The translations under genes were made by a program, and so were the position numbers. From Bacteroidota bacterium (GTDB lineage: Bacteria > Bacteroidota > Bacteroidia > M30B66), in the NCBI GenBank assembly GCA_027490225.1, contig JAIXYK010000010.1, positions 1-40,868 of the forward strand: 40,868 nucleotides of DNA. The letters are read 5' to 3'. The notes beneath the pieces are model-generated. The model saw only the letters and a program-made list of their open reading frames with translations. It was not told the DNA's origin and did no database searches. Positions 1 to 40,868 of the stretch are shown in pieces (the stretch's first letter is position 1; the number at the start of each line of letters is the position of its first letter).

Positions 1-112
1 AATGCCTGCGGCTTTACCTATGCATTCGAATTTGTCAATTATTGAATGATAATTCATTCACAGTTGCCAATTTATGCATATAATGCATCATTTGTCATTC
101 ATTATGTAAGAA

Positions 113-158
113 AATTTGTGAATCAATATTTATTTTCACAAATTATACCCTATCTTTG
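113..158 (+). promoter_or_regulatory. hipBA promoter with probable operator
   Basis: A perfect 10-base inverted repeat, AATTTGTGAA (113-122) and TTCACAAATT (135-144), is separated by 12 bases. It lies just upstream of TATCTTTG (151-158), an exact match to the Bacteroidota -7 consensus TAnnTTTG. The right arm falls where the -33 element would be, so a repressor bound here would block RNA polymerase. HipB-type antitoxins normally autorepress through inverted repeats, so I infer this is the HipB operator. Two palindromic ATGCAT copies (74-79, 83-88) lie farther upstream and have no clear role. Confidence 0.6.
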
Positions 159-196
159 CATGAGATATAATTCATTAAACCAATATTTAATAAATT

Positions 197-517
197 ATGA
201 ATGATTTATCATACATAAAATACTCTTCCTTGAGCGATGATGCTTTGGCCATACAAATAGGTGAGTTCATAAAAAATAAACGATTAGAACAAAATAAAAC
301 CCAAGATGCACTGTCTGCTGCTGCTGGCATTAGTCGTTCTACATTAAGTTTATTAGAACGAGGCGAAACCGTTACCCTTGCTACGCTGTTACAGGTTTTG
401 CGCGTGTTAGATCAATTACAGGTAATGGAGTTTTTTACCATTCAACAAACTATTAGTCCTTTGGCCTTGGTAAAAATGGAGAAAAACAAAAGGCGTCGCG
501 CAAGTAGCTTAAAGTAA
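197..517 (+). CDS. hipB: HipB-like antitoxin, XRE-family DNA-binding protein
   Basis: A 106-residue protein with a single helix-turn-helix domain of the Cro/C1 (XRE) type at about residues 22-80: IGEFIKNKRLEQNKTQ, then AGISRSTLSLLERGE as turn and recognition helix. The C-terminus is short and very basic (KNKRRR). It lies 21 bases upstream of a HipA-family kinase, the usual order for hipBA modules, in which HipB neutralises HipA and represses the operon. It is slightly longer than E. coli HipB (88 residues). The ATG at 197 follows a recognisable promoter. The family is clear from sequence. The antitoxin role is inferred from the neighbour. Confidence 0.88.
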   Translation: MNDLSYIKYSSLSDDALAIQIGEFIKNKRLEQNKTQDALSAAAGISRSTLSLLERGETVTLATLLQVLRVLDQLQVMEFFTIQQTISPLALVKMEKNKRRRASSLK

Positions 518-538
518 TAACAACAAAATTCATTTACA

Positions 539-1840
539 ATGAATGTAGCTGAGGTAAAAATTTGGGGTGAATTGGTTGGTGCTGTTGCTTGGGAAGAGAA
601 ATCGGGTTATGCTAATTTTGAATATGCACCAGCTTTCAAAAAACTAAACTGGGAACTTTCACCTTTCACAATGCCTGTTAATTCAGCTAAAAGGATTTTT
701 AATTTCCCAGAACTGCGTAAAAGCAGAAATAGTGAAACAGATAATTTCAAAGGCTTGCCCGGTTTATTGGCCGACGCACTTCCTGATAGATATGGAAATC
801 AACTCATAAACCTTTGGTTAGCACAACAAGGTAAACTTCCTGATAGCATCAATCCAGTTGAAATGCTCTGTTTCATGGGAAAACGCGGCATGGGCGCTCT
901 AGAATTTATACCCGCTACTTTGCAAGAAACCAAAAGAAGTTTTGCCATTGAACTCGATGGTTTGGTTGATATCGCGCAAAGAATGCTTCAAAAGAGAGAA
1001 AGCTTTACCACTAATTTACAAGTTGATGAAGAAAAGGCGGTAATTGAAATTTTACAAATTGGCACATCTGCCGGTGGTGCCCGTCCAAAAGCAGTGATTG
1101 CATACAATGAAAAAACTGGCGAAGTAAGGTCTGGGCAAACAGATGCTCCCAAAGGATTCGAACACTGGCTCATTAAATTAGATGGTGTAAGCGATGTTCA
1201 GTTGGGAGAAAGTAAAGGATATGGCCGTGTAGAAATGGCATATTATAACATGGCAAAATCTTGTGGCATTGAAATGATGCCAAGTAAATTGCTAGAAGAA
1301 AATGGAAGGGCACACTTTATGACCCAGCGTTTTGACCGCGAAAACGGCGACATCAAACACCATGTTCAAACCTTTTGCGCAATGAAGCATTTCGATTTTA
1401 ATCAGGTAAATAGCTTTAGCTACGAGCAGCTATTTCAAACCATGCGGGAATTAAAATTAACTTATCAGGACATGGAGCAAATGTTTCGTAGAATGGTTTT
1501 TAATGTACTTGCCAGAAATTGCGACGACCACACCAAAAACTTTTCGTTTCGCTTAAAAAAAGATGCAAACTGGGAACTTGCTCCAGCTTACGATATTTGT
1601 CATGCATATCGACCGGGAAGTGAATGGGTGAGTCAACATGCCTTGAGCATAAACGGCAAGAGAAAAGATATCACAAAGTCAGATTTAATGGTAATTGGAG
1701 ACACCATAAAAAGCAAAAAGGCAGCCATCATCATAGAAGAAATAACAGCTACAGTAAGCCTATGGAAGAAATTCGCAAATGAGGTACAAGTAAAACCCGC
1801 ATTACGCGACGCAATAGATAAAACTTTGCTCTTGTTATAA
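539..1840 (+). CDS. hipA: HipA-family Ser/Thr kinase toxin
   Basis: A full-length 433-residue HipA homologue (E. coli HipA is about 440). The N-terminal HipA domain covers about residues 5-110. The kinase core shows the glycine-rich segment GTSAGGARPK (175-184), an ATP-contacting lysine in HWLIKLDG (Lys213), the catalytic loop RNCDDHTKN (Asp329 by the DxHxKN pattern) and the metal-binding aspartate in APAYDICHAY (Asp352). All catalytic positions are present, so the kinase should be active. Known HipA proteins phosphorylate aminoacyl-tRNA synthetases such as GltX, stopping translation and promoting persistence; the target here is unknown. It is co-transcribed with hipB. A structured intergenic element begins 6 bases after its stop. 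Confidence 0.92.
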   Translation: MNVAEVKIWGELVGAVAWEEKSGYANFEYAPAFKKLNWELSPFTMPVNSAKRIFNFPELRKSRNSETDNFKGLPGLLADALPDRYGNQLINLWLAQQGKLPDSINPVEMLCFMGKRGMGALEFIPATLQETKRSFAIELDGLVDIAQRMLQKRESFTTNLQVDEEKAVIEILQIGTSAGGARPKAVIAYNEKTGEVRSGQTDAPKGFEHWLIKLDGVSDVQLGESKGYGRVEMAYYNMAKSCGIEMMPSKLLEENGRAHFMTQRFDRENGDIKHHVQTFCAMKHFDFNQVNSFSYEQLFQTMRELKLTYQDMEQMFRRMVFNVLARNCDDHTKNFSFRLKKDANWELAPAYDICHAYRPGSEWVSQHALSINGKRKDITKSDLMVIGDTIKSKKAAIIIEEITATVSLWKKFANEVQVKPALRDAIDKTLLLL

Positions 1841-1846
1841 TTTCTT

Positions 1847-1935
1847 GGGTGTGCCCCTTTGGGTCGGGCTATCGCTGCAATCTTGTCCTTCGTCCCTCAG
1901 GCCAAGGATTTCCGCTACTATCCCTCACACAAGGC
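1847..1935 (+). repeat. Structured intergenic element E1, sense to hipA
   Basis: An 89-base element and the first of three related ones in the window. A 5-base end helix pairs GTGTG (1849-1853) with CACAC (1926-1930). A small hairpin CCCC-TTT-GGG (1854-1863) follows, then CGGGCT. A central stem pairs TTGTCC (1883-1888) with GGCCAA (1900-1905) with one mismatch, flanked by AATC and GATT. It carries an 11-base loop, TTCGTCCCTCA. The reverse complement of 9650-9738 has the same length, the same order of parts and an almost identical loop but different, compensating arms. It has no U-tract, so it is not a standard Rho-independent terminator. Function unknown. Confidence 0.8.
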
Positions 1936-2035
1936 ATTTGGTAAAAACAAACTAAAGAACATAAATTTTGGCACAATTTTAACTTACGCGCCACGGCAAT
2001 TTTTAAACTACTTCTTGGGCTCGTAAATCTCAACA

Positions 2036-2066
2036 ATTGGTACTTAAATAAATTCTCTTAGTTTTG
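2036..2066 (+). promoter_or_regulatory. Promoter of the TPR lipoprotein gene
   Basis: ATTG (2036-2039), exactly 19 bases, then TAGTTTTG (2059-2066) closely match the Bacteroidota sigma consensus TTTG-N19-TAnnTTTG. The start codon at 2088 follows by 21 bases, leaving a short leader. Confidence 0.7.
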
Positions 2067-2087
2067 AAATTCTTAAACACGCATTAT

Positions 2088-3143
2088 ATGAAAGTATCTG
2101 TTATCGCGACTTTTACTGTTTTTACTCTTTTTTTATTGACGTTTGCAGGTTGTAAAACTACCGTTTCATATACTGGTTTAAGGCCGGCAGATGTTAACTT
2201 ACCAAGCAATGTAAAATCTGTTTTATTACTCAACAGGTATAAACCAACCAAGCAAAACAAGTGGTTAAATATTGTAGAAGGAATATTTACGGGCGAAATA
2301 TTATTTGCCGACAGAAGAGGCGTAGAACAAACATTAGCTGGCTTGCAGTCGAGGTTACAAAGTGGACCCAAATTCACAGTAAGTATTGCGAATGAGATTT
2401 TTGAAGGTACAGGTACAGGCATGTTTCCTCCACCTTTGCAAATGGCAGATATTGATAGGTTATGCAAAACTTATAATGTAGACGCTGTAATAGCTTTAGA
2501 AGCCTTTGATTCTGATATTAATATTACAACTGAACCTCGCCAGCGCAAACGAACTGTGGATGGAAAAGAAGTTATCGAGAATTTCTTTTTGGCATCTGAA
2601 AATGTACGCATAAATGTTGGTTGGAGAATTTACAATGGAGTAGGGGGAACCGTAATTGACCAACACCAAATGTTTTCTAGGGAGGTATTTACACAAGAAG
2701 GAATTACAGCCGAAATTGCACGTAGAGGTCTGCTTTTTCCTGCCGATGCAATAATGCGCACAGGTTATTCTGCTGGCGATGGATATGGAATACGCATAGC
2801 TCCTTCTTGGGTAAGATACACTAGGGAGATTTACGGACGTGCGGCTCCAATCAAAAATATGAAAATTGCAAAACGAATGGCAATTCGTGGAGATTGGCAA
2901 CAAGCAGCTGAAATTTGGCAGAAATTTGCCAATCATCCAAGGCAAAAAGTTGCTAAACGTGCCCTGTACAACCGTGCTGTAGCAGCGGAAATGCTGGGTA
3001 AATACGACGAGGCGCTTGAATGGGCCAGAAAAGCAGCAGATACTTACGGTTTACGCAACGCTAACAGATACATTTTTGTGTTGAATGCGAGATTGAGCGA
3101 GTTACAACGCCTCGACCAACAAATGGAATCTACTCCTAAATAA
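2088..3143 (+). CDS. TPR-containing lipoprotein of DUF6340 type
   Basis: I chose the ATG at 2088 (351 residues) over a TTG at 2064, because the TTG lies inside the promoter and the ATG gives a clean lipoprotein signal: MKVSVIATFTVF, a hydrophobic core, then the lipobox LTFAGC. The protein should therefore be an acylated outer- or inner-membrane lipoprotein facing the periplasm. The middle part (about residues 40-260) has no motif I can assign beyond resemblance to DUF6340 proteins of Bacteroidota. The C-terminal 80 residues hold TPR-like helices (MAIRGDWQQAAEIWQKFA, then ALYNRAVAAEMLGKYDEALE). No enzymatic residues are evident; a scaffold or assembly role is possible. It converges on the ALDH-like gene with an 8-base gap. 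Confidence 0.75.
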   Translation: MKVSVIATFTVFTLFLLTFAGCKTTVSYTGLRPADVNLPSNVKSVLLLNRYKPTKQNKWLNIVEGIFTGEILFADRRGVEQTLAGLQSRLQSGPKFTVSIANEIFEGTGTGMFPPPLQMADIDRLCKTYNVDAVIALEAFDSDINITTEPRQRKRTVDGKEVIENFFLASENVRINVGWRIYNGVGGTVIDQHQMFSREVFTQEGITAEIARRGLLFPADAIMRTGYSAGDGYGIRIAPSWVRYTREIYGRAAPIKNMKIAKRMAIRGDWQQAAEIWQKFANHPRQKVAKRALYNRAVAAEMLGKYDEALEWARKAADTYGLRNANRYIFVLNARLSELQRLDQQMESTPK

Positions 3144-3151
3144 CAAAAAGA

Positions 3152-4081
3152 TTAAATCCCAATTGGGTGCCATGTAGTTTTTACCTCTGTATAATCTAAA
3201 ATCCTATACGGGTCTTCATTCTTAGGAAGTGTCCAATCTATTGAAGCTTCTACTTTTACACGCTTTACATTTAACGCTGCATTGGTTTCTGCCGTAACTT
3301 TATCTTGTTGGTTATTTGTATTGATATAAACAGCATTTACATCCATGTGTGTTGTAAACGGAACCAATAGTTCTGATACTTCACCCGTTAAAATATTCAC
3401 TACACCAGCTGGCAAATCGGAAGTATTCAATACTTCTGCAAATGTAATTGCTGATAATGGAAACTGGGTAGAGGCCAAAGCAATAATGGTATTTCCACTT
3501 GCAATAACCGGAGCAATAATAGAAACTAAGCCTAACAAGCGGCTGTTTTGGTCAGCAATTGCTGCCACCACACCTGTTGGTTCTAAGCTTGAAAAGTTAA
3601 AATGTGAGCTGCTCACAGGATTCACCGAACTAAATACCTGGTTGAATTTATCGCACCAACCAGCATAGTAAATTAAACGGTCAACTGCTATGCTGATTTC
3701 TTCTTTTGCAGCTGCTGCCGATGCACCTTGATTTACCAATTCTTCAGTAAACTGGGCTCTTCTTGTTTCCAGCATTTCTGCAATTCTGTAAAGAATCTGG
3801 CTGCGGTTATAAGCAGTTTTTCCGGCCCATTTTTCTTGCGCTTCTCTTGCAGCGCTCACAGAATTTCTAAAATCTTTTCGTGAAGACAAGCAAACATTTA
3901 CTTGCTCTTTGTTGCTCAGTTTTATAGTGTAATATCTTCCTGATTCAGTTCTTGGAAACTGACCATTGATGTAAATTTTGTATGTTTTCAATACAGCCAA
4001 TCTTTCGTTTTTTGCAGTGGTTTCAGCTTTTGAAGCAGTTCCGTTTGCGCTTGGTTTGGTGGTTGTTTTAGTTGCAGCCAT
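3152..4081 (-). CDS. Truncated, catalytically dead aldehyde dehydrogenase-like protein
   Basis: 309 residues from the ATG at 4081 (a TTG 12 bases upstream is in frame). After a Thr/Ala/Lys-rich tail of about 35 residues it follows the N-terminal half of ALDH: YKIYINGQF, AAREAQEKWAGK, YAGWCDKFNQ and DLPAGVVNILTGE match the ALDH encoded just upstream. It stops before the catalytic domain, so the nucleophilic Cys and general-base Glu are missing. The oxyanion Asn motif PWNFP is replaced by ADQNSRLLG, KPAE by ASTQ, and the FTGS nucleotide loop by YINTN. It cannot work as an ALDH alone. Twenty-one bases separate it from a complete ALDH, which suggests a non-catalytic partner, as in the pseudo-domain of ALDH16. 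It is too intact and well placed to be a random pseudogene. Confidence 0.82.
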   Translation of the reverse strand: MAATKTTTKPSANGTASKAETTAKNERLAVLKTYKIYINGQFPRTESGRYYTIKLSNKEQVNVCLSSRKDFRNSVSAAREAQEKWAGKTAYNRSQILYRIAEMLETRRAQFTEELVNQGASAAAAKEEISIAVDRLIYYAGWCDKFNQVFSSVNPVSSSHFNFSSLEPTGVVAAIADQNSRLLGLVSIIAPVIASGNTIIALASTQFPLSAITFAEVLNTSDLPAGVVNILTGEVSELLVPFTTHMDVNAVYINTNNQQDKVTAETNAALNVKRVKVEASIDWTLPKNEDPYRILDYTEVKTTWHPIGI

Positions 4082-4102
4082 AATTTTTTTCAATTGTACT
4101 GT

Positions 4103-5602
4103 TTATGATAAACTTAAATAAGGAAGTAATCCATGTAAGCCGCCTTCACGGCCTATTCCAGATTCCTTGTAACCTCCAAACGGAGAAGCCGGATCGAATT
4201 TATTATAGGTGTTTGCCCAAACAACACCGGCTTTTAATTTGGTGGTCATGTTGAATATTTTGGAACCTTTATCTGTCCAAACGCCAGCACTTAAGCCATA
4301 AGGAGTATTGTTGGCTTTTTCTAGCACTTCTTCTACTGTTCTGAATGTTTGAATGGCCAACACTGGTCCGAAGATTTCTTCCTGCACAATTCGGTGACTT
4401 TGAGAGGTGTGCAAGAACAATGTAGGGGCGCAGAAATATCCTTTTTTAGGTAGTGTGCACGCTGGTTGAAAAATCTCAGCTCCTTCGTTTACACCAATTT
4501 TAAGGTAATCGTTAATCTTTTTAAGCTGTTCCTTAGAGTTAATGGCACCAATATCAGTGTTTTTGTCCATTGGGTCACCTACAATTAAGCTTTTCATTCT
4601 GTCTTTCAGTTTTTTAATCACTTTATCGGCCACGCCTTCTTGCACAAATAAGCGTGAGCCTGCGCAGCATACATGACCTTGATTAAAGAAAATACCATTT
4701 ACGATACCTTCTACAGCTTGGTCAATGGCAGCATCTTCAAAAATGATATTTGCAGCTTTTCCTCCAAGTTCCAACGTTAGCTTTTTGTTTGTTCCTGCAA
4801 TGGCTTTTTGAATGATTTTACCAACATCGGTAGAACCAGTAAATGCAATTTTGTTAACATCAGGATGATTTACAATTGCAGCTCCTGTGGCACCTGCGCC
4901 AGTTACAATATTCACCACACCAGCAGGTAAGCCAGCTTCTTGAAACACTTCTGCCAATTTTAATGCAGTAAGTGATGTGGTTTCTGCAGGTTTTAAAACT
5001 ACGGTATTGCCAGCGGCTAACGCAGGAGCAATTTTCCAAGCCGCCATTAACAATGGGAAATTCCAAGGAATGATTTGTCCCGCAACACCAATAGAATTGG
5101 CTTTTTTTCCTGGAAATGCGTATTCTAATTTATCTGCCCAGCCGGCATAATAGAAAAAATGATTGGCAGCTAAAGGCACATCAATATCGCGACTTTCACG
5201 AATGGGTTTTCCACCTTCCATTGTTTCAATTACAGCGAATTCTCTAGCTTTTTCTTGAATAATACGTGCTATTCGAAACAAGTATTTGCCTCTTTCTTTA
5301 GCAGAAATTTTCGACCATACATTTTCGTATGCATTGCGCGCTGCTTTTACGGCTTTGTCTACATCTGCTGCAGAAGCTTCAGCAATTCTTGAAAGCACCT
5401 GTTCTGTTGCCGGACTTGTGGTTTCGAAGTATTTTTCATCGATTGGGGCAACCCATTTACCATCAATAAACAGCTCGTATTGTTTTTCCAGTTTAACATG
5501 GCTGCTCGATTCTGGTGCTGGTTCATATTTAAAACCTGAGCTAAAATCTAAAGCTAAATCAGCAATGGCTGCTTTTTGTGTTTTATCTTGTTTTTTTGAC
5601 AT
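4103..5602 (-). CDS. Aldehyde dehydrogenase, NAD(P)-dependent
   Basis: A complete ALDH of 499 residues from the ATG at 5602 (a TTG two codons earlier is less likely). Catalytic landmarks are all present: IIPWNFPL (Asn181), VVLKPAETTS, FTGSTDVGK for nucleotide binding, LTLELGGKA (Glu278), NQGHVCCAGSR (nucleophile Cys312) and EEIFGPVL. The Gln usually found in the NQGQ motif is His here. It oxidises an aldehyde to an acid. Its neighbour deoC releases acetaldehyde from deoxyribose 5-phosphate, so acetaldehyde to acetate is the most economical reaction, but the substrate is inferred. The N-terminus has a charged extension of about 40 residues. Spacing to deoC (33 bases) and to the dead ALDH (21 bases) suggests co-transcription. 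Confidence 0.93.
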   Translation of the reverse strand: MSKKQDKTQKAAIADLALDFSSGFKYEPAPESSSHVKLEKQYELFIDGKWVAPIDEKYFETTSPATEQVLSRIAEASAADVDKAVKAARNAYENVWSKISAKERGKYLFRIARIIQEKAREFAVIETMEGGKPIRESRDIDVPLAANHFFYYAGWADKLEYAFPGKKANSIGVAGQIIPWNFPLLMAAWKIAPALAAGNTVVLKPAETTSLTALKLAEVFQEAGLPAGVVNIVTGAGATGAAIVNHPDVNKIAFTGSTDVGKIIQKAIAGTNKKLTLELGGKAANIIFEDAAIDQAVEGIVNGIFFNQGHVCCAGSRLFVQEGVADKVIKKLKDRMKSLIVGDPMDKNTDIGAINSKEQLKKINDYLKIGVNEGAEIFQPACTLPKKGYFCAPTLFLHTSQSHRIVQEEIFGPVLAIQTFRTVEEVLEKANNTPYGLSAGVWTDKGSKIFNMTTKLKAGVVWANTYNKFDPASPFGGYKESGIGREGGLHGLLPYLSLS

Positions 5603-5635
5603 GGTCAAAAGATTTTGAGTGTGAGAATAGGCAAA

Positions 5636-6547
5636 TTAATCGTTGGAGAAATAATTCAAACTTTGGTAATTGCCTGTTTGTTCTTTCATTAATTGCATTA
5701 AAATATCGTTGGCCAGTTTAGAAGCTCCAAAACGGAACCAATCTGGATTTAACCATTGTGCACCAAGGGTTTCATTCACCATAACCAAATAGTGCAAAGC
5801 CAATTTTGAAGTGGCAATTCCTCCAGCAGGTTTCATTCCTATCATTTTACCAGTTGCATAATAGTAATCTCTGATGGCTTCCAACATTACCAATGTAACG
5901 GGCATTGTAGCTGCGGGCTGTATTTTTCCTGTTGAAGTTTTGATGAAATCGGCACCTGCTAAAATGGCTAGGTCTGAGGCTTTTCTCACATTGTCGAGGG
6001 TACTTAATTCGCCTGTTTCCAAAATCACTTTTAGGTGTGCTTTTCCGCATGCTTCTTTCACTGCCGCAATTTCATCAAACACGAAATTATATTCACCTTG
6101 TAAAAATTTACCACGAGAAATAACCATATCAATTTCATCTGCACCTTCTTCAACAGCATAATGTGTGTCGTCTAGTTTTACCTGTAACGGCGCCATTCCG
6201 CTTGGAAAAGCCGTTGCAACTGCAGCTACATTTATAGCACTTCCTTTCAAAGCTTTTTTGGCAACTTTCACCATCGTTGGATATACACAAACCGCCGCAA
6301 CTTGAGGAATGCCGGGCATAGCATCGTGCGGGTGCATGGCTTTGTAACACAATTGACGCACTTTGCCTTCAGAATCTTTTCCTTCTAAGGTTGTAAGGTC
6401 AATCATGCTCATGGCGAGTTTCAATCCATTTACTTTGGTAGATTTTTTAATGCTTCGGGTGGTAAATCTGGCACATCTTTCTTCTACACTTACTTGATCT
6501 ACTGGCGGTGTAAATCTTGGGTCGTATGATTTTAATGTTGTATTCAT
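5636..6547 (-). CDS. deoC: Deoxyribose-phosphate aldolase
   Basis: 303 residues from the ATG at 6547. Splits 2-deoxyribose 5-phosphate into glyceraldehyde 3-phosphate and acetaldehyde. The class I aldolase barrel shows the Schiff-base lysine in DFIKTSTGK (Lys203), the proton-relay aspartate in ADEIDMVIS (Asp140) and the second lysine in GMKPAGGIAT. It is longer than E. coli DeoC (259) because of an N-terminal extension of about 40 residues, which makes it closer in layout to the animal enzyme. The downstream ALDH can take up the acetaldehyde. It lies 37 bases after the VanZ-like gene and has a promoter-like box of its own. Confidence 0.95.
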   Translation of the reverse strand: MNTTLKSYDPRFTPPVDQVSVEERCARFTTRSIKKSTKVNGLKLAMSMIDLTTLEGKDSEGKVRQLCYKAMHPHDAMPGIPQVAAVCVYPTMVKVAKKALKGSAINVAAVATAFPSGMAPLQVKLDDTHYAVEEGADEIDMVISRGKFLQGEYNFVFDEIAAVKEACGKAHLKVILETGELSTLDNVRKASDLAILAGADFIKTSTGKIQPAATMPVTLVMLEAIRDYYYATGKMIGMKPAGGIATSKLALHYLVMVNETLGAQWLNPDWFRFGASKLANDILMQLMKEQTGNYQSLNYFSND

Positions 6548-6562
6548 AAGCAATTATTCATT

Positions 6563-6570
6563 CAAATGTA
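6563..6570 (-). promoter_or_regulatory. Candidate -7 box for deoC
   Basis: On the minus strand TACATTTG matches TAnnTTTG and sits 15 bases before the deoC ATG, between the VanZ-like gene and deoC. No good -33 element lies 19 bases upstream, so it may be a weak internal promoter that lets deoC-ALDH be expressed apart from gcvH. Confidence 0.4.
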
Positions 6571-6584
6571 AAAAAAGATTTTAC

Positions 6585-6953
6585 TTATTTAAGGAAGTTG
6601 GGAGTGAAACGAATGCAATATAAGGCAATTAATGCTCCTAAGGAATTTGCAACAAAATCCATGAGGTCAGCATGTCGGTCTGTGTAAAATGTTCCTTGCA
6701 GAATTTCAATCAATCCACCATAAATAATAGTAGAAATTGTAATTTTTATGGGAGAAAGTTTTATTCCGTTTCCAAAAACGCTCCATCTTAAGTACAATAA
6801 ACTATGCATTCCGAAAAAGCTGATATGCACAAACTTATCGAAATTTACTATGGAAACGCTTGGTAAATCTTTACCGGGCATTAAACACAAAACAGTAATG
6901 AGCATTGTCCAGAATAACGCTGGTAAAGCGTACCTGAGCAAATTTTTAATCAT
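6585..6953 (-). CDS. VanZ-like family membrane protein
   Basis: A 122-residue inner-membrane protein with about four hydrophobic segments. It shows the VanZ-like pattern: DKFVHISFFG after the first helix, then GGLIEILQG with acidic and histidine residues (TDRHADLMDFVANSLGA) before the last helix. The biochemical role of most VanZ-like proteins is unknown; glycopeptide resistance is known only for a few and should not be assumed here. Its ATG shares one base with the gcvH stop (TAATG), so translation is probably coupled. From memory, a VanZ-like gene next to gcvH is common in Bacteroidota. Confidence 0.82.
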   Translation of the reverse strand: MIKNLLRYALPALFWTMLITVLCLMPGKDLPSVSIVNFDKFVHISFFGMHSLLYLRWSVFGNGIKLSPIKITISTIIYGGLIEILQGTFYTDRHADLMDFVANSLGALIALYCIRFTPNFLK

Positions 6954-7333
6954 TAATGACCGATAAGCGCTTTGTAATCTGCAGCAGAAAGTAAATCTGT
7001 TCTATCTGAAGGATTAGACATTTTAACTTTAATCATCCAACCTGCTCCGTAAGGGTCAGCATTTACAGTTTCTGGAGTGCTTTCTAATGTTTCGTTAAAT
7101 TCCAAAATTTCTCCTTCGCAAGGCATAAATAAATCAGAAACCGTTTTAACAGCTTCTACTGAACCAAAAACTTTTCCTGTTTCTACTGTATCTCCAACAG
7201 TATCGATTTCAACAAATACGATATCACCTAACTCGCTTTGCGCAAATTCGGTAATTCCAACTGTAGCGATGTCTCCATCAATGCTAATCCATTCGTGATC
7301 TTTGGTGTAGAAAAGGTTTTCTGGGAAATTCAT
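6953..7333 (-). CDS. gcvH: Glycine cleavage system H protein
   Basis: 126 residues, the normal length. GcvH carries a lipoyl arm that shuttles the aminomethyl group between the P, T and L proteins of glycine cleavage. The lipoylated lysine is Lys63 in FGSVEAVKTVSD, and the C-terminal DPYGAGWMIKV is typical. The genes for P, T and L proteins are not in the window, so gcvH is isolated from its pathway, which is frequent in this phylum. It has a near-perfect promoter of its own and overlaps the VanZ-like gene by one base. Confidence 0.96.
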   Translation of the reverse strand: MNFPENLFYTKDHEWISIDGDIATVGITEFAQSELGDIVFVEIDTVGDTVETGKVFGSVEAVKTVSDLFMPCEGEILEFNETLESTPETVNADPYGAGWMIKVKMSNPSDRTDLLSAADYKALIGH

Positions 7334-7350
7334 GGTTATAAAATTTTGCT

Positions 7351-7381
7351 CAAAAGTACTTATTTTGCATGCAATCGCAAA
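7351..7381 (-). promoter_or_regulatory. Promoter of gcvH
   Basis: On the minus strand TTTG (7381-7378), exactly 19 bases, then TACTTTTG (7358-7351): a perfect match to TTTG-N19-TAnnTTTG. It ends 17 bases before the gcvH ATG and probably drives at least gcvH and the VanZ-like gene. Confidence 0.8.
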
Positions 7382-7503
7382 TGATAATTGATTCGATTTT
7401 CAAAATGTATTCAATCATAAATTAATATTAATGTCTAGTCATTTAAAATTAATCATTGGCGCATAATTTATTTGTCTATTATTGATTTCTTAAAATTTTT
7501 GAA

Positions 7504-8061
7504 ATGAAAATATTATTCACAATATCGGTTTTAATATTAAATGCCGTTTTTTTGCAATTAAATGCACAAGAGAAAGAACAAAAAGTATCGGTGCGAGATA
7601 TGAATCTTTTGGAACAATCAAATTATTCTATCATCCATCCAGCTGATTGGGAAGTGAATTTGGACAAACCTCTTGGAGTCGAATTTATTGTGTTATCTCC
7701 TTTGTCTTTCGAAAACGATAAATTTAGAGAAAACATAAATCTGGTGATTCAAGATTTGTCTAAATATGATATTGATTTAGATAAATATACAGAACTTTCA
7801 GTTAATCAGATTAAGACCATGGTCACCAATTCAGTTTTAATTGAAAGCAAAAGAATTTCAAAAAGTGATAATGAGTATTTCCAAAGAGTAATTTACTCAG
7901 GTGATCAGGGTTTGTTTAAGTTAAAATTTGAACAATATTATTTTGTTGTTGATAAGAAGGCGTATGTTTTAACTTTTACTGGTGAGCAATCAGAATTTGA
8001 AAATCACAAGGAAAGTGCTGAAGAAACGATGAATTCTTTTATGATAAAAAAAAACAAATAG
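7504..8061 (+). CDS. Secreted PsbP/DcrB-like protein of unknown function
   Basis: 185 residues with a clear signal peptide (MKILFTISVLILNAVFLQLNA, cleavage after LNA). The mature part looks like a PsbP/DcrB-type alpha-beta fold: an early SNYSIIHPADWEVN segment, a middle IQDLSKYDIDLDKYTE, and a C-terminal YVLTFTGEQSEFENHKESAEETMNSF, where a strand is followed by a helix ending in SF, the usual end of this fold. No catalytic residues are visible. It stands alone, divergent from gcvH and 87 bases before a Crp-family gene. Bacterial relatives are poorly understood, so no function is assigned. Confidence 0.65.
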   Translation: MKILFTISVLILNAVFLQLNAQEKEQKVSVRDMNLLEQSNYSIIHPADWEVNLDKPLGVEFIVLSPLSFENDKFRENINLVIQDLSKYDIDLDKYTELSVNQIKTMVTNSVLIESKRISKSDNEYFQRVIYSGDQGLFKLKFEQYYFVVDKKAYVLTFTGEQSEFENHKESAEETMNSFMIKKNK

Positions 8062-8148
8062 AAGTTTTTTAGTACTTAGAGATTAAATAAAATTTCATGA
8101 TTACAAATATGGTAAACCTAATTTGATTGTAATTTATAGAATTTATAA

Positions 8149-8718
8149 ATGGAACAAATTAAGCACGTAATGCGGCAAATGATTGCTGTTTCTGAAGAAG
8201 AGCTTAACTCGTTTTTAAATCAAGCAATCATAAAAACCTTTAAAAAACAAGAAATTGTAAGTCGGCAAAATGCCATACCCAACGAAATTTTCTTTATCAA
8301 TAGAGGAATAATTAGAGTGCTAATTTCAGACAATGAAGGGAATGAACACACCATACATTTTGCATTAGAAAATCAGTTCATTGCAGATTATTCAAGCTTC
8401 ATTAAAAAAGAAAAATCGATATATACTTTGCAGGTATTAGAAGAAACGCAAGTTGTTGTTTTGCCGCGTTCTACCATTGATTGGGGTTATGCAAATTTAA
8501 AAGAAGGCCAGAAAATGGGGCGCTTAATTGCAGAGTTTTATTTCATTTATCAGGATAACCGCATCATGAACAGGTATGCCAGAACAGCAAAGGAAAGGTA
8601 CGATAGCATTACAGATGTTTTTCCAAATATTCATAATAGAGTTCCCCAGCACATGGTGGCTTCCTACTTAGGAATTAGTCCTGTGCATTTAAGCAGGTTA
8701 AAAAATCAATCAGAGTAG
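8149..8718 (+). CDS. Crp/Fnr-family transcriptional regulator
   Basis: 189 residues. The N-terminal cyclic-nucleotide-binding-like barrel (about residues 15-125) contains IPNEIFFINRGIIRVL and HTIHFALENQFIADYSSF. The C-terminal helix-turn-helix is short and reads VPQHMVASYLGISPVHLSRL. The binding pocket lacks the RxTA-type residues expected for cAMP, so the ligand is unknown. There is no Fnr-type cysteine cluster. Lone regulators of this kind are common in Bacteroidota. It lies in the same direction as the short-chain dehydrogenase 98 bases downstream, a plausible but unproven target. Confidence 0.85.
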   Translation: MEQIKHVMRQMIAVSEEELNSFLNQAIIKTFKKQEIVSRQNAIPNEIFFINRGIIRVLISDNEGNEHTIHFALENQFIADYSSFIKKEKSIYTLQVLEETQVVVLPRSTIDWGYANLKEGQKMGRLIAEFYFIYQDNRIMNRYARTAKERYDSITDVFPNIHNRVPQHMVASYLGISPVHLSRLKNQSE

Positions 8719-8816
8719 CATTTTTCAAAATCTGTTAACATTTGTTATCGTTTAGATAGATAAAGGCATTTCATTTTTGCATTGAGCAATTGGTGTATAA
8801 ATTAAATGTTTTTAAA

Positions 8817-9629
8817 ATGAAATTATCTACAAAAGAAAAATCAAGACTTAAAGAAAAGTATGGTGAATGGGCTATTGTTACAGGAGCTTCATCAGGAATT
8901 GGATTAGAGCTAGCAACACAATTAGCAGATGCAGGTTTCAACCTAATTATTCATGGTAGAAATTTAGAAAAGCTGAAAGAGGTGGAGATGCAACTTTCTG
9001 CAAATTCAAATATTGCTATAAAATTAGTAGCAGCAGATGTTTCTGAGCAGGAAGGAGTTGAGAAAATTATTCAGATTTCTCAAGGCGTAAACATTGGGCT
9101 GCTAATAGTTTCTGCAGGTTACGGAACATCTGGTAATTTTATTGAAAGCTCATTACATACAGAAATCAATATGTTGAAGGTAAACTGCGAAGCCCTGCTT
9201 TCATTAACACATTTTTTCAGCCAGCAGTTTGTAAGTCAAAAAAGGGGAGGAATTGTTTTAATGAGTTCGATGGTTGCTTTTCAAGGGGTGCCATATTCTG
9301 CGAATTATGCTGCAACAAAAGCATATGTGCAAACGCTTGCTGAAGGTTTGGCAATAGAACTAAAACCATTTGGTGTGGATGTCTTGGCTGCAGCGCCTGG
9401 GCCAGTAAAAAGTGGATTTAGCCAAAGAGCCAATATGCAAATGTCGATGTCATTAAAACCATCTGAAGTTGGAGTTCCAATTTTAAAAGCCTTGGGTAGA
9501 AAAACCACTGTTTTGCCTGGGCTTCTCACAAAAATATTGGTGTATTCGCTCAGAACGCTTCCGAGATGGGCAAAGGTGAAGGTGATGGAAAAAGTTATGG
9601 GTGGCATGACAGCTCATCAAAGACAATGA
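8817..9629 (+). CDS. Short-chain dehydrogenase/reductase (SDR)
   Basis: 270 residues from the ATG at 8817 (a TTG at 8790 is in frame but unnecessary). A classical SDR: cofactor motif TGASSGIG (22-29), SAGYG in place of NNAG (about 99-103), catalytic serine in LMSSMVAF (150/151) and YxxxK as YAATK (Tyr164, Lys168). The basic residues in HGRNLEKLK after the second strand point to NADP(H) over NAD. The hydrophobic, basic C-terminal tail (LLTKILVYSLRTLPRW) resembles membrane-associated SDRs of the 17-beta-HSD/DltE type. Substrate unknown. It follows a Crp-family regulator and converges on sprA, with element E2 between them. Confidence 0.85.
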   Translation: MKLSTKEKSRLKEKYGEWAIVTGASSGIGLELATQLADAGFNLIIHGRNLEKLKEVEMQLSANSNIAIKLVAADVSEQEGVEKIIQISQGVNIGLLIVSAGYGTSGNFIESSLHTEINMLKVNCEALLSLTHFFSQQFVSQKRGGIVLMSSMVAFQGVPYSANYAATKAYVQTLAEGLAIELKPFGVDVLAAAPGPVKSGFSQRANMQMSMSLKPSEVGVPILKALGRKTTVLPGLLTKILVYSLRTLPRWAKVKVMEKVMGGMTAHQRQ

Positions 9630-9649
9630 TTTAAACTGTTTCCAATACA

Positions 9650-9738
9650 GCCTGCGTTAGTGATTGTAATGGAAATCCTTTGAGTGAGGAACGAACTCAA
9701 AGATTGGAATGGAAAGCACGACCCGGAGGGGAACGCCC
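9650..9738 (-). repeat. Structured intergenic element E2, sense to sprA
   Basis: An 89-base element that begins 5 bases after the sprA stop on the minus strand and occupies the gap to the convergent SDR gene. Read on the minus strand, an end helix pairs GCGTT with AACGC (plus positions 9732-9736 and 9654-9658). CCCC-TCC-GGG follows, then CGTGCT. The central perfect stem pairs TTTGAG with CTCAAA (9696-9701 and 9679-9684) around the 11-base loop TTCGTTCCTCA. Length, order of parts and loop match E1, while both stems have different but still complementary sequences. Likely a transcribed 3'-UTR structure. Function unknown. Confidence 0.8.
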
Positions 9739-9743
9739 AAAAA

Positions 9744-12700
9744 TTATTGATTTAATGTAAACCTTAAACTCAAGCCGAAGTTGGTGTTTGAGTTAGGGAA
9801 TTGATTTGAGATAAATGGTTTGTTCATGATTCTATCGAAAAAGAATCGAATGGTAAACTTTGTATTTACAACATAATCCGCAGAAGTTTTGATAGAAATA
9901 TTGCGTTGTCCAGCAGATAAGATTGGGTCGAACTCGGTTTCTCCTTCTATTGGAATTTTTCTAACCACAGTTTTATTAGTCCTGATTGAAATATCGGCTC
10001 TTATGTTTAAATCGCTTTTTATTTTCTTGTTAGAACCTACTACTTTGAATGGAAGTTCCACATTGTTAATTATATAGCCGGTACCAATTGTGATTTCTTG
10101 TCCATTTACTTCAGTTAACTGTGAGTTTTGAAGACTTAAGGATAAATCTCTGTTTTTGCGAATTTCAAACTTGGTGATAAGACTGTTTTTCCAGGTCATA
10201 TCGATGTTCATTAATGGACCAAATTGTTCAGATATGGAAGCCATTAGAACATTGTATTGTGGAATGATATTACCAGTTTGGTCGGTTGCGTTTGGATTTT
10301 GAAGAGACAATAAATTGGTTGTAAATGAGCCAATATTAAACGTAGACCTGAAACCATGACTTAATGAAATGGTTTTAAAATACTTCTTGAAGAATTCGAT
10401 TTTTGTAAGTCCGTCGTAGGTTAATCTCCAGTTTGGTTTTGGAATCTTAGAGAATAAATTTAAATCTTGTTTTGTTGGGTCGTTCCCAGTATATGTGGCA
10501 ATGAATGAAAACAGCAACACATCTTGTTGCGTACTTCCAAACCCGTTGGGGTAACCAGTTTGTGGATTAATAGCGCTTTCTGTAAGTCTGCTTGCGATTG
10601 CCTTTCTCGAATCAAGAAATTTATTGAAATTTTGTGAGTTGTGCAGTGTATTATCTAATTTTTCAAAAGCTGTTCCCCAGGTATTTGTAGACATGCTAAA
10701 GTTACCTGTTCTAAGTGTACTTAGTTCTTCAAAATTATTGCTGGTTTCGTTGTATCTGAAAATGGTAGTGAATGTTTCAGCGTAAGTCCTGTTGGCATTT
10801 AAAGTGATTCTTAAACCGTTAATAGGTTCAATGGTAGCAGTATATGTAAGATTTTGAGAAAGTGTTTTGGAGAATGCACTATTGAAACTGGTATCTCTTG
10901 TTAATGCGCCTCTTTCTACCATCAAGCCCCGAATATCTGATTGTTCTCCAAAAAGGAAGCCCAGGGTAGGTGTTCCGCTTTTCCAGTCTCTTCCAATGTA
11001 TTGTGATGATTGGGTAAAACCTGGTAGTAATGTACCATTTGTTTCAGTATAGTTTACAGAAACGTTTTTTAGCATCATTAAGAATTTCGCACCACTTTCT
11101 AAAACTTTGGAGAATGCAGTTTCTTTTTTAGCAGTAGAATCTTTAGCTGCTTTTTTATCTTTAGGATCTTTAGGGTCTTTAGGGTCAACAGGAGGTTTTT
11201 TGGGAGGAGTCTTCTTTCCTTTGCTGCTTTTCTTTTGATTAATGCGTTTTAAATAAGGAACTTTATTGTACAACTGCATTAAATTTCCTTGTCCACTGAT
11301 ATTTACATTATTAGAATTCTGGACAGTATTTCCGAAAGGATTGGCAGCAAACAGGTTTGGATTATTAACATCTCTCACTAATGGAGCCGCCACCCAACTG
11401 TAGCTAGAACCGTAAGCTATAGTAGAAGAGACCCAATTTAAAATTGGAAGTTTTGCTAAAGGAACGGTGTATGAAGTATTTAGTGTATGTTGGTAATTAG
11501 TGTTTCTACCACCATTTCTTAAATTTTTAAGTACTGAATCTCTTTTCGATGGGGTATTTATTTCACCGGCCTCTTCATCAACCCTGCTTTGGTTAGTCGC
11601 CATAAAATCTAGTTGAATAGACTTTGTGAGCGGGAATTTAAAATCATACACCCTGTTCCAGGTAAATGATTTGAAGAATGTAGTATCAATTTTTATGAAA
11701 TCGATATCAGATGTATTCCTTATTTTTTGGGCATTGAAATCTCTTGCAATATCAGATCTAACGGCAAGTCTGGAAGGAACTAATCCAAAATTTAAATCTT
11801 TAATTAGATCGAAAGCCTTTGTTTTTGCAAATGCTTTTACGTTTTTGAAAGGCTCCCATGATTTCGGTTTGGGAGCAAATGCATATCCAACGCCAACATC
11901 AATGTTTTTTGTGTAGTTGTATTCTATTTGTGGAGAACGTTGGAGGTTATCAGAAAATGCGTAAGTAAAGTCGAAGTTCTCAATGTCGTATATTCTTGAC
12001 TTTGTTGCCGTTGCTGATTTGTTTTTCCTAACGTTCGTAAAATTGATACTTCTTCTTTTTTGAAAAACTTGCGATAATTCAGTAAGTTTTTCCCTGTCGG
12101 CATCACTTGGCTGATAATCTAATGCTTTTAAGAATCGCACATCTGCATCTAATGGATTGAATTGAGGATTACTGATACTTCTACCGAATTCCCAATAAAG
12201 CGGAATAGAAAGGCTCCATTTTTTTGGAAAGAATTTACTTAATTCAATATTGCTGATTACGCTGTATGTATTGGTATTGCTTCTAGATCGGTCTGCTGGT
12301 TTTTTCTCAATACTACCAAATCCAAAAGTAGTTCTGCTTGCTGCAATGGCAACGGTTCCTAAATCGGCTAATTTCGCTGTAACTCTTGCGTTACCAGCCC
12401 AACCACCTGCTTCAAAATAATCAGAAAGTCTTAATTCATTCACCCAAACTTCAACGCAGGCAACAGCTCCATCATCTGGCCATTGATTGAATTCATCATT
12501 TTGAGGATTTCTAACACCAATCATCATTGTTTTAATGCCACTAATTTGCGGCACACCCACAACAGTTACTCTATTATCTGGAAAATTGGGATCGTTGGCG
12601 TAGAACGGTGTATTAAGTTTTATGTTTGGATTCCCAATCATTTCGGTGTTCCGTTTTATTTTTGCATCCGTTAATACAGATAAATCGAAATCGAAACTAT

Positions 12701-15700
12701 TGTTCCAGATATCTTCAGGATTTGTTGATCCGTCGGCACAACGTTTCAGAGGAATTTCATATTCATAATAGTTGTTTACGAAATCTGTTCCGAGTCGCAC
12801 AAAACAAGTTACCTGGTTATCTGGCCATTGATTGCCAAGTTGAGACTCGGCATGCACTTCCATTTTAATTCTTTTGTAGGCGCGAATGTCGAGATTTGTA
12901 TTTTTAAAGACAGCTCTGGCGTCACCATCATTTAAGTTACATACCTTTAATTGTAGCGACTGTTCGTTTAATTGCTGAAGGTTTGTAGTAGTAACATCTA
13001 CTTCTCGTCTAATTTGAGGAGGAAGCACATAATTAACAGGAGTTTTTACACCATTTTCTTCAATATTAACTGTTGATACCTGGAAAGAGGTGTTTAAATC
13101 GTCGCCAATGTAAAGTCCAGGATCCTTTAAGCTATACTCATATCTTCTCCATTCAGCGCGCACAAGCTCTAGTCTGGCCATTCTTGCTACCACTTCTTCT
13201 TCCCAATTGTGGAAAAACATTCTGATAAAACGAACAGATCTAAAATCTGTTATAGAACCAACCTTTGAAGTGTATGAGCGAATTGGAACTCTAAATTGAT
13301 ACCAATCGCAATTGATTGCTTTTCCATCAGATAATGAACCTTTTCCTGGAACTTTATCAATGATATAATTTTGACCAACAACCATATCTTGTGGTCTTAA
13401 ACTCACACGATATTGAAAATAGGCTTCAGAAACGCTTAGTGTATTGTCTCTATTGATGTCTTCAATATTTGGTAAGGGAGAAGCTGCTGTAGGATAAGAT
13501 TCAATTGGGTCATCACCAAGGCGAGAATTATTTTCTAAACCGTTATAGAGTGTATACCTTGTTAAAATATCAGCTTCTTGAGAATCCCATTCAGAACTTC
13601 TGAAGAATCTATAATCGTCACCAGATGGGTCAGCTGAGAACTTATCGTAAGCATCAGGATTTAATACAGTTTGGGCTTGACTTAAATAATTCTGAAAGAA
13701 TACGCGTTCGCTATCATTTGGTAAACCATCTAAACCAACATCTTGTAATGGTCTTGAAGTAGGGTTGTTATCGAAGGCATTTACCAATGGCGGTGCTGTT
13801 GGATGTTTTCCCCAAGATGTGTATGCAATATTGGTATTGTCAGAAGAAATTGGTATCCCGTTTTCAAAAGATTGTTGTCCGTCTTTTAGAACATCTTCAG
13901 AAATATTTCCGAGGTTGATATAGAAATCACCACCAGTTCCTGAGTTCAATGGGGCTCCTCCAGGCAAACCTTCAGCGAATGGATCCATCATCCAGAACTC
14001 TATGTAATCGATATTTGCAGATTCAAAATCGTTGGTTTCAATTCTGCGCATAATTCCACCCCAGCGAGTGCGAGGATCTTTTAAGGAACCATCAGCATTT
14101 AATCCTTTTGCATAAAAATTATCGTTTGTTACGAAATTGTAGGGACCTCTTACTTTTGGATTAAAATGTAAATCTAAGACAGGCATTATTTGCACCTGTC
14201 CGTTAGGTCTGGCTTTATTTGGAAAAATTTCAGTTTCAACCACCTGACGCATAAAGTTGTGACTTTGCATAGGTGAATCTTGGATGTAATTTGGCGTGGT
14301 GCTCCCGTTTCTGGAGAATAATGGGTCTATTGTGTACCAGTTTATTTTTGCACGGTTAAAGTTGTAAGCCAATGAGTCGAATAATGCGCCTTCTCTCAAT
14401 AAATTGTTTTGTCCGCTTGGTGTTGATGCAATGAACCATTGACCGAAGTTTCTGATATCAATAGAAGATTCTGCACCTTCAAAATCGTCGATATAGGAAG
14501 TACCATCTTTACCAATAATCTTTGAATGACCAGGAATAAGTTTAGCCATTTCCCAATTTGCGGTAATATTTGAGACTTCTTTGGTGCTGAAAAATGGTAA
14601 TTTGTCTACCATTCTTGTTAGCCAGCGAGAATCTGAACGGTAATTCCCATCAAATCCAATAATTGTATTAGAAATAGGTTCATCTCCAATATTGATTTTT
14701 TGTGTAATCGGCCTTTCTGAAAGATTCATTATTGTGCCACCCAACGCAAAATCTTTTGAAATTTTATAATCAAAGTGAGCTCCCATTAAGCGCTTACTTT
14801 GAATAGCAAATAAAGTATTGGTTTCTAAAGAGATGTTGATTGGAGTTTGGGAATTCAACAATCCCTGATTAATGATTCTTACCCTTCCTAAGGCATAATC
14901 GACCGTGTAATCAACGTTTTCAGACAATGGAACGCCTCCAGCTGTTACAACTACCGAACCTTGCGGAACATTCATTGCATTTAATGAAATTTCTGAACCA
15001 GAAGCACTTTGGTAAGAACCTGCAAGGTAATATCTGTTGTGCGGAGCATCTTGTTGCGCAAGTTGTTGGGTGGTTACATACAACGAATCGAAGGCATATT
15101 TGTTGGCCAAAGGCAATTCGTTGATAGGGAATTTTTCGCGTAAGAATTTCTTGAATGGCTCTCTCATCGGAAAGATAATCCTACCCTTGTCGGCTTGAAT
15201 CGTTTTGCCTTCGATAAAATCAAAAAATCCATCAGGAATTGGGTCATTTTGGTTATTTAACCTATCCAAATTGAAAAGCTGCAATAAAATTTTACCATTT
15301 ACATTTTCACCTTCAGGAATAATGTTCATGCGAACACTTGTTAATTCATCCTGATAAAGTACATTGAATTTGAAATTGTCTCTGCTAATCTGGTATCCAT
15401 TCAATGAATACACGTTTTTCATCATCAAATCCCAAATTGGCTTTTTGGTAAAAATCTGAGTTGCTTTTAGCAATTTTAAATTTAAAACACCAGCTCCCTG
15501 AACATCTGTAGAAAATTCTCCAATTTGATTAATCTGCTGTCCTGTAGATGCGTTAATTGTATATTGGAATGCAACTGCCAAAACTTCATCGGCATTTAAC
15601 GATTGATTTAATGAAATATAACCCAGTAAAGGGTTTAATGTATATTCTGAAGGGTTTAATAAGCGGGCATTTTGAAGGTATTCAAAATCAATGGCCGGAA

Positions 15701-17018
15701 TCATTTGAGGATTGAAGCTATTGGGATTGCTTAATACATCGTTCGCTTTATTTCTGAAATCAGGAAACAACGCGATTAACTGCTGTGCCTGCAAATTATT
15801 ATTTTCGTTTTTCGGAAAAATAGAAGCACCTGGCTGCAATTGTGTATAAGATTGAGTTCCATTATTGAAATAATTCGGATCTCCTTCACCTAAATCTGCA
15901 AAAGCCGCAATATTTCTAACGTTATTGGTAGCATAAGTTCGATTTGTAATGTAAACTTCCACGCGTGTAACATTAAAAGGAGAAGTAACATTGGGCAATG
16001 TTTTCATTGACTCATCATACCTGTCTTTGAAATATTGAGATAGGAAAAAGTGTCTGTTGGCATCGTAAGAAGAAGCAGAAATATCAAATTGCTGTGTTTG
16101 AGCACCTCCTTGAACTGTAATGTTCTTTTTATCTCCTTGTTGTTGGGAGAAAATAGTGGTAGCAGTTAGTTTACCAAATCTCAATTTGGTTTTTATACCC
16201 ATCAAACTTTGACTTCCGGTGATTAAAGAACCTGTTAAAGGAAGATTTACATTACCGGCTTCAATTAACTGGATTATCTCGTCTTCTTTACCTTCATATT
16301 TAAGGTTTACTTTATTATCGAATTGAAATCCAGTTTCAGTATTGTAATTGGTTTGTAATTGAATTTTATCTCCAATTTTACCAACCAAGTTCATTTGGAT
16401 TTTTTGCTGGAAATTAAAGGCCCCAACTCGTTGTTGCCTAATTGGTAAAGCAGGATTTTGGGTACGATTAAAATTTCCGCCAAAAATAATTTCTGCGGAA
16501 CCTTGTGGTCTGATGTCGATTACATTAGAACCAAAAATACTTGCAAAGGCATCACCGGGAACTGTAATTTTAGGGGCAAAACCTTTTTGTTTTGTAACAT
16601 CGTCGCCTGCAATTCTGTCGCGCCAGTTTTTACGAAGAGCGTTGTTAAAATCCATATTTTGATACTCATCAAAAGATAAATAAGATGGATTTCTAAAGCG
16701 CATATCACCCACTTTCTGAGTAATATCATATTCGTTTGTTTCAGTATTGAGCTCAATGTTTGTTTCAACATTTGTAGGGTCCTTCAAAAACAAGCCATTT
16801 GGAGTTGGGTCTAAAGGGTCAATGTTTTCATCAGTAAATGGGAATGGTAAAACAGAAGCGGAATCAACGTCGGTTGTATCACCTGGGCCTGGTTCTGGTT
16901 CAAAATCCTCAATTTTATTGTCCATCCATGCTAAAACAGGACTATTTGCACTCCACATAATAGTTATGAGGAAGGCAAGAGCAATAATTCCGGACAAATA
17001 TTTATTGTATGTTTTCAA
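9744..17018 (-). CDS. sprA: SprA (Sov), T9SS outer-membrane translocon / gliding motility protein
   Basis: A 2424-residue protein. SprA forms the giant single-chain outer-membrane barrel through which T9SS cargo leaves the periplasm, and it is needed for gliding in flavobacteria. The signal peptide MKTYNKYLSGIIALAFLITI uses a TTG start at 17018: a stop codon lies directly upstream in frame and the next ATG would destroy the signal. Typical SprA segments include SLMGIKTKLRFGKLTATT, SYIDDFEGAESSIDIR, WVNELRLSDYFEAGGWAG and a C-terminal barrel strand NFGLSLRFTLNQ. Near residues 1920-1965 is a Lys/Pro-rich linker with three DPK repeats. It is the third gene after maeB and ruvA (40-base gap). Cargo candidates lie in this same window. 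Confidence 0.96.
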   Translation of the reverse strand: MKTYNKYLSGIIALAFLITIMWSANSPVLAWMDNKIEDFEPEPGPGDTTDVDSASVLPFPFTDENIDPLDPTPNGLFLKDPTNVETNIELNTETNEYDITQKVGDMRFRNPSYLSFDEYQNMDFNNALRKNWRDRIAGDDVTKQKGFAPKITVPGDAFASIFGSNVIDIRPQGSAEIIFGGNFNRTQNPALPIRQQRVGAFNFQQKIQMNLVGKIGDKIQLQTNYNTETGFQFDNKVNLKYEGKEDEIIQLIEAGNVNLPLTGSLITGSQSLMGIKTKLRFGKLTATTIFSQQQGDKKNITVQGGAQTQQFDISASSYDANRHFFLSQYFKDRYDESMKTLPNVTSPFNVTRVEVYITNRTYATNNVRNIAAFADLGEGDPNYFNNGTQSYTQLQPGASIFPKNENNNLQAQQLIALFPDFRNKANDVLSNPNSFNPQMIPAIDFEYLQNARLLNPSEYTLNPLLGYISLNQSLNADEVLAVAFQYTINASTGQQINQIGEFSTDVQGAGVLNLKLLKATQIFTKKPIWDLMMKNVYSLNGYQISRDNFKFNVLYQDELTSVRMNIIPEGENVNGKILLQLFNLDRLNNQNDPIPDGFFDFIEGKTIQADKGRIIFPMREPFKKFLREKFPINELPLANKYAFDSLYVTTQQLAQQDAPHNRYYLAGSYQSASGSEISLNAMNVPQGSVVVTAGGVPLSENVDYTVDYALGRVRIINQGLLNSQTPINISLETNTLFAIQSKRLMGAHFDYKISKDFALGGTIMNLSERPITQKINIGDEPISNTIIGFDGNYRSDSRWLTRMVDKLPFFSTKEVSNITANWEMAKLIPGHSKIIGKDGTSYIDDFEGAESSIDIRNFGQWFIASTPSGQNNLLREGALFDSLAYNFNRAKINWYTIDPLFSRNGSTTPNYIQDSPMQSHNFMRQVVETEIFPNKARPNGQVQIMPVLDLHFNPKVRGPYNFVTNDNFYAKGLNADGSLKDPRTRWGGIMRRIETNDFESANIDYIEFWMMDPFAEGLPGGAPLNSGTGGDFYINLGNISEDVLKDGQQSFENGIPISSDNTNIAYTSWGKHPTAPPLVNAFDNNPTSRPLQDVGLDGLPNDSERVFFQNYLSQAQTVLNPDAYDKFSADPSGDDYRFFRSSEWDSQEADILTRYTLYNGLENNSRLGDDPIESYPTAASPLPNIEDINRDNTLSVSEAYFQYRVSLRPQDMVVGQNYIIDKVPGKGSLSDGKAINCDWYQFRVPIRSYTSKVGSITDFRSVRFIRMFFHNWEEEVVARMARLELVRAEWRRYEYSLKDPGLYIGDDLNTSFQVSTVNIEENGVKTPVNYVLPPQIRREVDVTTTNLQQLNEQSLQLKVCNLNDGDARAVFKNTNLDIRAYKRIKMEVHAESQLGNQWPDNQVTCFVRLGTDFVNNYYEYEIPLKRCADGSTNPEDIWNNSFDFDLSVLTDAKIKRNTEMIGNPNIKLNTPFYANDPNFPDNRVTVVGVPQISGIKTMMIGVRNPQNDEFNQWPDDGAVACVEVWVNELRLSDYFEAGGWAGNARVTAKLADLGTVAIAASRTTFGFGSIEKKPADRSRSNTNTYSVISNIELSKFFPKKWSLSIPLYWEFGRSISNPQFNPLDADVRFLKALDYQPSDADREKLTELSQVFQKRRSINFTNVRKNKSATATKSRIYDIENFDFTYAFSDNLQRSPQIEYNYTKNIDVGVGYAFAPKPKSWEPFKNVKAFAKTKAFDLIKDLNFGLVPSRLAVRSDIARDFNAQKIRNTSDIDFIKIDTTFFKSFTWNRVYDFKFPLTKSIQLDFMATNQSRVDEEAGEINTPSKRDSVLKNLRNGGRNTNYQHTLNTSYTVPLAKLPILNWVSSTIAYGSSYSWVAAPLVRDVNNPNLFAANPFGNTVQNSNNVNISGQGNLMQLYNKVPYLKRINQKKSSKGKKTPPKKPPVDPKDPKDPKDKKAAKDSTAKKETAFSKVLESGAKFLMMLKNVSVNYTETNGTLLPGFTQSSQYIGRDWKSGTPTLGFLFGEQSDIRGLMVERGALTRDTSFNSAFSKTLSQNLTYTATIEPINGLRITLNANRTYAETFTTIFRYNETSNNFEELSTLRTGNFSMSTNTWGTAFEKLDNTLHNSQNFNKFLDSRKAIASRLTESAINPQTGYPNGFGSTQQDVLLFSFIATYTGNDPTKQDLNLFSKIPKPNWRLTYDGLTKIEFFKKYFKTISLSHGFRSTFNIGSFTTNLLSLQNPNATDQTGNIIPQYNVLMASISEQFGPLMNIDMTWKNSLITKFEIRKNRDLSLSLQNSQLTEVNGQEITIGTGYIINNVELPFKVVGSNKKIKSDLNIRADISIRTNKTVVRKIPIEGETEFDPILSAGQRNISIKTSADYVVNTKFTIRFFFDRIMNKPFISNQFPNSNTNFGLSLRFTLNQ
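11159..11185 (-). repeat. Three tandem 9-base repeats in sprA
   Basis: Three consecutive 9-mers (CTTTAGGRT on the plus strand) encode DPK-DPK-DPK within the Lys/Pro-rich loop of SprA at about residue 1944. Unit-number change would keep the reading frame, so the loop can vary in length without breaking the gene. Confidence 0.85.
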
Positions 17019-17058
17019 TCAGTAGGCAATGTTTTATCCAATGATGGAGGTCTATACG

Positions 17059-17643
17059 TTAAATTGCTTTTAAGGTTAGCTTAATTAGGGCTTCAACGCT
17101 CAGTTCTTCTTCATTGGATTTAAGTACTTTATCAAGGGCTTTCTCAGAGATATTCTTAGGGAATCCTAATAATGTCAGTGCAGTTAACGCTTCGACCCTA
17201 ACTGTATTGTGCGAGACAGAAAAAAGTTCCCCACTTATATTTTCTCTGTCTATTTTCCCTTTTAAATCAATGATAATGCGTTGTGCAGTTTTTTCGCCAA
17301 TGCCTTTAACATTTTTAAAAGTTGTAACATTATTTGTCATCACAGCATCTACAATTTCATTGGTATTGAGCGAAGATAAAATCATACGAGCAGTACTTGC
17401 GCCAACTCCAGAAACATTTATCAACAAGCGAAAAGTTTCTCTTTCACCTTTGGTATAAAATCCATATAAAGTATGTGCGTCTTCACGAATTGCAAGGTGA
17501 ACATAAAGTTTGCAAGCTTCTGGATTTGTAATTTGCTCAAAGGTTGTTAACGAAATATTGAGAAAATATCCAACTCCATTGCAATCAATTACTGCATAAG
17601 TAGGCGTTTTTTCTGTTAGTTTTCCTATTAAATATTCGTACAT
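17059..17643 (-). CDS. ruvA: Holliday junction branch migration protein RuvA
   Basis: 194 residues, the normal size. RuvA binds four-way junctions as a tetramer and loads the RuvB motor. The N-terminal OB-fold reads MYEYLIGKLTEKTPTYAVID. Two helix-hairpin-helix motifs follow, at INVSGVGASTARMILSSL (about 75-92) and VKGIGEKTAQRIIIDLKG (about 112-129), and the C-terminal RuvB-binding domain starts near residue 148. The gene starts one base after the maeB stop and ends 40 bases before the sprA start, so the three are probably one transcript. ruvB is not in the window, as is usual for this phylum. Confidence 0.96.
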   Translation of the reverse strand: MYEYLIGKLTEKTPTYAVIDCNGVGYFLNISLTTFEQITNPEACKLYVHLAIREDAHTLYGFYTKGERETFRLLINVSGVGASTARMILSSLNTNEIVDAVMTNNVTTFKNVKGIGEKTAQRIIIDLKGKIDRENISGELFSVSHNTVRVEALTALTLLGFPKNISEKALDKVLKSNEEELSVEALIKLTLKAI

Positions 17644-17644
17644 C

Positions 17645-19915
17645 TTATTTCGAACTTACTTGTGCATCAACAACTGCAAGGGTTACCATGTTCACGATTT
17701 CTCTCACAGAACTTCCTAGCTGCAAGATGTGAACTGGGTTTTTCATTCCAAGCAAGAGTGGACCAATAGCTTCAGATTCTCCAATTTCCTGCATCATTTT
17801 GTAAGCAATGTTTCCAGCAGCAAGATTAGGAAAAATCAACGTATTCACTCTATTTCCAACTAAAGGGGAAAAAGGAAATTGTTCTTTTAGCATTTCATTA
17901 TTCAATGCGAAATTAGCCTGTAATTCACCGTCTACAATTAAATTGGGATTTCTTTCATGCAGAATCTTAACGGCATCTCTCATTTTTATTGACTCAGGTC
18001 CTTCACTTGAACCAAAATTCGCGTAAGAAAGCAGTGCTATTTTAGGTGTGATATTTAAATTTTGAACAGCTTCTGCGACCAGTTCAGTAATATCAGCTAA
18101 TTCTTCTGCACTAGGATTAACATTAACTGTTGTATCTGCAAAGAAGTATGGGCCACTTTTGGTCATAATGATGTACAAGCCAGCTACTCTTTTTACGTTA
18201 TCTCGCTTTCCAATAACTTGAAGAGCAGGCCTTACAGTATCTGGGTACTTCCTAGTTAAGCCAGAAATAAGTGCGTCAGCTTCCCCAACGCGCACCATCA
18301 TTGAACCAAAATAATTTCTTTCCCGCATTATTTGGCCGGCTTCGTAAATTGTAAATCCTCTACGCTGACGCAATTTGTAAAAAACTTCACCAAATTTTTT
18401 GCGGTGTTCTTCATGTTCTTCACTTCTTGGGTCTATAATTTCTACATCGTCTAATTTAATTGCGTATTGATTACAAATTTTACCTATTTTCTCTTTATTT
18501 CCGAGCAAGATTGGAATAGCAATACCGTCATTTTTAACGATTTGTGCAGCTTTAAGGATTTTATAATTATCAGCTTCAGCAAACACGATTCTTTTCGGAT
18601 TTGTTTTAGCTCTGGTTGTTATTCTTTCCATTAGGCTATTGTCTAGCCCCATTCTTTTGCTCAACTCAGCGCGATATGCATCCAAATTATCTATTTTTTT
18701 TCTAGCAACACCAGAATCGATAGCTGCTTTTGCCACTGCTGGAGCAACTTCTGTAATGAGTCGTGGGTCTACAGGTTTGGGAATAAAATAATCTCTCCCA
18801 AATATTAAATTGGCTTTGTTATATGCCATGTTCACCATTTCGGGAACTGCTTGTTTTGCTAAATTGGCAATCGCATAAACAGCAGCAAGTTTCATTTCTT
18901 CATTAATACAAGTTGCCTGAACATCCAATGCTCCTCTAAAAATAAAAGGAAATCCTAGTACATTATTAACTTGGTTTGGATAATCAGAACGACCAGTAGC
19001 CAAAAGAATATCTTCTCTAGCCGCTATTGCATCTGCATAAGCTATTTCTGGGTCTGGATTGGCCAATGCAAAAACAATTGGATTTGCACTCATGCTTTGC
19101 AACATTCCGGCGTTTACAATATTGCCTTTAGAAAGCCCCACAAAAACATCGGCACCAACGAATGCTTCTGTTAAAGTTGTAATGGAAACATCTCTTGCAA
19201 AAAATTGTTTTTGAACATCTAAATCTACTCTGCTTGTGCTAATTACACCAGTACTGTCGCACATGATTAGATTTTCTTTTTTTACACCTAACTGCAAATA
19301 TAGTTTAGCGCAAGAAATGGCAGAAGCACCAGCTCCATTGAATACCACTTTCACATCACCTATCTTTTTGTTGGCAATTTCTAAAGCATTTAATAGAGCA
19401 GATCCTGTAATGATAGCAGTTCCGTGCTGATCATCGTGCATGATTGGAATTTTTAAATCTTCTTTCAAACGACGCTCAATCTCAAAACACTCAGGGGCTT
19501 TAATATCTTCTAAATTTATTCCTCCAAAAGTGGGAGAAATTGCTTTTACTGTATTTACAAAAAGATCAATATCATTCGCATCTACTTCAATGTCAAATAC
19601 ATCAATATCTGCAAATATCTTAAATAATACGCCTTTACCTTCCATAACAGGTTTTGAAGCCGCTGGCCCAATATTTCCCAGGCCCAATACCGCTGTACCA
19701 TTTGAAATAACTGCAACTAAATTTCCTTTCGCAGTATATTTATATACATCTTCAGGATTTTTTTCAATTTCTAGGCATGGCTCTGCAACTCCAGGCGAAT
19801 AAGCCAAAGATAGGTCGCGTTGAGTAGAGGTTGGTTTTGTAGAAATAACTTCAATTTTTCCAGGTTTACCATTTGCATGATAATCTAAGGCTTCTTTCTT
19901 TCTATATTCGTCCAT
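17645..19915 (-). CDS. maeB: NADP-dependent malic enzyme with phosphotransacetylase-like domain
   Basis: 756 residues, the size of the large bacterial malic enzymes. The first 430 or so residues convert malate to pyruvate with NADP reduction: [31 protein letters not shown], the divalent-metal site around [12 protein letters not shown], and the cofactor fold [15 protein letters not shown]. The C-terminal region (about 430-756; [29 protein letters not shown]) is a phosphotransacetylase-like domain that in MaeB is regulatory rather than catalytic. It is the first gene of maeB-ruvA-sprA and is divergent from the sirtuin gene. The ATG is the first in frame. No promoter match is obvious in the 146-base spacer. 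Confidence 0.95.
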
Positions 19916-20061
19916 ATTTAATTTAATTACAGCACATTACAGTTAATGGTCTGTTTTTTTTAGGAAACGCAAATTAATAGAAAAGCACTAGAAGAAAACA
20001 AGACTGTAATGAGTGTTTTCAACAATTTTTTTATTCTAAATAATTTGTTTAGGTTTGGAAA

Positions 20062-20778
20062 ATGGGTAAGAATTTTACCAAGTCGCCACGGATTGTCGTT
20101 TTAACAGGGGCAGGAATTAGTGCCGAAAGTGGAATATCTACTTTTAGGGACCAAGGTGGACTTTGGGAAAAGCACGATATTATGGATGTTGCAACTCCCG
20201 AAGGCTGGCGCAGAAATCCATCTTTGGTTTTAGAATTTTACAATCAGCGTCGAAAACAATTAGATGAAGTAATTCCAAATCCAGCTCATTTTGCTTTGGC
20301 CAAGTTGCAAAAGCATTTTCAAGTGGATATAATAACTCAAAATGTGGATGATTTGCACGAAAGAGCCGGTGCAACTAATATAATGCATTTACATGGAGAA
20401 TTAAGAAAAGTAAGAAGTGAAAAAATTCCAAGCTTAATTTATGATACAAAACATTGGGAAGTAAAGTTAGGTGACACTTGTGAAAGAGGTCATCAGTTAA
20501 GGCCGCACATTGTTTGGTTTGGCGAAGATGTTCCCTTTATTCCATTAGCTGCTCAAATGGTTGAAAATGCTGATATAATTTTTGTAGTTGGAACTTCTTT
20601 GAATGTTTATCCAGCTGCAGGACTTTTATACCATGCACAATACAATGCCAGAAAGATTTTAATTGATCCCAATGAAATGCAGGTTGAAAATATATTTCAA
20701 CTTCGGCATTTTAAAGAAAAAGCAGGAGATGCTTTGCCTAGGGTTGTAGATGAATTGATTGCTGAATTCTCAGCGTGA
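20062..20778 (+). CDS. cobB: Sirtuin, SIRT5/CobB-type NAD-dependent protein deacylase
   Basis: 238 residues. Sir2 motifs: TGAGISAESGISTFRD (15-30), TQNVDDLHERAG and the catalytic His111 in HLHGEL. Tyr60-x-x-Arg63 in EFYNQRRK is the acyl-lysine pocket signature of class III sirtuins, which remove succinyl and malonyl groups. The small domain normally has four zinc-binding cysteines; here only Cys140 is left (KVRSEK where the first CxxC should be), so no zinc ribbon can form. The C-terminal HFKEKAGDALPRVVDEL is standard. It is divergent from maeB and its 3' end overlaps the opposing gene by 9 bases. Confidence 0.93.
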   Translation: MGKNFTKSPRIVVLTGAGISAESGISTFRDQGGLWEKHDIMDVATPEGWRRNPSLVLEFYNQRRKQLDEVIPNPAHFALAKLQKHFQVDIITQNVDDLHERAGATNIMHLHGELRKVRSEKIPSLIYDTKHWEVKLGDTCERGHQLRPHIVWFGEDVPFIPLAAQMVENADIIFVVGTSLNVYPAAGLLYHAQYNARKILIDPNEMQVENIFQLRHFKEKAGDALPRVVDELIAEFSA

Positions 20779-21618
20779 GTCGTAAACGGAAAGAATACTT
20801 AGAAAAACGCGGTTTTGTTTTTCTTTGAATTTCTCAGCAGCGATATTTTCAGCCCGGTTATAGCCACCCATATAATATCTTTGAAACCAAGGAGCTACAG
20901 TCATAAGCGCATCGAGTAATGTTAAATTAATGGCTGTGTTTATTCCCAAAGCAAACAATACTCCAGTTAACACAAAAGAATTAATTCCGTTTTTTATGTC
21001 TCCTGCGTACAATTGTCCCAATCCAGGAAGAAAGGTACTTAGTATTCTTGCTTTCTTTGGTTTTGGTCCTTTTATAGATTCGAGGACAACAAACAAACTA
21101 TCAATTTTATTTTTTTTGATGGTTTCATTTTCATCAAAAGCCAGTAGGAATGACTGATGACTTTCTGGGAATGACATTCTTGAAAAATGAGCGATTCCTT
21201 GTAAAAGATACTTAGTCTTTCTTAACGAATCTAGAATGTCGTCTTCAATACTCAAGAGATCAATTAACGCAAGATCAATATCGCCAGCTTCCAAAAGGCT
21301 GGAGCACTTTTTTAGCAAGTAAGCTACTTGTTGATTTCTATCTTGTTCTAGGTTGTAGGCTCGTTGAAAATAATTGGCAGCTTTTAAAGGTTGAGCATTT
21401 CTAAGTTCTATTTCACCTAAGTAATTTAAAGATTCTATTTGAAAACTGTCTTCACTAAAAAACAAAACTCGTTCAAATGCTAAAGCCGCTGAATTCGAAT
21501 TACCATAGAGGAATTGTTCTTTTCCGAATTTAAAAGTTTCGCTTAAATCTTGACCAAAAATGGCTAAAGAAAAAAGTAAACTAAGGAGTAATGTAAAAAG
21601 TGTTTTCAATTTTCTCAT
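20770..21618 (-). CDS. Secreted TPR protein with PGxGQxYxGD membrane domain
   Basis: 282 residues. An N-terminal signal peptide (MRKLKTLFTLLLSLLFSLAI, cut near FGQ) is followed by TPR-like helices (about 25-175; EQFLYGNSNSAALAFERVL, LKAANYFQRAYNLEQ). After a basic stretch (KGPKPKKARILS) comes LPGLGQLYAGDIKNGINSF (197-215) and two hydrophobic helices, the pattern of DUF5683/TM2-like domains. It is related to the gene just upstream, which has the same layout, and it overlaps that gene by 38 bases. Both are the last genes of the YidD/LolA-like operon. An envelope protein anchored at its C-terminus is likely. No enzyme motif is visible and I assign no function. Confidence 0.72.
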   Translation of the reverse strand: MRKLKTLFTLLLSLLFSLAIFGQDLSETFKFGKEQFLYGNSNSAALAFERVLFFSEDSFQIESLNYLGEIELRNAQPLKAANYFQRAYNLEQDRNQQVAYLLKKCSSLLEAGDIDLALIDLLSIEDDILDSLRKTKYLLQGIAHFSRMSFPESHQSFLLAFDENETIKKNKIDSLFVVLESIKGPKPKKARILSTFLPGLGQLYAGDIKNGINSFVLTGVLFALGINTAINLTLLDALMTVAPWFQRYYMGGYNRAENIAAEKFKEKQNRVFLSILSVYDSR

Positions 21619-22405
21619 GTACTTTTTTCAAAGAACGTTTATTGTATCGTTGGGCTGATTTATATGAGCCATATATATTTCCTATGTAGAAACCAGCCGC
21701 AAGAGTTCCATAAATATAACCCCTCGGTTTTTCGAAACCTTTTAAATTGAAACTTCTGTAAGTTTGAAAACTTGCAAAACCCACAGTAATAACTGAGATG
21801 ATTGCATCTTTCCAATCTCCTGTATAAATTTTACCAGTTCCAGGCACTATTGTCGACAAAATTGCTGCTAGGGCAGGAGATTTATGTTTTGCATTTAACC
21901 CTTCTGAACTCAATAAAACAACAGGTTGAAGCAGTTCATTGGTTGAAAGTAAGGGAGTTGAAAACTCATTCGCTTTTTTGAATTCATCTAAAAACAAGTA
22001 AGTAAAACCCTTATAAAATTCCTTTTTTGATTTTAATAAATTATTTGATTGATTGATGAATGTTGCCGAAGCATCAAATTTTTTACTGGCTAACAAATTA
22101 AAAGCGTACAAATTGCTAAAAGTACTATCCAGTTTCAGTGGATTATCAGCAAATGAATTTAACCTAACAATGGCCAAATCATACTTTTTATTGAAAGAAT
22201 AACAATTAATCAGGGCAATTTTTAAACTGTCATTTTGCGGTTCCAAAAACGTTAAACGCTCATATTCAATTGCTGCAAGATCAAATTGTTTTGTTTTTAT
22301 GAGATAATCAGCAAATTTTTTAGAAGGTGCTAAATCATAGAGATTTTGCGCCGTAATCCTAAAGAAAGCGGTTAAACAGAAGAATAATACAATTTTATTT
22401 TTCAT
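21581..22405 (-). CDS. Secreted TPR protein, paralogue with PGTGKIYTGD membrane domain
   Basis: 274 residues. Signal peptide MKNKIVLFFCLTAFFRITAQ. TPR-like helices follow (LIKTKQFDLAAIEYERLTFL, LINCYSFNKKYDLAIVRL), and then, near residues 184-200, LSTIVPGTGKIYTGDWKDA with hydrophobic helices on its C-terminal side and a final basic tail (AQRYNKRSLKKVHEKIE). Layout and motif match the next gene downstream, so the two arose by duplication. Its ATG shares one base with the yidD stop (TAATG), which couples its translation to YidD. The PGxGxxYxGD segment resembles membrane-hairpin domains seen with YidD- or TM2-type proteins. Precise role unknown. Confidence 0.72.
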   Translation of the reverse strand: MKNKIVLFFCLTAFFRITAQNLYDLAPSKKFADYLIKTKQFDLAAIEYERLTFLEPQNDSLKIALINCYSFNKKYDLAIVRLNSFADNPLKLDSTFSNLYAFNLLASKKFDASATFINQSNNLLKSKKEFYKGFTYLFLDEFKKANEFSTPLLSTNELLQPVVLLSSEGLNAKHKSPALAAILSTIVPGTGKIYTGDWKDAIISVITVGFASFQTYRSFNLKGFEKPRGYIYGTLAAGFYIGNIYGSYKSAQRYNKRSLKKVHEKIENTFYITP

Positions 22406-22788
22406 TATGGATTATCAATAAGCAGTCTTGCATCCATATCTATTTCATATTTATCAGGGCTCAAACCATTGCAACGCTGAAGCCTATCAATTGTCGAAAC
22501 GATGCCAATAATCACTCCATGTTTTTTCACAGATAACAAGCCATATTCTGAACATGAAGGTGTAAAAGTACACTTGTTATAATCCTGCGAGGAAATGGCA
22601 AACTTGTAAAATAAAAATAAACCCGAAAAAACAGCTTGTAACTCGTTGGTGTTTCCTTTTGCAAACTCATACGTATGTGCATGCTTTTCAGCTTGAAAAC
22701 AGTTTTTATACTTTTCACTGTTTAAACTCTGACCAAATAATACGAAATTACTTTTTACGAGGAATAGTAAAATTATAAAAATTCTCAT
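22405..22788 (-). CDS. YidD-domain protein with an export signal
   Basis: 127 residues. The C-terminal half is a YidD (membrane protein insertion efficiency factor) domain: LFLFYKFAISSQDYNKCTFT, PSCSEYGLLSVKKHG, IDRLQRC, with the family cysteines at 73, 79 and 106. Ordinary YidD is about 70-90 residues, cytoplasmic, and lies beside rnpA and yidC. This one begins with a signal-peptide-like MRIFIILLFLVKSNFVLFGQ and a 30-residue spacer, so the domain would be exported. It overlaps the LolA-like gene by 41 bases and the TPR gene by one. A role in handling envelope proteins or lipoproteins is an inference from context. Confidence 0.82.
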   Translation of the reverse strand: MRIFIILLFLVKSNFVLFGQSLNSEKYKNCFQAEKHAHTYEFAKGNTNELQAVFSGLFLFYKFAISSQDYNKCTFTPSCSEYGLLSVKKHGVIIGIVSTIDRLQRCNGLSPDKYEIDMDARLLIDNP

Positions 22789-23455
22789 CTTTCATCTCAT
22801 TGACTTTCAAATTCTTGAATGTGGTCAACTTTGTTTCTTTTGTAAATTGTTTATATAGAATTTCAGTTATTTCTTCTGGAAATGTAACTCCTGCCGAAGT
22901 TAAAAATCCTTTAAATAATTGTTTTTTAACTAATTCATTTTTGGGGGTATAGAAAGCGATACCAAATAGTTTTGCTTTCTTTTTTGAAATTACAATTTTA
23001 CCCAAGGCTTTTGCCATTTTTGGGTCTGGTAACCAAGTGCTGATTACTAAATCTTTTTCATTTTCAATTTTGTTAATCTTATATGGAGATTTTTCTAAAC
23101 CGAAATTATCCATATTGTTATTTAATGCAAAGTCAAAAATTGTGGTGTTCGGCATTAAGGGAAGCAATACTTGTTGGATCAACTCACCTTTAACAATTTT
23201 ATAAAATAATGTATCCTTTATAACCCAAGTCTCTTTTTGAGGGAACTTGATATCATAAACCAGTTTTTTGTAGTTTCTGTCGTAATACAAAGTACCCATG
23301 GTAAGCGACATTTTACCATCTCCGAATTTTTCTTTGATGCTAAAATCAGCCTTCATCCTAAAATAATGTTGCCCAATTATAGAATTGGGCAACATCAAGA
23401 TTGTAAAAATAAATATAGCGCACCAATTGTTAAGTTGGTGCAAACTCTTTTGCAT
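22748..23455 (-). CDS. LolA-like periplasmic protein
   Basis: 235 residues. A signal peptide runs through about residue 29 (FIFTILMLPNSIIGQ). The mature part is rich in alternating strands: MKADFSIKEKF, MTMGTLYYDRNYKKLVYDI and TWVIKDTLFYKI resemble the half-barrel of LolA/LolB lipoprotein carriers, where KMSLTMGTLYY and the following strands line the lipid-binding cavity. Similarity is by pattern, not by a decisive motif. It sits directly upstream of the YidD gene, with a 41-base overlap, and 9 bases downstream of the small two-helix protein. A lipid- or lipoprotein-binding role in the periplasm is plausible. Confidence 0.6.
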   Translation of the reverse strand: MQKSLHQLNNWCAIFIFTILMLPNSIIGQHYFRMKADFSIKEKFGDGKMSLTMGTLYYDRNYKKLVYDIKFPQKETWVIKDTLFYKIVKGELIQQVLLPLMPNTTIFDFALNNNMDNFGLEKSPYKINKIENEKDLVISTWLPDPKMAKALGKIVISKKKAKLFGIAFYTPKNELVKKQLFKGFLTSAGVTFPEEITEILYKQFTKETKLTTFKNLKVNEMKDENFYNFTIPRKK

Positions 23456-23464
23456 GTATTTTAT

Positions 23465-23914
23465 CTAAAAGAAAAAGAAAGAGTTTCCAGCAATTAATAC
23501 TACGACTACAAAATATATTACCCAAAGTCCAGCGTTAACAGCACATCCGGTAAAAGCTTTTTTAGTTTCATCGCGATCGTCAGCAACAAAATAAACTACT
23601 AAAACTCCTGCCCAAGAAAGACAAAGTCCCCAAACGAATGAAGGAATTCCTAATGGAGAATCACCTCTTAAAGAAGATAAAACACCTAAAACATCGCTAG
23701 CATTTGCAACGTTCTGTACCATTGGGTTTTCAATGTTTATTTGATCAATTGTAATTCCTTCATTAGCATTTACAAATGATTCTAATTCTGTTAACTGAGC
23801 AAAATCTGCAGTTAATTCTTGTGCATCAACTTGAAACAACTCTGCGTTTCCAGTTGCAAAGCTAAATGTACCAATGGCAGCAAAAAGCAGAGAAAAGATT
23901 GTTTTTTTCATCAT
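23465..23914 (-). CDS. Small secreted membrane protein of unknown family
   Basis: 149 residues starting with two consecutive ATG codons. A signal peptide (MMKKTIFSLLFAAIGTFSFA) is followed by an acidic segment (about 25-70; QELTADFAQLTELESFVNAN). Then come LRGDSPLGIPSFVWGLCLSW, a helix ending VVYFVADD, the polar turn RDETKKAF, and a second helix ending NSFFFF. It is the first gene of the YidD/LolA-like operon and has a clear promoter. I do not recognise a named domain with confidence. Similar small proteins with a PSF-GLCLSW segment occur in Bacteroidota as far as I recall. Function unknown. Confidence 0.7.
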   Translation of the reverse strand: MMKKTIFSLLFAAIGTFSFATGNAELFQVDAQELTADFAQLTELESFVNANEGITIDQINIENPMVQNVANASDVLGVLSSLRGDSPLGIPSFVWGLCLSWAGVLVVYFVADDRDETKKAFTGCAVNAGLWVIYFVVVVLIAGNSFFFF

Positions 23915-23944
23915 AATTTAAGTTTTTAGGTTTTGTTCTTGCCG

Positions 23945-23974
23945 CAAATATAGTGTTCTAATTGTAAAAGCAAG
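23945..23974 (-). promoter_or_regulatory. Promoter of the LolA-like/YidD operon
   Basis: On the minus strand CTTG (23974-23971), 18 bases, then TATATTTG (23952-23945) fit the Bacteroidota consensus closely. The first ATG follows by 30 bases. The next gene upstream ends in a terminator, so this promoter starts an independent unit of five genes. Confidence 0.7.
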
Positions 23975-23989
23975 AATTTTTAACATTTT

Positions 23990-24032
23990 TCAAAAAAAAA
24001 ATATCTCTATATGTCAATATTGATAGAGATAT
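23990..24032 (-). terminator. Rho-independent terminator of the obgE-to-RND operon
   Basis: A perfect 10-base inverted repeat, ATATCTCTAT (24001-24010) and ATAGAGATAT (24023-24032), with a 12-base loop. On the minus strand it is followed at once by a run of T (plus-strand A's at about 23992-24000). It lies 25 bases after the RND transporter stop. Confidence 0.85.
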
Positions 24033-24056
24033 CAACACATTTTATGACTGTTTAAC

Positions 24057-26333
24057 TTATGTAAGTAATTGTTTTTCAATCTTCTTTTTATAAGTTTTAC
24101 CATAAATCCATAAAATAATAACAGGCATTAAAATCAATTCAGCCATTAAAGCTATTATTAATGTTAAAGTAAGCATCATACCCACATAAAATGTGCTTTT
24201 AAAGTCACTTAACATCAATGTTGAAAATCCTGCTGCAATTACCATAGCAGTTAAAATCATTGCTTTACCTGTAGAAAGAAATGTAGTACGCAAAGCCAAA
24301 GGCAAGGTGGTTCCTTTGTCTAACTCAACTTTTAATCTGCTAATTAAATGCAAGGTGTCATCTACTGCAATTCCAAATGCAATTGAGAAAATAATAGAAA
24401 TCGTTACTTTCATTTCAATACCTGCCCAACCCATAACTCCAGCAATAATTGCCAGAGGAATAATGTTCGGAATAACCGAGATCAACATCATTCTCCATGA
24501 CTTGAATATAATACCAATAATGAGCATTAATACTGCAATATCTAAGCTCAAACCTTCCAGCATATTTTCTGTTAAATATTCATTGCTTTTATCAATCAAA
24601 TCAGAACTTCCCGTAATTCTTGTTTGAATGTATTTGAAATTACTTTGCTTAATAAATTGATCAAAGGCTTCATTTTTTTTCGAAACAGCATAACTTCCCT
24701 TTTCTTTTATTCTTCCGGAGAAACGAGCATGCGTTTGTGATTTGTTTATTAAAGTTCTTACTGCTTTGGTTTGTAAAAATGGTTTTGCTTTTTCTAATAA
24801 GCTACTCAATTCTTCTTCATTTTTTGGAAGAATATTGAAAGCAGGATCTCCATCATGAAATGCTTGGTTCATTCCTTTAATTAAGGAAACAGGAGAAATC
24901 AAACCTCCAGTATTGTAGGTATTTGTTAAGTAATTTTCAACTTCTTCTAGTTCTTTTAATGCTTCAAATTTTAAGAGCGAACTTTTATTTTCTGACCAAA
25001 CTGCGAGTTCAAGTCCTCTCACACCAGAGAATTGTGTATCGAAATACGCAAAGTCTTTTTTGATGGGATTGTCCTCGTCTAAGTCGTCTAAAACAGAATT
25101 GTTAACGCGAATTAAAAAAATTCCCCAAATAGAAAGCAATAACAGCGCTAATGAGCTAATCAGAATTAACTTTGGTTTTTTAAAAACACCTAACAATAAT
25201 TTTCTTAGGAATCTGTCCCACTTTACATTAACAGTATGAATTTTAAACCTGTTGGGGTCTTTTATACGAATTAAAATCCATGGTAAAATGGTGATTGATA
25301 AAATGTAAGCTATCGTAACTCCAATGGCAGTATAGGTTCCAAAATCACGAATAGGTTGAATAGATGTTGTATTTAAAGTTAAAAATGCAAATGCCGTACT
25401 AACACAAGTAAGAAAAGTAGCAAACCCAACTTCTTTCAAAGATGCTCTAATTGCGGCATATTTTGAAAGTCCCTCATCTATTTTTTCATAAAATTGGCTG
25501 GTGATATGAATTACATCTGACATGCCTACCACAAACAAAATACATGGAATAAGAATAATCATAATGTCGATAGCTTTGCCAGTAACAGCCATTATTCCAA
25601 TTGTCCAAACAATTGACAGTAACACCACTGAAAGAGGCACAAGCACACCCCATAAATTACGAAACGTAAACCAAAGAAAAATTGTAACCAGCACAAATGA
25701 AAGTGACATAAAAATGAGTAATTCCCATTTGGTCTTTTCAAGGTAAACCTGCTCAGATTTAATTTTTCCAGAAATATGTGTTGAACCGAATTTGAATTTT
25801 AATAACGCACTATCAATATCATTTAATAAAGAATCAGCTGCCGATTTATTCAGCCTTTCATCGTGTTTTATGTAAATAGCAATGTTTTTAGCATCTTGAG
25901 AAATTATATTTCCAGCAAAAAGCTTATTTTTAAATATTAGAATAGAATCTTCTTTAAATTTTTGGGGCTGATTAATATCAATGATTGGAATTTCTGCAAT
26001 ACCAAAGGAGTTAATTATTGGAGTTTTGATTGACAATAAACTGTATGTAGATTTTAAATGAGGAATCATTTTTAACTCATTTTCAAAAACTTGAATCTTC
26101 TTTAAAAATGAGGTGTCGAAGACGGAAGTTGTTGACTCTATACCTAAAAGTAAGAACTCATTATCACTTTCAAACTTATCACGAAAATCAAAATAAAAGG
26201 CTGCATCATCACTTTCTACAGGGAAAAAGTGCTCAAAATCATAGTCAAACGTGAGGTTTCTACTTTCCCAAACCAGCCAGCCAGTAATCAATAAAATGCA
26301 AAATACTGCAATATTTAAAAATCTTTTAAGCAT
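24057..26333 (-). CDS. RND-superfamily (MMPL/HAE3-type) transporter
   Basis: 758 residues with the two-fold RND plan: helix 1 (IAVFCILLITGWLVW), a large periplasmic domain (about 30-200), five or six helices, then helix, domain and helices again. The proton-relay-like acidic residues are present: VGMSDVIHITSQF in the first half and IAFGIAVDDTLHLISRLK in the second, the MMPL/Patched-type signature. At this size and with no membrane-fusion partner nearby it is closest to HAE3 exporters, which often move lipids or hopanoids. The substrate here is unknown. Its ATG shares one base with the crcB stop (TAATG). Confidence 0.88.
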   Translation of the reverse strand: MLKRFLNIAVFCILLITGWLVWESRNLTFDYDFEHFFPVESDDAAFYFDFRDKFESDNEFLLLGIESTTSVFDTSFLKKIQVFENELKMIPHLKSTYSLLSIKTPIINSFGIAEIPIIDINQPQKFKEDSILIFKNKLFAGNIISQDAKNIAIYIKHDERLNKSAADSLLNDIDSALLKFKFGSTHISGKIKSEQVYLEKTKWELLIFMSLSFVLVTIFLWFTFRNLWGVLVPLSVVLLSIVWTIGIMAVTGKAIDIMIILIPCILFVVGMSDVIHITSQFYEKIDEGLSKYAAIRASLKEVGFATFLTCVSTAFAFLTLNTTSIQPIRDFGTYTAIGVTIAYILSITILPWILIRIKDPNRFKIHTVNVKWDRFLRKLLLGVFKKPKLILISSLALLLLSIWGIFLIRVNNSVLDDLDEDNPIKKDFAYFDTQFSGVRGLELAVWSENKSSLLKFEALKELEEVENYLTNTYNTGGLISPVSLIKGMNQAFHDGDPAFNILPKNEEELSSLLEKAKPFLQTKAVRTLINKSQTHARFSGRIKEKGSYAVSKKNEAFDQFIKQSNFKYIQTRITGSSDLIDKSNEYLTENMLEGLSLDIAVLMLIIGIIFKSWRMMLISVIPNIIPLAIIAGVMGWAGIEMKVTISIIFSIAFGIAVDDTLHLISRLKVELDKGTTLPLALRTTFLSTGKAMILTAMVIAAGFSTLMLSDFKSTFYVGMMLTLTLIIALMAELILMPVIILWIYGKTYKKKIEKQLLT

Positions 26334-26707
26334 TATTTTTTATCTGGAATTAAGTAATAAATGCATAATCCACAAACAATTACATTTACTAGAATATTGA
26401 TTACAGCAACATTCCAATTGCCCGATTTTATTAATTGAATTGTCTCGAAACTAAAGGTTGAAAAAGTACTTAGCCCGCCACAGAAACCAACAGTGATAAG
26501 CATTCTCCAAGTCGAGCTTAACAACATCTTATCCTGAAATAAAAAGAAAATTATCAAAACAAAGCAAGCAGTTAAATTCGCAATGAAAGTAGAAAGTGGA
26601 AAAGCATTAATTTTAGAAAAAAGTAACGAAAATCCATATCTCACAACACTTCCAACACCTCCTCCAATAAAAATTACCAATAATTGAGTTAAACTAATTC
26701 GCTCCAT
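26333..26707 (-). CDS. crcB: Fluoride channel CrcB (Fluc)
   Basis: 124 residues with four hydrophobic helices, the normal Fluc size. Signature segments: GGGVGSVVRYGFSL near the N-terminus, FPLSTFIANLTACFV with the pore asparagine, and GFCGGLSTFSTFSFE with the conserved Ser/Thr/Phe track. Fluc proteins are dual-topology dimers that let fluoride leave the cell. There is no fluoride riboswitch directly upstream, because the gene is embedded in an operon: its start overlaps the PAP2 gene by 14 bases and its stop overlaps the RND gene by one. Confidence 0.94.
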   Translation of the reverse strand: MERISLTQLLVIFIGGGVGSVVRYGFSLLFSKINAFPLSTFIANLTACFVLIIFFLFQDKMLLSSTWRMLITVGFCGGLSTFSTFSFETIQLIKSGNWNVAVINILVNVIVCGLCIYYLIPDKK

Positions 26708-27251
26708 TTTTACTTAAAACAAATCGATTTAAAAAATAATAAACAACAGCAGCTAAAATGCTTCCTGCTAACCAACCTGCCAGTACATCACTCGGGTAAT
26801 GTGCGGCTAAATAAATTCTACTTATTCCAACAAGTGCACACCAAATAATAAGTAATACCGAGAATTTTATATTTCTCATTAAAGATATAAATAGCAGCAC
26901 AAAACTCGCAGTATTGCTTGCATGTGAGGAATAAAATCCAAACTTACCACCACAATAATCTTTAACTAAATGCACCATTCCTTGCAATTCTGGTTCATGA
27001 CAAGGACGTAATCTTTGGAAGTAATGCTTAAACATTCCAGAAACCTGATCGCTTAAAACTATCAAAGCAAAAAATGAAATTAAAATCCACCAAAAACTAT
27101 TTGGGTATTTTTTATAAAGCAAATAAGCCGCAAAAATGTATAAAGGAATAGCTAACCATTTGGTTGATAAACAAAACATTACTTCATCTAACCAAGGCGC
27201 ATTGTGCTGATTGAGCAACAGAAATAATTGTTGGTCCAAATCTGCTATCAT
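26694..27251 (-). CDS. PAP2-family membrane phosphatase
   Basis: 185 residues, five or six helices. The three phosphatase motifs are visible: KHYFQRLRP (Lys75-Pro83), GFYSSHAS (Ser109, His110) and SRIYLAAHYPSD (Arg145, His151, Asp155). The second motif has SSH in place of the usual PSGH, a common Bacteroidota variant. Family members dephosphorylate undecaprenyl diphosphate, phosphatidic acid or lipid A on the outer face of the inner membrane. Which substrate applies here cannot be told from sequence. It lies 4 bases after obgE and overlaps crcB. Confidence 0.9.
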   Translation of the reverse strand: MIADLDQQLFLLLNQHNAPWLDEVMFCLSTKWLAIPLYIFAAYLLYKKYPNSFWWILISFFALIVLSDQVSGMFKHYFQRLRPCHEPELQGMVHLVKDYCGGKFGFYSSHASNTASFVLLFISLMRNIKFSVLLIIWCALVGISRIYLAAHYPSDVLAGWLAGSILAAVVYYFLNRFVLSKNGAN

Positions 27252-27255
27252 AGCA

Positions 27256-28251
27256 TTAGAATGCCGAATTTATAGAAGACCAAAGCAGGTCTTTTAATTC
27301 GATTAATCCAGTTTCCTGATGTGAGGAAATAAAAATATGAGGAATTTTAGGTAGGTCTTTTTTTATTTCCGTTTTTAATTCATCATCTAATAAATCAGAT
27401 TTACTGATTGCTAAAATCCTTTTTTTATCTAACAATTCTGGATTATAGGTTCCTAATTCGTTTAAAAGAATTTTGTATTCCTCATGAATGTCTTTTGAAT
27501 CGGCAGGTACTAAAAATAGTAAAATTGAATTCCTTTCTATATGCCTTAAAAATCTCAAGCCTAAGCCTTTTCCTTCACTTGCTCCTTCAATTATTCCAGG
27601 AATATCTGCCATTACAAAAGATTTATAATCACGGTAAGGCACAATTCCCAGATTCGGAACTAATGTAGTGAATGCATAATCAGCAATTTCTGGTTTTGCA
27701 GCAGAGATTTTTGATAATAAACTAGATTTTCCTGCATTTGGAAATCCTACCAAACCAACATCTGCCAATACTTTCAATTCTAAAATTACCCAATCTTCGC
27801 TTCCTTCTTCACCGGGTTGTGCAAATCTAGGTGTTTGTAAAGTTGGAGACTTAAAATGGTGATTTCCCATTCCACCTCTTCCTCCGGAAACCAATATTTT
27901 CTGTTCATCAGCTTCGGTAATTTCGCACAATAATTCCCCAGTTTCAGCATCTCTTGCAATTGTACCTAATGGAACTTCCAATATTACATCTTCTCCATCT
28001 TTCCCGTGTTTCAAGCCACTACCACCTTTACCACCAGGTTCTGCAATTACGTGCTTTCTGTATTTTAAATGCAATAATGTCCATTGATTGGTAGAGCCTT
28101 TCAAGATAATATGTCCGCCTCGACCACCATCACCACCATCAGGTCCGCCTTTACTTGTAAACCTATCGCGGTGTAAATGTACAGATCCTCCTCCGCCTTT
28201 TCCTGAGCGACAGCAAATCTTTACATAATCAACAAAATTTGAATCTGACAT
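27256..28251 (-). CDS. obgE: GTPase Obg
   Basis: 331 residues, a complete bacterial Obg without the optional C-terminal extension. The glycine-rich Obg fold spans about 1-160 ([27 protein letters not shown]). The G domain has G1 GFPNAGKSS (169-177), G3 DIPG (216-219) and G4 SKSD near 290. Obg is essential in most bacteria, where it binds the 50S subunit and links ribosome assembly to (p)ppGpp. It is the first gene of a four-gene operon (PAP2, crcB, RND follow) with its own promoter box, and it is separated from the peroxiredoxin gene by a terminator. Confidence 0.97.
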
Positions 28252-28279
28252 TATTAAATTAATTCTTTTATTAGGGCTG

Positions 28280-28287
28280 CAAAACTA
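28280..28287 (-). promoter_or_regulatory. -7 box of obgE
   Basis: On the minus strand TAGTTTTG is an exact TAnnTTTG, 28 bases before the ATG. TTTG lies 15 bases upstream and TTG 21 bases upstream, so the -33 spacing is not ideal. Confidence 0.55.
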
Positions 28288-28311
28288 AGGTTTCTTTTGA
28301 ACCAAAGGCAA

Positions 28312-28344
28312 TAAAAAATCCTTACCCGTAATGGATAAGGATTT
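28312..28344 (-). terminator. Rho-independent terminator of the peroxiredoxin gene
   Basis: Perfect 9-base arms AAATCCTTA (28316-28324) and TAAGGATTT (28336-28344) around an 11-base loop. On the minus strand it is followed by a T run (plus-strand A's at about 28313-28318). It starts 20 bases after the peroxiredoxin stop. Confidence 0.85.
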
Positions 28345-28364
28345 CCTTTATTTTAATAATTTAA

Positions 28365-28997
28365 TTAATGACCAGCCAAATAATTTGCAACAGAAGCATG
28401 CGTTTCAACCAAAGCTTTGTCTCCTTTTTTCCAGTTTGCAGGACAAACCTCTCCTTTTTCTTCGAAATATTGCAAAGCATCTAAAGTTCGGAGTGCCTCA
28501 TCAACGCTTCTTCCAAGTGGTAAATCGTTCACAACCTGGTGACGCACAATTCCATCTTTGTCTATTAGGAATAATCCTCTGAAAGCTATCATTGGTCCGG
28601 TTGCAACCATTTCTCCTTCGTCATTGTAGTCATAATCTCCAAACAGTACTCCGAAGTTCATTGAGATTGTTTTAGATGTGTCAGCAACTAATGGATAAGT
28701 AATTCCTTCAATACCACCTTTTGCTTTAGGCACTTGTAACCAGCCCCAGTGTGATTCTTCAGAATCAGTAGAGCATGCAACAACGGCACAATTACGACTT
28801 TCAAATTCTTTTAGTTTATCTTGAAAAGCATGCAATTCTGTTGGACAAACAAACGTGAAATCCTTCGGGTAAAAGAAAAATATCACATGTTTATTTCCAA
28901 GATATTGCTCTAAAGAAAAATCGTCTACGATTTCTTCTCCGTTAATTAATGCTTTTGCTGTAAATTGAGGTGCTAATTTCCCTACGAGTACTGACAT
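28365..28997 (-). CDS. Typical 2-Cys peroxiredoxin (AhpC/Prx1 type)
   Basis: 210 residues from the ATG at 28997 (a TTG 33 bases upstream lies within the -7 box and is rejected). It reduces hydrogen peroxide and organic peroxides in the cytoplasm. The peroxidatic cysteine is Cys51 in DFTFVCPTE and the resolving cysteine is in GEVCPANW near residue 185. DLPLGRSVDEALRTLDALQY is standard for the Prx1/AhpC group. No AhpF is adjacent, so a thioredoxin-type reductant is likely. It is a single-gene unit with its own promoter box and terminator. Confidence 0.95.
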   Translation of the reverse strand: MSVLVGKLAPQFTAKALINGEEIVDDFSLEQYLGNKHVIFFFYPKDFTFVCPTELHAFQDKLKEFESRNCAVVACSTDSEESHWGWLQVPKAKGGIEGITYPLVADTSKTISMNFGVLFGDYDYNDEGEMVATGPMIAFRGLFLIDKDGIVRHQVVNDLPLGRSVDEALRTLDALQYFEEKGEVCPANWKKGDKALVETHASVANYLAGH

Positions 28998-29027
28998 ATT
29001 AGTATTTTTATTTGTTTTAAAGGTTTG

Positions 29028-29035
29028 CAAAATTA
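29028..29035 (-). promoter_or_regulatory. -7 box of the peroxiredoxin gene
   Basis: On the minus strand TAATTTTG is an exact TAnnTTTG ending 30 bases before the ATG. The -33 element is weak (TTTA near 29050-29053). No obvious OxyR-type palindrome is seen. Confidence 0.55.
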
Positions 29036-29095
29036 GAAAATTACCCCATTAAACAGCAGTTTAATTTAATTGTTCATGCAATTAAAATCATATTT

Positions 29096-29257
29096 TACTT
29101 TTGCATTTGAAGTAATTCATCGCAATAGCTTTCAAAACGGCTATCTTCATTCAAAAGAAAGTTAGTCTTGTAAGTTTTTACTATGTTTGGCTGCTCAAAA
29201 ACTAACTTTAACTTAATATAAAATAACTGTTGTCTCAGATTAAAAATTAATAATTCA
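29096..29257 (+). promoter_or_regulatory. Candidate promoter and folded leader of the methyltransferase gene
   Basis: TACTTTTG (29096-29103) matches the -7 box, with TTG 23 bases upstream. The remaining 150 bases to the ATG contain two inverted repeats: ATAGC (29125-29129) with GCTAT (29140-29144), and AAAGTTAGT (29158-29166) with ACTAACTTT (29201-29209, 34-base loop). This could be a structured leader. No known riboswitch class is recognised. Confidence 0.35.
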
Positions 29258-30061
29258 ATGAAAAAGTCCAAATACATAACAACATTTTTAAGAAATCCAT
29301 TGGCAGTTATTATAAGTGGACTTAAAGCTCAATATGAAGTTCAATTTAAAAAAGGATTGCAGGCAGAACATGGCATTAGTCAATTACCAACGGTTGATTT
29401 GTTAGAGTTTTTTGATGAATTTAATGAGGAATTATATGCATACAGTTTTTTAGAAGGAACCTCATTAATAACAGATTTAATGCTCTTGAGGAAGATTGCC
29501 AGCAGTTTTCCTGCATGCGAATATTTGGAAATCGGAAGCTGGAGAGGAGAAAGCATCAGAAACATTTCAGAAGTTGCGGCGCATTGCACGGCAGTGACAC
29601 TTTCACCAAAAGAAATGCTGGAAATGGGTTTAAGTCAAGGTTTTGTTGATGTGCATGGATTGTATTCAAAAGGAGTTAAAAATATCACAGAGATACTCGC
29701 CAATTCTAGGAATTTTGATTTTGATGGCTTGGGAAAAAAATTCGATTTGATTTTTATTGATGGTGATCATACCTATGAAGGTGTATTGAATGATACCAAG
29801 AAAACATTCAACTTAAGAAAAGACAGTTCATCCGTTATTGTATGGCACGACTACGGTTTTTCTATGGAAACTGTTCGTCCTTCTGTGTTAAAAGCAATTA
29901 TGGATGGCATTCCCAAAGAGAAACATAAAAACCTTTACCATGTTTCCAACACCATGTGTGCAGTTTATATTGAAAATAAAAATTTTAAAACTTACCAAAC
30001 TAAGTTCCCAACATTTCCTAATAAGCGGTTTTCATTGCAATTGAAAACAAATAAACTGTAA
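29258..30061 (+). CDS. Class I SAM-dependent methyltransferase (Methyltransf_24-like)
   Basis: 267 residues. The Rossmann core shows motif I as YLEIGSWRGES (89-99) and the acidic strand DLIFIDGDHTYEGV (163-176), followed by VIVWHDYGF, the pattern of Methyltransf_24/CmcI-like enzymes that often act on sugars or small molecules in surface-polysaccharide or natural-product pathways. The N-terminal 60 residues are basic then acidic and have no known motif. No glycosyltransferases are nearby, so the substrate is open. It stands alone, converging on the ZIP gene with 15 bases between stops. Confidence 0.75.
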   Translation: MKKSKYITTFLRNPLAVIISGLKAQYEVQFKKGLQAEHGISQLPTVDLLEFFDEFNEELYAYSFLEGTSLITDLMLLRKIASSFPACEYLEIGSWRGESIRNISEVAAHCTAVTLSPKEMLEMGLSQGFVDVHGLYSKGVKNITEILANSRNFDFDGLGKKFDLIFIDGDHTYEGVLNDTKKTFNLRKDSSSVIVWHDYGFSMETVRPSVLKAIMDGIPKEKHKNLYHVSNTMCAVYIENKNFKTYQTKFPTFPNKRFSLQLKTNKL

Positions 30062-30076
30062 TGAAAGTTAAATGAA

Positions 30077-30802
30077 CTAACTGATAAAATAAGCAGCAAA
30101 AACGCCAATCACTATTATCAATAGCTTCATCAAATTAAAGCGGTGAGTTTGGTCTGATTCAAATAAAATGGTTGTGCTTATGTGCAAGAAAATACCAATT
30201 ACGATTGCTAAGGCATAAAACCCAAAAGTCGTATCTGTTGCATTTTGTGGAAAGAACCAATACGCTGCAAAAGCGCCAAGAGGTGTCATTGCTGCAAAGA
30301 ATATAAGTGGAAGAATTACAGATTTCTTTGAATGTGTAACCAGAAAAATCATTGTAACTAAAGCAATTGAAATAGGAAGGTTATGTAACAGAATTCCTGC
30401 AAATAAATTATCTCCTGCTTTTCCAAACATCAAAGGAAAACCTTCAATAAAACCATGCACACATAAGCCTGCAAACATAACTGTTGGGAATTTATGTGAA
30501 TGATTTCCATGGTGGTGTTGGTCTGTATGTATATGTCCGTGCTCAATTCCTCCTGAGAAAAAATCAAGTACAATTTGAAGCAAAAATCCTCCGGCAATTA
30601 ACCAACCCGCAATATGCGTATCTGGAATGTTAAAGTAAACATCAGGAATAAGATGGAATAAGCATAGCGCCAAAATATAAGCTCCACTGAAAGATAAAAG
30701 CAACTTTAAAGCTTTTTGAGGAATGGTTTTAAAAACTAAAACTAATCCACCTGCAGCAATTACAGTGATAAATAACAATGCTATTTTTAATATGTCATTC
30801 AT
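30077..30802 (-). CDS. ZIP-family divalent metal transporter
   Basis: 241 residues from the ATG at 30802 (a TTG 15 bases upstream is in frame). About eight helices. The His-rich loop between helices 3 and 4 reads IEHGHIHTDQHHHGNHSH (near 90-108). The metal-site helices carry CVHGFIEGFPL and LLHNLPISIALV, the ZIP HxxxEG and HNxP signatures. ZIP proteins bring zinc, iron or manganese into the cytoplasm. No Zur or Fur site is obvious. Its ATG overlaps the stop of the upstream methyltransferase (ATGA), so the two are translationally coupled although their functions have no evident link. Confidence 0.9.
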   Translation of the reverse strand: MNDILKIALLFITVIAAGGLVLVFKTIPQKALKLLLSFSGAYILALCLFHLIPDVYFNIPDTHIAGWLIAGGFLLQIVLDFFSGGIEHGHIHTDQHHHGNHSHKFPTVMFAGLCVHGFIEGFPLMFGKAGDNLFAGILLHNLPISIALVTMIFLVTHSKKSVILPLIFFAAMTPLGAFAAYWFFPQNATDTTFGFYALAIVIGIFLHISTTILFESDQTHRFNLMKLLIIVIGVFAAYFIS

Positions 30803-31542
30803 CTTTTTACAACACAATAAATTAATCGGGGAGAATGGTCAACATTAAAAGTTGATAGGCTGTAATCTCCAAAAATTGCTTCAATCTCTAAGCCTGCTTT
30901 TTCAAAGAATTGCTCAAAATCTTCTGGTTTCAATAAACTTAACTTTTCTTCAAAATGAAAATCAGTTTGAGCATCAGTAAAATCAATGCTCTTTATTATA
31001 AATTGCCCTTTAATTGCTTTGTTTATTTTAAAAGCGATTCCATCAATGTTTTTAACATCTTCTTTATAATCTCCGCGATTAATTGATGCAACATTTAAAA
31101 AATCAAGAATCAATTTCCCGCCAGGTACAAGTGTCTTTGAAATGTTTAAGATAACTTTTTCATTTTCCCATTTTCTTTCGAAATATCCAAAACTGGTAAA
31201 TAAATTAAGCACATATTGAAAACTATTGGTGCATAATAAATTGCGCATGTCGTGTACTTCAAAAAGTAACTTTTCATTTTCAAATGTACTTGCATATTCA
31301 ATGCTTTCTGGCGATAAATCAACACCCACAACATCAAAACCTTTTTTATTCAAATAAATAGAATGTCTACCTCTGCCGCAGGCTAAATCTAAAATTCTAT
31401 CTGCTTTTTGTGGTTGTAAATATGCAATCAGGTGATCCAAAAAAAATTCAGCGTCCCGCTCATCTCGGTTATTGTATAAAATATGGTAATAACGAGAGTT
31501 AAACCATGTTTCAAACCACTTGCTGCTTTTCTTAATTTTCAT
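30799..31542 (-). CDS. Class I SAM-dependent methyltransferase
   Basis: 247 residues. The SAM-binding motif I is ILDLACGRGRHSIYL (50-64), with the acidic residue of motif II in VVGVDLSPESIEYA and motif IV in LNLFTSFGYF. It belongs to the broad Methyltransf_25/11 type. The N-terminal WFETWFNSRYYHILYNNRDE is characteristic of a Bacteroidota subgroup with unknown substrate. It starts a two-gene unit with the ZIP transporter (4-base overlap). A box TACTTTTG (minus strand, 31557-31550) lies only 7 bases from the ATG. Confidence 0.82.
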   Translation of the reverse strand: MKIKKSSKWFETWFNSRYYHILYNNRDERDAEFFLDHLIAYLQPQKADRILDLACGRGRHSIYLNKKGFDVVGVDLSPESIEYASTFENEKLLFEVHDMRNLLCTNSFQYVLNLFTSFGYFERKWENEKVILNISKTLVPGGKLILDFLNVASINRGDYKEDVKNIDGIAFKINKAIKGQFIIKSIDFTDAQTDFHFEEKLSLLKPEDFEQFFEKAGLEIEAIFGDYSLSTFNVDHSPRLIYCVVKR

Positions 31543-31572
31543 TGGGCGGCAAAAGTAATCATTTATAAAACA

Positions 31573-31608
31573 AAAAAATCCGATTAGCTTTTCGCCAATC
31601 GGATTTTT
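31573..31608 (-). terminator. Bidirectional Rho-independent terminator
   Basis: Perfect 12-base arms AAAAATCCGATT (31574-31585) and AATCGGATTTTT (31597-31608) with an 11-base loop, flanked by A and T runs so that it works on either strand. It lies 17 bases after the DUF4397 gene stop and prevents read-through into the methyltransferase gene. Confidence 0.88.
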
Positions 31609-31625
31609 AATTTAATTGTAAAATA

Positions 31626-34016
31626 TTATTGGATACTTAACTTTCTTGTTGTGCGACCATTATTAGTAATTACTTCTACTAAGTACAATCCACGGCTCAA
31701 GTTAGAAGTATTTAAAGCAATTCTTTGATTGCCAGCAACTCCTCCTAATTCACTTTTAGATAAAACTTTACCGCTTAAATCGCTCAAACGGATAGTTGTT
31801 TTTTCGTTTTTAGCTAAGTTAAACTCAACAAATACTTCAGATGAAGCTGGATTTGGATAAACATTTAATCCTTCTACAGAAGTGTTTTCTTCAATTCCTG
31901 TAATTTTTGATAATGGAGTCAATGCGCCACCAGCTGGACTAGCTACCCATAAACCAAATGCTGCTCCATTAGAATTCGCTGCTGTATTTAAGAAACCTGA
32001 TGCTAACACTGTTAGTGCAGCTCCAGGAAAAAACGAAAGCGGTGCAGTATATGTTTCAACAATTGGGCTACCTGCAGCTAAAGTAACATCTATGTTTACA
32101 TTGCTAGCCGGCACAGAAACATATCCTTCAAATTCTCCATAAGAAATATCATCAACCAATAATGCAGAAGATCCGTTCACTCTTACGTCTACTGTAGGAG
32201 CATCTGTGCAACCATGATAAACTAAAACGTCAACGTTTGTAGAAACTTCAGCTTGTAATCTAGCACCTGAAAATGCATGAACCGTTAAAGCAGGAGCAGG
32301 AGAGTATCCAGTTGGACTTGCAATTCCATTCGCAATTGCTACATAATTTCCTTTTGGTAAGTTTAATGGAACTCTTAACAATGAGCCAGTTGTATCTGTG
32401 CTCTCAGGACCAGCAATATGAACCACGTTATTTGGATTTACTGGTAAAGTTAAAAATGGGGTTGCTGTTCTGTATGCAAAGTTATTAGCTGCAATTCCGC
32501 CATTGTAATAAACATCTACAGAAGCTGCGGCTGCATCTCCTGAATTGTGAATTATTTGAACTTTTAATGAATCTGCAGGCAAGTTAAGCAAAGCTCCACC
32601 AGAAGGTAACGCAGCCCATAATCCGAATTTTGCTCCGTTGCTATTAGCTGCAGGATTCAAGAAACCAGAAGCCAATACTGTAATTGCTTGTCCACCTAAT
32701 GTTGTTGTATTAACTGTGTATCTAGCTACAAAGTTATCGCCAGCATCAGTTTGTAAATCTAAACTATATTCAGCTCCAGGTAATGGAGGTAATTGTGCAA
32801 AATTGCTGTATGCAGCACCGTTAATCAAAGGAGAAGGTCCGGCAGGATTTGTTTCTAAATCTACAGCAGGAGCATCAGTTGCACCATGGTAAACTAATAT
32901 TGAAGTTTCGTTGTTTGCAACATTGCTAACAGCTCCTCTATGAACATGCAATGCAATCGGAGGATTTGGATTGTAACCTGTTGGACTTGCAATTCCGTTT
33001 GCAATTACTACGTATCTGTCTGTTACTAAATTTACATCAAATTGAGCTACTGGATTTGCTGCACTTGTTGCATCTGGACCAGTAATAGCAATTGATGTAA
33101 CCTGACCTAAACCTGCTACTGGAAAATCGATAAATCCTGTTGCAGTTCTGAAAGCTACGTTATCAAACTGTAAAGATCCATTTAACCAGATATCAACCGT
33201 TGCAGCAGCTGCGTCAGCGCTGTTGTGAATGATTTGCACTTTTGCTGGAGTAAATGCTGCACTTGGCAATGGAAGCACAGTTCCTGTTGGCAAAGCTGCA
33301 AATAAACCAAAAGAAGCTCCATCAGAATTAGCTGATGGATTCAAAAAGCCTGATGCAAACACTACCATGCCTAAACCACCTGCGTTTAAAGTTGCAAGTG
33401 GAGCTGAATATTCAGCAACTGCTGTATTGTTGTCAGATGTACGAACTTGTAAGTTCAAATCTGCTTCTGGTACTGATACGTAACCAGTAAAGTTACCGTA
33501 TGACAAATCGTTTACAACTTGAGAAGTAGGAAATGGAACTTTTTCCACATCTACAGTAGGAGCATCTGTTACTCCATGAAATACATTTACACGTACTTCT
33601 GATGTATTTGCTGTTGACTCTTCTCCCAAAGCGTAAATATTTAATCCAAATGGTTGTGGATTAGAATATCCAGAACCGCTTACAATACCATTGGCAATTA
33701 CTACGTACTTCTCATTTTCTGTTAATGTAACTGGGGCTGGTGTTTCCCAAATTACAGGATCTGCGGCCACACTGTTTGGCCCTTTAACTTGTAATGTCAA
33801 TGGCACTCCGGCAGGTAAATCCGTAAATCCAACCGCTGAGCGGAACTGGAAATTGTCAATTAATGGAGTTGGTGCTCCAGCTACCCAAATGTCTACAGTT
33901 GCTGCTGCGGCATCAGCGCAATTGTGTATTACTTGTACACGCGCAGTTTGGGCCATTAAGTATTGGCTTCCCGAAACCAATAAACCTAAAACTAAAAGTT
34001 TAAATTGTTTTTTCAT
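31626..34016 (-). CDS. DUF4397 repeat protein with T9SS type A sorting domain
   Basis: 796 residues from the ATG at 34016 (an in-frame TTG 48 bases upstream is unlikely). Signal peptide MKKQFKLLVLGLLVSGSQYL, cut after MAQ. The mature protein is three tandem units of about 220-235 residues, each opening with VQVIHN or VQIIHN plus DAAAA-VD and continuing with a second half containing V-YHG-TDAP-VD and VLASGFLN-AANSNGA-FGLW. These are DUF4397 domains, beta-rich and often found in surface proteins. The last 75 residues are a sorting domain (GLNVYPNPASSEVFVEFN, then LSDLSGKVL, GLYLVEVIT, TRKLSI). It should be exported through SprA and anchored or released at the surface. A single gene, closed by a terminator. 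Confidence 0.93.
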   Translation of the reverse strand: MKKQFKLLVLGLLVSGSQYLMAQTARVQVIHNCADAAAATVDIWVAGAPTPLIDNFQFRSAVGFTDLPAGVPLTLQVKGPNSVAADPVIWETPAPVTLTENEKYVVIANGIVSGSGYSNPQPFGLNIYALGEESTANTSEVRVNVFHGVTDAPTVDVEKVPFPTSQVVNDLSYGNFTGYVSVPEADLNLQVRTSDNNTAVAEYSAPLATLNAGGLGMVVFASGFLNPSANSDGASFGLFAALPTGTVLPLPSAAFTPAKVQIIHNSADAAAATVDIWLNGSLQFDNVAFRTATGFIDFPVAGLGQVTSIAITGPDATSAANPVAQFDVNLVTDRYVVIANGIASPTGYNPNPPIALHVHRGAVSNVANNETSILVYHGATDAPAVDLETNPAGPSPLINGAAYSNFAQLPPLPGAEYSLDLQTDAGDNFVARYTVNTTTLGGQAITVLASGFLNPAANSNGAKFGLWAALPSGGALLNLPADSLKVQIIHNSGDAAAASVDVYYNGGIAANNFAYRTATPFLTLPVNPNNVVHIAGPESTDTTGSLLRVPLNLPKGNYVAIANGIASPTGYSPAPALTVHAFSGARLQAEVSTNVDVLVYHGCTDAPTVDVRVNGSSALLVDDISYGEFEGYVSVPASNVNIDVTLAAGSPIVETYTAPLSFFPGAALTVLASGFLNTAANSNGAAFGLWVASPAGGALTPLSKITGIEENTSVEGLNVYPNPASSEVFVEFNLAKNEKTTIRLSDLSGKVLSKSELGGVAGNQRIALNTSNLSRGLYLVEVITNNGRTTRKLSIQ
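31905..33950 (-). repeat. Three tandem units inside the DUF4397 gene
   Basis: Unit starts on the minus strand are near 33950, 33245 and 32567, each about 660-705 bases. The motif encoding IIHNSADAAAA and the one encoding ASGFLNPAANSNG recur in each unit, with nucleotide similarity as well as protein similarity. Recombination between units could change the repeat number. Confidence 0.85.
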
Positions 34017-34176
34017 AAAAATGTGATTTTTGATAATTGTGTGAGGTTTAAAAAATGTTAACAATGGCTTAGAAACAACATACTTTTTGTTTTGTTTAAC
34101 GTTTACTTAAAAAAGCCGCACAAAAATCATTTTAAAAAGTATAAGTCTTTGTCGTTGAAAGAGATAAATTTGCAGC

Positions 34177-35346
34177 ATGAAAAACACAGAAACACAGTTC
34201 CCAATTTTATTGCGCACCTATGCAGGATTAGAGGAAATACTAGCAGATGAAGTGCGTAATATTGGCGGAGCAGAAGTTGAATCTTATACCAGAACCGTAG
34301 TTTGTAAAGGAGATTTAGGCTTCATCTATAAATCTAATTTGGCTTTACGCACAGCGTTAAAGATTTTAAAACCTATCCATTCATTTACATTTAACACCAA
34401 CGACGATTATTACAAACATTGTTTCGAAGTGCCTTGGCACGAATTTTTTTCGGTCGATAAAACAATTACAATAGACAGTTTGCTGTTTTCAGAGAAGTTT
34501 AACAATAGCATGTTTGTTTCTCAGCTCACCAAAGATGCAATTGTTGACCGTTTCAGAAAAGAAATTGGCAAACGTCCTTTTGTTGATTCTAAAGACACCA
34601 ACATATATATAAGTGTTTATATAAAAGACAATCAAGTTACGCTTTACTTAGACAGTAGTGGAGAATCCTTGCACAAACGCGGCTATCGTGCCGAACAAGT
34701 CAAAGCGCCTTTAAGCGAAGTGATGGCTGCCGGTATTTTAAAATTGAGTGGTTGGTCGCATCATTTTCCTTTGTATGATCCAATGTGTGGCTCAGGAACT
34801 TTTTCTATTGAAGCCTGTTTAATGGCCAATAATATTCCTCCGGGAATTTTCCGTCCAGGTTTTGCATTCGAGCATTGGGCCGATTACGACAAAACCTTGT
34901 TTGACCAAATTTTAGATAACCTCACAAGTAAAATAGAGCAAAATCCATTACAGATTTTTGCTTCAGATAGGAGCAGAGTAGCCTTGCAAATAGCAGAAAA
35001 CAATGCAAAAGAAGCCGGCGTAGAAAGCGATATTCAGTTTAACCCAACAATTTTTCAAAAAGTAGCTTCTCCTACGCGCAAATCTTGGTTATTTATTAAT
35101 CCTCCTTATGGTGAGCGCTTGCAACCAGCTGAGATTGAAGAATTGTACAAAACCATTGGTGCAACATTAAAACATAATTTTTCAGGATGTGAAGCCTGGT
35201 TATTTACTTCCAATTCTGAAGCGCTGAACCATATTGGCTTACATACTTCACGAAAAATAAAGCTTTACAACGGTCCTTTAGAGTGTAGATTGGTGCGCTA
35301 TGAAATGTATGCAGGCACAAAAAAGGGTGGCGCACATTTGTTATAG
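34177..35346 (+). CDS. THUMP-containing class I RNA methyltransferase (RlmL-like)
   Basis: 389 residues. An N-terminal THUMP region (about 10-160; FPILLRTYAGLEEILADEV, TNIYISVYIKDNQVTLYLD) is followed by a SAM-binding catalytic domain with YDPMCGSGTFSIEACL (200-215) and the active-site tetrapeptide NPPY (308-311, FINPPYGERL), characteristic of N2-guanine methylation. It matches the N-terminal methyltransferase module of RlmL, which makes m2G2445 in 23S rRNA, but lacks the RlmK part. The target base is inferred. A TAAATTTG box ends 4 bases before the ATG, so the message may be nearly leaderless. The cold-shock promoter begins at the stop codon of this gene. Confidence 0.88.
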   Translation: MKNTETQFPILLRTYAGLEEILADEVRNIGGAEVESYTRTVVCKGDLGFIYKSNLALRTALKILKPIHSFTFNTNDDYYKHCFEVPWHEFFSVDKTITIDSLLFSEKFNNSMFVSQLTKDAIVDRFRKEIGKRPFVDSKDTNIYISVYIKDNQVTLYLDSSGESLHKRGYRAEQVKAPLSEVMAAGILKLSGWSHHFPLYDPMCGSGTFSIEACLMANNIPPGIFRPGFAFEHWADYDKTLFDQILDNLTSKIEQNPLQIFASDRSRVALQIAENNAKEAGVESDIQFNPTIFQKVASPTRKSWLFINPPYGERLQPAEIEELYKTIGATLKHNFSGCEAWLFTSNSEALNHIGLHTSRKIKLYNGPLECRLVRYEMYAGTKKGGAHLL

Positions 35347-35376
35347 TTGGTTGTTAAATTTATTCTTCTACTTTTG
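35346..35376 (+). promoter_or_regulatory. Promoter of the cold-shock gene
   Basis: GTTG (35346-35349), exactly 19 bases, then TACTTTTG (35369-35376): a close match to TTTG-N19-TAnnTTTG. It starts at the stop codon of the methyltransferase gene and ends 19 bases before the cold-shock ATG. Confidence 0.75.
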
Positions 35377-35395
35377 GGCATTATTCAGTATATAC

Positions 35396-35587
35396 ATGAA
35401 AACAGGTACCATTAAATTTTTTAACTCAACAAAAGGCTTTGGGTTTGTAGTTGAAGACAACTCAACGCAAGAAATTTTTATCCACATCAGTGGACTAATT
35501 GATCAAGTAAAAGACAACGACCGCGTAAGTTTCGATACCATTGATGGCAAAAAAGGCCTCAACGCAATCAACGTAAAACTAGTTTAA
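35396..35587 (+). CDS. Cold-shock domain protein (CspA family)
   Basis: 63 residues from the ATG at 35396. An upstream in-frame extension reaching into the methyltransferase gene is rejected, because the promoter lies between and the family starts MKTGTIKFF. The single OB-fold carries RNP1 KGFGFV (13-18) and RNP2 IFIHIS (27-32). It binds single-stranded RNA or DNA and melts RNA structure. The leader is only about 15 bases, so it lacks the long 5'-UTR that controls E. coli cspA. Element E3 begins 16 bases after its stop. Confidence 0.94.
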   Translation: MKTGTIKFFNSTKGFGFVVEDNSTQEIFIHISGLIDQVKDNDRVSFDTIDGKKGLNAINVKLV

Positions 35588-35603
35588 AACTCATTTTATT
35601 TTT

Positions 35604-35728
35604 GGGGCTGTCCCCGCATCTGCACACCATGCTCCGCTCTGCGGGGCCGGGCTGTTGCGGGGTTCCGTATTTTATTGCTTAGCTTCGCCGCAATAAAATA
35701 CCAAGCCCTTCACATCCCTCAGCCAGGC
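35604..35728 (+). repeat. Structured intergenic element E3, sense to the cold-shock gene
   Basis: The third, longer member of the E family (125 bases). The end helix pairs GGCTG (35606-35610) with CAGCC (35720-35724). The second helix is expanded to CCCCGC...GCGGGG with a larger loop, followed by CCGGGCT. The central stem is a perfect 11-base pair, TATTTTATTGC (35668-35678) with GCAATAAAATA (35690-35700), around an 11-base loop. The right end reads ATCCCT-CAGCC-AGGC, matching E1 and E2 around the changed helix arms. An additional GGGCT/AGCCC pairing is possible. Function unknown. Confidence 0.75.
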
Positions 35729-35848
35729 ATTTCGGTTTAAGTTTCCTCGTTTTTTTTCAGCCGCTATGTTAAGTGGTGAGTTCCGATTACTTGTTTAAAC
35801 TACTCTTCCTAAGTGAATTCAGCGAACTCGCTTTATTTCTTAATAAAA

Positions 35849-36191
35849 TAGCACGAAGCTCACAGAGGAAAAAGTACAGAGTTTCACAGAGTGAAAAGAA
35901 ATAATGAAAAACCTCCGTGATCTCCGTGCCACAACCTCCGTGGTCTCCGTGAAAAAAATATTGAGCGCAGCGAAGCCAAGAGCTTTAATATCAAAAAAGA
36001 CTCCCTGTTATTCGTGTCTTAAAAAATGAGCGGAGCGAAGCCTTGAGCATTTAACAGCAAAACCTCCGTGTTCTCCGTGCCACAACCTCGGTGATCTCTG
36101 TGCCAAAAAATATTGAGCACAGCGAAACCATCAGCATTTAACACCAAAAACTCCGTGTTCTCTATGCCAAAAAACATTGAGCGCAGCGAAG
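35849..36191 (+). repeat. Degenerate CTCCGTG / TGAGCGCAGCGAAG repeat spacer
   Basis: The gene-free stretch 35588-36203 holds E3 and then this repeat field. CTCCGTG or a close variant occurs about ten times in pairs spaced 9 bases (35913, 35922, 35936, 35945, 36064, 36073, 36087, 36096, 36151, 36160). Interleaved are four copies of TGAGCGCAGCGAAG-like sequence (near 35961, 36027, 36113, 36177; spacings of about 65, 87 and 64). Three ACAGAG copies at 35849-35892 are CTCTGT on the other strand, that is, inverted relative to the rest. No ORF, promoter or known element is evident. I recall similar CTCCGTG strings between genes of other Bacteroidota. Confidence 0.75.
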
Positions 36192-36203
36192 AATGGAATA
36201 CAT

Positions 36204-38117
36204 CTAAATCTTTACAATTTTAAACACTTTCCGCATACCTGCGCCCTCAGCAATTAGTAAGTAAGTGCCAGCTGCAAGTGAACTTAAATCTAATTGTTGC
36301 TCATAGCTGCTAGATTCTATTCTCACGCTTTGCGAAAACAACAGGCAGCCTGTTTGAGAAAAAAGTTTCATTGAAACATTCCCATTAATTCCAGTCATCA
36401 TTAGTTTTACTTCACCCAATGTTGGGTTAGGCGCTACTTTGAAAGAAATTTCTGTTATAAAATTTCCCCTCACATTTTTGCTTTTATCGACCGTATCTGG
36501 TTTTTCAGTTTGTATTTCTTCTATAATCTCTTCTTGTGGTTCATTCCCCATTACAAAAGAAGTTACTTCTTCTTTGGTGCGGAACTTCTTACTTATTAAT
36601 GGAGCTTGAATCAATTCTATAGAGCAAGCTTCTGCCAGCAATGGTTCTGTTTGTTGCGGCTTTCTTTCGGGAAGTATCATTCCCACAATCACTGGGTTTC
36701 TGCCACCACCCAATTGTTTTACTTTTTTTTTTTTTTTTTTTACATCAATCAAAACATCATTCCAAACCTCAAAACTCACAGCTAAATTTTTATCTGATAC
36801 CCCAATTCTCCAGCCCATTGCCCAACCTAAATGGGAATCAATTGGTTTCCAAAAATCTTGAACTTCGCCCGCTTCATTCCAAATACCAGCAAAACCGCTG
36901 TGCTCAGAAGGCCAGCTCCCAACTTTTAAAATAGTTCCATCTTTCTTGGAAACTTCAACTGTGTCAAAATAGTTTCCTGTACACAAAAAATCTTCGTTCG
37001 GCAATGCTCTAATGCAGTTAGGTTGTGGACCCGATGTTATTCTTTTTGAGCGGTAATGCTCCATGTGAAGCAAGTTGCCATCTTTGTCTAATGTGAACAT
37101 AACCATACCTGAGCCATTTTGCAATTTGTAATCCTTACTTTTGGAAGTAATTCCTGCATCCGAAATACTAAATTCTCGGTAAAATTGTCCAGCACCTGTA
37201 ATATGATTGTTAGCATTTATATCAAAGTCGCCTAACCATTGTGTAGAAAGTCCTCCGAGTTGTTTTTTCCATTTTAGTTTTCCATTGGTATCAAATGCTA
37301 CAAAATATATTTCCCTTTCATCTTCATTTTTCTTTATTGAAAAGCTATCGTTTTCGGTGAATTTAATACTCATTAAAAATTCACTGGCAACAACAGGTTC
37401 CTGGTTTTGAAGAATCTTTACTTTGGGTCTCAATGTAAAATTGTAATCTAAATCGATGTGTTTAAAAAGTCTGTCCCAAACCAAGTCGCCATTCGAATTG
37501 TATTTATGCAAGTATTCATTGTATCCATTTTTTTGATTTGGGTAGGTTTTGTCTTTTGAAGTAAAATTAATCTTATAAAAACCGGTGGCATAAAAATTTC
37601 CCAAAGCATCAGCACTCAACGAACTAAATGATGCATGCAAACTGCTAAAGTTTTTTACCCATTTTAAATCACCTTCAGCACTGTAGCAAACTAAAAAAGT
37701 CCCGCTACTGGTTATTTCCTTTTCCTTTCCTTTTTTTAAAGAGGGTAATTTAAAGGGTTCATAGTTTCTTCCGGATATAACAACATCTCCATTTATTAGA
37801 ATACACGCTGCATCCATCAAAACATAATTCTTACTCACAAAGTTAAGCGCCCAGATAGTTTTGCCGGTTTTAGATATTTTTATTAAAAAACCATTGTGTT
37901 GGCCCTGAGTTGGAAATTGTTTGCTATCGGGGAAATTTAAATGTCCGTAGTAACTCCCAGCGGCGTAGGTGTTCCCTTCTTTGTCTACTTCTAATGCATT
38001 TACGTCGGTATTAGAAAGTCCATTTATTGGATACACCCATTTTATAGGAAGTTGTGCAAATGTATTTGCTGTAAAAAGAAAAATTGCAAGTAATAAAGGC
38101 TTGAAATCCAATTTCAT
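36204..38117 (-). CDS. T9SS-sorted secreted protein with propeller-like repeats and an A19 tract
   Basis: 637 residues. Signal peptide MKLDFKPLLLAIFLFTANTF, cut near AQ. About residues 25-480 hold propeller-type repeats in the style of SBBP domains: ALEVDKEGNTYAAGSYYGHL, LIKISKTGKTIWALNF, LSADALGNFYATGFY, HKYNSNGDLVWDRLF. A Glu-rich hinge follows near 530-555 (EEIIEEIQTEKPDTVDKSK). The last 75 residues are a T9SS sorting domain (FKVAPNPTLGEVKLMM, LFSQTGCLLFSQ, AGTYLLIAEG, RKVFKIVKI). Residues near 460-466 (VKKKKKKV) are encoded by 19 consecutive A's. The ATG at 38117 is divergent from the stress protein gene. Ligand or function unknown. Confidence 0.88.
   Translation of the reverse strand: MKLDFKPLLLAIFLFTANTFAQLPIKWVYPINGLSNTDVNALEVDKEGNTYAAGSYYGHLNFPDSKQFPTQGQHNGFLIKISKTGKTIWALNFVSKNYVLMDAACILINGDVVISGRNYEPFKLPSLKKGKEKEITSSGTFLVCYSAEGDLKWVKNFSSLHASFSSLSADALGNFYATGFYKINFTSKDKTYPNQKNGYNEYLHKYNSNGDLVWDRLFKHIDLDYNFTLRPKVKILQNQEPVVASEFLMSIKFTENDSFSIKKNEDEREIYFVAFDTNGKLKWKKQLGGLSTQWLGDFDINANNHITGAGQFYREFSISDAGITSKSKDYKLQNGSGMVMFTLDKDGNLLHMEHYRSKRITSGPQPNCIRALPNEDFLCTGNYFDTVEVSKKDGTILKVGSWPSEHSGFAGIWNEAGEVQDFWKPIDSHLGWAMGWRIGVSDKNLAVSFEVWNDVLIDVKKKKKKVKQLGGGRNPVIVGMILPERKPQQTEPLLAEACSIELIQAPLISKKFRTKEEVTSFVMGNEPQEEIIEEIQTEKPDTVDKSKNVRGNFITEISFKVAPNPTLGEVKLMMTGINGNVSMKLFSQTGCLLFSQSVRIESSSYEQQLDLSSLAAGTYLLIAEGAGMRKVFKIVKI
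36723..36741 (-). repeat. A19 homopolymer inside a coding region
   Basis: Nineteen consecutive T's on the plus strand read as A19 on the coding strand: one base of a GTA codon plus six AAA codons. The frame is open on both sides. A change of one or two bases would shift the frame and remove the C-terminal sorting domain. Confidence 0.95.
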
Positions 38118-38296
38118 AGATTGAGTAAATTTTTAAATCACGAGACTGATTAGTAACATTATTTTAATTGATTAATGTCATTTAAAATAGAAATGGAAGC
38201 GTTTAATTTTACTTCAACAAAATGCCAGTTCAGTTTTTCAGACGTTGGATTAATCAGTTATTCAATTAAAGTTCATTTTATTTAAATTAAATTGTA

Positions 38297-39130
38297 ATGC
38301 AAAAAATACTTGTAACCACAGATTTTTCAAATAATTCCAAAGCAGGAATTCGTTTTGCCATGCAATTGGCTGCGCAAGGTAATTATGAATTGATATTTTA
38401 CAATGTTGTGGAAATTTTAAAGCCGGCAACTTGGTTAGATGCTATGTTTAAAGAATTTTCAGACAATGAAATAGAGCGGTTTACCTTGGGCTTGCAAAAA
38501 TTTGTTCATCAAATTCATTGGAAATCTAAATTGCCAGAAGTTAAATATTCTTGCATTGCTGAGGTTGGGCTCGATGTGGATAAACATATCGTTGCATTTG
38601 CCAAAAAAAACAAGGTCGATTATATCTGTATGAGTACACATGGAGCTGGCAAAGTTGCTAAACTCTTTGGAACCAATTCATCAGAAATTATAACAACTTC
38701 CCCGATTCCTGTAATTGTTGTACCGCAGAGCTATCGCATAAAAGCTATAAAGTCTATTGTGTATTCTTCTGATATGGAGAATTTAGATAGAGAAATGAAA
38801 CACATCATGGCTTTCAATGAGTCTATTCATGATGTGAAGCTAGATGTGTTTCATTATGAGTTTTTACCAAATTTAGAAGCCAATAAAAAGCATTTGAATA
38901 AGCTTGCTTCGAAATTCGAAAACGACAATACAAAATTCCACTTTAAAAAATTGGAAGTTGATAATTCCTTGTCAGTTCAAATGCACCGAGATATTCCAGC
39001 ATCAAAGACGTCTTTGCTTATTTTGTTTACAAAGCAAAATAGAAACTGGTTCGAACGCTTGTTTTTATCGAGCAATTCTGCAGAAATGACTTTCAATACA
39101 AAAATTCCAATGTTGGTTTTTAGAAAATAG
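38297..39130 (+). CDS. Tandem universal stress protein
   Basis: 277 residues, two UspA-type domains. The first (1-150) has MQKILVTTDFSNNSKAGI, the strand ELIFYNVVEI and the ATP-binding pattern CMSTHGAGKVAKLFGTNS followed by PIPVIVVP. The second (about 155-277) keeps SIVYSSDMENLDREM and a final FNTKIPMLVFRK but lacks the glycine-rich ATP motif, so only the first domain should bind ATP. Tandem Usp proteins of this length are common in Bacteroidota. It is divergent from the T9SS gene at 38117, and its stop is 4 bases from the stop of the convergent T9SS gene. Confidence 0.92.
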   Translation: MQKILVTTDFSNNSKAGIRFAMQLAAQGNYELIFYNVVEILKPATWLDAMFKEFSDNEIERFTLGLQKFVHQIHWKSKLPEVKYSCIAEVGLDVDKHIVAFAKKNKVDYICMSTHGAGKVAKLFGTNSSEIITTSPIPVIVVPQSYRIKAIKSIVYSSDMENLDREMKHIMAFNESIHDVKLDVFHYEFLPNLEANKKHLNKLASKFENDNTKFHFKKLEVDNSLSVQMHRDIPASKTSLLILFTKQNRNWFERLFLSSNSAEMTFNTKIPMLVFRK

Positions 39131-39134
39131 GAAC

Positions 39135-40868
39135 TTACTGCTTAATTATCTTTTCAATATGCTTTTCCGATTTCAGGAAATAAACTCCTTTGCTTAGATC
39201 TTTAAATGGAAGTAGCGTTTTACTTCCATTTTCAAAACTTTGATAAACAAGCTTTCCTGTAACATCAAACAAATTGATAGTTCCTAAGCTCGATTCAGCT
39301 TCAACAGTTACAAAGTCGGAACTTGGATTTGGGTATACCTTTAGCTCTGAATGATTCAGGAACTGTTTATTTATTCCAGTAGAAATATCAATGCTTGCAA
39401 TATGATTTAAAGGATCACCTTGTGGACCAACAAAATCTCCTCCAATACATAACGTATTACTGTATAGAAAAGCCATACAATTTATAGCACTGTCTGTTAC
39501 CAAAAGTGGAGTTATCATTGTGTCTTGGGCCGATTCTCTGTATGCCATTAAATTATTTCCGATAAGCATTTCAACAGCGCAAAAAAAGTTTCCAGCAGCC
39601 AACATTTCATTTCCATTGGTAAGTAATTTTTTAATATCGCCAGATAAAAAAGCTCCTGAACTCACAAAATAGTTTCTTCCAATAACTGTCTTCCATTCCA
39701 TTTCATCCAATACGGCCAATGCACAAGTATCGTTGGTGGCAGAAATGTAATCGCAGGCTGCGTAAAGTTTACCATTGTAAGTTTCAAAATCATTTACTGG
39801 CGTTGCCGTTCCCATTCCAGACAGTAGAATATAAGTTCCGTCATAAATAGCCACATTCTTCCTAAGTGCGCCAGTTGCCAATTCAAAATCACCTCCAATA
39901 TATAACACTTCACCATTTGCTTCTAATGTTCTAACTTCATTTCCGTAGAGGAATCCTGCAGCTACATCTATCCAATTATTCCCATTCCATTTCGATAAAA
40001 ATCCAGTAAAACTTCCACCTGCATAGAGTTCGTTATTAAATATCGCAAGTGTTTTTACAGTTCCATCTAAACTTCCTGCATTTTCCCATTGGCCACTTTG
40101 AAGATCATATGCTGCAATATGGTTTGCAGAAATTCCATCGGCAGTAATAAAGTCACCACCAACATACAATTTGTTGTTATGAATTAACATTGTATGCACA
40201 TTTCCATTTAAACCCTGACCAAGTGGAGCCCATAACCAGCCGGCAATTCCGCTTAAATAAACAGCCACATGGTTACATTCTCCTCCTTCTGTTGCATTGG
40301 TGAAATTACCTCCAACATACAAAGTCCCCGATTGGTCAATCGCCATTGCATTTACTGCTCCATTCAAACCTCCAGCTAAGTCTGTTAGTACAAAATTTGG
40401 CGGATAACCAGGTTGAATCCAAGCCAATTCATCAATAGTAAATCCATATGTTTTTGCCCATGCTGCAACACCTTCCGTTTTAATTTCTTTTACATAAGCG
40501 AACTTTTCATTGGCATCTATTTCACGCGCAAGTTTATCGTTTCCGCTTTGCTGCATTAAATAACCAACAGCGCAATGCGTTCCTATTCGGTCAATAAAAA
40601 CCGGATTTTTGTAAGTTAAATAATCATTAATTGGAAATATTTTTGCCTTCCAATAACCATTTAGTTCACTTAATAAATGTAAGCGATTGTTTCTTTGTGC
40701 AGTCGTTAAATGAGAAACATCTCTGTTTTTCAAAGTCGATTCTACTAACATCAAATGAGCAGCAATCCAATCATTAAATGTGAGCAAATTTTTGCTCTTT
40801 AATTGATTTACAAGCTCAGTTGAAAACTGCTGAGTTTTCCATTCAGCATTTACTTCAATTAGTTTTTC
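39135..40868 (-). CDS. T9SS-sorted propeller protein, N-terminus cut by the window edge
   Basis: The reading frame stays open from 40787 to the end of the window (…EVNAEWKTQQFSTELVNQLK before LLTFNDW), so the TTG at 40787 is not the start and the gene begins outside. The visible 577 residues comprise an N-terminal helical region with NPVFIDRIGTHCAVGYLMQQ and EIKTEGVAAWAKTYGF, a segment repeatedly seen in secreted Bacteroidota proteins. It is followed by propeller repeats of the form VNAMAIDQSGTLYVGGNF, VHTMLIHNNKLYVGGDF and VKTLAIFNNELYAGGSF, and then a T9SS sorting domain (LKVYPNPSSDFVTVEAE, LFDVTGKLVYQ, KGVYFLKSE). It should be exported through SprA. Function unknown. Confidence 0.9.
   Translation of the reverse strand, partial: EKLIEVNAEWKTQQFSTELVNQLKSKNLLTFNDWIAAHLMLVESTLKNRDVSHLTTAQRNNRLHLLSELNGYWKAKIFPINDYLTYKNPVFIDRIGTHCAVGYLMQQSGNDKLAREIDANEKFAYVKEIKTEGVAAWAKTYGFTIDELAWIQPGYPPNFVLTDLAGGLNGAVNAMAIDQSGTLYVGGNFTNATEGGECNHVAVYLSGIAGWLWAPLGQGLNGNVHTMLIHNNKLYVGGDFITADGISANHIAAYDLQSGQWENAGSLDGTVKTLAIFNNELYAGGSFTGFLSKWNGNNWIDVAAGFLYGNEVRTLEANGEVLYIGGDFELATGALRKNVAIYDGTYILLSGMGTATPVNDFETYNGKLYAACDYISATNDTCALAVLDEMEWKTVIGRNYFVSSGAFLSGDIKKLLTNGNEMLAAGNFFCAVEMLIGNNLMAYRESAQDTMITPLLVTDSAINCMAFLYSNTLCIGGDFVGPQGDPLNHIASIDISTGINKQFLNHSELKVYPNPSSDFVTVEAESSLGTINLFDVTGKLVYQSFENGSKTLLPFKDLSKGVYFLKSEKHIEKIIKQ

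Follow-up and report, generated by a model that had tools for sequence, protein, structure and literature searches.

A stretch of 40,868 nucleotides from a Bacteroidota bacterium (contig JAIXYK010000010.1), referred to here as the window, holds three short segments, E1, E2 and E3, whose sequences differ while their pairing is kept. To what family do these elements belong, and is their fold maintained as RNA or as DNA? An earlier note, made from the sequence alone, had proposed one structured family and knew of no name for it.

Flavo-1 copies in the window

E1, E2 and E3 are, with near certainty, three copies of Flavo-1 (Rfam RF01705), a structured repeat interspersed in Bacteroidota genomes. 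The family therefore does have a name, given by Weinberg et al. 2010 (PMC2864571), and E1 and E2 have in common with RF01705 the core GGGATAGNAGCGGAAA ... AGCGGATAGCCC, the internal loops and the phylum, Bacteroidota. In a scan of the window with Rfam 15 (gathering threshold 42), only two matches exceed the gathering score, both to Flavo-1: E2 with 57 bits (9645-9727, plus strand) and E1 with 44.5 bits (1858-1947, minus strand). The RF01705 model does not report E3, even with the E-value limit raised to 10, and the comparison with Rfam that the earlier note had suggested thus places two elements of the three.

A second covariance model, R1, was built from 13 copies, all outside the window (MAFFT alignment A2). 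Run over both strands of the 41 kb, it gives exactly three matches, E2 (75.5 bits, E = 2.3e-15), E1 (75.0 bits, E = 3e-15) and E3 (26 bits, E = 3.7e-4), with E-values that are rough owing to a short calibration. Recovery of all three elements by a model of outside copies upholds the proposal of a single family with conserved structure, and the positions first given for them differ from those of R1 by at most 3 bases at either end. The score of E3 is modest and its alignment contains long inserts. Because R1 was built without window copies and finds it, E3 is a diverged member of Flavo-1, whose side hairpin is enlarged and whose apical palindrome measures 12 bp. The elements and their parts are as follows.

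1844-1934, minus strand: E1, full-length Flavo-1, three-way junction (R1 75.0 bits; RF01705 44.5 bits)
1926-1930, minus strand: E1, 5′ arm of outer helix P1, GTGTG
1849-1853, minus strand: E1, 3′ arm of P1, CACAC, then tail CCAAG (1844-1848)
1866-1924, minus strand: E1, central hairpin P2, GGG-A-TA-GTA-GC-GGA-AAT ... ATT-GCA-GC-GA-TA-G-CCC
1855-1863, minus strand: E1, side hairpin P3, CCC...GGG
9650-9741, plus strand: E2, full-length Flavo-1 (R1 75.5 bits; RF01705 57 bits)
9654-9658, plus strand: E2, 5′ arm of P1, GCGTT
9732-9736, plus strand: E2, 3′ arm of P1, AACGC, then tail CCAAA (9737-9741)
9660-9719, plus strand: E2, central hairpin P2, apical stem TTTGAGT/ACTCAAA
9722-9730, plus strand: E2, side hairpin P3, CCC...GGG
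35601-35728, minus strand: E3, divergent long Flavo-1 (R1 26 bits, E = 3.7e-4)
35720-35724, minus strand: E3, 5′ arm of P1, GGCTG
35606-35610, minus strand: E3, 3′ arm of P1, CAGCC, then tail CCAAA (35601-35605)
35667-35701, minus strand: E3, apical stem, perfect 12-bp palindrome GTATTTTATTGC/GCAATAAAATAC
35612-35647, minus strand: E3, enlarged side hairpin P3, CCCCGC/GCGGGG

The end helices GTGTG/CACAC, GCGTT/AACGC and GGCTG/CAGCC had been recognized correctly from the start. The central stem of E1 (TTGTCC/GGCCAA) had been drawn with less precision and contains a mismatch. E1 lies 3 bp after the stop codon of hipA (HipA_C Pfam match in the ORF at 539-1840). E2 lies between two convergent genes identified with Pfam, a short-chain dehydrogenase gene (8790-9629, 20 bp away) and sprA (9744-17018, 2 bp away), and E3 is located 13 bp past the stop codon of a cold-shock-domain gene (CSD Pfam match). 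Directly upstream of E1, a helix-turn-helix gene followed by the HipA-type kinase gene (197-1840) has the layout of a hipBA toxin-antitoxin system.

Architecture and covariation

Aligned copies, read on the Flavo-1 strand, form a three-way junction composed of the outer helix P1, the central hairpin P2 and the side hairpin P3, with a CCCAAA tail. P2 is the Rfam core, while the 5-bp P1 that closes the junction and P3 are missing from the Rfam model, which the element also exceeds by its tail. Flavo-1 is a real, strongly structured and already known family that is under-modelled in Rfam; the full-length architecture (P1, P3 and tail) provides a better model for that database and indicates to experimenters the correct molecule and strand.

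P2 carries conserved G.A mismatches, two GNA-type internal loops, an A.G mismatch and a variable apical stem. P1 occurs as GCGTT/AACGC, GCGTG/CACGC, GCGCC/GGCGC, GCGGC/GCCGC, GGCTT/AAGCC, GCATG/CATGC, GGGTT/AACCC, GCCAA/TTGGC and other variants, and appears to be reduced to a short AGC/GCT outer helix in Chryseobacterium-like copies (a genus label drawn from gene content and sequence). P3 is usually CCC/GGG, apparently TTTACAAAACAATA/TATTGTTTTGTAAA in one sub-family of the window's genome, and a mere bulge in some other sub-families.

Pairing is retained through sequence change, far beyond chance. In A2, 98.3% of the cells are paired, compared with 24-47% for slid structures, and the 13 copies hold 34 double-sided changes versus 8.8 in shuffles, none of 500 shuffles being as high. 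A larger alignment of 75 copies, fitted to the R1 structure (A3), has changes on both sides in 17 of its 18 pairs and 260 double-sided changes versus 65.7 when shuffled. An exact 5-bp complement of the P1 5′ arm, followed by C[CT], is present in 30 of 39 copies; with permuted 5′ arms the mean is 4.8 and the maximum 11 (2000 trials). The earlier claim of compensating changes therefore extends to copies outside the window, and the conserved structure agrees with its broad wording of selection on RNA or single-stranded DNA structure.

The mismatches are conserved as well. In A3, columns 14/152 hold A.G in 63 copies, G.A in 10, A.A in one and a gap in one, and G.A is nearly invariant at columns 17/149 (73/75) and 22/144 (71/75). 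Since these mismatches are kept, the fold is specific to one strand, the Flavo-1 strand. This is opposite to the strand first described, on which E1 folds worse than most shuffles (z = +1.21). With the kept G.A mismatches, the two 3x3 loops also look like GNA/GNA motifs, in which the G.A pairs are sheared. Such motifs are stable in DNA and RNA alike.

Several copies depart from this general plan. In L093-L107 (G029, Chryseobacterium-like), other palindromes occupy the apical loop (GGCTTCGACAGGCTCAGCCTGA, GGCGGGAGCGAAGCTCCCGCC), as if the loop accepted inserts. L154-L156 and L275 (Chryseobacterium-like) form a second sub-family with the core arms CAATTGTCTGAGCTCATTTT ... AAAATAGCGAGTGCGG, in which the element ends are retained, and one orthologous site in Chryseobacterium-like sister species is occupied by different sub-families. 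L014 and L017 (C27 and C57 of the window's genome) share an extra 179-bp block upstream of Flavo-1, 96.6% identical between the two, which together with Flavo-1 seems to constitute a larger composite repeat.

Copy number and dispersal

Further copies, expected by the earlier note and sought by the covariance-model search that it proposed, are numerous. R1 detects 48 in the window's genome at E<=1e-3, and others are distributed across the phylum. At the same E-value, the RF01705 model yields 29 matches in this genome, 8 of them above its cut-off, and misses about 20 copies together with E3. Of 60 relatives, 25 contain Flavo-1, and a strictly filtered R1 search detects it in at least 39 of 247 genomes of the phylum; the 14 control genomes gave 0 matches. 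Pattern matches in named organisms, including Flavobacterium, Pedobacter, Algibacter, Chitinophagaceae, Cytophagales, Saprospiraceae and Bacteroidales, are nearly all from Bacteroidota, the exception being one MAG labelled Anaerovibrio. The 3′ half of the element is also matched exactly on 21 viral contigs (L515-L535), and these matches could represent host flanks or phage-borne copies.

Similar copies are dispersed within genomes. L291 and L293 lie in unrelated surroundings and share 92% identity along a 126-bp alignment that opens 10 bp ahead of the element and stops exactly at its 3′ end, and a 172-bp unit of G050 recurs in unrelated contexts with 97.7% identity. Presence at orthologous sites is patchy. 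Between tatC and a peptidase gene in the Chryseobacterium-like genus (congeners of about 80% identity), a copy follows the tatC terminator immediately in some species and is absent in others, and one species possesses an independent copy in reverse orientation. Three species that are 94-97% identical have most of their Flavo-1 sites in common, and the sites that differ are rebuilt intergenic regions; a search among Chryseobacterium-like species at this level of identity gave no empty site that was clean and exactly bordered. Turnover is thus real but slow, mobility being either slow or old. An autonomous element enclosed by paired copies was considered and rejected, as the space between the paired copies (C18 and C27 in the window's genome, C18 in G017) contains either ordinary genes or nothing at all.

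Apart from shared orthologous sites and common protein folds, no recurrent neighbour gene was found, including at 116 named loci. Neither the high copy number nor the absence of a fixed gene context had been foreseen.

DNA and RNA readings of the fold

From these observations we infer that the Flavo-1 copies are probably REP-like interspersed elements selected as folded DNA, a conclusion held less firmly than the identity of the family. The copies would be propagated and maintained as REP-like DNA, recognized as a folded single strand by an enzyme or a host protein, and the single-stranded form could be a displaced strand, a lagging strand or a cruciform. Recognition of a folded single strand would account for the Watson-Crick pairs and G.A mismatches that are kept during sequence drift, and folded-DNA recognition with REP-like spread for copies that lie between genes in either orientation.

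The prevailing classification differs. Weinberg et al. 2010 (PMC2864571) rated Flavo-1 a likely RNA ('y') without cis-regulatory evidence. Since 2010 it has been catalogued among small RNAs without a function, and its Rfam type is 'Gene; sRNA'. A review counts it among the most abundant sRNA families and gives no function (PMC9029176). Consistent with a trans-acting sRNA, or another functional RNA made from the Flavo-1 strand whose copies would be paralogous RNA genes, the structure is strongly conserved in a strand-specific manner and its G.A internal loops are typical of structured RNAs. However, selection on RNA structure alone should allow G.U to be clearly more frequent than A.C, and the A3 cells comprise 1287 Watson-Crick pairs, 15 G.T and 9 A.C. 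G.T amounts to 1.2% of standard pairs, versus 7.9% G.U (51 of 648) in 30 tRNAs of the same genome, a yardstick biased by the preference of ARAGORN stems for pairs. With DNA parameters, E1 and E2 form the three-way junction on the Flavo-1 strand (z -1.70 and -2.58, respectively), whereas with RNA parameters their folding does not surpass that of shuffles (z 0.41 and -0.62). Paralogous RNA genes are also hard to reconcile with diverged copies that number dozens per genome and have no conserved context, and in the transcriptome of F. psychrophilum, Flavo-1 matches are sense or antisense to transcripts indistinctly, many lying outside transcribed regions altogether (PMC9723704). An RNA gene family is therefore an unlikely identity for Flavo-1, the evidence favouring DNA over sRNA. 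Three papers in the largely open-access literature searched name Flavo-1, and no treatment of it as a DNA repeat was found there. Similarly unlikely is a role of the copies in mRNA 3′ ends, as terminators, RNase barriers or blocks to antisense transcription, for which they would be kept. E1, E2 and E3 do lie 3, 2 and 13 bases from stop codons, and among 40 copies from the window's genome and 24 from the phylum, 62 could be evaluated, of which 43 have their CCCAAA side towards a gene 3′ end, at a median gap of about 45 nt; both facts count against the DNA reading, as a 3′ mRNA role would predict them too. This bias is gone in 118 named copies collected by pattern search, in which the CCCAAA side faces a gene 3′ end 41 times and a gene 5′ end 47 times, so that no fixed orientation is claimed. 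Moreover, 14 of 77 named copies are located between two gene 5′ ends. At two sites examined, Chryseobacterium-like copies lie downstream of a gene's terminator hairpin, a position compatible with a 3′ role, but there the gene already has its own terminator and related species do without the copy.

The DNA reading has its own weak points: no mobilizing enzyme was found, an abundance of Watson-Crick pairs and G.A mismatches is possible in RNA helices too, and low G.U is an indirect argument. Like REP elements (E. coli REP, for example; subclasses of their TnpA_REP transposases are given in PMC6006769), Flavo-1 is interspersed, intergenic and palindromic, reaches tens of copies, forms sub-families within a genome and keeps its structure as its sequence changes. 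Unlike them, it is a three-way junction rather than one hairpin, measures 70-170 bp instead of 20-40, is inconsistently linked to Y1 transposases, and lacks the REP-type GT[AG]G or CGTC foot, its consensus foot being GCG.../...CGCCCAAA. The subterminal hairpins of IS200/IS605 elements and their derived MITEs, strand-specific folded ends recognized as single-stranded DNA, would give similar conservation; Flavo-1 differs from them by the absence of a tnpA/tnpB body, and nearby IS200-like genes have different palindromes. Should Flavo-1 be a DNA repeat, then too many sRNAs are counted and annotated across Bacteroidota, and the phylum possesses a REP-like system of its own, with a mobilizer or binding protein.

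A more specific version of the DNA reading is offered tentatively and is rather less probable than folded-DNA selection as such: Flavo-1 copies may be phylum-wide non-autonomous DNA elements, and not an RNA gene family, that form a single-stranded three-way junction of strict Watson-Crick and G.A pairs and are spread by an undescribed enzyme other than Y1/RAYT. That they are instead the REP element of a Y1 transposase (TnpA_REP/RAYT or IS200-like) is very improbable, despite some suggestive neighbourhoods. The sole Y1 gene of the window's genome (G000) has a Flavo-1 copy about 200 bp away; in G022, the only copy among the matches listed lies about 190 bp from the sole Y1 gene; in G053, one of seven Y1 genes has a copy within 300 bp; and Bacteroidetes TnpA_REP of subclass 2.6 are reported with 'atypical secondary structures' (PMC6006769). 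Yet G017, G023 and G417 carry 27, 8 and at least 16 copies with no PF01797 match, a mere 2 of 204 Flavo-1 loci hold a Y1 gene, and around the 116 named loci no Y1 gene occurs within 4 kb, a single one being about 5 kb away. Among 30 Y1 loci of copy-rich genomes, Flavobacterium-like ones included, 3 hold a copy, approximately what copy number alone leads one to expect by the author's estimate. Copy-bearing genomes without Y1 and unbiased locus scans rule out Y1/RAYT as a general partner, and subclass 2.6 was rejected because no Flavo-1 lies near the subclass 2.6-like genes tested. The three Y1 genes with a nearby copy likewise have palindromic ends of their own, unrelated to Flavo-1. These transposases (L031 1458-1919, at G000:C62; L090 1483-1944, G053; L333 876-1322, G022) contain the motif YIxNQxxHH and are of the subclass 1.2 type, for which PMC6006769 lists no REP, and each gene is flanked by short-palindrome families.
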